DNA from: Pseudomonas sp. GM78
Lineage (GTDB): Bacteria; Pseudomonadota; Gammaproteobacteria; Pseudomonadales; Pseudomonadaceae
Length of the DNA stretch: 64,000 nucleotides
Direction: 5' to 3'
Assembly: GCF_000282475.1 (NCBI RefSeq)
Contig: NZ_AKJF01000103.1
Location: 1 to 64,000, forward strand
Below are positions 1 through 64,000 of this stretch, piece after piece. The first letter of the stretch is position 1, and each line of letters opens with the position of its first letter. The translations under genes and the position numbers were made by a program. Below the pieces are notes generated by a model that did not search any database, had not been told where the DNA came from, and saw nothing but the letters and a program-made list of their open reading frames with translations.

Positions 1-1
1 A

Positions 2-346
2 AACGAGCAACAACTGTTGCTGCCCCTGCCGATCTGGCTCGTCGTCGCGCTCGCAGTGGTCAGTGGGGTGTCCGGGGAAATGTGGCGCGCCGACAAGGAG
101 GGCACTCGTGGTTGGTCATTACTGCGACGCCTGGCCCTCCGTTCCGGGGCCTGCATGGTGTGTGGCGTCTCGGCAATGATGTTGCTGTACGCCGCCGGGA
201 TGTCGATCTGGGCCGCTGGCGCTTTCGGTTGCCTCACCGCGATAGCCGGGGCTGACATGGTCGTAGGCTTGTACGGGCGTTGGGTGGCCCGGCGTATCGG
301 TATCGATGATGCACCGCCGCGCGATTCTCGTCCCGACCCACAGTGA
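2..346 (+). CDS. Holin of a tailocin/prophage lysis cassette (5' end cut by window)
   Basis: Small membrane protein that probably makes the inner-membrane lesion letting the endolysin reach the cell wall. The frame is open to the window edge (it reads N-E-Q-Q-L-L before the TTG at 17), so the real start is probably an ATG just upstream and the gene is partial. Hydrophobic segments lie at about residues 5-20, 45-65 and 68-85 counted from base 17. The SGEMWRADKEG stretch and the CMVCGVSAMMLLYAAGMSIW segment are as I recall them in Pseudomonas phage and tailocin holins. It is followed by an endolysin and then cinA-recA; in P. fluorescens-group genomes tailocin or prophage clusters sit between mutS and cinA, so this is most likely their right-hand end. 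Family call is fairly sure; tailocin versus defective prophage cannot be decided here. Confidence 0.75.
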   Translation, partial: NEQQLLLPLPIWLVVALAVVSGVSGEMWRADKEGTRGWSLLRRLALRSGACMVCGVSAMMLLYAAGMSIWAAGAFGCLTAIAGADMVVGLYGRWVARRIGIDDAPPRDSRPDPQ

Positions 347-533
347 ATGGGTGGCGCGTTGCCCTTGTCGCTACGGCGTCCGCTGGCACCACAACACGGT
401 GCAACAATTACCGGCGAGGCTCGCGTGGGTGAGGTGTGTAATCTGGCGTTCGGGCGCGGCAGTCAATCGGCTGCCGGCGGATTTCTCCCAGCGCCACCTT
501 GCCAATTTCAAGCATCAATCAAAGGAGTGAACG

Positions 534-1097
534 ATGCGCCTCACTGAGCAACAGTTACTCATGATTTTCCCCGGCGCTCGCACTCAGGCGGGCGTGTTCA
601 TACTCGCCCTCAATAACGCCATGACGCGTCGTAATATCAGTACCCCCGGGCGCATGGCCGCCTTCCTGGCGCAAATCGGCCACGAGTCGGGGCAGTTGCG
701 ACATGTGCGAGAGTTGGGCAGCGAGAACTATTTCAAGAAGTACGACATCGGGGACCTGGCCATGCGCCTGGGCAATTCCCCTGAGCCCGACGGCGACGGT
801 CAACGCTATCGGGGCCGTGGGCTTATCCAGATTACCGGCCGCAGCAACTATCTGCAGTGTAGTTGGGCTCTTTTTAGTGATGAGCGCTTGCTGCAACAAC
901 CCGAACTGCTGGAGCTGCCACAATGGGCCGCTGAATCCGCGGCCTGGTTCTGGGCGCGAAACGGCCTTAATGAACTGGCCGATGGCGATGAGTTCAACAG
1001 TATTACCCGACGGATCAATGGTGGCTTGAACGGGCTCCAGGATCGTTTGCTGCTTTGGGAGCGGGCAAAGACCGTGTTGTGCCCACCTGCGGTCTGA
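534..1097 (+). CDS. Endolysin, glycoside hydrolase family 19 (chitinase/lysozyme-like)
   Basis: Predicted peptidoglycan hydrolase of 187 residues that releases tailocin or phage particles together with the upstream holin. The family signature is clear: AFLAQIGHESGQLRH near residue 45, with the likely catalytic Glu in HES, then YRGRGLIQITGRSNY near residue 90, and a C-terminal AAWFWARNGLNELAD helix followed by ITRRINGG. A strong AAGGAG lies 7 bases before the ATG. No signal peptide is seen, as expected for a holin-dependent enzyme. No Rz/Rz1-like spanin gene was found between this gene and cinA. The 187 bases between holin and endolysin hold no convincing gene. Confidence 0.85.
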   Translation: MRLTEQQLLMIFPGARTQAGVFILALNNAMTRRNISTPGRMAAFLAQIGHESGQLRHVRELGSENYFKKYDIGDLAMRLGNSPEPDGDGQRYRGRGLIQITGRSNYLQCSWALFSDERLLQQPELLELPQWAAESAAWFWARNGLNELADGDEFNSITRRINGGLNGLQDRLLLWERAKTVLCPPAV

Positions 1098-1233
1098 TCC
1101 TGGCCCCGCCTGCAAGTCGGCAAGGCCCTGTGTCAGAGCGCTTGCTCGCTGACATTTTGAATCGCTTCTGTAACTTGCAAGCGCCATTCGCTCGTGTACG
1201 TTAGGCCTCATTCCGTTCGATCAGGAGATGACC

Positions 1234-1734
1234 GTGAAAGAAATCACACAGCTGGCCGCTGAACTCGGTAGGCGCCTGCAGGTTCTCAATGCCCACGTCA
1301 CCGCCGCCGAGTCCTGTACGGGTGGTGGTATCAGCGAGGCGATTACCCGGATACCGGGAAGCTCGGCGTGGTTCGAAGCCGGTTATGTCACCTATTCCAA
1401 CCGACAGAAGACGCTCCAGCTGAATGTCCCGACCGAGTTGTTTTCAACGGTGGGGGCGGTCAGTCGGGAGGTGGTCGAGGCCATGGTGCGTGGCGCACAG
1501 GAAAAAAGCCGTGCGCGTTTTGCCGTGGCGGTCAGTGGGGTGGCAGGGCCGGACGGCGGTTCGCCAAGCAAGCCGGTGGGCACCGTATGGCTGGCGTGGG
1601 GTGTCGACGACCAGGTGTACAGCGAGGTGCAGCACTTTGCCGGTAACCGCGATGAGGTCCGCCGACAAACGGTGAAGGCCGCGCTAGAGGGGCTGCTGCG
1701 CCATGCCGCGGGAGAAATCGCAAATCAGGGGTAG
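1234..1734 (+). CDS. cinA: CinA C-terminal family protein (NMN amidohydrolase type)
   Basis: Single-domain CinA/PncC-type protein of about 166 residues. The family deamidates nicotinamide mononucleotide in pyridine nucleotide salvage; in some bacteria the long form is tied to competence, but here only the C-terminal domain is present. Signatures are [14 protein letters not shown] near residue 25, a YVTYSN segment, and [21 protein letters not shown]. An ATG at 1228 directly abuts AGGAG (zero spacing), whereas the GTG at 1234 sits 6 bases after it, so I prefer the GTG. It lies immediately upstream of recA, a conserved order in pseudomonads, but recA has its own SOS promoter. Confidence 0.85.
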
Positions 1735-1761
1735 GCGATCCGCAAACGCTGTGGAATAATA

Positions 1762-1777
1762 CTGTCTACTTATACAG
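1762..1777 (+). promoter_or_regulatory. LexA (SOS) box upstream of recA
   Basis: CTGT-N8-ACAG in exact form (CTGTCTACTTATACAG), 40 bases before the recA start. This matches the gamma-proteobacterial LexA operator consensus and implies SOS induction of recA and probably recX. Confidence 0.9.
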
Positions 1778-1817
1778 GTGTTGGCCGTCAGGCCTTATTG
1801 ATTACGTGAGGACTTTA

Positions 1818-2876
1818 ATGGACGACAACAAGAAGAAAGCCTTGGCTGCGGCCCTGGGTCAGATCGAACGTCAATTCGGCAAGGGTGCCGTAATGCGTAT
1901 GGGCGATCAGGACCGTCAGGCGATCCCGGCCATCTCCACTGGCTCTCTGGGTCTGGACATCGCTTTGGGCATTGGCGGCTTGCCAAAAGGCCGCATTGTT
2001 GAAATCTACGGTCCTGAATCTTCCGGTAAAACCACACTGACATTGTCCGTGATCGCCCAGGCCCAGAAAGCCGGCGCGACCTGCGCATTCGTCGATGCCG
2101 AGCACGCCCTGGACCCTGAGTACGCCGGCAAGCTGGGCGTCAACGTCGACGACCTGCTGGTGTCCCAGCCTGACACCGGTGAACAAGCCCTGGAAATCAC
2201 CGACATGCTGGTGCGTTCCAATGCGGTTGACGTGATCATCGTCGACTCCGTGGCGGCGCTGGTGCCGAAAGCTGAAATTGAAGGCGAAATGGGTGACATG
2301 CACGTGGGCCTGCAAGCCCGTCTGATGTCCCAGGCACTGCGTAAAATCACCGGTAACATCAAGAACGCCAACTGCCTGGTGATCTTCATCAACCAGATCC
2401 GTATGAAAATCGGCGTGATGTTCGGTAGCCCGGAAACGACTACCGGCGGTAACGCGCTGAAGTTCTACGCGTCGGTTCGTCTGGATATCCGCCGCACGGG
2501 TGCGGTGAAAGAAGGTGATGAAGTCGTCGGTAGCGAGACCCGCGTCAAGGTTGTAAAGAACAAGGTGGCTTCGCCGTTCCGTCAGGCCGAGTTCCAGATT
2601 CTTTACGGCAAGGGCATTTATCTCAACGGCGAGATGATCGACCTGGGTGTTCTGCACGGTTTCGTTGAGAAGTCCGGTGCCTGGTATGCCTATAACGGCA
2701 CCAAGATCGGTCAGGGTAAGGCCAACTCGGCCAAGTACCTGGCGGATAACCCGGATATTGCCGCAACGCTCGAGAAACAACTGCGTGACAAACTGCTGTC
2801 TCCGGCTTCGGTAGCGGATGCCAAGGCTTCTGCGGTCAAAGAGACCGAAGACGATCTGGCTGACGCTGATATCTGA
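1818..2876 (+). CDS. recA: Recombinase RecA
   Basis: DNA strand-exchange ATPase of 352 residues that also acts as co-protease for LexA and for phage or tailocin repressors. Walker A is GPESSGKTT near residue 67. Other highly conserved stretches are the [13 protein letters not shown] region, [19 protein letters not shown] and the L2 loop [18 protein letters not shown]; the tail is acidic ([10 protein letters not shown]). The ATG at 1818 has GAGGA five bases upstream; a GTG at 1806 in the same frame would add MRTL and is less likely. It follows cinA and is followed after 8 bases by recX. RecA is also the usual trigger for pyocin/tailocin expression, which fits its place beside the lysis genes. 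Confidence 0.99.
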
Positions 2877-2884
2877 TTGATCCG

Positions 2885-3352
2885 ATGACCGCCGTACTCG
2901 ATACCCTCGTCGCGGTGCGGCGAACCGCAATGGACCTGCTCGCACGACGCGAGCACGGTCGAGTCGAGCTGACGCGCAAACTGCGTCAGCGCGGCGCTCT
3001 CCCCGAAATGATCGAAACAGCACTCGACCGATTGACGGAAGAGGGCTTGTTGTCCGAATCCCGCTACCTTGAAAGCTTCGTTTCCTACCGTGCCCGTAGT
3101 GGCTATGGCCCTTTGCGCATTCGTGAAGAATTGGGCCAGCGTGGCCTACAGCGTAGCGACATCGAGCTCGCCCTGCGCGAGAGCGGCATCGACTGGCAGG
3201 AACAATTGCAGGACACCTGGCGACGCAAGTTTTCCGGGCAGTTACCGATAGATGCCCGGGAGCGTGCCAAGCAAGGCAGGTTCCTGGCGTATCGGGGCTA
3301 CTCCATGGAAATGATCAGCCGCTTGTTCAGCGGCCGAGGGATGGACGATTGA
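2885..3352 (+). CDS. recX: Regulatory protein RecX
   Basis: RecA modulator of 155 residues that limits RecA filament growth. It is built of RecX three-helix repeats, visible as [42 protein letters not shown] and [14 protein letters not shown], ending in [14 protein letters not shown]. The start lies 8 bases after the recA stop, so the two are almost certainly cotranscribed from the LexA-controlled promoter. A strong terminator follows at once. Confidence 0.95.
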
Positions 3353-3356
3353 CTGA

Positions 3357-3395
3357 AACGGCTCGCTATTTCGATAGCGGGCCGTTTTTTTTTTT
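3357..3395 (+). terminator. Rho-independent terminator after recA-recX
   Basis: Hairpin with arms AACGGC-CGCTAT and ATAGCG-GCCGTT around a TTCG loop (one mispaired position), followed by a run of eleven T. It starts five bases after the recX stop and separates recX from the convergent LOG-family gene. Confidence 0.9.
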
Positions 3396-3399
3396 CGCC

Positions 3400-4518
3400 T
3401 CACGTAACCTTTAAGGGTTCTCGCGTTCGCTGCTGCGCCTGTGGCTGGGTGTGTGCCCAGTTTTCCGGCAGGTTGATGTAGTCCACCAACTCGCGCAGGC
3501 GACCGTGGTCACGGGCGGTGAAGTTGAAAGCCAGCCGCGCCAGGTGGCTGAACCGTGCTTCGTCCTGCTCTTCGCCGTTATAGGCGTGTTGATGGAATTG
3601 ATCGCTCAGGCACAGGTCGGCGAATGCCTCCTGCATGTGTTCGAGTGCCAGGTCACTGAGCTTGTGGTTCATGCGAATCACGAACTGGTGCTTGAGCCAG
3701 CGGCTGGAGTGGTAATTGCTGTAGAACTGGTTGATCTGCGCCACGGCTTCCTCGGCGCTGTAGACCAGTTTCACCAGCTTCATGTCAGTGGGCAGGATGT
3801 AGCGATTCTCCTCCAGTTGCTGGTGGATGAAGTCCAGGGCGCCCTGCCAGAACTTGCCACCTGGCGCGTCCAGCAACACCACGGGCACCAACGGGCTTTT
3901 GCCCGTCTGGATCAGCGTCAGTACTTCCAGCGCTTCGTCCAGGGTGCCGAAACCGCCAGGGCACAGCACCAGTGCATCGGCTTCCTTGACGAAGAACAGC
4001 TTGCGCGTGAAGAAAAAATGGAAGGGCAGCAGGTTGGTCGTGCCCTGAACGGTGGGGTTGGCATGTTGCTCGAAGGGCAGGGTGATGTTGAATCCCAGGC
4101 TGTGTTCCAGGCCTGCACCTTCGTGAGCCGCGGCCATGATGCCGCCTCCTGCACCCGTGATGACCATCATGTCCGAGCGCGCCAGGGCGGCGCCGAGCTC
4201 CCGGGCGAGGCCATACAAGGGGTGTTCCACTGGGGTGCGTGCGGAGCCGAAGACTGTGACTTTGCGTCGCCCCTTGAACTGCTCCAGCACACGGAAAGCG
4301 TGCTCGAGTTCGCGCAGGGCTTGGAGGGTTATCTTGGCGTTCCAGCGGTTGTGGTCTTCCTGGGCCATGCGCAGCACGGTCAGGATCATGTCGCGGTAGA
4401 TCGGAATGTTCGGGCTATTGGGTGAAACCAGGTTGAGTTGCTCTTCGACCTTGCTGATGAGGTTGTGGCCGCTTTGTTCAAAATGACGGCTCAGGAGGTC
4501 ATTCGGTTGGTAAGGCAT
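3400..4518 (-). CDS. LOG-family (Lonely Guy/TIGR00730) Rossmann-fold protein
   Basis: Protein of 372 residues with a central LOG/lysine-decarboxylase-like domain. It shows VFGSARTPVEHPLYGLARELG (about 85-105), ITGAGGGIMAAAHEGAG, and the diagnostic PGGFGTLDEALEVLTLIQTGK near residue 205. Family members are nucleoside-5'-monophosphate phosphoribohydrolases; the longer forms (PpnN/YgdH type) act in purine nucleotide homeostasis, and plant and some bacterial members make cytokinins. Helical N- and C-terminal extensions make it longer than the roughly 190-residue core. AAGGAG lies 7 bases before the ATG. Just upstream, at 4536-4658, is an unusual set of inverted repeats that could form a regulatory leader. 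The exact substrate cannot be read from the sequence. Confidence 0.85.
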   Translation of the reverse strand: MPYQPNDLLSRHFEQSGHNLISKVEEQLNLVSPNSPNIPIYRDMILTVLRMAQEDHNRWNAKITLQALRELEHAFRVLEQFKGRRKVTVFGSARTPVEHPLYGLARELGAALARSDMMVITGAGGGIMAAAHEGAGLEHSLGFNITLPFEQHANPTVQGTTNLLPFHFFFTRKLFFVKEADALVLCPGGFGTLDEALEVLTLIQTGKSPLVPVVLLDAPGGKFWQGALDFIHQQLEENRYILPTDMKLVKLVYSAEEAVAQINQFYSNYHSSRWLKHQFVIRMNHKLSDLALEHMQEAFADLCLSDQFHQHAYNGEEQDEARFSHLARLAFNFTARDHGRLRELVDYINLPENWAHTQPQAQQRTREPLKVT

Positions 4519-4535
4519 TCAACTTCTCCTTCTGC

Positions 4536-4658
4536 ACAGAGCCATCGGCTTCGACCATTGAAGCGCCAACGCCACGACACTTCATGTGTCGCTGTCTGCC
4601 CAGGCCCATGCCTGGGCGATTCACTTGACCCTGATCGGGTCATCCATACCGGCTCTGT
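4536..4658 (-). ncRNA. Candidate multibranched structured RNA (leader of the LOG gene or independent RNA)
   Basis: Seen directly: ACAGAGCC at 4536-4543 and GGCTCTGT at 4651-4658 are perfect 8-base complements. Between them lie four successive hairpins: GCTTC/GAAGC (4548-4564, 7-base loop), CGACAC/GTGTCG (4575-4591, 5-base loop), GCCCAGGC/GCCTGGGC (4598-4617, 4-base loop) and TGACCC/GGGTCA (4626-4642, 5-base loop). Read on the minus strand this is a closed five-way junction whose 3' closing strand ends four bases before the AAGGAG of the LOG gene, as in translation-controlling leaders. Read on the plus strand the closing helix is followed by TTTTT, so a small RNA in that direction is also possible. 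I do not recognise it as a known riboswitch; it has no GGA loops, so it is not an Rsm-type RNA. Confidence 0.45.
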
Positions 4659-4995
4659 TTTTCCCTTGGGTGAAAGAAACGTTCGCACAGTGCAAGACGA
4701 AACGGGTGGCTCCTTTCCTGCCCTGAATCTATGAACGTAGATACCTGAAATCTAGACCCTCGCGATGATTCGTGCTGCCTTGATCATTGCGCCGCAAAGT
4801 CTTTCCTGGCAACCGTTTATTGACGATTTGCAAGGTGGTTTCACCGCCCGTCTGAACCCGCCCCGGGTGTTCCGTACTCTGATTTACTAAGTTACAGGTA
4901 CTACACGACAACTTGGCGTCAAGGGCAGGGCGCAGGGTACAAGCGGTAAAGGATTTTTCGCTCAGCACGAGCGAGGTGCAGGGAGCCGGTAAGCC
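4659..4995. other. Intergenic region with no gene recognised
   Basis: These 337 bases separate the structured element and LOG gene (minus strand) from the small plus-strand gene at 4996, so they must hold two divergent promoters. No coding sequence, tRNA or repeat was recognised. An imperfect stem (arms around 4682-4703, CGTTCG against CGAAACG) extends the structured region on the minus strand. No promoter is called with confidence. Confidence 0.5.
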
Positions 4996-5190
4996 ATGGC
5001 CAGGGTCATTCTGGAGATCGATACGCAACTGTATCGATTGCTGAAGTCATCAGCCGAGATCAATCATTTGAGTCTCGAGGAGGAGTGCTGCCGACGTCTT
5101 GAGGACGCGGAGCGGCGCTCACGCTATTTGCAGGCGCTGGTGGCGGAACTGCGCGCCGAGGATGAGCAGCGGCGCGCAGAATCCCACTGA
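4996..5190 (+). CDS. Small ribbon-helix-helix-like protein (PA3612-like)
   Basis: A 64-residue protein with a short hydrophobic strand (ARVILEID), a helix (QLYRLLKSSAEINHL), a turn and a second helix (LEEECCRRLEDAERRSRYLQALVAEL). This order resembles Arc/MetJ-type ribbon-helix-helix DNA-binding or antitoxin proteins, though the strand lacks an obvious DNA-reading pattern and no toxin partner is adjacent. The start is preceded by AGGGAGCC. It converges on the next gene with a single base between the two stop codons. P. aeruginosa has a similar small protein at this place (PA3612 from memory). Function unknown. Confidence 0.65.
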   Translation: MARVILEIDTQLYRLLKSSAEINHLSLEEECCRRLEDAERRSRYLQALVAELRAEDEQRRAESH

Positions 5191-5191
5191 C

Positions 5192-5614
5192 TTACTTTTT
5201 CTTCTGGGTCGCTTTCGGGCAATCCGATTCCTGATAGCTTGCAGAACCGACCGCGCGGTTGGTCTTTACCTCGGTGAAGTCGTAACGCATGACTGCGCCC
5301 TTGGCCATCAGCTTGCGGAAGGACGGGTTGTTGCACACCGAGGCACCAAGCTGGAAATACACAGCCTTGGGGTCGGCACGCATCTTGTTGGCGTGGCTGC
5401 TTTGCACGCTCAGGTGGTTGATCAGCACATTGCCTTCGACCGTGTAGCCCTGATCGAGAATGTCTTCATTGATCGCCCGAGGAGTGCCGACGCTGCTTTG
5501 GGTGGCGACGTTTCGCAGCTCTCTGTTCAGATTCTGCTCACTCAAGGACGCAGCCTGAGCGATGAATGGCGACGCCAGCAGAATGGCAGCGGTGGGAACG
5601 ATAAGGCGCAGCAT
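5192..5614 (-). CDS. Secreted PA3611-like protein (DUF4146 family)
   Basis: A 140-residue exported protein. The signal peptide is clear: MLRLIVPTAAILLASPFIAQA, with cleavage after AQA. The mature part contains two cysteines (VCNNPSFRKLM and ESDCPKA) that could form a disulfide, and a basic C-terminal tail. It matches the Pseudomonas-specific family of PA3611, described as quorum-sensing-regulated and virulence-related and of known structure but unsettled function. The chosen ATG has CCAGGAG upstream; the longer frame back to 5656 lacks a ribosome binding site and would bury the signal peptide. Confidence 0.8.
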   Translation of the reverse strand: MLRLIVPTAAILLASPFIAQAASLSEQNLNRELRNVATQSSVGTPRAINEDILDQGYTVEGNVLINHLSVQSSHANKMRADPKAVYFQLGASVCNNPSFRKLMAKGAVMRYDFTEVKTNRAVGSASYQESDCPKATQKKK

Positions 5615-5803
5615 GAAACTCTCCTGGGGCAGTGATGGGGGTTTGACCCACCACATGACTGTGCGTTCAGTGGCGGCGAATTATAGGGGAGCAGGCCTGG
5701 ACGGTACAGGTTTGCGCCAGAGGGTCTGGTAAACTGCCTGCACTTTCACCCCTTGCCGAGTGCTTTTCGTGTCGATCTCTTTTTCCTGCCGGCGTGGCCT
5801 GCG

Positions 5804-6547
5804 ATGAACCATGCCCCCAACGCCGTAGCCCGCCTGCGCGACCAGCGCGAAGAGGAAGGCATCAAGCCGATCCAGGCCCGTGGATGGCGGGCAACGCGGT
5901 GCCGCGCGTGCCGGGTGATCGAGAGTCACTGCCTGTGCGCCTGGCGCCCGCAGGTCGAGACGCGCTCCGGGGTGTGCCTGATCATGACCGGCAAGGAAGT
6001 GTTCAAGCCCAGCAACACCGGCTGGCTGATTGCCGACGTGGTGCGAGACAACCATGCATTCATCTGGTCGCGTACCGAAGTCGATCAGCAGTTGCTGGCG
6101 TTGTTGTCCGACCCGCAATGGCAGCCTTACCTGGTGTTCCCCGGCGAATATGTAGCGCCCGAGCGGGTGACTCACAGCGTGGCGGTGGATCAAAGCAGGC
6201 GGCCGCTGTTCATCTTGCTGGATGCGACCTGGACCGAAGCGCGGAAGATTTTCCGCAAAAGCCCCTATTTCGACGCGCTGCCGATCCTCAGCCTGTTGCC
6301 GGAGAAGCTCTCGCGCTATCAATTGCGCCGCTCCACCCGAAGCGAACACCTGTGCACCGCGGAAGTCGCGGCGTTGTGTCTCGATCTGGCGGGGGATGTC
6401 GAGGCGGCTTCGGCGCTCGACGCTTATTTCGATGTGTTCAGCCAGCATTACCTCGATGCCAAGCGTCAGCTGGAAATGAATGTTTCGACCCCGGCGCACA
6501 CCGAGTTGATGCCCTATGTTCAACCGGCAGTGGTATCGATGGACTGA
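5804..6547 (+). CDS. DTW-domain tRNA-uridine aminocarboxypropyltransferase
   Basis: Predicted SAM-dependent enzyme of 247 residues of the DTW family (TapT/YfiP and TuaA group), which adds a 3-amino-3-carboxypropyl group to uridine in tRNA (acp3U). The naming motif is present as LDATWTEARKIFRKSPY. A zinc-binding-like cysteine set precedes it (RCRACRVIESHCLCAW), followed by LIMTGKEVFKPSNTGWL and a FPGEYVAPERVTHSVAVD stretch. The ATG at 5804 is chosen because the frame further upstream offers only a TTG at 5753 with unlikely sequence. It stands alone on the plus strand. Confidence 0.85.
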   Translation: MNHAPNAVARLRDQREEEGIKPIQARGWRATRCRACRVIESHCLCAWRPQVETRSGVCLIMTGKEVFKPSNTGWLIADVVRDNHAFIWSRTEVDQQLLALLSDPQWQPYLVFPGEYVAPERVTHSVAVDQSRRPLFILLDATWTEARKIFRKSPYFDALPILSLLPEKLSRYQLRRSTRSEHLCTAEVAALCLDLAGDVEAASALDAYFDVFSQHYLDAKRQLEMNVSTPAHTELMPYVQPAVVSMD

Positions 6548-6717
6548 TTGTCGCCGATACTGCAATAAAGTGTACCGGCCATGTCGCTTGACCACCCCGG
6601 TTTCGCTGGGCATGCTTGGCGCCGATTAGGGTGCGGCCAGAGTTTGAAACGCCGTTTTTTGCGTTGAACGTGCCCCGTTGGTGCAGCTGCGTGGCTGTTA
6701 CCTCGCGTTGTGTTGGC

Positions 6718-6740
6718 GATACCCGAATGCATCGGGCATC
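6718..6740. promoter_or_regulatory. Dyad upstream of erdR
   Basis: Arms GATACCCGA and TCGGGCATC flank a 5-base centre, with eight of nine positions complementary, ending 26 bases before the erdR start. It could be an operator or an RNA hairpin in the leader. No regulator can be assigned from sequence alone. Confidence 0.35.
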
Positions 6741-6766
6741 CCATGAAAAACAGGATCATTTGAAAA

Positions 6767-7417
6767 ATGGCCACATACGAAATCCTGATTGCCGATGACC
6801 ACCCTCTTTTTCGTTCCGCCCTGCATCAAGCAGTGACCCTGGGCCTGGGCCCGGATGTCCGACTGGTGGAAGTGGCGAGCATTGCCGAGCTGGAGGCGCG
6901 CCTGAGCGAAAAGGCTGACTGGGATCTGGTGCTGCTGGACCTGAACATGCCAGGCGCGTATGGGTTTTCCGGGTTGGTGCTGTTGCGCGGCCAGTATCCG
7001 CAAATTCCTGTGGTCATGGTCTCGGCCCAGGAAGAAGCGACGATCATGGTGAAGTCCCGCGAATTTGGTGCAAGCGGTTTCATCCCCAAGTCCAGTGACC
7101 TGAGCGTTATCCAGAAAGCCGTGCGCGCGGTGCTCGATGGTGATGTTTTCTGGCCACCACAGGCGTTCGAAGCGGTCAGCGTTTCCGATGAAGCCAAGGC
7201 CGCCAGTGAAGGCCTTGCAAGCTTGACTCCGCAACAGTTCCGGGTGCTGACCATGGTCTGCGAAGGGTTGCTGAACAAACAGATTGCCTACGAACTGAGC
7301 GTTTCCGAAGCGACCATCAAGGCTCACGTCACCGCAATTTTTCGTAAACTGAATGTGCGGACCCGCACCCAGGCGGCGCTGCTGCTGCAACAACTTGAGT
7401 CAATTTCAAGCCATTGA
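6767..7417 (+). CDS. erdR: LuxR-type response regulator ErdR
   Basis: Two-component response regulator of 216 residues. The receiver domain (about 5-125) has the acidic pair ADDHP, phospho-acceptor Asp in LLDLNMPG and the Lys of FIPKSS. The output domain (about 150-210) is a LuxR/FixJ helix-turn-helix: LTPQQFRVLTMVCEGLLNKQIA, then SEATIKAHVTAIFRKLNVRTRTQAA. ErdR (PA3604 type) controls ethanol and acetate use, including acsA, with the MxtR/ErcS' kinase family; no kinase lies next to it, which is usual. dgkA follows 76 bases downstream, the same order as I recall for P. aeruginosa. Confidence 0.85.
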   Translation: MATYEILIADDHPLFRSALHQAVTLGLGPDVRLVEVASIAELEARLSEKADWDLVLLDLNMPGAYGFSGLVLLRGQYPQIPVVMVSAQEEATIMVKSREFGASGFIPKSSDLSVIQKAVRAVLDGDVFWPPQAFEAVSVSDEAKAASEGLASLTPQQFRVLTMVCEGLLNKQIAYELSVSEATIKAHVTAIFRKLNVRTRTQAALLLQQLESISSH

Positions 7418-7493
7418 GCGCTGGCGCCTTCACGCTTTTTTGACTTTGGTTAATCTAGCGTTCTCACTCCTTTTTTTGGTCAGTTCCTACTCT

Positions 7494-7856
7494 ATGTCAC
7501 CTTTCAAAGGCCAGACCGGCCTGAAACGTATCCTTAATGCTTCCGGCTACTCGCTGGACGGCCTGCGCGCAGCGTTCACCGGCGAAGCCGCTTTTCGGCA
7601 ACTGGTGTTGCTCAACGTCATTCTGATCCCGCTGTCGTTCTTCCTGAACGTGAGCCGTGTCGAGCAGGCGTTGCTGATTGCGGTATGCCTGCTGGCGCTG
7701 ATCGTCGAGTTGCTCAATTCGGCCGTGGAAGCGGCCATCGACCGCATTTCCCTGGAATTGCACCCGTTGTCGAAAAACGCCAAGGACATGGGCAGCGCCG
7801 CGCAATTGGTGGCCTTGACCATGATCGCGCTGGTCTGGGCGGTGATTCTGCTTTAA
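7494..7856 (+). CDS. dgkA: Diacylglycerol kinase DgkA
   Basis: Integral membrane kinase of 120 residues that phosphorylates diacylglycerol to phosphatidic acid, recycling lipid left by membrane-derived glucan and LPS modification. It has the DgkA layout: amphipathic N-terminus GLKRILNASGYSLDGLRAAF, three transmembrane helices, and the signature ELLNSAVEAAIDRIS near residue 70 with the conserved Glu residues. The ATG at 7494 gives the normal family length; the open frame continues upstream into the end of erdR. Its stop codon overlaps that of the convergent finR in a shared TTAA. Confidence 0.92.
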   Translation: MSPFKGQTGLKRILNASGYSLDGLRAAFTGEAAFRQLVLLNVILIPLSFFLNVSRVEQALLIAVCLLALIVELLNSAVEAAIDRISLELHPLSKNAKDMGSAAQLVALTMIALVWAVILL

Positions 7857-8779
7857 GCGATCGTAGGCAGAACGATCTCGTCGCTGCGCTGAACCCCGGC
7901 GGTGAACGCGCGGCACAGGTCGAGGAACTCACGCATCGCCGAGGTCTGGTACTTCTGCTTGTGCCAGATGAAATAGAACTGTCGCGCCAGGTCCAGGTCC
8001 GGCGTCTCCACCGCCACCAGGCTGCCGCGACGGAACGCATCCCGTAGCGCCAGTCGCGAGATACAGCCTATCCCCAGGCCGGACTCGACGGCGCGCTTGA
8101 TGGCTTCGGTGTGCTCCAGTTCCAGGCGGATGTTCAGCGCGCTACGGTGGTGGCGCATGGCCTGGTCGAACGTCAGGCGTGTGCCTGAGCCTTGTTCGCG
8201 CAGGATCCAGGCTTCCTGGCTCAGTTCCTCCATGCTCGCGGTACCGCGTTTGGCCAGCGGATGCTGTGGCGCGCAAAAAACCACCAGTTCATCTTCGACC
8301 CAACTTTGCACTTCGATGTCCGGGTGGCTGCAATCGCCTTCGATCAGACCCAGGTCAATTTCGTAGTGGGCGACCTGTTGCACAATATTGGCGGTGTTCT
8401 GCACGTGCAGCTTTACCTGGCTTTCCGGGTGGCGCTGCATGAAGCCGCCGATCAGCAGGGTCGCGAGGTAGTTGCCAATAGTCAGGGTTGCGCCCACCGC
8501 CAATGAGCCGAAACCGGACTTGCCATTGAGCAGGTCTTCGATTTCCTTGGCCTGGTCGAGCAAGGCTACGGCCTGGGGCAGCAGTTGTTTACCCAGGGCG
8601 TTGAGACTCAGCCGTTTGCCGGCGCGGTCGAACAGCTGGCAGCTGCACTGGCGCTCCAGCTCGGTAATCGATGTGCTCGCCGCCGACTGTGAGAGGTTGA
8701 GCAGGCCCGCAGCACGGGAGACGCTTTCCTGCTGGGCGACGGCAACGAACACTTGAAGTTGACGGAGAGTAAATCGCAT
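7853..8779 (-). CDS. finR: LysR-type regulator FinR
   Basis: Transcription factor of 308 residues. N-terminal winged helix-turn-helix: RFTLRQLQVFVAVAQQESVSRAAGLL, with LSQSAASTSITELERQ as recognition region; the co-inducer domain covers about 90-300. It is divergent from fpr, as finR is in P. putida and P. aeruginosa, where FinR activates fpr under oxidative stress or iron-related signals. The chosen ATG places the helix-turn-helix at the very N-terminus, normal for LysR proteins; the frame to 8929 has no ribosome binding site. The intergenic region holds a palindrome fit for a LysR protein. Confidence 0.85.
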   Translation of the reverse strand: MRFTLRQLQVFVAVAQQESVSRAAGLLNLSQSAASTSITELERQCSCQLFDRAGKRLSLNALGKQLLPQAVALLDQAKEIEDLLNGKSGFGSLAVGATLTIGNYLATLLIGGFMQRHPESQVKLHVQNTANIVQQVAHYEIDLGLIEGDCSHPDIEVQSWVEDELVVFCAPQHPLAKRGTASMEELSQEAWILREQGSGTRLTFDQAMRHHRSALNIRLELEHTEAIKRAVESGLGIGCISRLALRDAFRRGSLVAVETPDLDLARQFYFIWHKQKYQTSAMREFLDLCRAFTAGVQRSDEIVLPTIA

Positions 8780-8791
8780 ATCTATATAACC

Positions 8792-8804
8792 GATAACCCT
8801 TATC
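8792..8804. promoter_or_regulatory. Candidate FinR operator between finR and fpr
   Basis: GATAA-CCC-TTATC is a perfect 5-base-arm palindrome, 13 bases before the finR start and about 115 bases before fpr. LysR-type boxes are short AT-rich palindromes of this kind. No motif comparison was possible. Confidence 0.45.
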
Positions 8805-8918
8805 TTAATAATCCAGTTAACAGATATTGTCGTCGCTATTAGAATGCGATGCAATTGCGCACCACAGGTCTCTTCCTGAAAGGGCAAGCGCAGACCCAAT
8901 CTCCAGGAGTCCCCGTAC

Positions 8919-9698
8919 ATGAGCAACATGAACCACGAGCGTGTCCTCAGTGTTCATCACTGGAACGACACTCTGTTCAGCTTCAAGTGCACCCGTGATC
9001 CGGGCCTGCGCTTCGAGAACGGTCAGTTCGTGATGATCGGCCTGCAACAACCCAACGGCCGCCCGCTTATGCGCGCTTACTCGATTGCCAGCCCGAACTG
9101 GGAAGAGCATCTCGAGTTCTTCAGCATCAAGGTGCCTGATGGTCCGCTGACTTCCCAGCTGCAGCATCTGAAGGAAGGCGACGAGATCATCATCAGCAAG
9201 AAGCCTACCGGCACGCTGGTGCTGGATGACTTGAAGCCCGGCAAACATTTGTACCTGCTCAGCACCGGTACCGGTCTGGCGCCGTTCATGAGCGTCATCC
9301 AGGACCCGGAAACCTACGAGCGTTTCGAAAAAGTGATCCTGTGCCACGGCGTACGTTACGTCAACGAAGTCGCCTACCGCGAGTTCATCACCGAGCACCT
9401 GCCGCAGAACGAGTTCTTCGGCGATGCCCTGCGTGACAAGTTGATCTACTACCCGACCGTGACCCGCGAGCCGTTCGAAAACGAAGGTCGCCTGACCGAC
9501 CTGATGCGCAGCGGCAAGCTGTTCAGCGACATCGGCCTGCCACCGATCAATCCGCAGGACGACCGCGCGATGCTGTGCGGCAGCCCGAGCATGCTCGACG
9601 AGACCAGCGAAGTGCTGAACAGCTTCGGCCTGAAAGTATCGCCGCGGATGCGCGAGCCGGGTGATTACCTGATCGAGCGTGCGTTCGTCGAGAAATAA
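8919..9698 (+). CDS. fpr: Ferredoxin--NADP+ reductase
   Basis: FAD enzyme of 259 residues that transfers electrons between NADPH and ferredoxin or flavodoxin, supplying reductant for iron-sulfur repair and bacterioferritin iron release. The FAD site is RAYSIASPNWEE (RxYS motif, about 51-62). The NADP site includes STGTGLAPFMSVIQDP and CHGVRYVNEVAYRE, with MLCGSPSML near the end. The C-terminus ERAFVEK follows the short bacterial subclass I pattern. A CCAGGAG ribosome site precedes the ATG. It is controlled from the divergent finR side. The next 130 bases hold a REP palindrome. Confidence 0.95.
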   Translation: MSNMNHERVLSVHHWNDTLFSFKCTRDPGLRFENGQFVMIGLQQPNGRPLMRAYSIASPNWEEHLEFFSIKVPDGPLTSQLQHLKEGDEIIISKKPTGTLVLDDLKPGKHLYLLSTGTGLAPFMSVIQDPETYERFEKVILCHGVRYVNEVAYREFITEHLPQNEFFGDALRDKLIYYPTVTREPFENEGRLTDLMRSGKLFSDIGLPPINPQDDRAMLCGSPSMLDETSEVLNSFGLKVSPRMREPGDYLIERAFVEK

Positions 9699-9726
9699 GC
9701 ACGAACAACTGCTTTTGCTCTACCTA

Positions 9727-9810
9727 TGGGAGCGAGCCTGCTCGCGATGGCGGTGTGACAGTCAACGCAATGTCGACTGACACCCCTTCGTGAGCAGGCT
9801 CTCTCCCACA
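9727..9810. repeat. REPIN-type palindromic repeat (GGGAGCGAGCCTGCTCGCGA family)
   Basis: Two REP units in inverted orientation bracket a spacer that is itself partly self-complementary (GACAGTCAAC against GTCGACTGAC). The left arm reads TGGGAGCGAGCCTGCTCGCG; the right arm is slightly degenerate (GTGAGCAGGCTCTCTCCCA). It lies between convergent fpr and trmO. Confidence 0.85.
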
Positions 9811-9824
9811 TTTGTTTCTGGCGT

Positions 9825-10523
9825 TCAGCCCTTCGCGGGAATGACTTCAAGCACGCGGATCATCTCCGGCGTCGGATAATGCCAACGCACATCCACATCC
9901 CACAATTGCGCACCATATTCCCGTTCCGGGGCAGGCGTCTGGTACGCCGGGCGCGGATCCTGCGCCAGACACTGCTCGATCAACTCAACCAAGGGCTCTT
10001 CAAGGCGCTGGGCGTGCCCGTGAGCCTGTTGCAGGGCTGAGTCCGTCCACTGCACGGCAATCAACTGTGGCGCGGCGCTGGCGACGCTATTGGTGGCTGT
10101 GTCGATGATGTCTGCGTAAGGCACGTAGGGTTTGATGTCGAGGATCGGCGTGCCATCGAGCAGGTCGATGCCGGATATCCACAGGCGATTGGCTTCGACC
10201 TTGTCCAGTTTGACCACGGACTGACCAATGCCGTTAGGACGGTGGGTGGCGCGGGTGGCAAACACGCCCATGGACTTGTTGCCGCCCAGGCGAGGCGGGC
10301 GGACTTTGAGCCGCGGCTTTTCTTCCAGGGCCTGATGGAACAGGAACAGCAGCCAGACATGGCTGACCTGTTCCAGGCCCTGCACGGCGTCGCCCTGATC
10401 GAATGGTGCCACCAGTTCCAGGACGCCGCGCGCGGCCGGGGCCAATTGCGGCTGCCGGGGGATGGCGAACTTCTCCTTGAAGCAGGAGCGCACGAAGCCG
10501 ATGGGGGAAACGCTGTAGGTCAT
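9825..10523 (-). CDS. trmO: tRNA (t6A37)-N6-methyltransferase TrmO
   Basis: SAM-dependent enzyme of 232 residues of the TsaA/YaeB/VirR family; it methylates the t6A base at position 37 of certain threonine tRNAs. Family stretches are PIGFVRSCFKEKFAIPRQP, FDQGDAVQGLEQVSHVWLLFLFH, PRLGGNKSMGVFATRATHRPNGIGQS and the LLDGTPILDIKPYVPYAD segment. Length and order fit the bacterial form. The start is the first ATG, followed by the TYSVSPIGFVRS opening typical of the family. The gene stands alone between two REP elements. Confidence 0.92.
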   Translation of the reverse strand: MTYSVSPIGFVRSCFKEKFAIPRQPQLAPAARGVLELVAPFDQGDAVQGLEQVSHVWLLFLFHQALEEKPRLKVRPPRLGGNKSMGVFATRATHRPNGIGQSVVKLDKVEANRLWISGIDLLDGTPILDIKPYVPYADIIDTATNSVASAAPQLIAVQWTDSALQQAHGHAQRLEEPLVELIEQCLAQDPRPAYQTPAPEREYGAQLWDVDVRWHYPTPEMIRVLEVIPAKG

Positions 10524-10599
10524 GATTTGGGGTCGAGGCGTTATGGGGCGGGCATGATAACCCGATCGACCTTTGCATCGGTGGTGCTTGTCAGTCCGC

Positions 10600-10695
10600 T
10601 ATCGCGGGCAAGCCCGCTCCCACAGTGGATCTCGGTCGGCTACAAATTTTGTGAGCACCAAAAATCCCTGTGGGAGCGTGGCTTGCCCGCGATGG
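10600..10695. repeat. REPIN-type palindromic repeat (CGGGCAAGCCCGCTCCCACA family)
   Basis: Two inverted units, ATCGCGGGCAAGCCCGCTCC and its near-complement GGGAGCGTGGCTTGCCCGCG, flank about 50 bases. Arm sequence differs from the more common family elsewhere in the window. It lies between trmO and rhlG, both on the minus strand. Confidence 0.85.
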
Positions 10696-10709
10696 CCGCA
10701 CCGCCGGTC

Positions 10710-11480
10710 TCAGAGACTGAACCCACCATCCAGCGGAATGATATTCCCGGTCATGTACGCCCCGGCCGTACTCGCCAGGCTGATCGCCAGCGCCGCCATC
10801 TCCTCCTCGCGACCCCAACGCTTCATCGGAATCAGCGCCGTATCCTGCGCCAGTGCCTGCGCATCACTGTCGATGTGCTGGGTCATCTTGCTTGGAAAGC
10901 GCCCCGGTGCAATCACGTTGACGTTGATGTGCTGGCTCACCAGTTCCCGCGCCAGAATCCGCGACAGTTGATGCAAGGCCGCTTTGCTCGGCCCGTAGGC
11001 ATACGCCTGTTCGCCGAAGGAGGAAATCCCGGCGACTGAACCGATGTTGATGATCCGGGCCGGGTTCGCAGGCGAACCGGCTGCGCGTAGCAGTGGCAGG
11101 AATTGCTGGATGCAGTTGAATACTGACGTCACATTCAGCTGCATGACCTTTTCCCAGCCCTTGATCGGGTAGCTTTCCAGTGGTGCCCCCCACGTGGTCC
11201 CAGCGTTGTTCACCAGAATATCGAGGTGGGTCATCTGCTCACCCAGGCGCGTGGCCAACTGCTGCACGCCTTCTTCAGTGGCCAGGTTGGCGGCCACTGC
11301 GTGGCAGCGTCCGAACGCGCCGAGTTCGTCTGCCGTTTGCCGGCAGGCTTCGACATCACGGGCACAGACGTAGACGGTGGCGCCAGCCTCGACATAGGCC
11401 TTGGCGATCATTTTGCCGATACCGCGGGTGCCGCCGGTCACCAGTGCGGTGCGGCCTTGCAGGGAGAAATAGGGATGCAT
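10710..11480 (-). CDS. rhlG: RhlG-like short-chain dehydrogenase/reductase
   Basis: NADP(H)-dependent SDR of 256 residues. The cofactor loop TGGTRGIG is at about 16-23, NNAGTTWG near 90, catalytic Ser in NIGSVAGISS and Tyr/Lys in YAYGPSKAALHQ; the C-terminus YMTGNIIPLDGGFSL is classical. It reads as an orthologue of P. aeruginosa RhlG along its whole length. RhlG was proposed to make beta-hydroxyacyl precursors for rhamnolipid or PHA synthesis, but later work questioned that, so the physiological substrate is open. No rhlAB genes are nearby. GATTCGCC before the ATG gives only a weak ribosome site. Confidence 0.82.
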   Translation of the reverse strand: MHPYFSLQGRTALVTGGTRGIGKMIAKAYVEAGATVYVCARDVEACRQTADELGAFGRCHAVAANLATEEGVQQLATRLGEQMTHLDILVNNAGTTWGAPLESYPIKGWEKVMQLNVTSVFNCIQQFLPLLRAAGSPANPARIINIGSVAGISSFGEQAYAYGPSKAALHQLSRILARELVSQHINVNVIAPGRFPSKMTQHIDSDAQALAQDTALIPMKRWGREEEMAALAISLASTAGAYMTGNIIPLDGGFSL

Positions 11481-11575
11481 GGCGAATCCTGAGAGCTGAG
11501 GGTCTTTACACCCTAGTCGTCAGCCGCCGGAAGCGGAGCCACTATTTTTACGCGGAATGGAGGGGCATACGGTCT

Positions 11576-11654
11576 TGTAGGAGCTGCCGAAGGCTGCGAT
11601 CTTTTGATCTTGTTTTTAAAAATCAAAAGATCGCAGCCTTCGGCAGCTCCTACA
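11576..11654. repeat. 33-bp perfect inverted repeat (CTGCCGAAGGCTGCGATC REP family)
   Basis: Arms at 11576-11608 and 11622-11654 are exact reverse complements, beginning TGTAGGAGCTGCC and ending in CTTTTGAT, around a 13-base centre. Both partner units of this REPIN are intact and identical, which suggests recent mobility. It lies between the DUF1456 gene and rhlG, both on the minus strand. Confidence 0.9.
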
Positions 11655-11674
11655 GGGTAGATTCGCGTCGGAAG

Positions 11675-12145
11675 CTATTGCGGGCGAACGCGCAGGGTCA
11701 GGCCCTTGAGGAAGTTACGCAGCAACTGGTCGCCGCACGGGCGGTAGTTGGTGTGGCCGAACTTGCGGAACAGCGCGCTCAGCTCAGGCTTGGATACCGG
11801 GAACTCGGCGGCCTTGAGGATCGCGTGCATGTCGTCTTCTTTCAGCTCGAAGGCCACGCGCAGCTTTTTCAGGATGATGTTGTTGGTCACCGGCACTTCG
11901 ATCGGCTGCGGTGGGCGGCTTTCGTCCTTGCCGCGCTTGTAGATCACCAGGCCGTCGAGGAAATGTGCCATGACCTCGTCCGGGCAGCGTACGAAACCTT
12001 CCTCGTCTTCCTCTTTCTTGTCGAGGTAGGTCAGCAGGTCGGCCAAGGCCACGTCCATGCCGCCGAGCTTGATGATCTCGATGACTTTCTTGTCGCTGAT
12101 GTCGAGCATGTAGCGCACGCTGCGCAGTACGTCATTGTGAATCAT
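11675..12145 (-). CDS. DUF1456 (YehS-like) protein
   Basis: A 156-residue protein with two copies of the DUF1456 helical unit: NDVLRSVRYMLDISDKKVIEIIKLGG (start) and NNIILKKLRVAFELKEDDMHAILKAAEF (about 87-115). Each is followed by a segment ending in a PDEVMAHFLDGLVIYKRG- or GDQLLRNFLKGLTLR-like motif. The family is widespread in gamma-proteobacteria and its function is unknown. The ATG at 12145 has AGGA 11 bases upstream; an in-frame TTG three codons earlier abuts that site and is less likely. No signal peptide or membrane segment. Confidence 0.85.
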   Translation of the reverse strand: MIHNDVLRSVRYMLDISDKKVIEIIKLGGMDVALADLLTYLDKKEEDEEGFVRCPDEVMAHFLDGLVIYKRGKDESRPPQPIEVPVTNNIILKKLRVAFELKEDDMHAILKAAEFPVSKPELSALFRKFGHTNYRPCGDQLLRNFLKGLTLRVRPQ

Positions 12146-12220
12146 GGTGTGCAATCCTGATATTCAGCAGTGGGCGCCGCACAAGCAGCGGCGCCAGAAT
12201 GTGTGGCGGCGTGAGAAGCT

Positions 12221-12931
12221 TTAGAACTTCTCTTTGCCGGACAGGTAGCGCCATTGCCCCAGGGGCACCTTGCCGATGGACACGCCGCCGATACGGATGC
12301 GGCGGATGCCCACGACCTTAAGGCCGACGGCCTGGCAGAACAGGGCGATCACGCCGGGCTGCGGGTTCTTCATGGCGAAGCGCAGGCGGTTTTCGTTCTG
12401 CCAGCTGGCCTTGACCGGTGGCAGTTCCTTGCCCTTGTAGGTCAGGCCGTGTTGCAAGCGATTGAGGCCATGTTCAACCATGTCGCCTTCGACTTCGACC
12501 ACGTATTCCTGCTCGATCTTGCTCGCGTCGGCGGTGAGCTTGCGCAGGATCTTCCAGTCCTGGGTGAACACCAGCAAACCACTGGCATTGGCCTGCAGGT
12601 CGGTGCTGGCGGTCAGGCGCTGGAAGTGGCCCTTGAGCGGGCGTTTGCCGTAGCGGTGCTCTTCGCTCAGGGTCTCGGCGCTGATGGTCGCCATGGCGGT
12701 GTCCGCGTCCATGCCGGCGGGCACATTGAGCAGGATGGTGACTGGCTCTGGCGCCGAGGCCTTGGCCTCTGGATCCAGCTCGACTTTTTGGCTGCCGACC
12801 TTGAACTGCGGCTCGTCGACGACTTCGCCGTCGACGGTGACCCAGCCGCCCTCGATGAACAGCTCAGCCTCCCGACGGGAACAGCCGACGAGTTCGATGA
12901 GGCGTTTGGAGAGTCGAATCGGGTCAGTCAT
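12221..12931 (-). CDS. RsuA/RluB-family pseudouridine synthase homologue, catalytic Asp position altered
   Basis: A 236-residue protein with an N-terminal S4 RNA-binding domain (about 5-50; RLSKRLIELVGCSRREAELFIEGGWVTVDG starts it) and a C-terminal RsuA/RluB/E/F-type domain. That domain ends in the usual GLKVVGIRRIRIGGV and LGQWRYLSGKE. Active members carry LDxxTSGLLLLT, where the Asp attacks uridine. Here the matching stretch is D111-L-Q-A-N-A-S-G-L-L-V-F, with Gln113 (CAG, 12593-12595) where the catalytic Asp should be; an Asp lies two positions earlier. It may be inactive on uridine or act only as an RNA-binding factor. Start: MTDPIRLSKRL; a longer frame has no support. Confidence 0.8.
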   Translation of the reverse strand: MTDPIRLSKRLIELVGCSRREAELFIEGGWVTVDGEVVDEPQFKVGSQKVELDPEAKASAPEPVTILLNVPAGMDADTAMATISAETLSEEHRYGKRPLKGHFQRLTASTDLQANASGLLVFTQDWKILRKLTADASKIEQEYVVEVEGDMVEHGLNRLQHGLTYKGKELPPVKASWQNENRLRFAMKNPQPGVIALFCQAVGLKVVGIRRIRIGGVSIGKVPLGQWRYLSGKEKF

Positions 12932-13038
12932 GACAGGGCCGTAACAAAAAAGGGGTGGGCATTGTACCTGCCTGGCGCCGGTTAATCCCGGAACCATTTT
13001 GCCGCAGGGGCTTTTTGTGGGCACAGCGGTGCGTTGTG

Positions 13039-13512
13039 TCAGCCGTGTTGTGAAAGTTTCTGGTCCTGGCGCAAACGCATGTGCAACAGCGGATATGGCT
13101 GGCCCATGCCGTCGACTTCCGAACGTCCGATCACTTCGAAACCCTGCTTGAAGTAAAACCCCAGGGCTTGCGGGTTCTGTTCGTTGACGTCCAGCTCATC
13201 GGCGTTGAGGTTTTCCAGGGCATAGCGCAACAACCGTTTGCCAAGGCCCTGGCCGCGATGCGCCGGGTCGATGAACAGCATCTCGATCTTGCCCGCCGCG
13301 ACACCGGCGAATCCGGTGATTCGCTGCTGCGGGTCTTTGGTGCAGATCAGCATCACCGCGTCGAGGTAGCGGGTCAGCACCAGGTTCTTCAACAGCTCTA
13401 TGTAGCTGTCCGGCAGAAAGTCGTGGGTAGCGCGGACCGAGGCCTCCCAGACCCTGGTCAATTCTTCGTAGTCGCTTTGTTTCGGTGTATGAATGACCGA
13501 ATGTTGGCGCAT
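13039..13512 (-). CDS. GNAT acetyltransferase, YjaB-like
   Basis: A 157-residue GCN5-related N-acetyltransferase. The acetyl-CoA pyrophosphate loop is AHRGQGLGKRLL near residue 85. The C-terminal part, VNEQNPQALGFYFKQGFEVIGRSEVDGMGQPYPLLHM, closely follows E. coli YjaB, as does VRATHDFLPDSYI near the N-terminus. The substrate is unknown. The gene is transcribed toward the pseudouridine synthase homologue, with rimO and its terminator behind it. Confidence 0.85.
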   Translation of the reverse strand: MRQHSVIHTPKQSDYEELTRVWEASVRATHDFLPDSYIELLKNLVLTRYLDAVMLICTKDPQQRITGFAGVAAGKIEMLFIDPAHRGQGLGKRLLRYALENLNADELDVNEQNPQALGFYFKQGFEVIGRSEVDGMGQPYPLLHMRLRQDQKLSQHG

Positions 13513-13572
13513 GCCAGCCTGCCCCTTGGGTGATTGGAGATGAGAATCCGTTCCTCACCAAACGATAGCCGT

Positions 13573-13610
13573 AAAAAAGCCCCGCATATCGTCAAGAGAG
13601 CGGGGCTTTT
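13573..13610 (-). terminator. Rho-independent terminator after rimO
   Basis: Stem AAAAGCCCCGC/GCGGGGCTTTT; read on the minus strand it ends in TTTTTT. It begins 15 bases after the rimO stop. Confidence 0.85.
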
Positions 13611-13624
13611 CATATTTTTTGCGA

Positions 13625-14962
13625 CTAGATCTGTTCAGCCCACAGGTCGTATTCGTCGGCGTCGGTCACTTTGCACCAGACTTTGTCGCCCGGCTTCAAG
13701 TTACTGCCATTGTCGATGAACACGTTGCCGTCGATTTCCGGGGCATCGAAGAAGCAGCGGCCGACCGCGCCTTGCTCGTCGACTTCATCGACCAGCACTT
13801 CGATTTCACGGCCGATGCGCATTTGCAGGCGCGCCGAGCTGATGGCCTGCTGGTGCGCCATGAAGCGCTCCCAACGGTCCTGCTTGACGTCGTCCGGCAC
13901 TACTTCCAGGTCCAGGTCATTGGCCGGGGCGCCTTCAACCGGCGAGTACTGGAAGCAGCCGACGCGGTCGAGCTGGGCTTCGGTCAGCCAGTTCAGCAGG
14001 TACTGGAAGTCTTCTTCGGTTTCGCCGGGGAAGCCGACGATGAAAGTCGAACGGATGATCAGGTCCGGGCAGATTTCGCGCCAGTTCTTGATCCGCGCCA
14101 GGGTCTTGTCTTCGAACGCCGGGCGTTTCATCGACTTGAGCACTTTCGGGCTGGCGTGCTGGAACGGGATGTCCAGGTACGGCAGGATCTTGCCGGCGGC
14201 CATCAGCGGGATCAGCTCGTCCACGTGCGGGTACGGGTAAACGTAGTGCAGGCGTACCCAGACACCCAGGGTGCTCAGGGCTTCGCAGAGTTCGGTCATG
14301 CGGGTTTTAACCGGTGCGCCGTTCCAGAAACCGGTGCGGTACTTGACGTCGACGCCATAGGCGCTGGTGTCCTGGGAGATGACCAGCAGCTCCTTGACGC
14401 CGGACTTGACCAGGCGCTGGGCCTCGTCGAGCACGTCACCGACCGGACGGCTGACCAGCTTGCCACGCATCGACGGGATGATGCAGAAGCTGCAGCTGTG
14501 GTTGCAGCCTTCGGAAATCTTCAGGTAGGCGTAGTGGCGCGGGGTCAGCTTGATCCCTTGTGGCGGCACCAGGTCGATCAGCGGGTTGTGGTCCTGGCGT
14601 GGCGGCACGACTTCGTGCACGGCATTGACCACTTGCTCGTACTGCTGCGGACCGGTGACGGCCAGCACGCTCGGGTGTACGTTGCGGATATTGCCTTCTT
14701 CGACGCCCATGCAGCCGGTCACGATGACCTTGCCGTTTTCCTTGATGGCTTCGCCGATCACTTCCAGGGACTCAGCCTTGGCCGAGTCGATGAAGCCACA
14801 GGTGTTGACCACCACGACATCGGCGTCCTGATAGGTGGACACGACGTCATAGCCTTCCATGCGCAGCTGGGTAAGGATGCGCTCGGAGTCGACCAGTGCT
14901 TTAGGGCAACCCAGGGATACGAAGCCAACCTTTGGATTGGCCGGCGCAGGAGTGGTGGACAT
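13625..14962 (-). CDS. rimO: Ribosomal protein S12 methylthiotransferase RimO
   Basis: Radical-SAM methylthiotransferase of 445 residues that modifies Asp88 of ribosomal protein S12. Order of domains: N-terminal UPF0004 domain with three cysteines ([36 protein letters not shown]), radical-SAM core with [11 protein letters not shown] (CxxxCxxC), and a C-terminal TRAM domain from about 375. Length and the [33 protein letters not shown] stretch identify RimO rather than MiaB. The ATG at 14962 is chosen because upstream sequence is not family-like. It is divergent from kup. Confidence 0.96.
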
Positions 14963-15250
14963 GTCTAACCTCGGTATTTGTGACGCCTCCAGCCGCAAAC
15001 GGGCAAGGCGACAAACGGGCACTTGGCGTGCCTCTGATCAAAAAGTGCGCAATTCTAGCGATGAGACGCTCACTTGACCAGCTTTATGCAGGGAAATGCG
15101 ACGAGTGCTGCGCTATGCTTCGCGCCGTTGGGCCTTACCGATTTTTTACAGTCAAGAAAACGTCTGTAACAACAGGTAAAACGGCGCATGCTGCAATGCA
15201 AAGCATAGTGCTTCGTTCAAAGAAGCCGGTCTGGGAATCAGGAGTGTTGG

Positions 15251-17152
15251 ATGGGTCAGGCAAGTAGTCACGCGGCGGGCGCCGAGCATTCGGCGGCCAA
15301 GCCGATAGGCATGCTGGTCGCGGCGGTCGGGGTGGTTTATGGCGATATCGGCACGAGCCCGTTGTACACCCTCAAAGAAGTGTTCTCCGGCGACTATGGC
15401 GTACCGGTCAACCATGACGGCGTGCTGGGAATTCTGGCGCTGATCTTCTGGTCGCTGATCTGGGTCGTGTCGATCAAGTACATGATGTTTGTGCTGCGTG
15501 CCGACAACCAGGGCGAAGGCGGGATCATGGCCTTGACCGCGCTGGCCCGGCGGGCGGCGGCAGGGCATGCGAAATTGCGCACGCTGCTGGTGGTCTGCGG
15601 GCTGATCGGTGCGGCGCTGTTTTATGGTGACAGCATGATCACCCCGGCGATTTCTGTACTGTCGGCCATTGAAGGCCTGGGGCTGGCCTTCGATGGCATC
15701 GACCATTGGGTGGTGCCACTGTCGCTGATCGTGCTGGTGGCGTTGTTCCTGATTCAACGTCATGGCACTGCGCGCATCGGCATTCTGTTCGGGCCGATCA
15801 TGGTGACCTGGTTTGTGGTGCTGGGGGCATTGGGTGTCCATGGGATCCTCCAGCACCCTGAAGTGTTGCAGGCGATGAACCCGGCGTGGGGCGTGCGTTT
15901 CTTTGTCGTGCACCCGGGCATGGGCGTGGCGATCCTTGGCGCGGTCGTGCTGGCACTGACCGGTGCCGAAGCGCTGTATGCCGACATGGGCCACTTCGGC
16001 CGCAAGCCGATTGCCCGTGCCTGGTTCATCCTGGTGCTGCCGGCGCTGGTGCTCAATTACTTCGGCCAGGGGGCGCTGCTGCTGGGCGATCCGGAGGCCG
16101 CGCGCAACCCGTTTTATCTGCTGGCACCCAGCTGGGCGCTGATTCCACTGGTGGCGCTGTCGACCCTGGCCACGGTGATCGCCTCCCAGGCGGTGATTTC
16201 CGGGGCGTTCTCCCTGACCCGCCAGGCGATCCAGCTCGGCTACATTCCGCGCATGCACATCCAGCACACTTCCAGCGCCGAGCAGGGCCAGATCTACATC
16301 GGCGCGGTGAACTGGGCGTTGATGGTCGGCGTGGTGCTGTTGGTGCTCGGTTTCGAATCCTCCGGTGCCCTGGCTTCGGCCTATGGCGTGGCGGTGACCG
16401 GGACCATGCTGATGACCAGTATCCTGGTGTCGGCGGTGATCCTGCTGCTGTGGAAATGGCCGCCGGTTCTGGCAGTGCCGGTGCTGCTGGGTTTCCTGAT
16501 AGTGGACGGTGTGTACTTTGCCGCCAACGTGCCGAAAATCGTCCAGGGCGGGGCGTTCCCGGTGATCGCCGGTTTTGCACTGTTTGTGTTGATGACGACC
16601 TGGAAGCGCGGCAAGCAGTTGCTGGTGGAGCGTATCGACGAGGGTGGCCTGCCGCTGGAGATTTTCATCAGCAGCATCGCCGTGCAACCGCCGCATCGCG
16701 TGCAGGGCACGGCAGTGTTCCTCACCGCGCGACCGGATGCCGTGCCCCACGCGCTGTTGCACAACCTGCTGCATAACCAGGTGCTGCACGAGCAGGTGGT
16801 GCTGCTGACGGTGGTCTACGAAGACATTCCGCGAGTGCCGGCGAGCCGGCGCTTCGAGGTCGAATCCTACGGCGAAGGCTTCTTCCGGGTGATCCTGCAT
16901 TTCGGTTTCACCGACGAGCCGGACGTGCCGAAGGCGCTGAAACTGTGTCATCTCGATGAGCTGGACTTCAGCCCAATGCGCACCACGTACTTCCTCAGCC
17001 GCGAGACAGTCATCGCCTCCAAGCTCGAAGGCATGGCCCGGTGGCGCGAGGCGTTGTTCGCGTTCATGTTGCAGAACGCCAACGGCAATTTGCGCTTCTT
17101 CAACCTGCCGCTGAACCGGGTGATTGAGTTGGGGACGCAGGTGGAGATGTAA
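15251..17152 (+). CDS. kup: Low-affinity potassium transporter Kup
   Basis: Integral membrane K+ uptake protein of 633 residues of the KUP/HAK/KT family, probably a K+/H+ symporter. The signature [22 protein letters not shown] lies at about 20-42, and the [22 protein letters not shown] stretch near 125. About twelve hydrophobic segments run to roughly residue 460, followed by a cytoplasmic tail ([19 protein letters not shown] onward). GGAGTGTTGG precedes the ATG. The 288 bases between rimO and kup hold the divergent promoters and no gene. A REP element begins 8 bases after the stop. Confidence 0.96.
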
Positions 17153-17159
17153 GGCTTCC

Positions 17160-17273
17160 TGTAGGAGCGAGCCTGCTCGCGAAAAACCTGAGTGCACCGC
17201 GTGCATTCAGGCAGTCAGCGTTAACGTTGACGTCCATCGTCGGAACGCCGCCCGGAGCCGGCTCGCTCCTACA
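17160..17273. repeat. REPIN-type palindromic repeat after kup
   Basis: Left unit TGTAGGAGCGAGCCTGCTCG, right unit GAGCCGGCTCGCTCCTACA, about 75 bases apart. The interior carries CGGAACGCCGCCCGGAGC, also found in the element at 58153, so it may be a composite of two REP types. Confidence 0.8.
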
Positions 17274-17293
17274 GTGGGTTGTGGTGTTGCATG

Positions 17294-17332
17294 AAAAAGC
17301 CCCCGGAGCCTTCAGGCTGCGGGGGCTTTTTT
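17294..17332. terminator. Bidirectional terminator between kup and virJ
   Basis: Stem AAAAAGCCCCCG / CGGGGGCTTTTT with an inner AGCCT/AGGCT stem; a poly-A run on one side and poly-T on the other let it serve both convergent genes. Confidence 0.85.
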
Positions 17333-17344
17333 GTGCAGCCAGGA

Positions 17345-18640
17345 TTATTCCTGGGCTTCGGTTTCCTGCGCTTGCCGCTTCTGGATCACATCCACCAGGC
17401 GCTGCGCCAGGGCCGGGTAGTTCTCGTCGAAGTGGTGGCCGCCAGGCAACTTGATGGCTTCGCCCACCGCGCTCTTGTCTGTGCAGCCGCTTTCGTCGAT
17501 TTCTTCTTCGCCGAAGATGCACACCACTTTGGCGGCAGGCAGCTTGGCCATTTCCGGGCCGGTGGCGGCTTCTTTGCCAGCGTTGCCAAGCCAGCCTTCG
17601 ACTTCGATTTCGAAGCTGCCGGTGCGGGCGAACGCCAGCAGGATTATGGCGTCGACGCGCTGCTGCTCGGACTCTGCCAGGCGGTTGTAGATCGCCGGCA
17701 GCACATCGGCGCCGAACGAGTAGCCGGTCAGGATGAAGCGCTTGGTGCCCCATTTCTGCCGGTAGTGCTGCATCAGTTCAGCGAGGTCCAGGGCGCTTTG
17801 CTCGGGGCTCTTGTGCTGCCAGTAGTAGCGCAGGGTGTCGATGCCGACCACCGGGTAGCCGATCTTGGCCATCTCGCCCGCTACGTCGCGGTCGAGGTCG
17901 CGCCAGCCGCCGTCACCGGAAAGGAACAGCGTGACGGTATCCTTGGCCTGACCGGCCGGCACTTCGACCACCGGAATTTGCAAGCCGCCCGCTTCCTTGT
18001 CACCACCGACCAGCAGTTTGCGCAGTTCGTTGTTCAGCACCTGAGGCAGGTTGATGTCGTAGTCGCTGATGCTGGTTTCGGCGTTGGGCTGGTCACGCAC
18101 GAAGCCGGCGCTGGTGTCGTCCGGGTTGTCGTTCCACGCCACCAGCCAATGGCCGTGGGCGGCGCTTTTCGGCAGCAGGTGGGTGCAGCCGGGTTTTTCC
18201 AGGGCCAGGTCCACCGACACGGCCTGGGCCTTGTCGTTCTTCTGCTCGGACAACCAGCGCCAGGCCAGTACCGCGCCCGGGCCGATGCCGCTGACCAAAG
18301 TGGCCGGGCCTTTCAGTTCCCGCAGGCCCGACTGCAGGGCACGGCTTTGCAGCAGGCAGTCCTTGGGCAGGATCACCTGGACAATCTGCGCCGAACCGCT
18401 ACGGCTCAGGGTCAGCAATTGTTTGTCGCTGAGCTTCTGTTCTTCATTGACCGCCACCAGCACCTGGGCCTTTGGCGTGGTGCCGGGGATAACGCGGGTC
18501 ATCGCCGCGCCATCAGTCGGGGTCAGCAGTTCGAGGGTTGGTTCCGGTGCCGGACGTTTGAGGTACCAGTAGCCACCACCGAGAATCAGGGCCACCACTA
18601 CCAGGGTGCCCAGTACATAGCGCAGGGAGCGTTGAATCAT
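17345..18640 (-). CDS. VirJ/AcvB-type aminoacyl-phosphatidylglycerol hydrolase
   Basis: A 431-residue periplasm-facing alpha/beta hydrolase. An N-terminal anchor (LRYVLGTLVVVALILGGGYW, about 6-25) is followed by a first degenerate hydrolase-like half and then a VirJ domain from about 215 (TVTLFLSGDGGWRDLDRDVA). The nucleophile elbow is TGYSFGAD (GxSxG, Ser near 300) and the likely His is in LPGGHHFDENY. The start codon shares one base with the stop of mprF, so translation is probably coupled. In P. aeruginosa the gene next to the alanyl-PG synthase (PA0919) encodes an alanyl-PG hydrolase, and AcvB of Agrobacterium hydrolyses lysyl-PG; this gene should do one of these and tune the lipid level. 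Confidence 0.85.
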   Translation of the reverse strand: MIQRSLRYVLGTLVVVALILGGGYWYLKRPAPEPTLELLTPTDGAAMTRVIPGTTPKAQVLVAVNEEQKLSDKQLLTLSRSGSAQIVQVILPKDCLLQSRALQSGLRELKGPATLVSGIGPGAVLAWRWLSEQKNDKAQAVSVDLALEKPGCTHLLPKSAAHGHWLVAWNDNPDDTSAGFVRDQPNAETSISDYDINLPQVLNNELRKLLVGGDKEAGGLQIPVVEVPAGQAKDTVTLFLSGDGGWRDLDRDVAGEMAKIGYPVVGIDTLRYYWQHKSPEQSALDLAELMQHYRQKWGTKRFILTGYSFGADVLPAIYNRLAESEQQRVDAIILLAFARTGSFEIEVEGWLGNAGKEAATGPEMAKLPAAKVVCIFGEEEIDESGCTDKSAVGEAIKLPGGHHFDENYPALAQRLVDVIQKRQAQETEAQE

Positions 18641-21282
18641 CAGCGTTTCACCAATCCAGTCAAGCCGCCCGCGATCAGGGCGGCAGTGTCGGCCAAGGCA
18701 ACCAGCGGATCGAGTCCGGCAGGCACGGCCATATAACGGGGTTCCCAGTCAGGCTGGAACTTGTCTTTGAAGCGGCGCAAGCCTTGGAAGTTGTAGAGCT
18801 GCTCACCACGGCGGAATACCATCGAGCCCAGGCGCTGGGTCAAAGGGGCACCGCGACGGGGTTGCAACCCCGACAACGGCACCATGCCCAGGCTGAAACG
18901 CGCGTATCCGTGACTCTTATAATGTTGGATCAGGCCGACCATCATGAACTCCATGGTCAGCTTGGGGGCGTCCGGGTGCGCGCGCATCAGGTCGAGGCTG
19001 GCCAGGTCATGGCCGTAGGTCTCGAGCAGGTTGGCGAACGCCACCGGGCGTCCTTCGAAACGGATCACAGCAATGCGGAAGTGCTTGAGGTAATCGTCGC
19101 TGAAGCGGCCGAGGGAGAAGCCTTTCTCGCGCACGTTCTTGCCGGTCAGCCAGGCATCGGAAATCACCTTGAGCTCATCCATTGGCGCCTGGCCCGGCTC
19201 ATGGATTTCCAGCGACAGGCCATCGCGGGTGCCGCGGTTCCAGGTGTAGCGCAGGTCCTTCATCTCCTTGCCCTTGGCCTCGAGATCAAAGCGCTTGAGG
19301 TTGACCCTGGCTTCTTCGCCCAGCTTGATCGCGGTCAGGCCGATGTCCATGTAGTACGGCAGGTTCTCCGCGCGCACTTGATAGAACACGGGGCGGGCGT
19401 GATGGATGTCGCACAGGTCGCGGAATTGCCAGATCATTTCCGCCCGTTGCTGGCCCGGACCGATCGGGTCATACAGCGCTACGAGGCTGCGGCCGCGGCG
19501 GGCGTACATCAGGAACGCCTCGTCGTTGGGGTGGAACAGCAGCGCCTTGTCGCCGGTCAGGGCCAGGCCGCCATCCGGTTGGGCGGACGCCATGAGGATC
19601 TTGCTCGCGCGCTCCAGCTCATCGGCTGTCGGCAGGTGGATGACCGGGCGTGCGGTGCGCAGCAGCCAGGTCAGGGACACCACCACCAGCAGGACCGCCG
19701 CGCCGAGCAGCGAGCGCAAGCCACGGGGGGCATCGGCATCGAGGGTGAACTGCCACCAGAGTTGATGGCTGTAGGGAACGTCCTGGTACGCAAACAACAG
19801 CAGCCACATCGAGGCGCCGAGTACGCACACGCTGGCCACCAGGTACAGGGGTGAGAACGGCACCTCGGTCAGGCGGCTGGGGCGATAGAACGAGCGCCGG
19901 AAAACCCCCAGCAGGCTCGCCGTCAGCACCATCAGAGTGGCTTCCTCCCAGTCAAAACCTTTGAGCAAGGAGAGCAGGGCGCCGACCAGCAGCAGAATGG
20001 TGGTCAGCATCCAGGCGGCCGACAGTCGACGACGCAGGCCTTGGGCCAGCAGCAGGCACAACACGCCGATCAGGCTGGCGCCAAAGTGCGAGGCATCGAC
20101 CAGGCGGTGCGGGATCAAAAAACCGATATGTTCCAGGCGCGTGTCGATTTCCGGTGTCGCGCCGGAGAACAGCAACACAACGCCGGACAGGAACACCAGC
20201 ACCGCCAATATAGGCGCGGCCAGGCCTGAGGCGGCACGCAGGGTCTGGCGCGTCTGAAACAGGCGCTGGCCTTCGCTGATCAACAGGAACAGGCAGGCCA
20301 CCAGCATCGGCAGCACCACGTAGATCAAGCGGTAGAGCAGCAGGGCGGCGGCCAGAGGCGCGGCACCGAGTTTGTCGGAGAAGGCAGCGAGCAAAATCGC
20401 TTCGAACACGCCGACCCCGCCCGGTACATGGCTAAGCACGCCGGCGGCCAGGGCCAGCAGGTAAACCAGGAGGAACGCGCCGAACGGCGGCGCTTCCGGC
20501 AATAACAAATAGAGCACGGTAGCGGCGGCGGCCACGTCCAGTGCAGTAATGACCAGTTGCAGGAAGGTCAGGCGGCGCCCGGGCAGGCGCAAGGTGCGGC
20601 GGCCGATCTGCACCAGCAGGTTGTCGGCGTACGGTTGTTCCGGCAGTCGACGACGGTAGATGCCGATGGCCAGTACCGCGAACAGCAACAACACAGTCGT
20701 CGCGATAGTGCCCAGCAAGACTGGCGAAAGCCCCAGGGCGGTGGAAGCTGCGGGCAGGTCGCTGAGTGTCGCCAGCGCGGCAAGCGGTGGCAGGGCGCAG
20801 CCGAGCGAGAGGCTGGCGAACAGCGTCATGCGCGCGACTTCAGTGGCCCCCAGGCCATGGCGCGCATACAGGCGGTAGCGCACCGAGCCGCCGGACAGCA
20901 TCGAAAGACCAATGGCATTGCCGATCGCGAAGGCGGTGAAGCCGCCCAGCGCCAGGGTTCGCGGTGCCAGGCTGACGCCGGCGTAGCGGCTGGCCGACCA
21001 TTCGTAACCCAGCAAAATGATGAAGCCTGCGACGGTAGCAGCCAACGCACCCAGCAGTGCCGGTTGCGGAACCTCGAGGATCGAGTCGTGCAAAGCGTCC
21101 AGGTCGAGTTCGCTCAACAGGTGACGGCAGGCAATCAGCGCAATGGTGAACAACAACAGGGTGACCGCCAGGCCGATGGGTTGGCGGTACTTGCTGATCA
21201 GGTCAAGCAAACGCAGCCGTTGCGCCTTGATCGGTTGTGTCGCTGTGACGGTGTCTTGTGGATCAGACGAGTTGGCGCGCAT
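18640..21282 (-). CDS. mprF: Bifunctional aminoacyl-phosphatidylglycerol synthase/flippase MprF
   Basis: An 880-residue membrane protein that transfers Ala or Lys from tRNA to phosphatidylglycerol and moves the product outward, lowering envelope charge and raising resistance to cationic peptides and acid. The N-terminal flippase half has many hydrophobic segments (about 25-540). The C-terminal DUF2156 synthase half (about 550-870) contains DEAFLMYARRGRSLVALYDPIGP, AYQ-free RFEGRPVAFANLLETYG, LMRAHPDAPKLTMEFMMVGLI and the LSGLQPRRGAPLTQRLGSMVFRRGEQLYNFQGLRRFKDKFQPDWEPRYMAVP block, whose parts are diagnostic. AGAGGTGATT precedes the ATG. It forms an operon with the hydrolase gene. Ala versus Lys specificity cannot be read directly. 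Confidence 0.93.
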   Translation of the reverse strand: MRANSSDPQDTVTATQPIKAQRLRLLDLISKYRQPIGLAVTLLLFTIALIACRHLLSELDLDALHDSILEVPQPALLGALAATVAGFIILLGYEWSASRYAGVSLAPRTLALGGFTAFAIGNAIGLSMLSGGSVRYRLYARHGLGATEVARMTLFASLSLGCALPPLAALATLSDLPAASTALGLSPVLLGTIATTVLLLFAVLAIGIYRRRLPEQPYADNLLVQIGRRTLRLPGRRLTFLQLVITALDVAAAATVLYLLLPEAPPFGAFLLVYLLALAAGVLSHVPGGVGVFEAILLAAFSDKLGAAPLAAALLLYRLIYVVLPMLVACLFLLISEGQRLFQTRQTLRAASGLAAPILAVLVFLSGVVLLFSGATPEIDTRLEHIGFLIPHRLVDASHFGASLIGVLCLLLAQGLRRRLSAAWMLTTILLLVGALLSLLKGFDWEEATLMVLTASLLGVFRRSFYRPSRLTEVPFSPLYLVASVCVLGASMWLLLFAYQDVPYSHQLWWQFTLDADAPRGLRSLLGAAVLLVVVSLTWLLRTARPVIHLPTADELERASKILMASAQPDGGLALTGDKALLFHPNDEAFLMYARRGRSLVALYDPIGPGQQRAEMIWQFRDLCDIHHARPVFYQVRAENLPYYMDIGLTAIKLGEEARVNLKRFDLEAKGKEMKDLRYTWNRGTRDGLSLEIHEPGQAPMDELKVISDAWLTGKNVREKGFSLGRFSDDYLKHFRIAVIRFEGRPVAFANLLETYGHDLASLDLMRAHPDAPKLTMEFMMVGLIQHYKSHGYARFSLGMVPLSGLQPRRGAPLTQRLGSMVFRRGEQLYNFQGLRRFKDKFQPDWEPRYMAVPAGLDPLVALADTAALIAGGLTGLVKR

Positions 21283-21522
21283 CAATCACCTCTTGGATTG
21301 TGCGCGACAGGATGGGGGTATCCAGCCAAGTTACCAATCCCTGTAGAAAAAAATAATCACGAATATTAACGCCTGGCACCGAGTCCCGGTGACAGTTCGT
21401 CTTCAGTCGTAGAGCGTGCGATGTGCGATTGAGCATAGTCGGAACTCAGCGCATCGGTGAGCCCGGAAGGTTCACCGCACAGTGACAGATCATTGTTGCG
21501 AAAGGACTTTTTCTACAGATAC

Positions 21523-21554
21523 AAAAAAGGCCACTCTTTCGAGTAGCCTTTTTT
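21523..21554 (-). terminator. Terminator of the first tRNA-fMet gene
   Basis: Stem AAAAAGGCTACTC / GAGTGGCCTTTTT on the minus strand with T-run, starting 7 bases after the tRNA 3' end. Nearly identical to the element at 21831. Confidence 0.85.
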
Positions 21555-21560
21555 GATGTT

Positions 21561-21637
<77 letters not shown>

Positions 21638-21830
21638 TCTGTGTGGCGGCATTCTATAGAGAATCGCTGGGGTGTCAACCGTTAATCCAGAACTTGGTCA
21701 AATAAGTGCGAAAAAGATTAAAGCAGTCGGAGGAGGGGAGCTAAGTTTCGGAATCAGAACGATTTCTCTTGGTGTCGTGGTGCGGGTCGCCTTGAGGAGG
21801 TGGGGGGCGGACGACAAAACTGACACGCAC

Positions 21831-21862
21831 AAAAAAGGCCACTCTTTCGAGTAGCCTTTTTT
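21831..21862 (-). terminator. Terminator of the second tRNA-fMet gene
   Basis: Same stem as the one at 21523 (AAAAAGGCTACTC / GAGTGGCCTTTTT), 6 bases after the tRNA 3' end on the minus strand. Confidence 0.85.
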
Positions 21863-21868
21863 GATGTT

Positions 21869-21945
<77 letters not shown>

Positions 21946-22159
21946 TCTGTGTTGGCAATTCTATAGAAATGCGCGGGGGTGTCAACCTGCAATTTTGACA
22001 AAACCTGTTCCGGTTCAATCGCTTAGCTGCAAATTGCATGTCTAGGATGGGCTGAGAGGCAGGCGTGGCAAGGGTTGAGGCTCTATTGGAGCCAACTTCT
22101 TGATTGAGAAAATAAATTTCTCGGGGCGTTCCTACGTGTGAAAAAGAACCCTCAAGGTA

Positions 22160-22175
22160 CTGGTGCTATATACAG
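22160..22175 (+). promoter_or_regulatory. LexA (SOS) box upstream of dinB
   Basis: CTGGTGCTATATACAG: one mismatch from CTGT-N8-ACAG, with the ATATACAG half perfect. It is 68 bases before the dinB start. DinB is SOS-controlled in pseudomonads. Confidence 0.75.
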
Positions 22176-22242
22176 TTGTCAGTGAGATACTGTTTTCCTA
22201 CACCGCGTGACGCTATTTCTACTCCATGAACACCGCGTTGAA

Positions 22243-23304
22243 ATGACCCAGCGAAAAATCATCCACGTCGATTGTGATTGTTTCTACGCCGCCATCGAGA
22301 TGCGTGACGACCCGCGCCTGGCTGGAAAACCCCTGGCGGTCGGCGGGTCGGCGGACCGGCGCGGGGTGATTGCCACCTGCAATTATGAAGCCCGGGCCTA
22401 TGGCGTGCGCTCGGCCATGTCCTCGGGGCATGCATTGAAGCTGTGCCCGGACCTGACGATCGTCAAACCGCGAATGGACGCCTATAGAGAAGCGTCCAGG
22501 GAAATTCACACGATCTTTCGCGACTACACCGAGATCATCGAGCCGCTTTCCCTGGATGAGGCTTACCTCGATGTGTCGGACAGTGCGCATTTTGGCGGCA
22601 GTGCCACGCGAATTGCCCAGGACATTCGTCGGCGCGTCTCCAATCAATTGCACATCACCGTCTCTGCCGGGGTGGCGCCCAACAAGTTTCTGGCCAAGAT
22701 CGCCAGCGACTGGAAAAAGCCCAACGGGTTATTTGTCATCACCCCGGATCAGGTCGAGGCGTTTGTCAGTGGGTTGCCGGTGAGCAAGCTGCATGGGGTC
22801 GGTAAAGTCACCGCCGAAAGGCTGGGCAAGCTCGGCATCACTGACTGCTCGCAGCTGCGTGAGTGGGACAAGTTGGCGCTGGTGCGCGAATTCGGCAGCT
22901 TTGGCGAGCGACTCTGGAGCCTGGCCCGTGGGATCGATGACCGCCTGGTGCATAACGACAGCCGTCGCCAGTCCATCAGTGTCGAAAACACCTACGACGT
23001 CGACTTGCCGGACCTGCGCAGTTGCCTGGACAAGTTGCCGGAACTGCTGGAAACCCTCGCCTCGCGCATGGCGCGAATCGACAGCAGCTATCGGCCGGGC
23101 AAACCCTTCGTCAAAGTGAAGTTCCATGATTTCACCCAGACCACGCTGGAGCAGGCGGGGGCGGGGCGGGACCTGGGCAGTTATCAGTTGTTGCTGACGC
23201 AGGCGTTCAACCGTGGCGGTAAGCCGGTGCGGTTGTTGGGCGTGGGGGTGAGGCTGGAGGATTTGCGGGGCGGGTTTGAGCAGATGGAGTTGTTTGAGCG
23301 ATAA
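22243..23304 (+). CDS. dinB: DNA polymerase IV
   Basis: Y-family translesion polymerase of 353 residues. Catalytic acids lie in IHVDCDCFYAAIE (about 6-18) and LSLDEAYLDVS (near 102-112). The KFLAKIASDWKKPNG stretch, the HhH motif LHGVGKVTAERLGKLGI and the little-finger domain follow. The C-terminus ends FEQMELFER, a beta-clamp-binding type motif (QMELF). The ATG at 22243 gives the standard N-terminus; a GTG at 22207 would add an unlikely 12 residues. A LexA box lies upstream. Confidence 0.96.
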   Translation: MTQRKIIHVDCDCFYAAIEMRDDPRLAGKPLAVGGSADRRGVIATCNYEARAYGVRSAMSSGHALKLCPDLTIVKPRMDAYREASREIHTIFRDYTEIIEPLSLDEAYLDVSDSAHFGGSATRIAQDIRRRVSNQLHITVSAGVAPNKFLAKIASDWKKPNGLFVITPDQVEAFVSGLPVSKLHGVGKVTAERLGKLGITDCSQLREWDKLALVREFGSFGERLWSLARGIDDRLVHNDSRRQSISVENTYDVDLPDLRSCLDKLPELLETLASRMARIDSSYRPGKPFVKVKFHDFTQTTLEQAGAGRDLGSYQLLLTQAFNRGGKPVRLLGVGVRLEDLRGGFEQMELFER

Positions 23305-23318
23305 ACCTTAAAGTCAAA

Positions 23319-23390
23319 AGATCGCAGCCTGCGGCAGCTCCTACAGGGGGAGTGCGATCCTCTGTAGGAGCTGCCGCAGGCTGGGATCTT
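23319..23390. repeat. REPIN-type palindrome (CAGCCTGCGGCAGCTCCTACA family)
   Basis: Inverted units GATCGCAGCCTGCGGCAGCT and its near-complement at 23362-23390 (one mismatch) around about 15 bases. Same family as the elements at 11576 and 48703. It lies between convergent dinB and the lipoprotein gene and could end transcription from either side. Confidence 0.85.
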
Positions 23391-23401
23391 TATAAAAGGC
23401 C

Positions 23402-24355
23402 TTAATTCGGTCCCGGATCCGCCACCAGTCGCCCGGCATCCTTGGTCAGGGACTTGAGGAATTCGGTCTGCAGCTCCGGATCGTTGCGAGTCAGTTCGAT
23501 CAGGCTCTGTTCCAGTTCCGTGGCTTCTTCTTCCAGGCCCAGTTCCGACAGGCGCTTGACCCGGTGAACCCACTGGCTCACTTCGTCGTCTTCAAGGTCG
23601 TCGTAAATCAAGCCGTGGGCTTCGAGCAACTTGCCGCGCAAGGTGCTGCTCAGCGCGAGCGACGAATCGCTGTGCACATCGTCCTTGGCGTCCTGGACGT
23701 TGATCTGCAACTTGCTCAGGTGATTGAGGTCATGTTCGGCGAACGGGCTGTCCAACAGGTTCAGGCGCAACACGCCGTTCTTGTCGGTGCTCAGCTCGAA
23801 GGTTTCCTTGCCGGCCTTGACTTCGACCGGGCGCTCGCTCCAGGGCAGGCTCGAGTACTCCGTGCGTTTGTCGAGCTGCACTTCGTCGATGCCGGCCAGG
23901 TTCTGCTGGGCGCGTCCATGGGACTGCACGTTCATGAACGGGTTGAGCCCGGCGAAGCCGTAGCTGAACCAGTCCCTGGTCATGCTATCCGGCAGATTAC
24001 CCAGGGCAAACACGTTGGCCACGTTGGCGCCGACCCCGGCCACCACCGCGACCGCGCCCAGCGGGATCTCATAGACCTCCCGCCAGGGTTGGTACGGCGT
24101 GTAGCGATCGTAATGGCGGGTGACCTCGAACTCGGTGACTTCGAAAGTCTTCTGCTCGTGGATTTTCACCCGGCGCTGAGGGAGCTCAAGCACCTTGGGC
24201 TCACCCACATCGATCTGCAGGCTGTGATCAAGCAATTTGCGCTCGACACGTTCCTCGTGCTCGCTGCGTTGTGACATGTGGTTGGCACAGCCGCTGACCA
24301 GCAGGGTGCCGCACAGGGCGGCACCACCGAGGCCTAAGGTGTTTCGCTTGAACAT
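23402..24355 (-). CDS. Putative lipoprotein of unknown function
   Basis: A 317-residue protein with a lipoprotein signal peptide: basic start MFKRNTLG, hydrophobic core and lipobox LVSGC with Cys24 as lipidation site, followed by Ala-Asn (not Asp at +2, so outer-membrane sorting is likely). After a charged segment comes a short hydrophobic stretch (IPLGAVAVVAGVGANVANVFALG, about 98-120), then a beta-rich middle and an acidic helical C-terminus (LGLEEEATELEQSLIEL). I do not recognise the family. It lies 17 bases downstream of proS on the same strand and may be cotranscribed. Confidence 0.75.
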   Translation of the reverse strand: MFKRNTLGLGGAALCGTLLVSGCANHMSQRSEHEERVERKLLDHSLQIDVGEPKVLELPQRRVKIHEQKTFEVTEFEVTRHYDRYTPYQPWREVYEIPLGAVAVVAGVGANVANVFALGNLPDSMTRDWFSYGFAGLNPFMNVQSHGRAQQNLAGIDEVQLDKRTEYSSLPWSERPVEVKAGKETFELSTDKNGVLRLNLLDSPFAEHDLNHLSKLQINVQDAKDDVHSDSSLALSSTLRGKLLEAHGLIYDDLEDDEVSQWVHRVKRLSELGLEEEATELEQSLIELTRNDPELQTEFLKSLTKDAGRLVADPGPN

Positions 24356-24372
24356 GACGTCTCTATCTGGTT

Positions 24373-26088
24373 TCAGCGGCGGATACGGGCCTGAAGGAAA
24401 GGCAGCACGTCGGCGACCGGCAGCGCTTGCGGCTCGGCCTCGGTACGGCTCTTGTATTCCAGGTTGCCTTCGGCAAGGCCACGGTCACTGACCACGATCC
24501 GGTGAGGAATGCCGATCAGCTCCATGTCCGCGAACTTGATGCCCGGGCTGGTTTTCTTGTCGCGGTCGTCCAGCAGCACTTCGAAGCCGGCGGCAGTCAG
24601 TTCTGCGTACAGCTTGTCGGTGGCTTCGCGAACCAGTTCGGTCTCGTAGCGCAGTGGCACCAGGGCAACCTGGAAAGGTGCCAGGGTGTCGCTCCAGATG
24701 ATGCCTTTTTCGTCGTTGTTCTGCTCGATGGCTGCCGCGACCACGCGGGAAACGCCGATGCCGTAGCAGCCCATTTCCAGGGTGACCGGCTTGCCGTTCT
24801 CGCCCAGCACTTCGCACTTCATCGCCTTGCTGTACTTGTTGCCCAGCTGGAAGATGTGCCCGACTTCGATGCCGCGCTTGATTTCCAGGGTGCCCTTGCC
24901 GTCCGGGCTTGGGTCGCCGCTGACCACGTTACGCAGGTCGGCAACGGTCGGAACCTGCAGGTCGCGTTCCCAGTTCACGCCGAAGTAGTGCTTGTCGTCG
25001 ATGTTGGCACCGATGCCGAAGTCGCTCATCAGCTCCACGGAACGGTCGATGATGATTGGCAGTGGCAGGTTCAGCGGGCCCAGGGAGCCGGCGCCGGCGC
25101 CAATGGCGTCACGCAGTTCGGCATCGTTGGCCATGACCAGCGGGCTGGCAACGCCAGGCTGGTTGGCGGCTTTGATTTCGTTCAGCTCGTGGTCGCCACG
25201 GATGATCAGGGCGATCAGCTTGCCTTCTTCTTCGGCGTGCACGATCAGGGTCTTGATGGTCTTTTCAATCGGCAGATTGAATTTTTCCACCAGTGCAGCG
25301 ATGGTTTTAGTGTCTGGCGTGTCGACCAGGCGCAGCTCTTCGCTTGGCGCTGGACGCGAGGTTTCCCGCGGTACGGCTTCGGCTTTCTCGATGTTCGCCG
25401 CGTAGTCGGAACCGTTGCTGAAGACGATATCGTCTTCGCCGGACTCGGCCAGTACGTGGAACTCGTGGGAACCGGCGCCGCCGATGGAGCCGTTGTCGGC
25501 TTCAACCGGGCGGAACTTCAGGCCCAGGCGGGTGAACACGTTGCAGTACGCCTGGTGCATACGATCGTACGTGACCTGCAGCGATGGCTGGTCAGCGTGG
25601 AACGAATAGGCGTCCTTCATGATGAATTCGCGGCCGCGCATCAAGCCGAAGCGTGGGCGGATCTCGTCACGGAATTTGGTCTGGATCTGATACAGGTTGA
25701 TCGGCAGCTGTTTGTAGCTGCTCAACTCGTTGCGCATCAGGTCGGTGATGACTTCTTCGTGGGTGGGGCCTGCGCAGAAATCGCGACCGTGGCGATCCTT
25801 GAAGCGCAGCAATTCAGGGCCGTACTCTTCCCAGCGCCCGGATTCCTGCCACAACTCAGCCGGTTGAGTGCTCGGCATCAACACTTCGAGCGAGCCGGCG
25901 GCGTTCATTTCTTCGCGAACGACGGCTTCGACCTTGCGCATCACTCGCAAGCCCATCGGCAGCCAGGTGTACAGGCCTGAGGCGAGTTTGCGGATCATAC
26001 CGGCGCGCAGCATCAGCTGATGGCTGATCACGACCGCGTCGGAAGGCGTTTCTTTTTGTGTGGCAAGCAAAAATTGACTGGTGCGCAT
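24373..26088 (-). CDS. proS: Prolyl-tRNA synthetase
   Basis: Class II aminoacyl-tRNA synthetase of 571 residues, the bacterial type with an editing insertion. Motif 1 lies around [17 protein letters not shown], motif 2 at [31 protein letters not shown], and motif 3 at [18 protein letters not shown]. The editing domain (about 225-400) that removes mischarged Ala is present, and the anticodon-binding domain follows from about 470. Length is normal for the type. The lipoprotein gene follows closely; ampG precedes it on the same strand after 142 bases. Confidence 0.97.
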
Positions 26089-26230
26089 GGTTGGCCGTTA
26101 TCGATTGCTGATGACGAGAAATGACGGAGCATTGTACGGGCGAGTTCCGCTGTCGTACAGGCGTGCGGTCGGTGCGGTGGCAGGAGGACGGAATTGAGCC
26201 CGTCCTCTGTAGGATTTCTGCGCGTGTTCC

Positions 26231-27790
26231 CTACGATTCTTCCACAACCTGGGTAGGAGCCGGCTCAGGTTTCGGTGTCGGACCTGCGCGACGGTTCTCC
26301 TGGAACCAGTGCAAGGCGATCAGCAGCAGCGTCGGAACACCCAGCAGGGCGGTGATCAGGAAGAAGTTGTGATAACCGAATTTCTCTACCATGACGCCCG
26401 AATAACCGCCGATCAGGCGCGGTAGCAGGAGCATGATCGAGCTGAGCAGGGCGTATTGGGTGGCGGAGAATTTGAGGTTGGTCAGGCTCGACAGGTAGGC
26501 GACGAATGCCGAAGTCGCCAGGCCTGAACTGAAGTTGTCCAGGGAGATGGTGAGGATCAGCATGTTGAGGTTGGCGCCCATGTCGGCGAGCAACAGGAAC
26601 AATATATTGGTACCCGCCGACGCAGCGCCGCCGATGAACAGGATCGGCAGGATGCCAAAGCGCACGATCAGCAGGCCGCCCATGCCGGCGCCCACCAGGG
26701 TCATGATCAGGCCGAAGATCTTGCTGACGCTGGCGATCTGGTCCTTGGTGAAACCCTGGTCGATGTAGAAAACGTTGGCCATCACGCCCATCACCGTATC
26801 GGACATCCGATAGGTGGCGATCAGCCCCAGCAGCAGCAGCGCTTGCCAGCGATAACGCAGAATGAAGTCGTTGATCGGCGTCAGTACCGGTGCCAGGCCC
26901 CGGCGACCCATGGCCGACAGGCACAGGGCGGTGAGGGTGGTGTAGAGGATGGCGCGCAGGAACGCGCGGTCTTCGAGCAGCAGGTCGAGCAGGCTCTCGC
27001 CTTCGAACAGCACGCTGGCGAAGTCGGTGTTGTAGAGCTGGGTAAACATGGCCGGCACGGACACCAGCAGCACGATCAGGACGAACACCGAGGCCAGTTG
27101 ATGCACGAAACTGTAGCGCCCGGCCTGCAGTTGAGTGCGCAGAGGCACCGAAGGCTCGCGCATGAACAGCGAGGTGAGCAGCGCCGGGACCATCAGGGCG
27201 CCGAACAGCAGGTAAGTGCCGGCCCATGCCGAATGTTTGTAGTTGAAACCGGTGGAGCCGAAGCCTTCGGCGAAGAACAGCGCGCCGGCCGTGGCCAGCA
27301 GTGCCGCGATGCGGTAGCCGGACATGTAGCTGGCGGCGAGCGCCGCCTGGCGACTGTCATCCGCGATCTCGAGGCGGTAGGCGTCCACTGCAATGTCTTG
27401 CGTCGCCGAGGCGAAGGCGACGACCACCGCGATGGCGATCAGCCAGGACAAATGTTTTTGCGGGTCACAAAAGCCCATCCCTACCAGGCCCAGAATGACC
27501 AGCGCTTGCGACAACACCAGCCAGGAACGTCGTCGGCCGAGTTTGCCCAGCAACGGCAGGCGCCATTGGTCGAGCAGGGGAGACCAGACCCATTTGAAGG
27601 CATATGCCAAGCCGATCAAGCTTGCATAGCCGATGGTTTCGCGCGCCACACCGGCTTCACGCAACCAGACCGAAAGCGTTGAAAACACCAGCATGTAGGG
27701 CAAGCCGGCGGCGAAACCCAGCAATAACAGTACGAGCGTCGAAGGGCTGGCATAGGCAGCAAGCGCGGCGCGCCAGGTTTTACGGGGCAT
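26231..27790 (-). CDS. ampG: AmpG muropeptide permease
   Basis: MFS transporter of 519 residues that imports GlcNAc-anhydroMurNAc peptides from the periplasm for cell-wall recycling, the signal source for AmpR-controlled beta-lactamase. Diagnostic stretches are FAAGLPYMLVFSTLSVWLREAGV near the start, FKWVWSPLLDQWRLPLLGKLGRRRSWL, and ASATQDIAVDAYR; about 14 hydrophobic segments. The C-terminal tail is Pro/Glu-rich (AGPTPKPEPAPTQVVEES). The next gene upstream on the same strand (ATL) is 45 bases away, so the two may be cotranscribed. Confidence 0.92.
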   Translation of the reverse strand: MPRKTWRAALAAYASPSTLVLLLLGFAAGLPYMLVFSTLSVWLREAGVARETIGYASLIGLAYAFKWVWSPLLDQWRLPLLGKLGRRRSWLVLSQALVILGLVGMGFCDPQKHLSWLIAIAVVVAFASATQDIAVDAYRLEIADDSRQAALAASYMSGYRIAALLATAGALFFAEGFGSTGFNYKHSAWAGTYLLFGALMVPALLTSLFMREPSVPLRTQLQAGRYSFVHQLASVFVLIVLLVSVPAMFTQLYNTDFASVLFEGESLLDLLLEDRAFLRAILYTTLTALCLSAMGRRGLAPVLTPINDFILRYRWQALLLLGLIATYRMSDTVMGVMANVFYIDQGFTKDQIASVSKIFGLIMTLVGAGMGGLLIVRFGILPILFIGGAASAGTNILFLLLADMGANLNMLILTISLDNFSSGLATSAFVAYLSSLTNLKFSATQYALLSSIMLLLPRLIGGYSGVMVEKFGYHNFFLITALLGVPTLLLIALHWFQENRRAGPTPKPEPAPTQVVEES

Positions 27791-27834
27791 GGGCTGGAGT
27801 CTGCCTCAAGAAATACGGAAACAAAGCGCGCACT

Positions 27835-28188
27835 CTAACCGCTGTCCTCTACCGGGCGCCACCCATGGCGCTGAATATCAACACGATTGTTCAGGACACT
27901 GATGCCTTCCATGCGTAATCGCGCTCGCTGTTCGTCCCCGGAGGGACTGCCTGCGGGCAGGCTCAGTCGTCCGCCGGCACCGAGCACACGGTGCCAAGGC
28001 AATTTGCTGTCGCCGGGCAGTTGGCTCAGTGTCCTGCCGACCCAGCGAGCGGCGCGTCCGAGGCCCGCAAGTTCAGCGAGTTGACCATAACTCACGACCT
28101 TGCCTTCGGGTACTTGCGCAAGTGTCAGGTAGAGCGCCGTGCGTCGGATTTGCGCGGCACTCTCGGTTTTTTCGCTCGGCTCGATCAC
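27835..28188 (-). CDS. Alkyltransferase-like protein (ATL), MGMT family without the acceptor Cys
   Basis: A 117-residue protein with the DNA-binding part of O6-alkylguanine-DNA alkyltransferases. The helix-turn-helix region is VSYGQLAELAGLGRAARWVGRTLSQ (about 33-57). The active-site PCHR of true MGMT is replaced by P64-W65-H66-R67, so it cannot accept the alkyl group. ATL proteins bind O6-alkylguanine and hand it to nucleotide excision repair. It lies upstream of ampG with which it may share a promoter; DUF481 gene is divergent. Confidence 0.9.
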   Translation of the reverse strand: MIEPSEKTESAAQIRRTALYLTLAQVPEGKVVSYGQLAELAGLGRAARWVGRTLSQLPGDSKLPWHRVLGAGGRLSLPAGSPSGDEQRARLRMEGISVLNNRVDIQRHGWRPVEDSG

Positions 28189-28351
28189 GTTCGCAGTTCC
28201 TGAAGTCGTTCGCTCTACCGTCTGTAGAGTAAATGCTGGATTGCCAGTTGAGAAATGAACTCAATAGAAAAAGTTGGGTCAGTCGTTGCTAGGGTCTTAT
28301 TCCTGAGGATAATGCCGACTTTTTTTCGCGAACCTGAGCCCGTTTTTGCTT

Positions 28352-29359
28352 ATGTTGTCCAGAACCTTGCTGTGCCTCGCTGTCGTCAGTGCTTCCACTC
28401 CCTTGCTCGCGGATACCGTCTGGTTGAAGAACGGTGACAAGCTGAGCGGCAAGATCATCCTGTTCGACGGTGGCAAGCTGCTGGTCCAGACGGAGTACGC
28501 CGGCGCGGTGCCGATCGACTGGAAGCAGGTCAAGACCCTCGAAAGTGATCAGCAACTGCTGGTCAAGCAGGATGCCTACACCGGCGAGAAGGCCAAGTCG
28601 CTGCACGCCGCGGATGATGGCAAGGTGACCTTGGAAAACGGTGATGGGCCCAAGACGGTAGAGCTGGCGAGTGTCCAGCAAATCCTCAAGCCCAAGCCTG
28701 TAGTCGAGGATCTGGTGTGGAAAGGCAATATTGATGCGGCGCTGGATTATCAGCGGGCAGACAAGGACACCGACGATTACGACATCGACTTCAAGACCAC
28801 GGCCCGCCATGGCCGGTGGAGGCATACCGCAGAAGGCGAGTACAACCGCGAATTCCAGGATGACGTGGTCACGACCGACAATTGGCGGGGAGAGTACTCC
28901 CTCGACCGTTTCCTGACGGAAAAATGGTTCTGGCAAGGTCGCCTGGTGTACAAGCGTGACAAGGTCGAAGATCTGTCCCGCCAGCGTACCGTCGGTACCG
29001 GCCCCGGTTATCAGTTCTGGGATGACGAACTGGGTGCGTTCTCGCTCGGGTCGCTAGTCAACCGCACGGACTATCAATTCGCTGACGGCAGTAAGGAAAA
29101 CTTCTATTCGGTGGCCATGAAGTGGGATTACAACCGCTACCTGATTGGCAAGAAAGTCGAGTTCTTCACCAATGGCGAGGTGGGCAAACCACTGTCCGGC
29201 GTTGCTGAATATGCACTGGATGCCGAGATGGGGCTGCGTTACAAGGTGACAGACTGGGCGTCGCTGAACCTCAAGGCCGAGCGGGATATCATCGACGGGA
29301 CTGACGATGCTGACCTGGACAAGACCCGATACACGGCCGGATTTGGCGTGACCTGGTAA
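28352..29359 (+). CDS. DUF481 outer-membrane beta-barrel protein
   Basis: An exported 335-residue protein with signal peptide MLSRTLLCLAVVSASTPLLA. The mature N-terminus (DTVWLKNGDKLSGKIILFDGGKLLVQTEYAG) is a small beta domain seen ahead of DUF481; the C-terminal 200 residues alternate aromatic and polar positions and end in FGVTW, the outer-membrane barrel pattern with terminal aromatic. YdiY of E. coli is the family example; the role is unknown. The ATG at 28352 is two codons into the longest frame, whose first codon is TTG. A terminator follows directly. Confidence 0.82.
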   Translation: MLSRTLLCLAVVSASTPLLADTVWLKNGDKLSGKIILFDGGKLLVQTEYAGAVPIDWKQVKTLESDQQLLVKQDAYTGEKAKSLHAADDGKVTLENGDGPKTVELASVQQILKPKPVVEDLVWKGNIDAALDYQRADKDTDDYDIDFKTTARHGRWRHTAEGEYNREFQDDVVTTDNWRGEYSLDRFLTEKWFWQGRLVYKRDKVEDLSRQRTVGTGPGYQFWDDELGAFSLGSLVNRTDYQFADGSKENFYSVAMKWDYNRYLIGKKVEFFTNGEVGKPLSGVAEYALDAEMGLRYKVTDWASLNLKAERDIIDGTDDADLDKTRYTAGFGVTW

Positions 29360-29363
29360 GGCA

Positions 29364-29399
29364 TAAAAAAATCGCGACCTGCGGGTCGCGATTTTTTTT
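29364..29399. terminator. Terminator after the DUF481 gene
   Basis: AAAAAAATCGCGACC / GGTCGCGATTTTTTTT with a 4-base loop; strong stem with A- and T-runs on either side, so it can act in both directions. Confidence 0.9.
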
Positions 29400-29421
29400 G
29401 CCCGGCAAAAACACACGGGCA

Positions 29422-29455
29422 CAAAAAAGCCCCGCTTTTGAGGGCGGGGCCTTTT
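29422..29455 (-). terminator. Terminator of the cold-shock gene
   Basis: On the minus strand AAAAGGCCCCGCC / AGCGGGGCTTTTTT, 17 bases after the stop of the cold-shock gene. Confidence 0.85.
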
Positions 29456-29472
29456 ACTAAAGCAAGTACAAG

Positions 29473-29682
29473 TTAGATAACTTGTACTTCTTCAGCTTGC
29501 ATGCCTTTCTGACCGCGGGTAGCGATGAAAGAAACCTGTTGGCCTTCTTTCAGGCTTTTGAAGCCGTCGGATTGGATAGCTTTGAAGTGAACGAACAGGT
29601 CGTCACCGGATTGTGGAGTGATGAAGCCGAAGCCTTTTTCATCGTTGAACCACTTAACGGTACCGGTTTGGCGATTAGACAT
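29473..29682 (-). CDS. Cold-shock protein, CspA family
   Basis: A 69-residue single-domain RNA chaperone. RNP1 is KGFGFITP and RNP2 is DLFVHFKAI, both intact; the rest ([38 protein letters not shown]) is standard for Pseudomonas Csp proteins. The start has AAGGAG upstream (GTTCAAGGAGTTACACC). About 130 bases of AT-richer sequence upstream probably form the long 5' leader common in cold-shock mRNAs. Which of the several Csp paralogues it is cannot be said. Confidence 0.95.
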
Positions 29683-30035
29683 GGTGTAACTCCTTGAACA
29701 AAGATAACTGCGACTCAGGAAGAACCCTGGCCGAGACTGAGTGCAAAGAGCAGGAAAAATTCTTGTAGATGGTTGGATCGAAATTCAACATATCGTGTAG
29801 AGATTCTCAGTGACACAAGCAGCACAGTGGCGCCACCTTAACCCTTTTTCCGGAACGTGCCAATGCTTCTTGCGAAGGTTTCTCTGTTTTAAGGATCGAC
29901 GGTGTGACGCTTCGTCGCCAGCGCAGGTAAATCCTGACTGTCCGGCGAGAATTGCAGCGCGGACTTTGAACCCGGCGGCGCGCCCGGTAAGATGCCGGAC
30001 AGAATTTTTCGACCTCGCTATTCAGGACACCCGCC
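29683..30035. other. Intergenic: cold-shock leader and divergent promoters (csp/dcd)
   Basis: 353 bases between the divergent csp and dcd genes. The csp-proximal part (to about 29810) is AT-richer and likely the csp leader. A weak hairpin-like AACCCTTTTTCC segment is seen near 29840. No coding sequence or RNA gene was recognised. Confidence 0.5.
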
Positions 30036-30602
30036 ATGAGCATCAAATCGGACAAGTGGATTCGCCGCATGGCGCAGGAACACGGCATGATCGAGCCTTT
30101 CGTCGAGCGCCAGGTGCGCGGCAGCGACGAGAGCCGTGTGATCTCCTACGGCGTGTCCAGCTACGGCTACGATGTGCGTTGCACCAATCACTTCAAGGTG
30201 TTCACCAACATCAATTCGGCCATCGTCGATCCGAAAAACTTCGATGCCGGCAGCTTCGTCGACATCCACAGCGACGTGTGCATCATTCCGCCGAACTCCT
30301 TCGCCCTGGCCAGCACCGTCGAATACTTCCGCATCCCGCGTAACGTATTGACCATTTGCCTGGGTAAAAGCACCTACGCGCGCTGCGGCATCATCGTCAA
30401 CGTCACGCCGCTCGAGCCTGAGTGGGAAGGCCACGTGACCCTGGAGTTCTCCAACACCACCAACCTTCCGGCGAAAATCTACGCCAACGAAGGCGTGGCG
30501 CAGATGCTGTTCCTCGAATCCGACGAAGAGTGCGAAGTCTCCTACAAGGACCGTGGCGGCAAGTATCAGGGCCAGCGTGGCGTCACCCTGCCACGCACCT
30601 GA
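30036..30602 (+). CDS. dcd: dCTP deaminase
   Basis: Homotrimeric enzyme of 188 residues that deaminates dCTP to dUTP, the main source of dUMP for thymidylate in gamma-proteobacteria. Signatures: SSYGYDVRC near residue 41, the [32 protein letters not shown] block (about 108-140, with the catalytic Glu) and [11 protein letters not shown]. Length and C-terminus ([12 protein letters not shown]) are normal. A CACCCGCC leader gives no strong ribosome site. The small gene at 30710 follows. Confidence 0.97.
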
Positions 30603-30709
30603 GTCAGCCGTCCGACGAACCTTGGGAATTCCTGGGCGAGCGTACACTCTATGGAGTGTACTGTTCCGATTCGCGCAAGGCGGATCGGGCCATCGCCCAG
30701 GAGTGCTTT

Positions 30710-30919
30710 ATGAAGATCGATCCCAGAATAAGTGCCGAACTGGCAAGGCTTGAGCCCAATCAGGTTGGCGTTTTGGCCTGGTCCTTGTTGGCACACCCGC
30801 CCGTCAGCATGGCAGGGGGCATCCCCGGCCAGCCTGATCCCGATACCCCTAACGAACAACCGACCGAGCCCGGTGAGCCAACCCTGCCCGACGAGCCGCC
30901 TCCTGCGCCGGTGGCCTGA
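30710..30919 (+). CDS. Small proline-rich hypothetical protein
   Basis: A 69-residue protein. The first 35 residues (MKIDPRISAELARLEPNQVG, then VLAWSLLAHPPVSMAGG) look helical; the rest is a Pro/Glu/Asp-rich low-complexity tail (PGQPDPDTPNEQPTEPGEPT, ending PPPAPVA). AGGAG sits 6 bases before the ATG, which supports translation. No signal peptide. I do not know the family function; I believe similar small proteins occur in other pseudomonads. Confidence 0.6.
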   Translation: MKIDPRISAELARLEPNQVGVLAWSLLAHPPVSMAGGIPGQPDPDTPNEQPTEPGEPTLPDEPPPAPVA

Positions 30920-30937
30920 CATCTCCTTCCTGCTTCC

Positions 30938-31036
30938 TGTAGGAGCGAGCCTGCTCGCGATGGACGTCAACGATTACGCGGGAAGCCTGGCGCCCCCGTC
31001 GTTCTCGGGTTCATCGCGAGCATGCTCGCTCCTACA
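30938..31036. repeat. REPIN-type palindromic repeat overlapping the pdeM stop
   Basis: Units TGTAGGAGCGAGCCTGCTCG and CGAGCATGCTCGCTCCTACA flank about 60 bases. The right-hand unit contains the pdeM stop codon (TAG on the minus strand, 31032-31034). Confidence 0.85.
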
Positions 31037-31685
31037 GGGGCCATATTTCGTTGTCACCAATGACAAACATCCGGCAGTTTTCGTTCCGTTGCACCGGATA
31101 GCCTCCAGTAAACGCGCCAAAGGCCGGTAGCAGGCTGACGTCCTCGCCCAGTCTGAAACAGGCCAGCCGCAGGCTTTGCCGACCCCGTCCGTTGAGCCGG
31201 TAGACCGGATGCACGTGACCGGCGAGCACATGTCGATCCGGGTGCGGTTGCGGTTCGTGCTGCAAAGCGAACGGCCCCAGCAGCAACGGCTCAGGCACCA
31301 CGCGAATGTTCAACGAGGCCGGCGGATCCCCGGCACGCTTGTCGTGGTTGCCGCGAATCAGTGTCATGGGCAGCTCTGCATGGCGTGTTCGCCAGTCAAC
31401 CAAGGCTTTGAGCGTAGCGGTGGCATGGGAGCCCGGTCCGTGAAGAAAGTCGCCGAGGAAAATCAGCTGTCGGCAGAGCAGGCTGGCCAGCAGTGCGTCG
31501 AGTACGGCGATGTTGTGGCCGGTGGTGCCTTGGGGGACGGGTTGGCCAAGGCTTCGGTAGGCGGCGGCCTTGCCGAAATGCACGTCGGCGATCAACAAAG
31601 CTTGCTGGGCAGGCCAGTAGAGGGCTTTTTCCGGCAGCAGCCAAAGTTCCTCGCCGGCCAGTCGCACGGGGTAGGGCGTACTCAT
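31032..31685 (-). CDS. pdeM: Ligase-associated metallophosphoesterase PdeM (Mn-dependent DNA endonuclease)
   Basis: A 217-residue binuclear metallophosphoesterase. Metal ligand motifs appear in order: LIADVHFGK (about 33), FLGDFLHG (near 77), RGNHDK (near 113) and LAGHVHPV (near 154). The P. putida relative was shown to be a manganese-dependent DNA nuclease within a repair cluster with an Lhr-core helicase, ligase and exonuclease. The start codon overlaps the helicase stop by one base, so the two are coupled. Its stop codon lies within a REP element. The ligase and exonuclease partners lie about 5 kb away at 39245-41958. Confidence 0.92.
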   Translation of the reverse strand: MSTPYPVRLAGEELWLLPEKALYWPAQQALLIADVHFGKAAAYRSLGQPVPQGTTGHNIAVLDALLASLLCRQLIFLGDFLHGPGSHATATLKALVDWRTRHAELPMTLIRGNHDKRAGDPPASLNIRVVPEPLLLGPFALQHEPQPHPDRHVLAGHVHPVYRLNGRGRQSLRLACFRLGEDVSLLPAFGAFTGGYPVQRNENCRMFVIGDNEIWPL

Positions 31686-34171
31686 CAGGCTTTCCCGGTC
31701 GTGGCGGTTTTTTCGAGATCGCTGACCATGCGCCTGATGCGGTCGGCGAGTTTTTCCGAACTCATGCTCTCTCGCATACGTTCCACCAGCAGTGGAAACC
31801 CGAGGGGTGTAGGGCGTTTGACGTGATGCAGGTCGAGATGCAGATGGCTGATGTGCGCCAACGTCTGTTCCAGGCGATGAATATCCAGTTCTTCGCGCAG
31901 GACTTCTTCGCCAGCCTGGACCAATAGCAAATTGCCCGCGTCGTACTGTTTGAACACTTCGAAAAACAACCCGCTGGAGGCCTGAACCTGGCGCGTGCTT
32001 TTCGGTGCACCGGGATAACCGGCGAACACCAGCCCGGCGATCCGGGCGATTTCCCTAAAGCGCCGCAAGGCCAGCTCTCCGGCATTCAGGCTGGCGAGTA
32101 CGTCCCTGAGCAAATGCTCTGCACTCAACAACTCCGGGCTCAAGGCTTGCGCCCAGTTCACAGGGGTGGCGCTCAGCAGTTCCAGCCCGTAATCATTGAC
32201 CGCAATGGAAAACGTCACGGCCTGCTGCTGGCTGACTCGCCACGCCAGCAAACTGCCCAGGCCCAGATGCACCTGACGGCCGGCGAAGGGATAAAGGAAC
32301 AGATGCCAGCCCTCACGGGACTTCAACGCCTCGGCCAGCAACGATTGCGACGTCGGCAAGCCGGACCAGCGTTGCTGCAGCTCCAGCAGCGGGCGCAGTG
32401 CCTGCATTTCCGGGCCGCTGAACTCGCCGCGCGCCGCCGCACTGAAACGCGCGACCACCGCTTGCGCCAGCTCATTGGAAAGAGGCATCCGACCGCCATT
32501 CCACCGTGGCACCGCGGCTTTCTTCACGGTGCTGCGTTTGACATAGGCGGTCATGTTTTCCACGCGCACCAACTCCAGCAGGCGTCCGGCAAACAGAAAT
32601 CCGTCGCCCGGCTTGAGTCGTGCGATGAAACCTTCTTCAACACTGCCCAGTTGTTTGCCTCCGCCGCCCTTGCTCCAGAACTTCAGCTGAATGCTCGCAT
32701 CGCTGACAATCGTGCCGATGCTCATGCGGTGGCGTCGGGCCAATCGCGCATCGGGGACACGCCAGACTCCCTGATCATCGGGTTCGACCCGGCGGTAATC
32801 CGGATAGGCTGTCAGGGAAAGCCCGCCATGGCGTACGAAAGCCAGCGCCCAGGTCCAGTCCGCCTCGGTGAGATCACGATAGGCCCAGGCGGCGCGGACC
32901 TCATCAAACAACTGCTCGGGAACAAACCCACCGCCCAGCGCCATGCTGACCAGATGCTGAACCAGTACATCCAACGGTTTATGGGGTGAGGTTCGAGGTT
33001 CGATGCGCCGCTGCGCCACCGCGTCCTGTGCCGCTGCGGCCTCGATCAGCTCCAGGCTGTGAGTCGGCACCAGTGTTACCCGAGACATTCGCCCCGGCGC
33101 ATGCCCTGAACGACCCGCACGCTGCATCAGCCGCGCCACGCCTTTGGCTGAGCCAATTTGCAGCACCCGTTCCACCGGCAGGAAGTCCACACCCAGATCC
33201 AGGCTGGACGTGCAGACCACCGCCTTGAGTTGGCCTTCCTTGAGGGCGCGCTCCACCCAGTCACGGGTTTCCCGGGACAACGAACTGTGATGCAGCGCGA
33301 TCAGCCCGGCCCAGTCAGGCCTTGCTTCAAGCAAGGCCTGATACCAGATTTCCGATTGCGCCCGAGTATTGGTGAAGACCAGGCTGCTGTTACTGGCATC
33401 CAGTTGCGCGGCGACCTGCGGCAACATTTTCAGGCCGATATGACCGGCCCAGGGGAAGCGTTCGATCTCCGGTGGCAGCAAGGTATCGACCTGCAGTTTT
33501 TTATCGGCCCGGCCTTGAACGCTGATGCCGCCGCCCTGTGGGATCAATACCTGCTCGGCGTGGTCCTGATTACCCAGCGTCGCGGAAACGCCCCACACGA
33601 TCAATTGCGGGTTCCAGCGGCGCAGGCGGGCAAGCGCAAGTTGCAGTTGCACACCGCGCTTGTTGCCGAGCAATTCGTGCCATTCGTCGACCACGACCAT
33701 GCGCAAGGTCGAGAGTGCAGTTTGCGCGTCGGCCCGGGCGAGCATCAACGTCAGGCTTTCCGGGGTGGTAATCAGCGTGGTTGGCAGGCGTCGGCTCTGG
33801 CGCGCACGTTCGCTGCTGCTGGTATCGCCCGTGCGAAGGCCGACGCTCCACGGGATCTGCAGGTCGAGCAGCGGCCCTTGCAGCGCGCGGGCGGTGTCTG
33901 CAGCCAAGGCGCGCATCGGGGTTATCCACAATACGGTCAGGGGCTCGGCCACGGGCTTTCGTTTACGTGGTGTTTCAACCGCAGGTGAACAGCGTGCGAA
34001 GCGATTGAGCGCGCCGAACCAGACAGCGTAGGTTTTGCCGGCACCGGTGCTTGCATGGAGCAACCCGGACTGCCCGCGCTTGATGGCTACCCATACCTGT
34101 TTCTGAAACTCGAATGGCTTCCAGTCGCGAGCGGTAAACCAGCGTTTGGCGGAGTCGTTGTGGGTTCCCAT
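31685..34171 (-). CDS. Ligase-associated DEXH-box DNA helicase (Lhr-core)
   Basis: An 828-residue superfamily 2 helicase of the Lhr-core type. Walker A is STGAGKT (about 42), motif II DEWH in [14 protein letters not shown], motif III VSATLGN, and motif [13 protein letters not shown]. The C-terminal winged-helix and beta-barrel part continues to about 800. Lhr-core proteins are ATP-dependent 3'-5' translocases on single-stranded DNA. In the usual four-gene cluster it sits directly behind the ligase gene; here 5 kb of other genes separate them. Start at the ATG of [12 protein letters not shown]. Confidence 0.92.
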
Positions 34172-34407
34172 TCGGGCCGCGTGCGCTCTGGATGGCTTCT
34201 TTCAATGACCACGCCGGCCTGGCAAAGGTTTAATCAAATAAATGGGCCGGCACGTTTCTCGCCGTGCGCTTTTCATATCCGGAAAAAACTGTGTCTATCG
34301 TTGAAACCTTTGGGCCGCCAGGCCGTGCTTTTATCGCTGCGCTGTTCGCTCGGCGGCGTTTCGCAAAGGCCGACAGCCAGTCGAAGAATATGAAAAGGAA
34401 CATTCAG

Positions 34408-34785
34408 ATGAAGTCAGTTCGTGCAGGGCATTTGCGCGCCGATTTGCTCATGGCCAGTGGGCCGCTGGCGTTTCGGGCAGCACCAACGCTGGACTATTTC
34501 GAGCAGCCAGGTCTGCGTTGTCTTGGCGCGAATAATGGCCACGACAAAGCGTTTTATGTCTATCTGCCGCAGGATATCGAGAGTGGCAGGTTTGCCCTGG
34601 GGCTGTGTGAGCGATCTCCCATGATCATTCATGTGGCGGACGGCTCGGAAGCGGAGCTGTATCGAGGGTCGCTTGATTTGACGGTGGGAGGCGACGCACA
34701 GTTTGCCGGAATTTTCAGTGGCCTGGATGCCGACGGTATCGAGGTGGAAAACGGCAGTTTCAGGCTGGAGTACGAAGCACGTTGA
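34408..34785 (+). CDS. Hypothetical protein at the repair-cluster junction
   Basis: A 125-residue soluble protein on the plus strand, opposite to all neighbours from 31 to 44 kb. AAAGGA lies 9 bases before the chosen ATG; an earlier in-frame ATG at 34390 precedes that site. The sequence is mixed alpha/beta with no clear motif (LGANNGHDKAFYVYLPQDIE, LCERSPMIIHVADGSEAELY); predicted strands end in GSFRLEYEAR. No signal peptide or membrane segment. I do not recognise the family. It lies between the helicase start and the 3' end of aotP. Confidence 0.6.
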   Translation: MKSVRAGHLRADLLMASGPLAFRAAPTLDYFEQPGLRCLGANNGHDKAFYVYLPQDIESGRFALGLCERSPMIIHVADGSEAELYRGSLDLTVGGDAQFAGIFSGLDADGIEVENGSFRLEYEAR

Positions 34786-34831
34786 GTGACGGAAGCCAGT
34801 GAGCCCGGCTCCCGTTTCAAGGGCGGAACGG

Positions 34832-35596
34832 TTACTTCAGGTTACCGCTGAGGAACTGCTTCAAACGCTCGCTCTTCGGGTTGCCCAGCACATCCTCCGG
34901 CGCACCTTCTTCCTCCACCCGCCCCTGGTGCAGGAACAACACCTGGCTCGACACTTTGCGCGCGAAGCTCATTTCATGGGTGACCATGATCATGGTCCGG
35001 CCTTCTTCGGCCAGGCCCTGGATCACCTTGAGCACTTCACCCACCAGTTCCGGGTCCAGTGCCGAGGTCGGTTCGTCGAACAGCATCACTTCCGGTTCCA
35101 TGGCCAACGCGCGGGCAATTGCCACCCGTTGTTGCTGGCCACCGGACAGGAATGCCGGGTACTGATCTGCGACGCGCGCTGGCAGCCCGACCTTGTCGAG
35201 GTAGCGTCGGGCACGGTCTTCGGCTTCCTGCTTGCTGCAGCCCAGCACCCGGCGCGGGGCCATGGTGATGTTTTCCAGCACCGTCATGTGGCTCCACAGG
35301 TTGAAATGCTGGAACACCATGGCCAGGCGGGTGCGGATTCGTTGCAGTTCATCGGGATCGGCCACGTGCATGCCGTGATGATCCTTGATCATGCGGATGG
35401 CCTGGCCGTCGAGGCTCATGGCACCGTCGTTGGGTTGTTCGAGGAAGTTGATGCAGCGCAGGAAAGTGCTTTTTCCGGAACCGCTGGCACCGATCAGGCT
35501 GATGACATCGCCCGTGTTGGCCTTGAGCGAAACGCCCTTGAGCACCTCATGATCGCCATAGCTTTTATGCAGGCCTTCAATGGTCAGTTTGTACAT
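34832..35596 (-). CDS. aotP: Arginine/ornithine-type ABC transporter ATP-binding protein AotP
   Basis: A 254-residue ATPase of the polar amino acid uptake class (HisP/ArtP). Walker [11 protein letters not shown]-loop [13 protein letters not shown], signature LSGGQQQR, Walker [13 protein letters not shown] and switch His in MVTHEMSFA. It powers the AotQM permease with binding protein AotJ. Last gene of the aotJQMOP operon, 13 bases after aotO. In P. aeruginosa argR follows aotP; here no argR follows. Confidence 0.9.
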
Positions 35597-35609
35597 GGAG
35601 CATGCATCC

Positions 35610-36728
35610 TCAAGGCGAAAGTAGGTAGCCGCTGCGGTAGGCTTCGACGCCCGCGACGTGGGCGATCACCATTCCGGCCGTGGCCATGCGGCGCAGCGAG
35701 CGGGCGTACATCAGGCCGGCGACCGTGCAATGGACAGGTGTGACACGGTCGCTGATCGGGTCAATGATTTCGGCGATCAGTTGCCCGGCTTCCAGGTATT
35801 GCCCCGGCAGCGCACTGAACACCAGCAAGCCGCCGACCGGCGTCGCCACAGGTTCCACCCCGGCCAGGGGGGTGGCCGGGTAGGGCAGGTCGGGCAAGGG
35901 CGCCGACTCACCGGCAATCGCGCCGAAATCAATCAGGTAATCAATCAGCGCCTGGCTGTCGAGGCTGGCCAGTGGGTGGTTGACGTCGCCCTGGCCGCGC
36001 AGTTCGACGGTGACCGAGAAACTGCCCAGGGGAATGTCGAACTGCTCGCCGAAGCGCTCTTTCAACTGCCACCAGAGCAGGGTGAAACACTCATCGAACG
36101 ACTGACCGCCGGAATCAGTGGCCAGCAGGCTGGCTTGGGAACCGATGTAGCGGGCCAGCGGCTCGACCTGCGGCCAGGCCTCGGGCGTGGTGTACAAGTG
36201 GGCGACAGCCTCGAAATCGCAATGCAGGTCCAGCACCATGTCGGCATCGCAAGCCAGCCGTTGCAGGGTCAGGCGCTGGGATTGCAACTGGGTGCTGGCG
36301 GTCTGCCGCGCCAATGCCTGGCGCAGGCTGTCGCGGATCAGTTCGAGGTTGTGCTGCGGGTCGTCGCCGAGCTGGCCTTCGATCGCGTTGCCTACCTCTT
36401 CGCTCAAATCGACGAACCAGCGGTTGAAGTTCTGCCCGCTTTCGAGCTCATAGCGGCCCAGCGGTACATCCATCAGCACCTGTTCCAGGCCCGCCGGGTT
36501 GGCCACGGGCACCAGGACGATTTCGCTGCGCAGGCGGCCGGCGGCTTCCAGCTCCGCCAGGCGTTGCTTGAGGTGCCAGGCCACCAGCATGCCGGGCATT
36601 TCATCGGCGTGCAGGGACGACTGGATGTAGATCTTGCCGTTGGCCGGTTGCGGCCCGAAATGAAAACTGTGGATCTGTCGTGTGGTCCCCGGCAGTGGGG
36701 CCAGCAGGTCATGTATCTGGTGGCGCAT
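35610..36728 (-). CDS. aotO: AotO-like succinylglutamate desuccinylase/aspartoacylase-family protein
   Basis: A 372-residue putative zinc hydrolase of the AstE/AspA group (M14-like). Metal-binding His and Glu lie in [10 protein letters not shown] (near 42) and a second His in [10 protein letters not shown] (near 180); a probable catalytic Glu is in [10 protein letters not shown]. It has the same place as aotO of P. aeruginosa, between aotM and aotP, where it is dispensable for arginine uptake. It may process an acylated arginine or ornithine derivative, which is inference. Confidence 0.85.
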
Positions 36729-36752
36729 TTGTCTTGTTTCCCGAAGCGGGTC

Positions 36753-37463
36753 CTAGTGAGTCGGCCCGAGGAAGGCCAGCCATCGGCGTTCGGCGAGGCG
36801 GAACAGGCCGACCAGCGCAAAGGTGACGGTCAGGTAGATCAGTGCGGCGATGCCAAACGACTGGAAGGTCAGGAAGGTCGCCGAGTTGGCGTCCCGAGCG
36901 ACTTTCAGGATGTCCGGGATGGTCGCGGTGAACGCCACGGTGGTCGAGTGCAGCATCAGGATCACTTCGTTGCTGTAATACGGCAACGAGCGACGCAGGG
37001 CTGAAGGCATGATCACGTAGGCATACAGCTTCCAGCCTGTCAGGCCATAGGCCTTGGCGGCTTCGACTTCACCATGGGCCATGCTGCGGATCGCACCGGC
37101 GAAGATCTCCGTGGTGTAGGCGCAGGTGTTCAGGGCGAATGCCAGGATGGTGCAGTTCATCGCATCGCGAAAGAAACTGTCGAGCACCGGTTGTGCGCGC
37201 ACGGCGGCCAGGCTGTAGATCCCGGTGTAGCAGATCAGCAGCTGGATATACAAAGGCGTGCCGCGGAACAGGTAGGTGTAGAACTGCACCGGCCAGCGAA
37301 TGTAGAAGTGCGGTGAAACCCGGGCGATCGACAGCGGAATCGAGACAATGAAGCCGATGAAAATCGACGCACTGAGCAGCCACAGGGTCATGGCCAGGCC
37401 AGTGATGTTGTTGCCGTCGCTGTAGAGGAAGGGTTTCCAGTATTCCTGCAGGAGTTCGATCAT
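36753..37463 (-). CDS. aotM: Arginine/ornithine-type ABC permease AotM
   Basis: Inner-membrane permease of 236 residues, HisM type, with about five hydrophobic segments. The cytoplasmic coupling (EAA) loop reads HGEVEAAKAYGLTGWKLYAYVIMP (about 148-171). It pairs with AotQ; the two genes overlap by four bases (ATGA). aotO starts 24 bases downstream. Confidence 0.9.
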   Translation of the reverse strand: MIELLQEYWKPFLYSDGNNITGLAMTLWLLSASIFIGFIVSIPLSIARVSPHFYIRWPVQFYTYLFRGTPLYIQLLICYTGIYSLAAVRAQPVLDSFFRDAMNCTILAFALNTCAYTTEIFAGAIRSMAHGEVEAAKAYGLTGWKLYAYVIMPSALRRSLPYYSNEVILMLHSTTVAFTATIPDILKVARDANSATFLTFQSFGIAALIYLTVTFALVGLFRLAERRWLAFLGPTH

Positions 37464-38188
37464 CGCACGGCCTCCCGGGTACCGGCGGCGTAGCGGCGTT
37501 CGAGCCAGCGCAGTATGAAGTTGGAAACACTGGTGATCACCAGGTAGATCAGGGCGGCGAGCACCAGGAAGTAGAACAGTTGGTAGCTGCTTTTACCCGC
37601 ATCCTGGGCGGCCTTGACCAGGTCGGCGAGGCCGATGATCGACACCAGTGCCGTGGCCTTGAGCATGACCATCCAGTTGTTGCCGATACCCGGCAAGGCA
37701 TAACGCATCATTTGCGGGAACACCACGATACGGAATCGTTGGCCGCGCTTGAGCCCGTAGGCGGTGGCCGCTTCGACCTGGCCGCGAGGCACGGCGAGGA
37801 TCGCGCCGCGGAAGGTTTCGGTGAAGTACGCACCGTAGATGAAGCCCAGGGTCAGCACCCCGGCGCTGAACGGGTTGATCTCGATGTATTCCCATTCCAT
37901 GTAATCGGTGAGTGACGTCAGCCAGGTTTGCAGGCTGTAGAAGATCAGCAGCATCAGCACCAGGTCCGGCACCCCGCGAATCAGCGTGGTGTAGCACTGG
38001 GCGAGCAGGCGCAGCAGTTTGACTTTGGACAGTTTGGCACTGGCGCCGAGCAGGCCGAGCAATACGGCCACCAGCAGCGACATCGCCGATAACTTGATGG
38101 TCATCCAGGTGCCTTCCATCAGCAGCGGGCCAAAGCCCTTGAGGCTGAAGGCGGAGAGCCCCAGATTTTGCAGGAGGTTTTCGAACAT
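37460..38188 (-). CDS. aotQ: Arginine/ornithine-type ABC permease AotQ
   Basis: Inner-membrane permease of 242 residues, HisQ type. EAA loop RGQVEAATAYGLKRGQRFRIVVFP is near 150; hydrophobic segments flank it. The TLIRGVPDLVLMLLIFY stretch is typical of polar amino acid permeases. Translation is coupled to aotM through a four-base overlap; aotJ lies 56 bases upstream. Confidence 0.9.
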   Translation of the reverse strand: MFENLLQNLGLSAFSLKGFGPLLMEGTWMTIKLSAMSLLVAVLLGLLGASAKLSKVKLLRLLAQCYTTLIRGVPDLVLMLLIFYSLQTWLTSLTDYMEWEYIEINPFSAGVLTLGFIYGAYFTETFRGAILAVPRGQVEAATAYGLKRGQRFRIVVFPQMMRYALPGIGNNWMVMLKATALVSIIGLADLVKAAQDAGKSSYQLFYFLVLAALIYLVITSVSNFILRWLERRYAAGTREAVR

Positions 38189-38244
38189 AAATCAGCAACC
38201 TGATCGGATGAAAAAAGCGCCCATCGCGGGATGGGCGCCGGGCA

Positions 38245-39027
38245 TTACTTGCCGCTGTACAGGTTCAGATCGCCAAAGTGTTTCTTTTGAATAGTGGCGT
38301 AGGTGCCATCATCGTGTAACGCTTTGATACCTTTATCCAAAAGTGCTTTCAGCTCGGTGTTACCTTTCTTAATACCGATCGCCGTCTTGGCTGGCAGCAG
38401 TTCGCTGTCGACCGGCTTGCTGATTTCGTAATCGGCACCATTTGGCGACTTCAGGAAGCCCAGTTCGGCTTGCAGCATGTCCTGGATCCCGGCGTCGAGA
38501 CGACCGGAGGTCAGGTCGGAATACACCTGGTCCTGGTTCTGGTAGGCCTGGGTTTTCACCCCAGCCTTGTCCAGGACGGCCTTGGCATAGGCTTCCTGGA
38601 TGGTGCCTTGTTCGTAGCCGACGGTCTTGCCCTTCAGCGAAGCGACGTCTGCGGTCACGCCAGAACCTTTCTTGGACACGTAGGCGGTCGGGCCGGAGAA
38701 CAGCTCGCTGGAGAAGTCGATGACTTTTTCGCGGGCCGGGGTGACGGTCATCGACGAGATCACGCCGTCGAATTTATTGGCCTTGAGGCCAGGAATCATG
38801 CCGTCGAAGTCGCTTTCGACCCATTTGCACTTGACCTTCAGCTCGGCGCAGATCGCGTTCCCCAGGTCGATGTCGAAGCCTACCAGGTTGCCGTCGGCCG
38901 CTTTCGACTCGAACGGCGCGTAGGATGGGTCAACACCAAAACGCAATTCCTTGTATTCCTTTGCCAGCGCGGAACCGGCTGCCACGCACAACGCCAGTGC
39001 AGAAAGGGTCAGCAATGCTTTTTTCAT
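38245..39027 (-). CDS. aotJ: Arginine/ornithine-type periplasmic binding protein AotJ
   Basis: A 260-residue family 3 solute-binding protein. Signal peptide MKKALLTLSALALCVAAGSALA, then LRFGVDPSYAPFESKAADGNLVGFDIDLGNAICAEL. The Cys pair of LysArgOrn-binding proteins is present (ICAELKVKCKW). Ligand by homology: arginine and ornithine, possibly histidine or lysine. First gene of the operon; its promoter must lie in the 217 bases up to the ligase gene. In P. aeruginosa the operon is ArgR-controlled; no certain ArgR site was recognised. Confidence 0.9.
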   Translation of the reverse strand: MKKALLTLSALALCVAAGSALAKEYKELRFGVDPSYAPFESKAADGNLVGFDIDLGNAICAELKVKCKWVESDFDGMIPGLKANKFDGVISSMTVTPAREKVIDFSSELFSGPTAYVSKKGSGVTADVASLKGKTVGYEQGTIQEAYAKAVLDKAGVKTQAYQNQDQVYSDLTSGRLDAGIQDMLQAELGFLKSPNGADYEISKPVDSELLPAKTAIGIKKGNTELKALLDKGIKALHDDGTYATIQKKHFGDLNLYSGK

Positions 39028-39244
39028 TATTCAATCCCTAAGAACCAATATGAGCGCTTGTGGCGCAGAATTATTGTTACTGGTAAGCGTAAGCCCTAAA
39101 GAAAGTAGCAATTTCCGAACCATAGTGCCGAACAAGCGTTTAAAAGGTTTTTTCAAGAAATTGCCGGAGGGGATTAGTGCACGAAAATGGGCGTCATGAA
39201 AAGCCCGCACTTTTTTGGATCCGCGCAGCGCTCGCAAGATGCAT

Positions 39245-40930
39245 TCAGCCGAGCAAATCCTGCAAAGTACCCAGGTGATCCGCTTCTTCGACCGATTTGT
39301 CCTGGCGCCAGCGCAGCATCCGCGGAAACCGCACCGCAATCCCGCTTTTGTGGCGCTTGGACAAGGCAATGCCCTCGAAACCCAGTTCAAACACCAGGCT
39401 CGGCCTGACGCTGATCACCGGGCCGAATTTTTCCACCGTGGTCCTGCGCACGATGTTGTCGACCTGGCGCATTTGCTCGTCGGTCAACCCCGAATAGGCC
39501 TTGGCAAACGGCACCAGCGCGCGCTCGCTGGCGTCGGGTGGCGCGTCCCAGACGGCGAAGGTGTAATCGCTGTAGAGACTGGCCCGCCGGCCATGGCCGC
39601 GTTGTGCGTAGATCAGCACTGCGTCGACACTGAACGGGTCGACTTTCCATTTCCACCAGACCCCCATGTCCTTGGTGCGTCCGACGCCGTAGAGCGCGTC
39701 CCGGGCCTTGAGCATCATGCCTTCGACCCCGAGCCTGCGCGATGCTTCCCGCTGCCTGGCGAGGTCGAACCAGTCTTCGCCGGTCAACAAGGGCGAGGCG
39801 AGCAGCAGGGGATTGTTGGCCTGGGCGATCACCTGCTCCAGTTGGCTGCGCCGCCGGCTTTGCGGCTGGTTGCGCCAGTCCGCACCTTGCCATTCCAGCA
39901 AGTCGTAAGCGAGGAGAACCACCGGCACGTCATTGAGAATCTTGCGAGTGAGGTTTTTGCGGCCGATGCGCTGTTGCAACAGGGCGAAAGGCTGCACGGA
40001 GGGGCTTGCCTCAGGCGGATCGAAGGCATCTTCGGTGCCCGATTGCGTGGCTTTCCAGGCGACGATCTCGCCGTCGATCACAGTGCCGTCGGGCAGGCAG
40101 TGGATCAGGCTGTCAAATTCAGGAAAGCGATCAGTGACCAACTCTTCACCCCGGGACCAGATCCACAGGCGCCCCTCGCGCTTGACGATCTGGGCGCGGA
40201 TGCCGTCCCACTTCCATTCCACCTGCCACTGGCTGGTGGCGCCGAGCAGCGCTTCGAATTGTTCGACCGGTTGTGCCAGGGCATGGGCGAGGAAAAACGG
40301 ATACGGCTGGCCACCCCTTTGCGCATGCTCGTCGGGGGATTGCTCGGCGATCAACTTCAGGTAGCTGGCGGCACTGGGTCGGTGGGACAGGTCTGTGTAG
40401 CCGACCATGCGCTGGGCCACGCGCTTGCTGTCCAGGCCAGCCATGGAGGCCAGGGCCCGGGTCACCAGCAGCTTGGAGACACCGACGCGAAAGCTGCCGG
40501 TGATCAATTTGATGCACAGCATCAGGCTGGGGCGATCCAGTTGCGACCAGAGAACGGGCAGGCGTTCGGCGAGCACCTGCGGGGATTCGCCGCGCAATGG
40601 CAGCAGTTTGTCTTCGATCCACACCGCCAGGCCGTCGCTGGAGCGGTAGGGCATCTCGGGCAGCACCAGGGAAATGGTTTCCGCCAGATCGCCCACCGCC
40701 TGGTAGCTTTCTTCGAACAGCCACGCTGAAAGTCCGGAATAGGCGACTGCCAACTCACGCAGGACGCGCACCGGCACCAATTGCCTGGGGCGTCCTCCGG
40801 ACAGAAAGTACACCGCCCACGCGGCATCTTCCGGTGCGGCCTGGGCAAAATAATCTTGCATTGCCGCCAGCTTGGCGTTGCTCGACGTGGTGGCGTCGAG
40901 CTCGGCGTACAACTGGGCAAAAGCCTTCAT
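39245..40930 (-). CDS. ATP-dependent DNA ligase of the Lhr-core/PdeM/exonuclease cluster
   Basis: A 561-residue ligase with an N-terminal DNA-binding domain (about 1-200), adenylation domain with nucleophile motif WKWDGIRAQIV (KxDG, Lys near 243), motif III GTVIDGEIVAW, motif IV EGMMLKARDALYGVGR, motif V WWKWKVDP, and an OB domain to the end. This is the type annotated as cisplatin-damage-response ATP-dependent ligase. It overlaps the exonuclease gene by four bases, so the pair is coupled. The helicase and PdeM that normally follow are displaced to 31032-34171. Confidence 0.92.
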   Translation of the reverse strand: MKAFAQLYAELDATTSSNAKLAAMQDYFAQAAPEDAAWAVYFLSGGRPRQLVPVRVLRELAVAYSGLSAWLFEESYQAVGDLAETISLVLPEMPYRSSDGLAVWIEDKLLPLRGESPQVLAERLPVLWSQLDRPSLMLCIKLITGSFRVGVSKLLVTRALASMAGLDSKRVAQRMVGYTDLSHRPSAASYLKLIAEQSPDEHAQRGGQPYPFFLAHALAQPVEQFEALLGATSQWQVEWKWDGIRAQIVKREGRLWIWSRGEELVTDRFPEFDSLIHCLPDGTVIDGEIVAWKATQSGTEDAFDPPEASPSVQPFALLQQRIGRKNLTRKILNDVPVVLLAYDLLEWQGADWRNQPQSRRRSQLEQVIAQANNPLLLASPLLTGEDWFDLARQREASRRLGVEGMMLKARDALYGVGRTKDMGVWWKWKVDPFSVDAVLIYAQRGHGRRASLYSDYTFAVWDAPPDASERALVPFAKAYSGLTDEQMRQVDNIVRRTTVEKFGPVISVRPSLVFELGFEGIALSKRHKSGIAVRFPRMLRWRQDKSVEEADHLGTLQDLLG

Positions 40931-41958
40931 GACAGCGCCTCGACGCTCTCGGCCTCGGCCGTCGAGGCTTCCTCGTCGTCACCGTACTCGGTACGAAAGC
41001 CCTGGGCATCGAGGCCTTGTTCACGCAGGTGGCGCACCAGCACCGCGACCGAACCGTGGGTGACCATCACCCGTTCTGCTCCCGTCTGTTCGATGGCCCA
41101 GAGCAAGCCCGGCCAGTCAGCGTGATCGGACAACACGAAACCACGATCCACACCGCGACGCCGACGCGTTCCGCGCAAGCGCATCCAGCCGCTGGCGAAA
41201 CCGTCGCTGTAGTCACCGAAGCGGCGCATCCAGGTGCTGCCACCGGCCGAAGGTGGAGCGATTATCAGAGCCTTGCGCAGGATCGCATCGCTTTTCTTGA
41301 AGTCACCGGCGTAGAGCGTCGGTGGCAGCTCTATCCCGGCCTCACGATAGACACGGTTCAGCGGTTCGACCGCGCCATGCGCCAGGATCGGCCCGAGGCT
41401 GGCATCGATGCCGTGGAGAATGCGCTGGGCCTTGCCGAAGGAATAGCAGAACAGCACGCTGGCTTTGTCTTGCGCGGCATTGGCCTGCCACCACCGATTG
41501 ATCTCGGCAAAGACCTGCGCCTGCGGCTGCCAGCGATAGATCGGCAGGCCGAATGTCGATTCGGTGATGAAGGTGTGGCAGCGCACGGGCTCGAAAGGGG
41601 CGCAGGTGCCATCGGGTTCGATCTTGAAGTCCCCTGACGCCACCCAGACTTCCCCGGCATATTCCAGGCGCACCTGGGCCGAGCCGAGGACGTGGCCGGC
41701 GGGGTGGAAACTCAGGGTGACGCCGTGATGCCGCAGCCGTTCGCCATACGCCAGGGTTTGCAGGTTGATGTCCTGGCCCAGTCGCGCGCGCAGAATTCCT
41801 TCACCGGGCGCCGCCGCCAGATAGTGCTGGTTGCCGCTACGGGCGTGGTCGCCATGGGCGTGGGTGATGACCGAGCGCTCGACTGGCCGCCATGGATCAA
41901 TGTAGAAATCGCCGGCGGGGCAATACAAGCCTTCGGGACGCGCGATGACAAGGTCCAC
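40927..41958 (-). CDS. Ligase-associated DNA exonuclease (metallo-beta-lactamase fold)
   Basis: A 343-residue enzyme of the metallo-beta-lactamase/beta-CASP (SNM1-like) group. The metal motif HAHGDHARSG (HxHxDH) is near residue 34; further ligands are in HPAGHVLGSAQ, ASGDFK and the C-terminal VLSDHADWPGLL. Relatives are DNA exonucleases encoded with the ATP-dependent ligase. First gene of the exo-lig pair; a REP element and quiP lie upstream. Confidence 0.9.
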   Translation of the reverse strand: MDLVIARPEGLYCPAGDFYIDPWRPVERSVITHAHGDHARSGNQHYLAAAPGEGILRARLGQDINLQTLAYGERLRHHGVTLSFHPAGHVLGSAQVRLEYAGEVWVASGDFKIEPDGTCAPFEPVRCHTFITESTFGLPIYRWQPQAQVFAEINRWWQANAAQDKASVLFCYSFGKAQRILHGIDASLGPILAHGAVEPLNRVYREAGIELPPTLYAGDFKKSDAILRKALIIAPPSAGGSTWMRRFGDYSDGFASGWMRLRGTRRRRGVDRGFVLSDHADWPGLLWAIEQTGAERVMVTHGSVAVLVRHLREQGLDAQGFRTEYGDDEEASTAEAESVEALS

Positions 41959-42041
41959 GTTGTTATCCAGGTGGAGGGGCTTGTTAGCTAGGAGGCTGGC
42001 GCGGGGGGAGAAGTTCTATCGGAGTTCAATGGGGAAACGAC

Positions 42042-42131
42042 TGTGGGAGCGAGCCTGCTCGCGAAAGCGGTGTGTCAGTCAGCATGGATGTTGACTGACA
42101 GGGCCTCTTCGCGAGCAGGCTCGCTCCCACA
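42042..42131. repeat. REPIN-type palindromic repeat (GGGAGCGAGCCTGCTCGCGA family)
   Basis: Perfect outer units TGTGGGAGCGAGCCTGCTCG / CGAGCAGGCTCGCTCCCACA, plus a self-complementary interior (GTCAGTCA against TGACTGAC). The whole 90 bases can fold as one long hairpin. Located between exo and quiP, both on the minus strand. Confidence 0.9.
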
Positions 42132-42149
42132 TTGGTTCAGTGTCGATTG

Positions 42150-44600
42150 TTACTTTCCAGGCGTCAGAGTCAGCCGCTTGGTTCCATACACCCTGTCAAA
42201 GTTCTCCGGCTGCATCGGCAGGCTCTGGTACTGCCCCTTCAGCCACGGCTCGATACCGTTGAGGTAGTTCGGGCTGGCCGGGTTGCCGGACTGGCCGGTG
42301 GCGATCTGGCCCATCAACGGTTCGGGCTGGCCGAAGTCGACGATCAGGCGCATGGCCGGCACTCGCGTGGTGTTGAAATCCTGGCCCACGGCGTACGCGG
42401 CGGTGTTGAGGGTGGTGTGGTCGCCGCCGGCCGGCTGCGGACCGCGCACCGTCTGGCCGCTGGCGTTCTTCCACTCATAGCGGTGAAGTTTGCCCCACTG
42501 CCAGGCTCTGTGATCGCCGCCCAACTGACTGTCGCCAGCGGTGATCGCCGCGGCCAGGCTGCGGGCGAGGATCGCCGGCTTGTCTTCCTTCTGCGCGGTG
42601 TGCACATCATCCCAGAACGGACTGTCTTCACGCCCCAGCAAGTGATCGGCCTGCGCCGCGTAAGACAAGGCGCCATTGGCGATGAACGCTTGCCACGCCG
42701 GGCTGCCTTGCGGTCCCAGTTCATCGAGGAAAATCTGCCGGGTGCTTTCCTGCAGGAACAACTGGTAAATCGCAGCGTCTGCGGAGGTCGGGGCGAGTTT
42801 GCCGTCAAACGCCATCAAGCGGGTCAGGGCCTCGCGGGCCTTGCCACGATCTGCCACAGGCAACGCCTCGATGGCCTGCTTGAGCGGCTGTGACATGCCC
42901 GGTGCTTCGAACATTTTCTTCAGTTTGGCGGCGAATGTCGTGGTCTGGTCGTATTGCATGGCGATCAGGCTACGGGTGTCGTGTTTGCCCACGCCAGCCA
43001 GCTCGGCCAGGCGCTCGCCACGTTCCGGTGCCGACCAGGAATTGGACAGCTGCATGCCATAGCCATGGGGAATGACCCGCTGGTTGGCGGTGCCGAGCCA
43101 GCCCTGGGCCGGGTCCTGATCGTAGGGGTGCAGCATCGGGTCGGCGTAACCGTCCCAATCGTAGCGTCCCTCCCAGCCAGGCGAGGGCAGCAGGCCTTCG
43201 CCTTCGCGGCGGTTCGGATAGCGGCCGGTGACTTGCCAGCCAATGTTGCTGGCATCGGCAAACACCAGGTTCAGGGCGATGGCGCGAATTTCACGGCTGG
43301 CGTCCGAAGCTTTCTCGACGTTCTGCGCCCGGGACAGGTCAAAGAAGGCGTCGAGGCTCTTGTCGTCGGTAAAGCTCGGTGTTTGCAAAGCCAAACCAAA
43401 ACCGCTGCCCTGGGCCAGGCTTTGGGCACTGTTGAGCAGGGGGCCGTGGCGGGTTTCGAACACGGCTTCGCGTATCGGCCGCTGGCCTTTGACGAAGTAG
43501 GTTTCGTTGCGCACGATCGCCGGCTGCCACTTGCCGGCATTTTCGTAGGAGAGCCCGTTGCCCTGGCGTTTGATTTTTTCCAGGAACAGGTCCTGGTTAT
43601 CGCCCATGACGCTCGTCATGCTCCAGGCCACTTTGCCGTTGAAGCCGCCCAGGATCATCGGCAAGCCGGCGACGGTCACGCCGGAAGCCTGATACTTCGG
43701 TGCGCGGATCTGCACGTAGCTGAACAGCGCCGGCACCCCCATCGGGCCATGGCTGTCGCTGGCCAGCAGGCTTTTGCCGCTGCGGCTGCGTTGCGGGGCA
43801 ATGGCCCAGTTGTTCGATGAAGTGGCGCCCAGCAGATTCAGCTCGGACAGTTGGCCGGTGGCCTTGCTGATGTCAGCCAGACCCGGAACCTGCCCGCTAA
43901 GCTTGATGCCTTGCAGCTTTTCACTTTCGCCCAGCGGCAGTTTTTCATCCGGGGCCGATGGCGTCAGCCACGGCAGTTTGTCGCTGGTGACGGTCTGTGC
44001 CAGCACCAGCGAGGCAATTTCCTCGGGCAGGTTGGCTGACTGACTGAAGTTGAGCAGGCAGAAAATCAGCGCCGAATCTTCCGGCTTCCAGTACTCGGGC
44101 TTGTACCCGGTGGCGACCAGGTCGGCAGGCAGCTTGTCGCGGTAGCGGAACAGATAGGCGTTGACCCCGCGTGCATAAACTTCGAAGAAGCGCTTGAGCC
44201 GCGGTGAAGCGGCCTTGTACAACTCGCCGGCGCTTTTCTTCAGGTTGACCGCGCGCATATAGCGGTCAGCGTCTAACAGGTCCGCCCCCTGCATCTCGGC
44301 CAATCGGCCCTGGGCGAGCAACCGCAGGGTGACCATCTGCGTGATGCGGTCACTGGCGTGCACATAGCCCAGGGCAAACAGTGCGTCGTGGAAAGTGCTG
44401 CTTTCGATCAACGGCATGCCCATGGCATTGCGTCGCACCGAAACGTTCTGCGCCAGGCCTTTGAGCGGCTCTACGCCAGAGGTGGGCGGAAGGGTGTCCT
44501 GGGTATTGAAGCTCTGACAACCGGTCAGGCTCAAGGCTCCCGCCACTGCTGCGGCAACGCCGAACCGGGGTAGAAAATGTGAAAGGGCTGGCGAGGCCAT
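42150..44600 (-). CDS. quiP: Acyl-homoserine-lactone acylase QuiP (penicillin acylase family)
   Basis: An 816-residue Ntn-hydrolase precursor that closely follows P. aeruginosa QuiP as I recall it (MASPAL start, [23 protein letters not shown]). QuiP cleaves the amide of long-chain acyl-homoserine lactones, degrading quorum-sensing signals. A signal region ends in a lipobox-like LTGC (Cys28). Self-processing occurs before the nucleophile Ser in the family motif SNNW; here Ser262 in [13 protein letters not shown]. The C-terminal substrate-domain loop near [12 protein letters not shown] is shorter than in the P. aeruginosa protein. A paralogous penicillin acylase of other specificity remains possible. 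Confidence 0.85.
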
Positions 44601-44827
44601 GGCAAAGCTCCTGCGGGGTAAAGGCGGCGGCGCGCGATAAAGGCGCTACGTTAGTGAGCAGGAGGGGGCCACGCAAGCGGGACGCGGGGTTATTTCAAGA
44701 ATCGGCCGGATGGCGCCATCCGTCGAGCCTGTTATTTCTGACAGTAGACAATAAAAGGTGCCGAAGGGACTCTGGTTTCCTGCTCACGCTGAATGGGCTC
44801 AGCGTGCCTGGTGAACGGGGTCTCTAC

Positions 44828-45487
44828 ATGAACCGCAAATGGCTGGTGGGTGTCGTGGCAATCTGCCTCGGTATCGGCGCACTGTTCTTTTCGGCGAAAC
44901 AGGCGACGCTCAAGCGCAGTCCTTATGCCTTGTTTGAGCCGCCCATGACGATTGAGCAAAAAGCCCTGGTGCAACGGCAAATTGACCGACAACTCATTTC
45001 AAAGTCCGGAGGGCATCAAGTCAGCGCTACCCAAGTGACTTACGACGAGGGGGCCGTCGTGCTGGCCTTCCCTGTGCCCGGCGACGCAGGTCAGTCAGAC
45101 CGCACCTGTGACTATGGTTACATCTGTCTCTGGAGCGCCGCGGATTTTGCGGGCAGGAAGTTGTCATTGCTCAGTTCTGCGAAAAGCCGGCCCGTCGATC
45201 TGTCCGACTACGGTATGAGCGCAGAGGTCTCCTCCTGGCAGCACAACAACAAGGCCGGCTCGGTAAAGATCTTCGGTGTGGATGGGCCTGGCGCCAGGGG
45301 CAACATGGTGATGAGCAATATCAGGGAGGTGATCCTGGTCAAGGGCTGTTGTCCGTTCAGTATTCCCGAGGATACCCGCGTCATCGACACCTGGACGGAG
45401 ATCAACTCCCAGAGCCGACTGACCGGAAACAACGACCGGATCATGAGCATCGCGTTTGCGCCCATGTTCATGTTGTTTGCCCAGTAG
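44828..45487 (+). CDS. Exported protein with peptidase inhibitor I36-like (beta-gamma-crystallin) domain
   Basis: A 219-residue protein. The N-terminal hydrophobic stretch WLVGVVAICLGIGALFFSA (about 5-23) is a signal or anchor without a clear cleavage site. From about residue 95 comes an I36-like module: DRTCDYGYICLWSAADFAGRKLSLLSS, then SSWQHNNKAGSVKIFG. The fold is found in secreted protease inhibitors and cell-surface crystallin-like proteins; the actual activity is unknown. KGCCPF near 175 adds two adjacent cysteines. The ATG at 44828 starts the hydrophobic stretch; the upstream open frame runs into quiP's start region. Confidence 0.65.
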   Translation: MNRKWLVGVVAICLGIGALFFSAKQATLKRSPYALFEPPMTIEQKALVQRQIDRQLISKSGGHQVSATQVTYDEGAVVLAFPVPGDAGQSDRTCDYGYICLWSAADFAGRKLSLLSSAKSRPVDLSDYGMSAEVSSWQHNNKAGSVKIFGVDGPGARGNMVMSNIREVILVKGCCPFSIPEDTRVIDTWTEINSQSRLTGNNDRIMSIAFAPMFMLFAQ

Positions 45488-45910
45488 AAGAGCCCGCTGG
45501 CGCCCGGCCCCGCTGAACCGATTTTGTCCTCAATACTGGCCGACTAGTGGCCTTGCAAGCCGCAGGCCCGTGGCTATGCTGACGTCTAACCAGCCATGCC
45601 GACCGTTATCGCCGGCTGTGGATCATCGAGCCAAGCTGCCAGAGTGCGCAACCCAAGGCACCGACACACTTGCAGGGAGTTGTCCGGAAATGGAGTTCGC
45701 TTATGAGCACGTTAGGGCTGGCCCGACCCCGGGCTATCAAGAGAAGGATGTCTTGATGAGAGTGTCGCGATAAGGACCCCTCCGATCGAACATCACCTAT
45801 CACCTGATTGGTTCCTCCTCCTTGGAGGAACGCGTGTGCCTGTTCTGTTGAACGTAGTGGTGGATTTGAAAGATCAGCAACTTTCATAAACGCGCATAGG
45901 TGGTACGACC
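45488..45910. other. Intergenic region with a perfect hairpin ahead of the bdlA-like gene
   Basis: 423 bases without a convincing gene; a 65-codon plus-strand frame ending at 45773 has no ribosome site. At 45811-45831 GTTCCTCC and GGAGGAAC form a perfect 8-base-pair stem with 5-base loop, 80 bases before the chemoreceptor start. The region probably holds the promoter and leader of that gene. Confidence 0.5.
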
Positions 45911-47230
45911 ATGTTTAACTTGCATCACAAGGCTGACCTGCTGGAAATCGAACGTTTCAGCTGCGCGCTGACTGAAGCCAACGCCAAGCTGGCTGCTGTC
46001 AGCCGGTCTATGGCGATGATCGAATTCACCCCCGATGGCATCGTCCTCGAAGCCAACGAGAATTTTTGCAACGCCATGGGTTACAGCGCCGATGAAGTGC
46101 GCGGCAAACACCATCGGATATTCTGTGAAGAGGCGTTTTACCGCAGTGAAGAGTACGCCAAGTTGTGGCGTGATCTGGCCCGCGGCGAACCGATCAGCGG
46201 CACCTTTCTGCGCCTGAACAAGAGCGGCAAGGAGATCTGGCTCGAAGCCAGCTACATGCCGGTGTTCGGCCCGGACCGGCAGGTGCGCAGCGTAATCAAG
46301 GTGGCCACCGACATTTCCACCCGGATTCATCAGGAACACGAAAACCAAAGCAGGCTCGCCGCCCTTGGCCGCTCCATGGCGGTGATCGAGTTCACCCCCG
46401 AAGGCCGGGTGATCACGGCCAACGAAAACTTCCTGAAAACCACGCAGTACTCACTCCATGAAATCGTCGGTCAGCATCACAGCCTGTTCTGCCATCGCGC
46501 CGAGGCGGAATCCCAGGGCTACAGGAATTTCTGGGCCTCGCTGAACCGCGGCGAATATCACTCCCATCGTTTCGAGCGCAAGAACAAGCAGGGTCAGACG
46601 ATCTTCCTGGAAGCCTCCTACAATCCGCTGTTCGACGCCAAGGGCCGCCTGTACAAAGTGGTCAAGTTCGCCAGCGACATCACCCATCAAATGACTACTC
46701 TGCAAACCGCTGCGGATTCGGCCCACAGCACCTCGGTGCAAAACGACGCTTGCGCGCGCAAGGGCTCCGAGGTGGTGCAGCAGACGGTGCAGATCATCCA
46801 GGACATCTCCAGGGACTTGAACCAGGCGGCGCTGAGCATCGATGCGGTGAGTAAACAGTCCGACATCATCGGCACCATCGTCCAGACCATCCGCGGGATT
46901 GCCGATCAGACCAACTTGCTGGCGCTCAACGCCGCCATCGAAGCGGCCCGCGCTGGCGAGCATGGGCGAGGGTTTGCCGTGGTGGCCGATGAGGTACGCA
47001 GCCTTGCCGCACGCACCAGCCAGGCCACCCTGGAAATTGTCGATGTGGTGCGCAAGAACCACGACCTGTCATTGAGTGCGGTGTCGAGCATGCAGTCGAG
47101 CCTGAGTCGAACCGGGCTGGGCGTGGAACTGGCGAACGAGGCGGGGGAAGTGATCCTGGAGATCCAGCAGGGATCGCGACATGTGGTGGACGCGATCAGC
47201 CAGTTCAACTCGACCTTGCAGTTGAACTGA
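45911..47230 (+). CDS. Soluble PAS-PAS chemoreceptor, BdlA-like
   Basis: A 439-residue cytoplasmic methyl-accepting-type protein without membrane segments. Two similar PAS domains (about 30-145 and 152-260; each with SMAxIEFTPxG, TANENF/EANENF and LEASYxP) are followed by a short signalling domain whose tip is [40 protein letters not shown]. This is the layout of BdlA of P. aeruginosa (biofilm dispersion locus A), which responds to dispersion cues by phosphorylation and processing. The signalling hairpin is short and no methylation pentapeptide is seen. BdlA function is inference from domain order. Confidence 0.8.
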
Positions 47231-47255
47231 TCGCCCACCTGCCGCCTGATTTTCC

Positions 47256-47284
47256 TGTAGGAGCCCGGCTTGCCGGCTCCTACA
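47256..47284. repeat. Single REP hairpin, possible terminator
   Basis: TGTAGGAGCC and GGCTCCTACA pair with an inner CGGC/GCCG stem, followed by AAAAAA on the plus strand. It lies between the convergent chemoreceptor gene and the helical protein gene; on the minus strand TTTTTT precedes the stem, so termination is more plausible by structure than by U-run. Confidence 0.7.
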
Positions 47285-47296
47285 AAAAATACGCTG

Positions 47297-47857
47297 TTAC
47301 AGCGTGGCGATGAGTTTGTCCACACCCACGATGCTGGTGTTTTCACCATTGCGTTGGTCTTTCTCGGCGGCAGCCATCTGCGTCTTGTCCCGCAGGCGCT
47401 GGGCTATTTCTTCGCCGATGGCCTGTTGTTTCTCCGGTGGCATCTGATCGATCTCCTCCTGGGTCAAACCCATCTCCTGCAGGATCGCATCGCGCATGCG
47501 TTGTTCCGGGGTCTTGCTCATGTAGTCCTTGAATTCGGACGTCGCCGAGCCATCGCCGATCCTGTCCTTGACGTCGTCAGGCAGCGGCGCGGAGGTCGCT
47601 TGCAGGCCGACGCGAGTCTTGGCGAACGCTTCATCGACGTTATCGCTGATGCGCGAGGCTTCACTCACCTGTTGCGTGGCCAGTTGCGTGGCGGATTCCT
47701 CGACCTGGGTGCTGGTTTGCGTGGTTTGCGCCTGCACGTTGTTTTGCAGGGCCTGCGCCATGACGCTTTGCAGGCCGGCGGCGGCTTCGGCGGTCGGATC
47801 TTCGCCGGGGCGTTTGGGAAGCGGTGTCATCAGGTTTAATTGTGCACTGACCAACAT
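47297..47857 (-). CDS. Hypothetical helical Gln/Thr-rich protein
   Basis: A 186-residue soluble protein without signal peptide or membrane segment. A Gln/Thr-rich region (about 33-65: LQNNVQAQTTQTSTQVEESA and following) leads into a charged helical part with TPEQRMRDAILQEMGLTQEE and MPPEKQQAIGEEIAQRLRDK. The second part recalls short EEID/EKQ-type helical tails in uncharacterised Pseudomonas proteins. I cannot assign a function. The initiator is the ATG of MLVSAQLN; an internal MTPLPK start nine codons later is possible. Confidence 0.7.
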   Translation of the reverse strand: MLVSAQLNLMTPLPKRPGEDPTAEAAAGLQSVMAQALQNNVQAQTTQTSTQVEESATQLATQQVSEASRISDNVDEAFAKTRVGLQATSAPLPDDVKDRIGDGSATSEFKDYMSKTPEQRMRDAILQEMGLTQEEIDQMPPEKQQAIGEEIAQRLRDKTQMAAAEKDQRNGENTSIVGVDKLIATL

Positions 47858-48029
47858 GATAGGCAGACCTTATAGGTATTGGCGGTGCAGTGCGTTCAGC
47901 AAATAGTATGCCTATTGATTAAATATCATCTAAATCAGTTGGTTAGATAGTTTTTGCCAAACAGGCAGGGCGGGGCGGCGGTCAGATCTTGCCGCCCGGC
48001 GGCAGTGCCCGACCGCTATCGGAAGTCGC

Positions 48030-48668
48030 TCAAGGCAGGCCGTTACAGCAGTGTTTGAGAAAGCCCGTGTGTTGCGCCAGGCGTTTGAAATAATCATCGA
48101 CCGCCGAATAGTCGGGGCGCTCCATGGGCGTCATCAGCCAGCGGTTGACCGAGAGGCCGATGACAATATCGGCCACGCTGAATTTCGCCCCGGCGACATA
48201 GGCTTTGGTGGTGGCGAGCTGGTGTTCGAGGATGGCCATTTTCTGGTTCCAGCCGCGTACGCCGACGTCGATACGATGTGCATCCTGGAATTCCGGGTCC
48301 TTGCGCACCAGGGCCATGAACGCATAACTCCAGGACGAATTGAGATCGGTGGCTTGCCAATCCATCCACTGTTCCACCCGCGCGCGGGCGGCCGGTTCGC
48401 TGGGCAACAGCTCAGTGTGGTGATGCTGGTGTTTTGCGCTCAGGTAGCGGCAGATGGTGTTGGATTCCCACAGCACACCGGCCTCATCGATGATCACCGG
48501 TACCTGCGCGTTGGGGTTGTACCGGAGAAACTCAGGGCTGTGGGTCGAGGCAAAACCGCTGCCCCAATCCTCGCGTTCGTAGGAAAGGCCCATTTCGTCG
48601 CAGGTCCACAGGACCTTTCTGACGTTGATCGACGAGGCTTTTCCCAGAATCTTCAGTGTGTGTTCCAT
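48030..48668 (-). CDS. Glutathione S-transferase, GstB-like
   Basis: A 212-residue cytosolic glutathione transferase. Thioredoxin-fold N-domain: KASSINVRKVLWTCDEMGLSYE (Ser of the active region near residue 11), NPNAQVPVI and the glutathione gamma-Glu-binding ESNTICRYL. The all-helical C-domain runs from about 90 (VEQWMDWQATDL, FSVADIVIGLSVNRW). It resembles E. coli GstB, which acts on bromoacetate-type electrophiles. The ATG at 48668 is the family-like start; an upstream frame would add 11 unlikely residues. Confidence 0.9.
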   Translation of the reverse strand: MEHTLKILGKASSINVRKVLWTCDEMGLSYEREDWGSGFASTHSPEFLRYNPNAQVPVIIDEAGVLWESNTICRYLSAKHQHHHTELLPSEPAARARVEQWMDWQATDLNSSWSYAFMALVRKDPEFQDAHRIDVGVRGWNQKMAILEHQLATTKAYVAGAKFSVADIVIGLSVNRWLMTPMERPDYSAVDDYFKRLAQHTGFLKHCCNGLP

Positions 48669-48702
48669 GGAACGACTCCAACGAGAGTGGCGTATAGGCA
48701 AG

Positions 48703-48740
48703 TGTAGGAGCTGTCGCAGGCTCCGATCTTTTGATCTTGA
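48703..48740. repeat. Half REP unit (TAGGAGCTGTCGCAGGCT family)
   Basis: TGTAGGAGCTGTCGCAGGCT then CCGATCTTTTGATC: one unit of the family seen at 11576 and 23319, without its inverted partner. Lies between gst and gntR. Confidence 0.75.
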
Positions 48741-48748
48741 ATTTAGCC

Positions 48749-49780
48749 TCAGGTGCTTTCGCGCACCTTCAACTCAAACCCCATGTCCTGCACCGGCTTG
48801 GCCACGCTGTTGCCGGCCATCAGCGTCAGCATCTGCTCCGCCGCGCGACGGCCGATGGCTTCGCGCGGGGTGTTGATGCTGCTGAGGCGCGGGACCATGT
48901 GTTCCGACATCGGCAAATCGTTGAAGCCCAGAATCGCCACCTGTTCGGGAATCCTGATTCCACATCGCATGGCTTCGAGCAACGCGCCCTGGGCCAGGTC
49001 GTCGTTGCCGAAGAAGATCGCATCGACATCCGGATGACTGGCCAGCAGCTGCAGGAACAGTTCACCGCCCAGGCCTACGGACGAGGCGCGCGGGGTCAGT
49101 ACTTCCAGGGCGGGGTCATACAAGCCGGCCTTTTTCAGTGCCTTGCGGAAACCTTCACCGCGCAGCAAGGTGCGTTGATCCAGTTGCGCGCCGATGTAGG
49201 CCAGGCGCTTGCGCCCACGCGAGAGCAAATGCTCGGCCGCCGTTTCGCCGGCCGCCAGTTGCGAGAAGCCGACGCAATTGAGTCCGGCAGCACTGTCGAG
49301 CTCCATCATGTACACGCACGGGATGTTGCTGGCTTCGATCATCCGCCGCGAACTTTCGGTGCGGTCGAAACCGGTCAGCAGCAAGCCCCGTGGCTGATAG
49401 GCCATGTAGTTGCGCAGCAGGTTTTCTTCTTCGTCGCGCGAGTAATGGAAGTTGCCGATCAGCACTTCGAAGCCCTTGGGGCGCAATACCTGATGAATGG
49501 CTTCCAGGGTGTCGATGAACAGCAGGTTGGACAAGGACGGTACCAACACCACAACCGAATGGCTCTGTGCCGAAGCCAGGGCACGGGCCGCGGGGTTGAC
49601 CACGTAGTTGAGTTCCTGCGCGGCTTTCTGGACTTTTTCCACCAGTTCGGTGGCCACCGTACTGACCCCGCGCAGGGCGCGGGAAGCGGTAATCGGGCTG
49701 ACACCGGCCAGGCGTGCCACTTCGTTCAGGGTAGGGCGGCCAGTGGTGCGGGTATTTTTATCGTTTTTAGTTGGAGTCAT
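48749..49780 (-). CDS. gntR: LacI-family gluconate repressor GntR
   Basis: A 343-residue repressor. The LacI helix-turn-helix is PTLNEVARLAGVSPITASRALRG (about 15-37), with hinge NYVVNPAARALAS. The periplasmic-binding-like effector domain follows (VVVLVPSLSNLLFIDTLEAIHQVL onward). It is divergent from gntK-gntP and three matching GGTAGCGCTGTC-type sites lie before gntR, gntK and gntP, so it should repress itself and both genes until gluconate or a phosphorylated derivative is present. The ATG at 49780 is preferred over a TTG at 49798. Confidence 0.9.
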   Translation of the reverse strand: MTPTKNDKNTRTTGRPTLNEVARLAGVSPITASRALRGVSTVATELVEKVQKAAQELNYVVNPAARALASAQSHSVVVLVPSLSNLLFIDTLEAIHQVLRPKGFEVLIGNFHYSRDEEENLLRNYMAYQPRGLLLTGFDRTESSRRMIEASNIPCVYMMELDSAAGLNCVGFSQLAAGETAAEHLLSRGRKRLAYIGAQLDQRTLLRGEGFRKALKKAGLYDPALEVLTPRASSVGLGGELFLQLLASHPDVDAIFFGNDDLAQGALLEAMRCGIRIPEQVAILGFNDLPMSEHMVPRLSSINTPREAIGRRAAEQMLTLMAGNSVAKPVQDMGFELKVREST

Positions 49781-49813
49781 CGACGGCTTGCCAAACAAAA
49801 TTCAAGGCACTAA

Positions 49814-49825
49814 GGTAGCGCTGTC
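49814..49825. promoter_or_regulatory. GntR operator candidate 1 (before gntR)
   Basis: GGTAGCGCTGTC, 34 bases before the gntR start. Identical to site 2; ten of twelve bases match site 3 (GACAGCGCTGTC). Confidence 0.75.
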
Positions 49826-49965
49826 TCGATGCAGCTGCAAATGCGTGAGCGGGGGTTCGCCTGATCCTCGCTTTTTGGCGTTGGGAACACACATGCTGCA
49901 ACCCACAAAATGACAAGAAAGGCGTCGGCAACTTCTGCTTTTGATCGAGTGTCATAGCTTTCAAA

Positions 49966-49977
49966 GGTAGCGCTGTC
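49966..49977. promoter_or_regulatory. GntR operator candidate 2 (before gntK)
   Basis: GGTAGCGCTGTC, 18 bases before the gntK start, so bound repressor would overlap the transcript start or ribosome site region. Confidence 0.75.
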
Positions 49978-49995
49978 TGCGCGCTGAGGTGTTAC

Positions 49996-50529
49996 ATGAA
50001 TCATCCCATCACCGCCCTGGTCATCATGGGCGTTGCCGGTTGCGGCAAGACGTGCGTCAGCGAAGCCCTGTGCCATCTGAGCGGCGCCACTGCCATTGAA
50101 GGCGACTCTTTCCATCCTGCCGCCAATATCGAAAAGATGAGCGCGGGAATTCCCCTGAACGATCAAGACCGTGCCGGCTGGCTCGACAGCCTGTGCGATG
50201 AACTGCGCCGCATCGATGCCCTGGGCCAGCGCCCGGTGCTGACCTGCTCGGCGCTCAAGCACATTTATCGCGAACGCCTGCGCAGTGCCTTGCCGGGCCT
50301 GGGCTTCGTGTTCCTGGAGTTGACCCCGGAAGTTGCTGCCGAACGTGTCTCCCATCGGCCAGGCCATTTCATGCCGGCAACCCTGATCGAAAGTCAGTTC
50401 GCGACCCTCGAGTCTCCCAAGGGTGAGCCACTGACACTGGCGCTCAATGCTTCTATCTACAGCGTTGAAGAACTGGCCGCGCAGGCCCACACCTGGTGGC
50501 AGGCCAACGGCCTGAAGCAGGCGGTATGA
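49996..50529 (+). CDS. gntK: Gluconokinase
   Basis: A 177-residue P-loop kinase that makes 6-phosphogluconate from gluconate. Walker A GVAGCGKT (about 11-18), then the family stretch EGDSFHPAANIEKMSAGIPLNDQDRAGWL and TCSALKHIYRERLR; the lid region includes SHRPGHFMPATLIESQFATLE. It follows two operator-like sites for GntR and precedes the permease gene gntP by 81 bases, with a separate operator between them. Confidence 0.95.
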   Translation: MNHPITALVIMGVAGCGKTCVSEALCHLSGATAIEGDSFHPAANIEKMSAGIPLNDQDRAGWLDSLCDELRRIDALGQRPVLTCSALKHIYRERLRSALPGLGFVFLELTPEVAAERVSHRPGHFMPATLIESQFATLESPKGEPLTLALNASIYSVEELAAQAHTWWQANGLKQAV

Positions 50530-50542
50530 ACGTGCTTTCAAA

Positions 50543-50554
50543 GACAGCGCTGTC
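50543..50554. promoter_or_regulatory. GntR operator candidate 3 (before gntP)
   Basis: GACAGCGCTGTC, a perfect 12-base palindrome, 56 bases before the permease start. It suggests that gntP has its own GntR-controlled promoter. Confidence 0.8.
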
Positions 50555-50610
50555 CTCACGACTTCTGATTAACCCGCTTTAATAACAACAACAACCAGGA
50601 GACACCCCTA

Positions 50611-51963
50611 ATGTTTGGCATGTCCCACGAGACGTTCCTGCTGCTCGACGCAGTGGTCACGGTAATCGGGCTTATCGTCCTGATCACCAAGTTCAAGTTC
50701 CACCCCTTCATTGCACTGATCATCGCCGCCGCTTTCCTCGGGCTGACCTCCGGCATGCCGATCGGCACCATCATCAAGGCGTTCCAGGATGGCTTTGGCG
50801 GCGTGCTCGGTTTTGTCGGGATCATCCTCGCGCTGGGGACCATGCTCGGCAAAATGATGGCCGAGTCGGGCGGGGCGGACCAGATCGCCCAGACCTTGAT
50901 CCGCGCTTTCGGCAAGGAAAAGGTGCAGTGGGCGATGATGTTCGCGGCCTTCCTGGTGGGCATCCCGCTGTTCTTCGAAATCGGCTTCGTGCTGCTGATT
51001 CCACTGGTGTTCATCGTTGCCCGCCGCACCGGCGTGTCGATCATCAAGATCGGTATCCCGCTGCTGGCCGGCCTCTCCGCGGTGCACGGCCTGGTGCCAC
51101 CGCACCCGGGCCCGTTGCTGGCCATCGGCGTATTCGGTGCCGACATCGGTAAAACCATTCTGTACGGCCTGATCGTTGCGTTGCCGACGGCCATCATTGC
51201 CGGCCCGATCTTCGGTACCTTCATCGCCAAACACATCCCCGGTCATCCGAACCAGGAGCTGGTGGATCAACTGGCCCGCGAATCGGACTCGGCCGAACTG
51301 CCGAGCTTCGGTATCACCCTGGTCACCGTGCTGCTGCCGGTGTTCCTGATGCTGCTGAAAACCTTTGCCGATGTGGTGCTACCGGAAGGCAACTTCTTCC
51401 GTACCTTCATGGACCTGATCGGTCACCCGATCTCGGCGCTGTTGCTGTCGTTGCTGCTGTCGCTGTACACCTTCGGCTACAAGCAGGGCATTGGCTCCAA
51501 CCAGATTCTGAAATGGCTGGACGCGAGCCTGGCGCCTACCGCCGCGATCATCCTGATCATCGGTGCCGGTGGCGGCTTCAAGCAGATGCTGGTGACCAGC
51601 GGCGTGGGTAACGTCATCGGCAACATGGCGGTGGCCGCGCAGATCTCGCCAATTCTTCTGGCGTGGCTGGTGGCGGCGGTGATCCGTATCGCGACCGGTT
51701 CGGCGACCGTGGCGACCATTACCGGCGCGGGCATCGTGGTGCCAGTTGTCGGGATGATTCCAGGGGTTAACCGTGAGCTGCTGGTGCTGGCCACCGGTGC
51801 CGGTTCGTTGATCCTGTCTCACGTGAATGACGCCGGGTTCTGGCTGGTGAAGCAGTACTTCAACATGACCGTGGCAGAGACGTTCAAGACCTGGACGGCG
51901 ATGGAAACCATTCTGTCGGTGGTGGGCCTGGGCTTTATCCTGTTGTTGTCGTTGTTCGTTTAA
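50611..51963 (+). CDS. gntP: Gluconate:H+ symporter, GntP family (GnuT)
   Basis: A 450-residue inner-membrane permease with about 12-14 hydrophobic segments. GntP-family signatures are FGGVLGFVGIILALGTMLGKMMAESGGADQIA near 50-80, LLAGLSAVHGLVPPHPGPLLAIGVFGAD near 150, and LVLATGAGSLILSHVNDAGFWLVKQYF near 395. With gntK it carries out gluconate uptake and phosphorylation, the route for gluconate that escapes further periplasmic oxidation. CCAGGAG precedes the ATG. A terminator follows. Confidence 0.94.
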   Translation: MFGMSHETFLLLDAVVTVIGLIVLITKFKFHPFIALIIAAAFLGLTSGMPIGTIIKAFQDGFGGVLGFVGIILALGTMLGKMMAESGGADQIAQTLIRAFGKEKVQWAMMFAAFLVGIPLFFEIGFVLLIPLVFIVARRTGVSIIKIGIPLLAGLSAVHGLVPPHPGPLLAIGVFGADIGKTILYGLIVALPTAIIAGPIFGTFIAKHIPGHPNQELVDQLARESDSAELPSFGITLVTVLLPVFLMLLKTFADVVLPEGNFFRTFMDLIGHPISALLLSLLLSLYTFGYKQGIGSNQILKWLDASLAPTAAIILIIGAGGGFKQMLVTSGVGNVIGNMAVAAQISPILLAWLVAAVIRIATGSATVATITGAGIVVPVVGMIPGVNRELLVLATGAGSLILSHVNDAGFWLVKQYFNMTVAETFKTWTAMETILSVVGLGFILLLSLFV

Positions 51964-51976
51964 GGCATTCGCCAGA

Positions 51977-52011
51977 CACAAAAAAAACCGCAGCGATGCG
52001 GTTTTTTTGTG
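51977..52011. terminator. Terminator after gntP
   Basis: CACAAAAAAAACCGCA / TGCGGTTTTTTTGTG: strong stem with A- and T-runs on both sides, 14 bases after the gntP stop. Confidence 0.9.
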
Positions 52012-52043
52012 GGTGTTGATCTCATGGCTGTACACAAAACCAA

Positions 52044-52133
52044 TGTAGGAGTGAGCCCGCTCGCGATAGCGGTGGGACAGTCGACATCTTTGTTGGATGT
52101 GATGGCCTCATCGCGAGCAGGCTCGCTCCCACA
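52044..52133. repeat. REPIN-type palindromic repeat
   Basis: Units TGTAGGAGTGAGCCCGCTCG and CGAGCAGGCTCGCTCCCACA (several mismatches) in inverted order. Lies between the gntP terminator and the end of alaC. Confidence 0.85.
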
Positions 52134-52143
52134 GTGTTTTGTG

Positions 52144-53361
52144 TTAGCTGTTGGTTTTCGGGGCTAACCCATCCGCCCGGAACATCCCGCGAATCCCGCG
52201 TACGGCCTGGCGAATCCGGTCCTGGTTTTCGATCAGCGCGAAGCGCACATGATCGTCCCCATACTCACCAAAGCCGACACCCGGCGAGACGCAAACCTTG
52301 GCCTCGGCCAGCAGTTTCTTGGCGAACTCCAGCGAGCCCAGGTGCGCGTAGGCGTCGGGGATCTTGGCCCAGACGTACATCGACGCTTTCGGGTTTTCCA
52401 CCATCCAGCCCAGTTCATGCAGGCCTTTGACCAGCACGTTACGGCGCTGGCGATACTGTTCGGCGATGTCGCGTACGCATTGCTGATCGCCTTCGAGCGC
52501 TGCAATGGCCGCCACTTGCAGCGGGGTGAAGGTGCCGTAGTCGTGGTAGCTCTTGATCCGCGCCAGGGCATTGACCAGTTCCGGATTGCCGACCATGAAG
52601 CCAATGCGCCAGCCCGCCATGTTGTAGCTCTTGGACAGGGTGAAGAATTCGACGGCGATGTCCTTGGCGCCGGGCACCTGCATGATCGACGGGGCTTTCC
52701 AGCCGTCGTAGACGATGTCGGCGTAGGCCAGGTCATGCACCACCAGCACGTCGTACTGCTTGGCGAGGGCGATCACCCGTTCGAAGAAATCCAGTTCCAC
52801 GCACTGGGCGGTGGGGTTGGACGGGAAGCCGAGGATCATCATCTTCGGTTTCGGGATCGAACCGCGAATGGCCCGTTCCAGTTCAGCGAAGAAATCCACG
52901 CCCGGCACCAGTGGCACCGAACGCACCTGGGCGCCGGCAATCACGGCACCGTAGATATGGATCGGATAGCTCGGGTTGGGTACCAGCACGGTGTCGCCCT
53001 GGTCGAGGGTAGCCAGCATCAGGTGTGCCAGGCCTTCCTTGGAACCGATGGTGACAATGGCTTCGCTTTCCGGGTCGATGTCGACCTCGTAGCGCTCCTT
53101 GTACCAGTTGGAAATGGCTCGGCGCAGGCGCGGAATACCCTTGGACGTGGAGTAGCCATGGGTGTCTTCGCGCTGGGCGACAGTGACCAGTTTTTCGACG
53201 ATGTGCGGCGGCGTGGCGCCGTCGGGGTTGCCCATGCTCAAGTCGATGATGTCTTCGCCACGACGACGGGCGGCCATCTTCAGCTCGGCAGTGATGTTGA
53301 AAACGTAGGGGGGGAGTCGATCGATGCGCGCAAAGCGGCGCGGCGAACCTTGTTCGGCCAT
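52144..53361 (-). CDS. alaC: Alanine transaminase AlaC (glutamate-pyruvate aminotransferase)
   Basis: PLP enzyme of 405 residues, fold type I, class I/II aminotransferase. The Lys that binds PLP is in [16 protein letters not shown] (near 238); other signatures are [43 protein letters not shown] and [19 protein letters not shown]. It is very close along its length to E. coli AlaC/YfdZ. It interconverts pyruvate plus glutamate with alanine plus 2-oxoglutarate. Divergent from the LysE exporter gene. Confidence 0.93.
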
Positions 53362-53500
53362 TGTTGCCTCGGATAACGTAAGCGCCCGGAACCGTCCGAG
53401 CGACGCTGGTCACTGCGGTGACCTGTGGCGGAATGTACGATCTGCTGTGGCAGACTGTCCAGCCTCAACGTAAACAAATTTTTCCGAAGGAAAGGATTGG

Positions 53501-54163
53501 ATGGAATTTACCAGTGGCTTCCTGTTGAGCCTTTCACTGTGCCTGGACATTGGCGTCGCCAACATCGCGATGATCACCCTGGCGATGCAGCGCGGCTATT
53601 TTCAAGGCTTCGCCCTGGGCCTGGGCACTTGCGTCGGCGACCTGATCTACGCCGTGCTGGCGCTGGCCGGCATGACCGTTTTGCTGCAGTACGAAACCGT
53701 GCGCTGGGTGTTGTGGATCGGCGGTTCGGCGCTGCTCGTGTATTTCGCGGCAAAGATGATTTACTCGGCGATCCACCATGAGGCGCTGTTGGCCGAAACC
53801 GCCGAGGTGGGTCATAACTCTCATCGCAAGGAGTTTTTCCGTGGGATTTTTCTCGCCATGTCGTCGCCCAGCGCGATTCTTTGGTTCGCCGCAGTAGGCG
53901 GCACGTTGATCGCTCGTTCCGGTGGCGGCGGCGCGCTCAGCTCGGCACTGTTCCTCGGTGGATTTCTCTGCGCCGGGTTGCTGTGGTCCGCCGGCCTGTG
54001 CTTCGCGGCAAGCCACGGCGGCAAGTTGCTCGGCGACAAGCTGCTGCGCTATTCCTATATGGCATCAGCGGCGATCTTCTGCTATTTCGCGGTGTACGTG
54101 ATTCTATCGGGCTACAACGAGTTTATCGGCGCAGCTGCCGTCGAGCAGTTGCACGCCCTGTAA
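53501..54163 (+). CDS. LysE/RhtB-family amino acid exporter
   Basis: A 220-residue inner-membrane protein with about six hydrophobic segments. The N-terminal family pattern is visible in GFLLSLSLCLDIGVANIAMITLAMQRGYFQGFALGLGTCVGDLIY (about 6-50), followed by FFRGIFLAMSSPSAILWFAAVGG near 110. Substrate unknown; members export lysine, threonine, homoserine or other small solutes. The adjacent alanine transaminase is divergent, so a link to alanine is only a guess. AAGGAAAGGATTGG precedes the ATG. Confidence 0.88.
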   Translation: MEFTSGFLLSLSLCLDIGVANIAMITLAMQRGYFQGFALGLGTCVGDLIYAVLALAGMTVLLQYETVRWVLWIGGSALLVYFAAKMIYSAIHHEALLAETAEVGHNSHRKEFFRGIFLAMSSPSAILWFAAVGGTLIARSGGGGALSSALFLGGFLCAGLLWSAGLCFAASHGGKLLGDKLLRYSYMASAAIFCYFAVYVILSGYNEFIGAAAVEQLHAL

Positions 54164-54230
54164 GTGGGCGAATCGGGTTTGGCTTCTATACTCCCAGCCG
54201 AACCCACTTTTACCTTCCAGGAGTCGAGTC

Positions 54231-54716
54231 ATGGATGAACAAACACGCGTCGAAGTGACGGAACCCCGCTTCGAACATGGACACTTCCTGCTCATTGCAG
54301 GGCTTGGCGGACACTTCACCCAGCAAAACGTAAAAGGCATTCCCGAGCTCTGGGAAAAATTCATCCCACATGCCGGCAATGTTCCCGGGCAAAAGGGCGA
54401 AGTGACCTACGGCGTCTGCTGCAATTTCGACGGCAAGGGCGGCTTTGATTACATCGCGGGTGTCGAGATCAGCAAACTCGATGATTTGCCGGACACATAC
54501 CGCTGGGTCGAGGTCCAGCCTCAACAGTATGTGGTGTTCGAACACAAGGGGCCGCTGGAGTCCTTGCCGCAGACCTTCCAGTACATCCATGGCACGTGGC
54601 TGCCGCAGTCCGGGCGCGAGCTGTTGAACGCACCGGAATTCGAACGCTACAGCGAAGACTTCAACCCCAGGCTCAAAACCGGCAAGCTGGAAATTTGGTT
54701 GCCGATCAAGGCATGA
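54231..54716 (+). CDS. GyrI-like/AraC-type effector-binding domain protein
   Basis: A stand-alone 161-residue small-molecule-binding domain of the type found at the C-terminus of AraC regulators such as Rob and in SbmC/GyrI. Typical stretches are VTYGVCCNFDGKGGFDYIAGVEIS (about 62-85), YVVFEHKGPLESLPQTFQYIHGTWLP (about 104-130) and KLEIWLPIKA at the end. CCAGGAG precedes the ATG. It may sequester toxic compounds or protect gyrase; the ligand is unknown. No DNA-binding domain is present. Confidence 0.85.
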   Translation: MDEQTRVEVTEPRFEHGHFLLIAGLGGHFTQQNVKGIPELWEKFIPHAGNVPGQKGEVTYGVCCNFDGKGGFDYIAGVEISKLDDLPDTYRWVEVQPQQYVVFEHKGPLESLPQTFQYIHGTWLPQSGRELLNAPEFERYSEDFNPRLKTGKLEIWLPIKA

Positions 54717-54815
54717 TCCCAACGTCGGGAGGCGGATCAAAAACGATTCGTCTCTCGATGTCCTATCGACGCTGCTTTATGATCCTCGTCCTTTCCAACT
54801 GATTTGCGACCCGCC

Positions 54816-55304
54816 ATGAACACCGTCATCCGCCACGTCACGCCTGCTGATCTGGACCGCTGCTACGCCATCGAAACCCTGGCCTATGAAGGCGACGAAG
54901 CTGCCACCCGCGAAAAAATCGCCACCCGCATCGCCACCTGGCCCGAGGGTTTCATCGTCGCTGAAGTGGATGGAGTGGTCGCCGGTTTCATCAATTCCGG
55001 CGCGGCGTTCCAGGTGGAAATGTCCGACGAAGCGTTCAAGGAGCTGATCGGCCACGACCCGGCCGGGCCGCACGTGGTGATCATGTCGGTGGTCGTGCAC
55101 CCGGACTATCAGGGGCAGGGCCTGGCGAAGCGCTTGATGGGCGAGTTCATCGAACGTATGCGCGTCTTGGGCAAGGTCAGCATGAACCTGATGTGCAAGG
55201 AAAGGCATATTCCGTTGTATGCAGGCTTTGGTTTTGCCTACATCAAGCCATCGGCGTCCGACCATGGCGGAATGGCTTGGCATGAGATGGTGCTGAACCT
55301 CTAA
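54816..55304 (+). CDS. GNAT-family N-acetyltransferase
   Basis: A 162-residue acetyltransferase. N-terminal IRHVTPADLDRCYAIETLAYEGDEAA resembles arylalkylamine-type GNATs; acetyl-CoA loop VHPDYQGQGLAKRLM (about 93-107, Q/RxxGxG/A); LYAGFGFAYI is the usual C-terminal beta-bulge segment. Substrate unknown. The ATG at 54816 starts NTVIRHV; an in-frame codon four residues earlier is less likely. It follows the GyrI-like gene on the same strand. Confidence 0.85.
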   Translation: MNTVIRHVTPADLDRCYAIETLAYEGDEAATREKIATRIATWPEGFIVAEVDGVVAGFINSGAAFQVEMSDEAFKELIGHDPAGPHVVIMSVVVHPDYQGQGLAKRLMGEFIERMRVLGKVSMNLMCKERHIPLYAGFGFAYIKPSASDHGGMAWHEMVLNL

Positions 55305-55322
55305 ACCCGACGCAGACCCCCT

Positions 55323-55412
55323 TGTGGGAGCGAGCCTGCTCGCGATTGCGTCGTTTCAGTCAGCATCAATGCAAGCTGTTACACCGCAATCGCGAGCAGG
55401 CTCGCTCCCACA
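55323..55412. repeat. REPIN-type palindromic repeat (GGGAGCGAGCCTGCTCGCGA family)
   Basis: Perfect units TGTGGGAGCGAGCCTGCTCG and CGAGCAGGCTCGCTCCCACA; extended pairing CGCGATTGCG / CGCAATCGCG continues inward. Lies between two convergent acetyltransferase genes. Confidence 0.9.
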
Positions 55413-55429
55413 TTTGGAATGTGCTGACT

Positions 55430-55915
55430 TCAGAATTTCAGGCCCATCCGCCGCTCATAGCCGATCCGCCCCTTGTACGCCTCGCCACTGTCGACAAAAC
55501 CATATTTGGCATACAACGCGATGGCGGCGTCATTATCGGCATCCACCGACAATTCCAGCCCCCGGATTTCCGGCCACGCCAGGCGCGCCACCTCGGGTAG
55601 CGCTTGCAGGCAAGCCTTGCCGTAACCTTTGCCCTGAGCGCGCTGATCAACTTGTAGCGCGTGCAGCGTGGCGCTGTGTTCGTCGGCCCATGCCGGCAAC
55701 ACCGGTGGGCGTTTGAGCAGCAGAAAGGCCACGGGAACCGCATCGGCCAGCAAGGCAAAGCCCTTCACGCCGGGGCCGGGCTTGGACAACAGGGTGTGCA
55801 ACGCACCATGAATATCGCCGCAAAACCTGATCTGTTGCGGATGTACTTCGATGGCCTCGACCTGCTGGCGCTGCAGCGCATTCAGGCTTTCGTAAGGCAC
55901 GAGTCGGGCTGTCAC
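55430..55915 (-). CDS. GNAT-family N-acetyltransferase
   Basis: A 161-residue acetyltransferase, not closely similar to the one on the other side of the repeat. The acetyl-CoA loop is VDQRAQGKGYGKACLQALP (about 93-111), then LSVDADNDAAIALYAKYGFVDSGEAYKGRIGYERRMGL. Such enzymes with an N-terminal EVHPQQIRFCGDI-like stretch are common in pseudomonads; substrate unknown. Convergent with the gene ending at 55304. Confidence 0.85.
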   Translation of the reverse strand: MTARLVPYESLNALQRQQVEAIEVHPQQIRFCGDIHGALHTLLSKPGPGVKGFALLADAVPVAFLLLKRPPVLPAWADEHSATLHALQVDQRAQGKGYGKACLQALPEVARLAWPEIRGLELSVDADNDAAIALYAKYGFVDSGEAYKGRIGYERRMGLKF

Positions 55916-55991
55916 TGGAGTGTCCTTTTTCCAACACGAATGAGTCTCGGATTCTAGCGAGTTTGCGTTCCTGGATTATTTTTATTTCGAC

Positions 55992-56018
55992 TGTCGATTT
56001 GGCGGATCGCCGGACGAC
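55992..56018 (+). promoter_or_regulatory. Candidate ECF42 sigma promoter
   Basis: TGTCGA at 55992-55997 and CGAC at 56015-56018 with 17 bases between them, 37 bases before the NTF2-like gene. From memory, ECF42 factors use TGTCGA in the -35 and a CGWC-type -10. The sigma gene is third in the transcript, so this would be autoregulation. Confidence 0.6.
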
Positions 56019-56055
56019 TAAGGGTGTCTTCCCATAAAAACCACGGAGAACCATC

Positions 56056-56481
56056 ATGAGCGCTACCCACGAAATCCAGACTCTGATCGACACCTATCGT
56101 GAGGCGGTCATCTCGAAGAACGTCGATAAAATCATGGCCCTGTACGCCGACGACATCGTCTCCTACGACGCCGTCAAGGCCCTGCAATTTCGCGACAAGG
56201 CCGCCTACCGCGCGCATTGGCTGGAGTGCATGGAGATGTGCCAAGGCCCGCACACGTTCGACTTCGACCACATGAACATCGTGGCCGATGAGCACGTCGC
56301 CTTCGCCCATTGGCTGGCCCATTGCGGCGGCACCAACGAGCAGGGTGAAACCCAGGCCTGCTGGATGCGCGTGACCGCCTGCTATCGGCGCGAGGCCGGG
56401 CAATGGCGCATCGTCCACGAACACTGGTCGGCCCCGTTCGACATGATGAGCGGCACGACCTTGTTCAATCTGGAACCCTGA
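56056..56481 (+). CDS. NTF2-like/SnoaL-like protein
   Basis: A 141-residue small alpha+beta cone-fold protein. Start IQTLIDTYREAVISKNVDKIMALYADDIVSYDAV is the typical helix-helix-strand opening; CYRREAGQWRIVHEHWSAPFD is the characteristic last strand pair. Such proteins are common partners of ECF42 operons. No catalytic residues can be named. First gene after the candidate ECF42 promoter; GGAGAACCATC precedes the ATG. Confidence 0.85.
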   Translation: MSATHEIQTLIDTYREAVISKNVDKIMALYADDIVSYDAVKALQFRDKAAYRAHWLECMEMCQGPHTFDFDHMNIVADEHVAFAHWLAHCGGTNEQGETQACWMRVTACYRREAGQWRIVHEHWSAPFDMMSGTTLFNLEP

Positions 56482-56548
56482 TCGTCGGTTCGCGGCGCGA
56501 AACCGCCAATCTGCAGCCATAGTTGATCCGTTCAATCAGGAGAGTGCC

Positions 56549-56893
56549 ATGAAGTATTTATGCCTGGTCTACAGCGAAGAGCACTTGCTGCATTCGCTGC
56601 CGGAGAGCCCCAAGGACGAGGAGTGCATGGCTTATGCCGAGGCGATCCAGGGCAGCGGCCGGATGGTCGCCGCCGAGGCGCTGGAATCGGTGCAGACCGC
56701 TACCACGGTGCGCATGCGCAACGGCAAGATGTCGATCACCGACGGCCCGTTCGCCGAAACCAAGGAGCAGTTGGCTGGCTTTTACCTGATCGATGCCAAG
56801 GACCTCAACGAAGCCCTCCAGGTCGCCGGGAATATCCCGGCGGCACGGGTCGGCAGTGTCGAAGTGCGCCCCGTTCGGCAGTTGAATCCTTAA
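56549..56893 (+). CDS. YCII/DGPF-domain protein
   Basis: A 114-residue dimeric alpha-beta barrel protein of the YCII superfamily. The naming motif is seen as DGPFAETKEQLAGFYLIDAKDLNEAL (about 65-90); N-terminal MKYLCLVYSEE is typical. DGPF proteins are the usual targets and neighbours of ECF42 sigma factors. Catalysis is unproven in this subgroup. CAGGAGAGTGCC precedes the ATG; the sigma factor gene starts one base after the stop. Confidence 0.92.
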   Translation: MKYLCLVYSEEHLLHSLPESPKDEECMAYAEAIQGSGRMVAAEALESVQTATTVRMRNGKMSITDGPFAETKEQLAGFYLIDAKDLNEALQVAGNIPAARVGSVEVRPVRQLNP

Positions 56894-56894
56894 G

Positions 56895-58130
56895 ATGCCG
56901 CAGCTGTCGGTACAGGCCAGGGTCGAGCAGGTTTATCGCCAGGAGTCGCGACGCATTCTGGCGACCCTGATTCGCCTGCTCGGCGATTTCGACCTGGCCG
57001 AAGAGGCGCTGCACGAAGCGTTTTTCGTGGCGGTGGAACGCTGGCAGCAGGACGGCGTGCCGGACAATCCGCGCACCTGGCTGGTCTCCACCGGGCGTTT
57101 CAAGGCCATCGATGTGCTGCGTCGGCGCGCACGTTTTGCTGCGTCCCGACCGCTTCTGGTCGCGCAACTGGAGGCGCTGGAGCAGGCCGACTGGAGTGAT
57201 GAAGACGTGGAAGACGATCGCCTGCGCCTGATCTTCACCTGTTGTCACCCGGCGCTGGCGCCTGACGCTCAGGTGCCGTTGACGCTGCGCGAAGTCTGCG
57301 ACCTGACCACGGAAGAAATCGCCCGGGCCTTTCTCTCGGCACCGGCCACCATCGCCCAGCGCATCGTGCGTGCCAAGGCGAAAATCCGTGACGCGAAAAT
57401 CCCCTATCAGGTGCCGTCCCTTGCGGAACTGCCCGAGCGCCTGGACAGCGTGCTACGGGTGATTTACCTGGTGTTCAACGAAGGTTATTCGGCGTCCGTC
57501 GGCGCGCAAGTGACCCGCGAAGACTTGACCCGTGAAGCGATCCGCCTGGGGCGTTTGTTGCTGGAGTTGTTGCCGGAACCGGAGGTCATGGGCTTGCTGG
57601 CGCTGATGTTGTTACACGAGTCCCGGCGCCTGGCCAGGACCTGCGCGGACGGCGACCTGATTTTGCTGGATGACCAGGATCGCATGCTGTGGGACGCGCA
57701 GATGATCGCCGAAGGTTCTGCGCTGGTAGAGCGGGCACTGGGTACCCGACAATTCGGACCGTATTGCCTGCAAGCGGCGATTGCGGCGGTGCACGCTGAA
57801 GCGCCGTCGATCGAGGAAACCGACTGGGCGCAGATCGTCGGGCTGTATGAGGTGTTGTTGCGGGCGTGGCCCTCGCCGGTGATCGAATTGAACCGGGCGG
57901 CGGCGATCTCCAGGCGCGATGGTCCGTTGGCAGGGTTGACGTTGGTCGAGGCCATTCTGGCGCGTGGTGAACTGCTCGATTACCACCTGGCGCATTCGGC
58001 GCGGGCGGAGTTCTGTCGGCAGTTGGGCAGGGCGGAGCAGGCGCGGGCGGCCTATGCACGGGCGCTGGAGTTGACGCAGCAAGAACCGGAGCGGCGGTTT
58101 ATTGAAGCTCGGCTCAAGGCGTTGCAGTGA
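56895..58130 (+). CDS. ECF42-type RNA polymerase sigma factor with C-terminal extension
   Basis: A 411-residue sigma-70 family factor. Region 2 (about 10-80): RILATLIRLLGDFDLAEEALHEAFF and NPRTWLVSTGRFKAIDVLRRR. Region 4 (about 125-180): LTLREVCDLTTEEIARAFLSAPATIAQRIVRAKAKIR. A long C-terminal domain of helical repeats (about 200-411; EVLLRAWPSPVIELNRAAAIS, AEFCRQLGRAEQARAAYARALELT) replaces an anti-sigma factor as control element, the mark of ECF42. It is the last gene of the NTF2-YCII-sigma transcript and no anti-sigma gene is near. Confidence 0.93.
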   Translation: MPQLSVQARVEQVYRQESRRILATLIRLLGDFDLAEEALHEAFFVAVERWQQDGVPDNPRTWLVSTGRFKAIDVLRRRARFAASRPLLVAQLEALEQADWSDEDVEDDRLRLIFTCCHPALAPDAQVPLTLREVCDLTTEEIARAFLSAPATIAQRIVRAKAKIRDAKIPYQVPSLAELPERLDSVLRVIYLVFNEGYSASVGAQVTREDLTREAIRLGRLLLELLPEPEVMGLLALMLLHESRRLARTCADGDLILLDDQDRMLWDAQMIAEGSALVERALGTRQFGPYCLQAAIAAVHAEAPSIEETDWAQIVGLYEVLLRAWPSPVIELNRAAAISRRDGPLAGLTLVEAILARGELLDYHLAHSARAEFCRQLGRAEQARAAYARALELTQQEPERRFIEARLKALQ

Positions 58131-58152
58131 GGCGTGCTCGCCGGCCTCTTCG

Positions 58153-58255
58153 TCGGAACGCCGCCCGGAGCAAGCCCGCTCCCACAGGGTAATGAGTGGC
58201 CACGAATTTTGTGTACACCAATGATCATTGTGGGAGCGTGGCTTGCCCGCGATAA
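58153..58255. repeat. REPIN-type palindromic repeat (GCAAGCCCGCTCCCACA family)
   Basis: Unit GGAGCAAGCCCGCTCCCACA and inverted TGTGGGAGCGTGGCTTGCCC about 55 bases apart, similar to the element at 10600. Interior holds CACGAATTTTGTGTACACCA, close to the ACAAATTTTGTGAGCACCA interior of that copy. Confidence 0.85.
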
Positions 58256-58269
58256 GGGCCGCAGGACCT

Positions 58270-59124
58270 TCACTCCAGCATCTTGCCCAGCAACCAACTG
58301 CCCGCCGGCCCAGGTGGATTCAAGCGCGACCACAAGGCATCCACCGACACTGTTTTCGGCCAGCCACGCACCTGCAGTTCCTGCAACGTCCCCGCGCCGA
58401 AACGTGCTACCAGCCAGCGTGGCAGCGGCGCCCAACCGAACCCGCCCTGGGCCATTTCCAGCAGCATCAGGTAACTCGGTGCCGACCAGACCCGTCCTTT
58501 AGCGCGGCTTTCATAGGGATTGACGATGGTCGCCAGGCGCAGTTCGCGATGCTGTTGCAGCGTGTCCTGGTCGATATTTTCCTGATTGGCCAATGGATGC
58601 TCGCGGGACACGAACAGGGCGAATTCCGTACGTTCTTCCACCGTCGAGCTGACCAGGTCCGGCGGGTAGCTGTCCTGCGTTTCGGCGAAGGCGACGTGGG
58701 CCCGACCGCTTTGCACCAGTGCCACCAGGTCATCGCATTCGGCGATCAGGCATTCGAGTTCCAGGTCCGGATAACGCGGCTCGAATGCACTGAGCGCCGC
58801 TTCGAAGCGGTCGGACTGGTAAGTGTCGGAAATCGCCACGGTCAGCTTCGCCTCGACGCCCTGGGACAATTGGCTGGCGGTCATTTCCAGGCGGCTGGTG
58901 GCGGCCAGGATCTCTTCGGCCCGTTGCAGCACGACATGCCCGGCAGGGGTCAGGCTGGGCTTGCGGCTGCTGCGGTCGAACAGCGTCAGGTTCAGATCGA
59001 TCTCCAGGCTGGCGATGGCGGCGCTGATGGTTGACTGACTGCGGCCCAGCTTGCGCGCCGCTGCGGAAAACGAGCCTTGGGTCGCGGCCTGGACGAACGC
59101 CTGCAACACTTCCTGGGACGCCAT
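58270..59124 (-). CDS. LysR-family regulator (probably of the PACE gene)
   Basis: A 284-residue LysR-type protein. Winged helix: EVLQAFVQAATQGSFSAAARKLGRSQSTISAAIASLEIDLN (about 5-45). The co-inducer domain follows from about 90. Divergent from the PACE efflux gene with 89 bases between starts, an arrangement like AceR/AceI, so it likely controls that gene in response to a transported amine or biocide. Confidence 0.88.
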   Translation of the reverse strand: MASQEVLQAFVQAATQGSFSAAARKLGRSQSTISAAIASLEIDLNLTLFDRSSRKPSLTPAGHVVLQRAEEILAATSRLEMTASQLSQGVEAKLTVAISDTYQSDRFEAALSAFEPRYPDLELECLIAECDDLVALVQSGRAHVAFAETQDSYPPDLVSSTVEERTEFALFVSREHPLANQENIDQDTLQQHRELRLATIVNPYESRAKGRVWSAPSYLMLLEMAQGGFGWAPLPRWLVARFGAGTLQELQVRGWPKTVSVDALWSRLNPPGPAGSWLLGKMLE

Positions 59125-59213
59125 GAACTATCGCCTTGATCGATGGTTATTGGTTATGAAGTATCGGTGTGAAGCTGGATCATGGCAACCATCGTCACTC
59201 AAGGAGACAGGCC

Positions 59214-59651
59214 ATGAGCGCCAATAAATCCATTACCGAACGTATTTTCCAGGCCATCGGTTTCGAACTGCTGGCCATCCTGATTTGTACGCCGTTGCTG
59301 GCGTGGATCATGGACAAACCGATGGTGGAAATGGGCGTCGTCACCGTCGTCATCGCTGCCCTGGCCCTGGCCTGGAACGTGGTCTTCAACGGTTTGTTCG
59401 ACCGTGTGCTCAAGCGCTTGGCTATTACGCACAACGCCTGGGTTCGGGTGGTGCATGCGCTGTTGTTCGAAGGCGGGTTGGTGGCACTTGGCGTACCACT
59501 GATTGCCTGGTGGCTGAACATCAGTATGTGGCAGGCGTTCCTGCTCGACATCGGGGTGCTGCTGTTTTTCCTGCCGTACACCTACGTTTATCACTGGGTG
59601 TATGACGTGGTGCGCGAGCGGGTGATCATTCGCGCGACGTCCAACGCGTAA
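59214..59651 (+). CDS. PACE-family multidrug efflux protein
   Basis: A 145-residue inner-membrane protein of the proteobacterial antimicrobial compound efflux family (AceI type): four hydrophobic segments in two tandem repeats. The helix-1 acidic residue needed for proton coupling is present in IFQAIGFELLAILICTPLLAW (Glu near 18), and FLPYTYVYHWVYDVVRERV is the typical last helix. AceI exports chlorhexidine; natural substrates may be short-chain diamines. AAGGAG lies 8 bases before the ATG. Confidence 0.88.
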   Translation: MSANKSITERIFQAIGFELLAILICTPLLAWIMDKPMVEMGVVTVVIAALALAWNVVFNGLFDRVLKRLAITHNAWVRVVHALLFEGGLVALGVPLIAWWLNISMWQAFLLDIGVLLFFLPYTYVYHWVYDVVRERVIIRATSNA

Positions 59652-59661
59652 CCCGTAACCC

Positions 59662-59765
59662 GTAGGAGCCAGCGGTGCGGCGGTCCGACTTGCCGGCGAA
59701 CCAGACGCTGCGGTGTATCTGCCGCACCGGGTTACCGTTCTTCGCGGGCAAGCCTCGCTCCTACA
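59662..59765. repeat. REP-like palindromic element between convergent genes
   Basis: Outer CGTAGGAGC and GCTCCTAC units are inverted; interior carries GGTGCGGC and GCCGCACC, also inverted (59674-59681 and 59721-59728). Degenerate compared with other copies. Confidence 0.65.
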
Positions 59766-59776
59766 AGATTGAGATT

Positions 59777-61390
59777 TCAAAACAATTGGGTGAACAGCCA
59801 ATACAAACTGCCCGACAACAGAATCGCCGCCGGCAAGGTCAGCACCCAGGCCATCAGCAGGTTGCGGATGGTCTTCATCTGCAAGCCGCCGCCATTGGCG
59901 ACCATGGTCCCGGCCACCCCTGAAGACAGCACGTGGGTGGTCGAGACCGGCAAGCCGAACATGTCGGCGGCCCCGATGGTCAGCATGGCGACGGTTTCCG
60001 CCGAGGCGCCTTGTGCGTAGGTCAGGTGGGTCTTACCGATTTTCTCGCCCACGGTCACCACGATGCGCTTCCAGCCGACCATGGTGCCCAGGCCCAGCGC
60101 TATCGCCACGGCGATCTTCACCCACAACGGGATGAAGCGCGTGGCGTTGTCGATCTGCTGCTTGAACAGCTGCAGTTTGCTGGCGGTGTCGGCGTCGAAA
60201 TTACCGACCTTGTTCTTGTCCATCAGGCGAATGGTTTCGCTGGTCAGGTACATGTCGTTGCGCACGTTGCCCATGGCCTCGGCCGGGACTTTGGAGAGCG
60301 ATCCATAACCCTTCACTTCGTTGCCGATGTTGCCGGCCAATGCCGCGAGGGCGGGAATCAGTTGCGGCGTGACTTCCTTGCTGCGCACGTAATCGGACAG
60401 GATCGGTCGCGGATCGGCCGGTGCCGGCAGCGGCGCGCTCTTGACCAGTGCTTGTTGGGTCACTTCGGCCACCGCGGCAAACTGCAACGCCTGATCCGCG
60501 GGCATGGTGCGGTTCAGCGCATAAGCCATCGGCAAGGTCCCGACCAGGATCAGCATGATCAGCCCCATGCCTTTCTGACCGTCATTGGAGCCGTGGGCGA
60601 AGGACACGCCGGTGCAGGTCAGGATCAACATGCCGCGAATCCACCACGGCGGCGGGGTATTGCCCTTGGGTTCCTTGTACAGCGCGCGATTCTTGACGAA
60701 GGCGCGCAGGGCCAGCAGCAACAGCGCAGCGCAGCCGAAGCCGACCAGTGGCGAGAGCAGCAAGGCGTAGCCGACCTTGGTCGCCTGCGCCCAGTCCACC
60801 CCGCTGGTGCCGTCACGCCCGTGCATCAGGGCATTGGCCACGCCGACCCCGATGATCGAGCCGATCAGGGTGTGCGACGACGATGCCGGCAGGCCCAGCC
60901 ACCAGGTGCCGAGGTTCCACAGGATCGCTGCGATCAGCAGGGCGAAGATCATGGCGAATCCGGCGGAGGAGCCGACTTGCAGGATCAGCTCCACCGGCAA
61001 CAACGCGATGATGCCGAACGCCACCGCGCCGCTGGACAGCAGCACCCCGAGGAAGTTGAAGAACCCGGACCAGACCACCGCGAAATTCGGTGGCAGCGAG
61101 TGGGTATAGATCACCGTGGCGACGGCGTTGGCCGTGTCGTGGAAACCGTTGACGAACTCGAAGCCCAAGGCGATCAGCAACGCCACGCCCAGCAGGAGGA
61201 ACGGCGTCCAGGTGGTCACCACGGTGCCGAGCTCGTTCATGTCGTGCATCAGGCTGTAGGCGGTGAACAGCAGCCCGATACTCAGCACTGCAAAGAACAC
61301 CACGAGGGTGAGCACGCCGGGTTTCTTGTCGAACTGCGGTTTGGCGCTACTGGCGGGCGCCGGGGCGGCGGAAAAGGACGGGGTGGCCAT
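59777..61390 (-). CDS. Inorganic phosphate transporter, Pit family
   Basis: A 537-residue low-affinity phosphate (metal-phosphate):H+ symporter. It has the duplicated PiT signature: GFEFVNGFHDTANAVATVIYTHSLPP in the first half and GVSFAHGSNDGQKGMGLIMLI plus the GLPVSTTHVLSSGVAG stretch in the second. A soluble loop (about 325-400) splits the halves. Two ATGs are possible: 61399 directly abuts AGGA, 61390 is 9 bases from it, so I chose 61390. The terminal hydrophobic segments are normal. Confidence 0.93.
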   Translation of the reverse strand: MATPSFSAAPAPASSAKPQFDKKPGVLTLVVFFAVLSIGLLFTAYSLMHDMNELGTVVTTWTPFLLLGVALLIALGFEFVNGFHDTANAVATVIYTHSLPPNFAVVWSGFFNFLGVLLSSGAVAFGIIALLPVELILQVGSSAGFAMIFALLIAAILWNLGTWWLGLPASSSHTLIGSIIGVGVANALMHGRDGTSGVDWAQATKVGYALLLSPLVGFGCAALLLLALRAFVKNRALYKEPKGNTPPPWWIRGMLILTCTGVSFAHGSNDGQKGMGLIMLILVGTLPMAYALNRTMPADQALQFAAVAEVTQQALVKSAPLPAPADPRPILSDYVRSKEVTPQLIPALAALAGNIGNEVKGYGSLSKVPAEAMGNVRNDMYLTSETIRLMDKNKVGNFDADTASKLQLFKQQIDNATRFIPLWVKIAVAIALGLGTMVGWKRIVVTVGEKIGKTHLTYAQGASAETVAMLTIGAADMFGLPVSTTHVLSSGVAGTMVANGGGLQMKTIRNLLMAWVLTLPAAILLSGSLYWLFTQLF

Positions 61391-61484
61391 GCCGGACATT
61401 CCTGAGGAGGGAAGGAGTGCCGTTGATATTCGTTGCAAATTGTTACAGCGAGACTGCCATGGATCAGTCTTTGGTTGTTTGCGC

Positions 61485-62519
61485 CTACAAATCCTGGCGC
61501 TTGCGAAACGCCCAGCGCCCCGCTATCACGGTAAAAGTCGCCACCAGCGCCACCAGAATCCAGAACCCTTCCGGATCCTGCGAAAGCGGCACCCCGCCCA
61601 CGTTCATGCCGAAGAAACCGGCAATGATGTTGATCGGCAGGGCCAGCACCGTCACCACCGTGAGGGTGAACAGGGTGCGATTACTCTGCTCGTTGAGGTT
61701 GGCGGCGATTTCCTCCTGCAGCAGCTTGATCCGTTCGCCCAGGGCCGTGAGGTCGTTAATGATCAGCGCAAACTCCTCGGTGGACTTGCGCAGCTCCTTG
61801 ACGTCTTCCTTCTGCAACCAGGGAGGCGGGCGATTGAGCAAACGCAGCAACGACCCGGGCTCCAGCGCCAGCAGGCGTTGCAGACGCACCAGCACCCGGC
61901 GATTGGCCCCCAGTTCCGCACGGTTGGTCGACAGGCGCGAGGACAGCAGTTCATCTTCGACCTGATCCACGCTCAGGCTGGTCTTGCGCACGATCTGGGT
62001 CAGCACTTCGCCCTGGTCGCGCAGCAGATGCACGAGCAATTCCAGCGGTGAGCGGAAGCATTCACCGGCTTTTACCGACGAACGCAACTTGTCCACCGAA
62101 TGCAGCGGTTGCAGGCGTGCGCTGATGATCAGTCGACTGCGGGCGCAGACCCACAGGGTCGAGACATCCGAGGAGGTCATGCTGCTGAGGTTGAACACCA
62201 CGTCGTTGACCACCGCCAGCAATGCCGAATCGACATGCTCGATGCGCGTCGAGCGTGAACCTTCATGCAAGGCTTCGAAAAACTCGTTGGGCAGTTCCAG
62301 ATGGCTCTTCATCCAGCGCTCGCACGCGGCATGGGCGAGGTTCAGGTGCAGCCAGAGAAATTGCTCGGCGTCCTGCGGGTGTTGCAGGTACTGCAATGCC
62401 CTGGCCGAATCGATTTCCTGGCCGCGCTCACCGGGGCGAAAACTGAAACCGTAAAGCAGGCCGAACAGATCCGGATCGCGATGGCTGTGATCGATGCTGT
62501 GGTTCATGAGGGCTCGCAT
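61485..62519 (-). CDS. CorA/ZntB-family divalent cation transporter
   Basis: A 344-residue protein with a large cytoplasmic N-terminal domain (to about 280) and two C-terminal hydrophobic helices joined by the pore motif in IIAGFFGMNVGGVPL. GMN is the CorA family signature; the following Val-Gly-Gly and the QSNRTLFTLTVVTVLALPINI helix fit the ZntB (zinc uptake) branch better than magnesium CorA. Start uncertain: ATG at 62519 or at 62507, neither with a strong ribosome site. It lies about 95 bases upstream of the Pit gene on the same strand. Confidence 0.87.
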   Translation of the reverse strand: MRALMNHSIDHSHRDPDLFGLLYGFSFRPGERGQEIDSARALQYLQHPQDAEQFLWLHLNLAHAACERWMKSHLELPNEFFEALHEGSRSTRIEHVDSALLAVVNDVVFNLSSMTSSDVSTLWVCARSRLIISARLQPLHSVDKLRSSVKAGECFRSPLELLVHLLRDQGEVLTQIVRKTSLSVDQVEDELLSSRLSTNRAELGANRRVLVRLQRLLALEPGSLLRLLNRPPPWLQKEDVKELRKSTEEFALIINDLTALGERIKLLQEEIAANLNEQSNRTLFTLTVVTVLALPINIIAGFFGMNVGGVPLSQDPEGFWILVALVATFTVIAGRWAFRKRQDL

Positions 62520-62618
62520 GAAGGGCGCCTGTCGCGTGAGTTACAGGTTCACGTGAGCGGCATCATTGCAAGTCTGGATGACGGATTTGTGACTGCGGCT
62601 TGATCGGTCGCTCAGACG

Positions 62619-62655
62619 CAAAAAAGCCGCACGACGGGGAAATCGGGCGGCTTTT
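62619..62655. terminator. Terminator between the PepSY gene and the CorA/ZntB gene
   Basis: AAAAAAGCCGC and GCGGCTTTTT pair around 15 bases; located just after the PepSY stop on the minus strand and usable in either direction. Confidence 0.75.
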
Positions 62656-62666
62656 TGCGGTGTGCA

Positions 62667-62975
62667 TCAGTCGTCTTTTTTGTTTTTCAGGACTTCGCCG
62701 GTGGCGGCATTCAGGTCCACGTCCCATTCAACTTTGCTGGCATCGAGCAACTCGACTTCGTACTCGTAGATGTTGGAGTGTTTGTCCAGGTCGCTGTCGG
62801 TAATCGTCGCGCCCGGGTGCAGCTTCATTACGATCTGATTCAACTCTTCCAGCGGTTTGATCTTGCCATCCTTGACCAGCTGAGGGATCTGGTCGACGGG
62901 CACGTCTTTCGCCTGGGCCACACCGGCGGTGAAGGTCAGGGCGGCAGCGGTGAACAGGGCAGTCAGGGTTTTCAT
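62667..62975 (-). CDS. Periplasmic PepSY-domain protein
   Basis: A 102-residue exported protein. Signal peptide MKTLTALFTAAALTFTAGVAQA with cleavage before KDVPV. The rest is one PepSY-like domain: PLEELNQIVMKLHPGATITDSDLDKHSNIYEYEVELLDASKVEWDVDLNAATGEVL; short motif YEYEVELLD with the DLNAATGEV strand is diagnostic. Such proteins are often coupled to PhoP-type two-component systems or act as protease inhibitors; no such genes are in view. AAGGAAAGAATCTC precedes the ATG. Confidence 0.88.
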   Translation of the reverse strand: MKTLTALFTAAALTFTAGVAQAKDVPVDQIPQLVKDGKIKPLEELNQIVMKLHPGATITDSDLDKHSNIYEYEVELLDASKVEWDVDLNAATGEVLKNKKDD

Positions 62976-63062
62976 GAGATTCTTTCCTTGGGGAGCCGTT
63001 TAAGTGGGATCAGATTAATTGTGGCAACTTAATTCACGCTTAAATTCCCTTGAACCGAGAGA

Positions 63063-64000
63063 TCAGTACCCGTTATTGCGCAGCACCTGCGCCACACTCG
63101 TCGCCGGGCGTTTGTAGAACTTGAGCAGTTCGCTGGTGCGGTTGGTGAAAATGCCATCGACCCCGGCATCCATGACCTTCTGGAAGTCCACCGCCTCATC
63201 GATGGTATAGACGTGCACCAGCAGGCCCTGATCGTGGGTGTACTGGTTCATCCACGGTTGCACCAGGTCGGCGTAGCTCTGATCGCCACCGTGGGTCAGC
63301 GCGGCGGACGGGCCGGTGCCGATCGCGCCCTGGGCCTTGGCGTAGTCGACCCAGCGCTGGAACTCGGCCTTATCTTTCGGTTGCTGTTTGGCGTAATAGG
63401 CAGCTTTGTCCTTGTCGCCGGATTCGGCAAAGGCCACTGTCGATTTTGGCTCGATGTTGCCTTCGCCGACCCACAGCAGCAGGATCTTCGGCACCTGTGG
63501 CATTTCCTTTTGCAACAGTTCGAGGCTGCTCTTCTCGAAGGTTTGCAGGACCACCTTGCCTTTGCCCTGGCCGACGCCCATTGCGCTCTTGGCCAGCTTC
63601 GACCCTGCGGGGCTCAGCCAGCCGCGATCCTGGAGTTTTTCCTTGAGGTCGTGTTCGATGCCGGGAAACTGCTTCGGCTCCTTGGTTTCGATGTACAGGC
63701 CAGGCTTGTGCAGCGGATTGCCCTGGGCGATGTCGATGATTTCGTCGAGGGTGAGGATTTTCAGGCCGGCAAACCCAGGCTGCGCGCGATCCGGGTAGGC
63801 CGTGTTGAACCAGCTGCCGGCGTCCAGGGTTTTCAGCTCGGCCATGGTGAAGGCGTTGGCCGGGCTGTCCTTGCGCTCGGGGAACTTGCTGGCGACATCG
63901 GTGGTGCGTTGCAGGTTGTTGTCATGCAGGGCGAACAACACGCCGTCCTTGCTGCGCTGCAGATCCAGCTCCAGGTAATCGGCGCCCAGGTCACGGGCCA
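63063..64000 (-). CDS. glpQ: Glycerophosphodiester phosphodiesterase (GlpQ type), 5' part beyond the window
   Basis: About 312 visible residues of a GDPD TIM-barrel enzyme that splits glycerophosphodiesters to glycerol-3-phosphate and an alcohol. The frame is open to the window edge. Visible near the edge are the metal-site motif LGADYLELDLQRSKDG (Glu and Asp) and LFALHDNNLQRTTDV with the catalytic His; the first catalytic His (HRGASG type) must lie upstream. KPGLYIETKEPKQFPG carries the third metal Glu. The C-terminus VHVYTIDEAVDFQKVMDAGVDGIFTNRTSELL is standard. A periplasmic location is probable but the signal peptide is not visible. Confidence 0.9.
   Translation of the reverse strand, partial: ARDLGADYLELDLQRSKDGVLFALHDNNLQRTTDVASKFPERKDSPANAFTMAELKTLDAGSWFNTAYPDRAQPGFAGLKILTLDEIIDIAQGNPLHKPGLYIETKEPKQFPGIEHDLKEKLQDRGWLSPAGSKLAKSAMGVGQGKGKVVLQTFEKSSLELLQKEMPQVPKILLLWVGEGNIEPKSTVAFAESGDKDKAAYYAKQQPKDKAEFQRWVDYAKAQGAIGTGPSAALTHGGDQSYADLVQPWMNQYTHDQGLLVHVYTIDEAVDFQKVMDAGVDGIFTNRTSELLKFYKRPATSVAQVLRNNGY

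Follow-up and report, generated by a model that had tools for sequence, protein, structure and literature searches.

Results

A structured region lies beside the ribosome site of a LOG-family gene

On the minus strand of the 64,000-nt stretch of Pseudomonas DNA analyzed here (the window), a gene of the LOG/TIGR00730 family is preceded by a region whose features are collected in Table 1. The encoded protein scores 32.6 bits with the PpnN model (cut-off 450) and 39.6 bits with the cytokinin LOG equivalog (cut-off 300), and its best match among solved structures is 5wq3, a LOG cytokinin riboside 5'-monophosphate phosphoribohydrolase. Thus, by the PpnN model the window protein is not PpnN, although it is likewise a TIGR00730 protein with the LOG fold; PpnN and LOG are described as related nucleosidases in the available text of one paper (PMC6717881). 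A literature search at the level of listings found neither a role for the LOG-type protein in Pseudomonas nor a leader RNA of LOG/PpnN genes.

Divergent from the LOG gene is a 63-aa frame (4999-5190, plus strand) with no NCBIfam or Pfam match, and beyond it lies a gene with PF13652, a putative quorum-sensing-regulated virulence factor (5195-5656, minus strand). Elsewhere in the window, a frame that we take from its translation to be chitinase- or lysozyme-like (534-1097, plus strand) stands before what are presumably cinA, recA and recX, an arrangement that points to the border of a prophage or tailocin cluster, and two tRNA genes of equal Rfam score (21564-21637 and 21872-21945, minus strand) lie ~300 bases apart.

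Table 1. Features of the LOG gene and its leader in the window, in the order of the minus strand
Feature	Position	Strand	Details and basis
Predicted sigma-70 promoter of leader	4783..4812	-	-35 TTGCCA 4812-4807; 18-bp spacer; -10 AATGAT 4788-4783
P0, upstream hairpin	4704..4723	-	Weak in window; complementary changes by eye in aligned leaders
Pyrimidine-rich tract UUUCUUUCAC	4670..4679	-	Just 5' of the domain; aligned leaders; candidate ribosome landing tract
P1, 5' strand of closing helix	4651..4658	-	Letters, fold, aligned leaders
AUGGAUG at P1/P2 junction, Rsm/CsrA-like	4641..4647	-	Sequence
P2 hairpin	4626..4642	-	Both-side changes in 5/7 pairs
P3 hairpin	4598..4617	-	Both-side changes in 3/8 pairs; missing from some relatives
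P4 hairpin, conserved core	4574..4592	-	7 bp; loop A-N-G-N-N; leader comparison
P5 hairpin	4547..4573	-	Divergent form in window; 7/7 inner-stem pairs change on both sides in A3
P1, 3' strand of closing helix	4536..4543	-	96.8% of P1 cells paired (60 rows)
Shine-Dalgarno site AAGGAG	4526..4531	-	7 nt from start codon in 86/90 measurable leaders
LOG/TIGR00730 gene, 372 aa	3400..4518	-	TIGR00730 100.1 bits (cut-off 96.35); Pfam PF03641

The initial annotation had described five nested perfect helices in this region, and all five are present, both in the letters and in the computed fold. An outer 8-bp closing helix, in which ACAGAGCC (4536-4543) pairs with GGCTCTGT (4651-4658), encloses helices of 5 bp (GCTTC/GAAGC, 4548-4552/4560-4564, loop of 7), 6 bp (CGACAC/GTGTCG, 4575-4580/4586-4591, loop of 5), 8 bp (GCCCAGGC/GCCTGGGC, 4598-4605/4610-4617, loop of 4) and 6 bp (TGACCC/GGGTCA, 4626-4631/4637-4642, loop of 5). 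The 5-bp stem is a species-specific form of the longer hairpin P5 (4547-4573). Exactly as had been described, four bases (GCAG, 4535-4532) separate the closing helix from AAGGAG (4531-4526) on the minus strand; on the plus strand, TTTTT follows the closing helix. None of 200 dinucleotide shuffles of 4526-4668 was as stable on either strand (z = -6.70 for plus, -5.83 for minus). Since both strands fold far better than their shuffles, folding energy alone cannot tell which strand carries the RNA. Farther upstream, the P0 hairpin of relatives is, by eye, of the type GGGCAG-GAAAGGGG-CTGCCC.

Comparison of relatives supports the structure and its minus-strand orientation

We searched the genus with a 301-base query reaching from the LOG gene start through the element; 305 of 398 genomes matched (E <= 0.001), and many of the matches among those listed span just the gene start and ribosome site. 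Leaders were taken from 69 loci, then from 40 more; a third set consisted of 80 named loci together with 15 found in 16 additional genomes. We built alignment A1 on sequence alone, from 60 leaders of the first 69; we left out a duplicate of the window (L001), deletion alleles (L036, L037, L039, L040, L064 and L067) and degenerate leaders (L034 and L038). The core alignment A3 comprises 67 thinned sequences kept from 123 core sequences.

We found that 92.6% of the pair cells in A1 are standard pairs and that 19 of the 41 pairs change on both sides (82 such cells); none of the pairing measures was reached by any of 500 shuffles. When the structure was slid by 1-3 columns, pairing fell to 27-45%, a control that favors the unshifted structure to some degree since the structure was derived from the same sequences. 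At the core (P4-P5 in A3), both-side changes affect 12 of 17 pairs, among them all seven inner pairs of P5, and 0 of 500 shuffles scored as high. At three of the nine P1 positions, 5, 2 and 10 of the 60 rows have a broken pair. Relative to 100 rate-preserving simulations, variable cells were paired more often (65%, compared to 30% on average and 47% at most), and the number of both-side-changed cells lay above the null mean of 45 and below its maximum of 89. When the changes were mapped by parsimony on a tree (averaged over 20 resolutions), 8 pairs accounted for ~9 double compensatory events; among single changes that started from a Watson-Crick pair, ~62 kept pairing and ~59 broke it.

Covariation, which the initial annotation had proposed as a check, gave a divided answer: compensatory changes are present and the aggregate tests are positive, but no single pair was significant in an R-scape-like test (our own re-implementation, with a G statistic, APC, and substitutions reshuffled on the tree). 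In that test none of 12,403 column pairs reached E < 0.05, neither the 41 pairs of the structure nor any pair outside it.

The kinds of mismatch are informative about the strand. Read on the minus strand, the stem cells include 238 G-U and 51 A-C combinations, with 124 otherwise unpaired. Since G-U and A-C would swap on the plus strand, this excess fixes the strand as minus, and it argues against the plus-strand small RNA that had been offered as an alternative. Indeed, on the tree Watson-Crick pairs changed to G-U ~62 times and to A-C ~22 times, while the same kinds of change occurred 106 and 125 times in unpaired columns (odds ratio 3.3, P = 1.2e-5, from rounded means). Similarly, our full-element model (R1) scored the window at 123.4 bits on the minus strand and at 13.3 bits on the plus strand, and RNAalifold gave lower energies for minus than for plus both on a larger alignment of 62 rows (-25.1 vs. 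-8.05 kcal/mol) and, with ribosum scores, on a cropped alignment (-87.2 vs. -73.4). Two groups of four leaders each fold slightly better on the plus strand (-87.8 vs. -85.7; -57.8 vs. -53.1). From these comparisons, we consider it very probable that the element is a real structured RNA leader on the LOG-sense strand.

P4 is the conserved core

P4 is present in 129 of 169 distinct leaders, with the consensus CGACAC-ANGNN-GUGUCG and 99.1% of its cells paired in A3; compensated forms include CGACGC/GCGTCG, CGGCAC/GTGCCG and CGCCAC/GTGGCG. All 67 sequences of A3 have A at the first loop position and G at the third, and positions 2, 4 and 5 are variable. Conserved letters are confined to P4, these two loop letters among them, and the junctions vary across the genus. 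An invariant A and G in the loop of a stem that is itself conserved in its letters suggests that P4 is a recognized hairpin, and a protein would be our first guess for the ligand.

The surroundings of P4 are far from uniform. The P2 and P3 arms vary in size or are lost among relatives, and further groups retain P3-P5, or P4-P5 alone. In 13 putida-like leaders there is another predicted closing helix, CUGC(A) with (U)GCAG abutting AAGGAG, which again encloses hairpins; the fold of this group (-125.4 minus, -116.9 plus) is a prediction that is not aligned to R1.

Convincing matches lie in Pseudomonas and, where checked, in the LOG leader

We searched genomes with R1 and with a model of the core (R2). 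Within the genus, R1 matched 162 and R2 matched 217 of 398 genomes (E <= 0.01). Across the order, R1 matched 5 of 390 genomes (E <= 0.001), all 5 within the genus, and R2 matched 15 of 381, of which 10 were outside the genus and weak (E 1.8e-4 to 0.01). We take these 10 as chance matches rather than homologues; tblastn found LOG at 0 of the 10 loci, and at L248, the one inspected for reading frames, a frame runs across the match. Of the 217 genomes, 33 had two or three R2 matches. We searched 16 of them again and found 35 places, and the best place adjoined LOG in 16 of 16; the 14 inspected of the 19 other places all lay within open frames of 250-1029 codons without LOG and were rejected as second sites, and a second site in a seventeenth genome (L258) was likewise within an open frame without LOG.

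At the LOG gene itself, all 90 sources examined (the window and 89 loci chosen for leader likeness or a model match) had a match on the LOG-sense strand, with 7 extra weak matches, of which 6 fell on the element's opposite strand. Among 95 further loci, the element was found in 48 (47 full and one degenerate, L221), all from named Pseudomonas and including L144 of P. umsongensis DSM 16611, with one additional weak opposite-strand match. Six loci from other genera of the family that carry LOG (L225-L227, L229, L231, L237) had no R1 match, their genomes had no R2 match at E 0.01, and P4 was absent by eye from their LOG leaders. The LOG leaders of three of these (L225, L226 and L227, from another genus of the family) are mutually similar by eye, lack P4, and may have a leader RNA of their own.

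The element is single-copy in its own genome, and a search of plasmids found none. One genome (G201) has three equal-scoring copies on different contigs (C10, C34, C35), by duplication or assembly contamination. Taken together, the searches indicate that convincing matches are confined to the genus Pseudomonas and, where checked, to the leader of the LOG gene.

Natural alleles lack parts of the leader

In leaders of less than 200 nt, the stretch from the -10 box to the Shine-Dalgarno site contains one of several distinct junctions. In one type P1-P5 are missing and the tract is left (L154, P. mandelii OWC5 and others), in a second P5 is retained (L217, L223 and others), a third has a CATGC-AAGGAG junction (L186 and others), and in L064 and L224 the leader is nearly all gone. 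Those deletion alleles that bear the promoter motif retain both the promoter and the Shine-Dalgarno site. Since several clades have lost P1-P3 or the whole domain, the element must be dispensable.

On a tree of 81 LOG genes (48 with the full element, 32 with it lost, 1 partial), the state changes at least 9 times; the well-supported branches force just 2-3 of these changes, and recombination is possible. The differing deletion junctions suggest more than one loss. Deletion alleles in close relatives provide ready pairs, with and without the element, for testing the role of the RNA.

The leader has a predicted promoter and a fixed distance to the ribosome site

A consensus scan of 4400-5000 on both strands found one promoter-like site (9/12; shuffle mean 0.3), the putative leader promoter, with 265 nt from the end of its -10 box to the start codon. 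Transcription is predicted to start near 4776 on the minus strand, for a leader of ~258 nt. Of 189 upstream sequences (near-duplicates kept), 156 contain the promoter motif, 155 of them with a spacer of 18; the absence of the motif from the other 33, including all 13 putida-like leaders, may reflect variants or the 400-450-base length of the upstream sequence. We also noted a block, GGGTCTAGATTCA (4745-4756, minus strand), that is conserved in many leaders ~30 nt downstream of the predicted -10 box and could be a second promoter or a leader element. The scan of 4400-5000 revealed no terminator-like site on either strand, which makes simple intrinsic attenuation unlikely.

In 88 of 90 measurable leaders, P1 and AAGGAG lie 4 nt apart (a further 28 leaders with P4 fell outside the search pattern). 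The predicted probability of P1 exceeds 0.5 in 63 of the 78 full leaders and is 0.5 or less in the other 15. In the same 78 leaders the tract has a mean unpaired probability of 0.38, equal to the leader mean (0.38), and so is predicted to be just partly open, while the Shine-Dalgarno site is predicted unpaired at 0.35 in 100 leaders with P4 and at 0.27 in 34 without it. Thus, predicted folding of P1, the tract and the Shine-Dalgarno site is neutral on mechanism.

Two other roles for the leader were considered and gained no support. In leaders of the fluorescens type, pairing is possible between UUUCUUUC and GAAGGAGA, which would make the tract an anti-Shine-Dalgarno sequence, yet over 73 leaders this pairing was no better than that of dinucleotide-shuffled tracts (mean z -0.32; median of 27 in 100 shuffles as good; 5 or fewer in only 1 of 73). 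A short leader ORF in the window (ATG GAT GAC ... TGA) has a frame that, by eye, is not preserved in relatives.

Discussion

We considered how such a leader might act. Comparison of leaders shows that the structure exists, on which strand and where it lies, and that it is linked to the LOG gene. Of the original claim for a regulatory RNA on the LOG side, the structured leader on the minus strand, beside the ribosome site and placed for control of translation, has stood; its riboswitch reading is not favored. We favor a cis-acting leader RNA of the LOG mRNA, most likely translational, that works through a looped-out domain and a protein that recognizes P4, a reading in which our belief and our doubt are about equal. 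Specifically, from an inferred promoter, transcription starting near 4776 would produce the leader. Once folded, the leader would comprise P0, the pyrimidine-rich tract and a branched domain, in which P1 encloses P2-P5 and which ends just before the Shine-Dalgarno site. The ribosome would land on both the tract and the Shine-Dalgarno site, with the intervening domain looped out, and the putative protein, helped by P5, would block or favor this landing. In a bolder version, which we think unlikely, the leader would represent a new genus-wide class in which P4 is the dedicated site of an RNA-binding protein, possibly the LOG enzyme sensing its nucleotide substrate, in which case a nucleotide-salvage enzyme would set its own translation via the looped-out domain of a split ribosome site.

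This layout resembles that of an E. coli leader, thrS, a gene that is autoregulated by threonyl-tRNA synthetase. As far as the available text of one paper describes it, the thrS leader has a single-stranded tract, then a structured domain that is looped out, then the Shine-Dalgarno site, and the ribosome accommodates the hairpin between its two contact sites (PMC3936740). The LOG deletion allele without P1-P5, in which tract and site are left, resembles the thrS domain-2 deletion, which the same text lists among mutations with at most a 2.5-fold effect (PMC3936740). The two leaders differ in that the LOG leader belongs to another gene, has no known ligand and has a tract predicted to be just partly open; the likeness is one of layout, and no kinship in sequence is expected.

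Since the window has AUGGAUG at the P1/P2 junction, the Rsm proteins are the best named alternative to a dedicated P4-binding protein. On this account, which we find doubtful but worth weighing, the leader would be a Gac/Rsm target in which an RsmA/RsmE dimer bridges the junction AUGGAUG and the GGA of the Shine-Dalgarno site, brought together by P1, and represses translation, a likeness to Rsm/CsrA target leaders of Pseudomonas. In the text available to us, the RsmA motif is CANGGAYG, and the motif from CLIP-seq of E. coli CsrA is AUGGAUG (PMC7705225). The window matches the latter exactly, the junction has GGA in 47 of 60 leaders and ANGGAYG in 25 of 60, and in 9 of the 13 putida-like leaders ATGGA stands, by eye, before the closing helix. 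However, the junction GGA is not universal, being missing in 13 of 60 leaders and absent from some clades, and P4, the most conserved part, mostly lacks a loop GGA (ANGGA in 13 of 129) and would be left unexplained.

The stable fold, and the fact that the domain can be lost while the gene and its ribosome site stay, would also suit a role in mRNA stability or processing, in which P4/P5 and the branched domain guard the 5' end of the mRNA, or form an RNase III/RNase E site, and so set its half-life. We consider this less likely than Rsm binding, since a stabilizing cap needs neither invariant loop letters nor a fixed 4-nt distance to AAGGAG. A metabolite riboswitch that targets the ribosome site, such as one that senses a nucleotide akin to the substrate of LOG, is suggested by a closing helix beside the Shine-Dalgarno site, a multibranch junction and an enzyme gene. 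It is quite improbable, because the junctions are not conserved genus-wide, P2 and P3 vary or are lost, convincing matches come from one genus, and the conserved letters belong to one hairpin.

That P4 might be a DNA palindrome for a transcription factor rather than an RNA hairpin appears very improbable. CGACAC-N5-GTGTCG is a perfect palindrome, and with at most one mismatch allowed the genome has 43 occurrences, compared to 19 for a reversed control, but just one other exact copy exists, with a different loop; moreover, changes in the stem mostly preserve RNA pairing, the neighboring P5 covaries, and P4 lies downstream of the predicted promoter. Finally, a plus-strand small RNA ending in TTTTT is scarcely credible: its stable fold and the T run of the window are outweighed by the model scores and the G-U excess, by the lack of any plus-strand promoter- or terminator-like site in the consensus scan, and by a T run that, by eye, is not preserved in other clades.

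The element matches no family of Rfam 15. Across the whole window, Rfam 15 gave nothing at its gathering score except two tRNAs, which bears out the initial annotation's failure to recognize a known riboswitch, and a permissive scan of 4400-4900 returned RsmV alone, a chance match (9 bits compared to a gathering score of 100). The rmf, gabT, gyrA, Pseudomon-groES and Pseudomon-Rho motifs of Weinberg et al. (2010) are likewise candidate structured leaders of these bacteria that came from comparative genomics (PMC2864571, in the part of the paper available); those of the 2010 motifs that are in Rfam do not match the LOG leader. Motifs of the same study without an Rfam number (fixA, icd, Pseudomon-2, Pseudomon-GGDEF) lay outside the sequence comparison, with Pseudomon-2 marked there as not cis-regulatory, and the main text of the paper, as available, has no mention of LOG, recX or lysine decarboxylase (PMC2864571). 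We found no report of the element in a literature search conducted largely at the level of listings, with few subscription journals and excluding the 2017 Weinberg paper and supplements.

Thus, we conclude that the LOG gene is preceded by a structured leader that is new to Rfam, is so far known from one genus, and most likely acts on translation initiation. It adds a well-delimited leader outside Rfam, before the gene of a LOG-type enzyme, to a widespread and much-used bacterial genus. If P4 does bind a protein, it would reveal either a new RNA-binding regulator or autoregulation by an enzyme.
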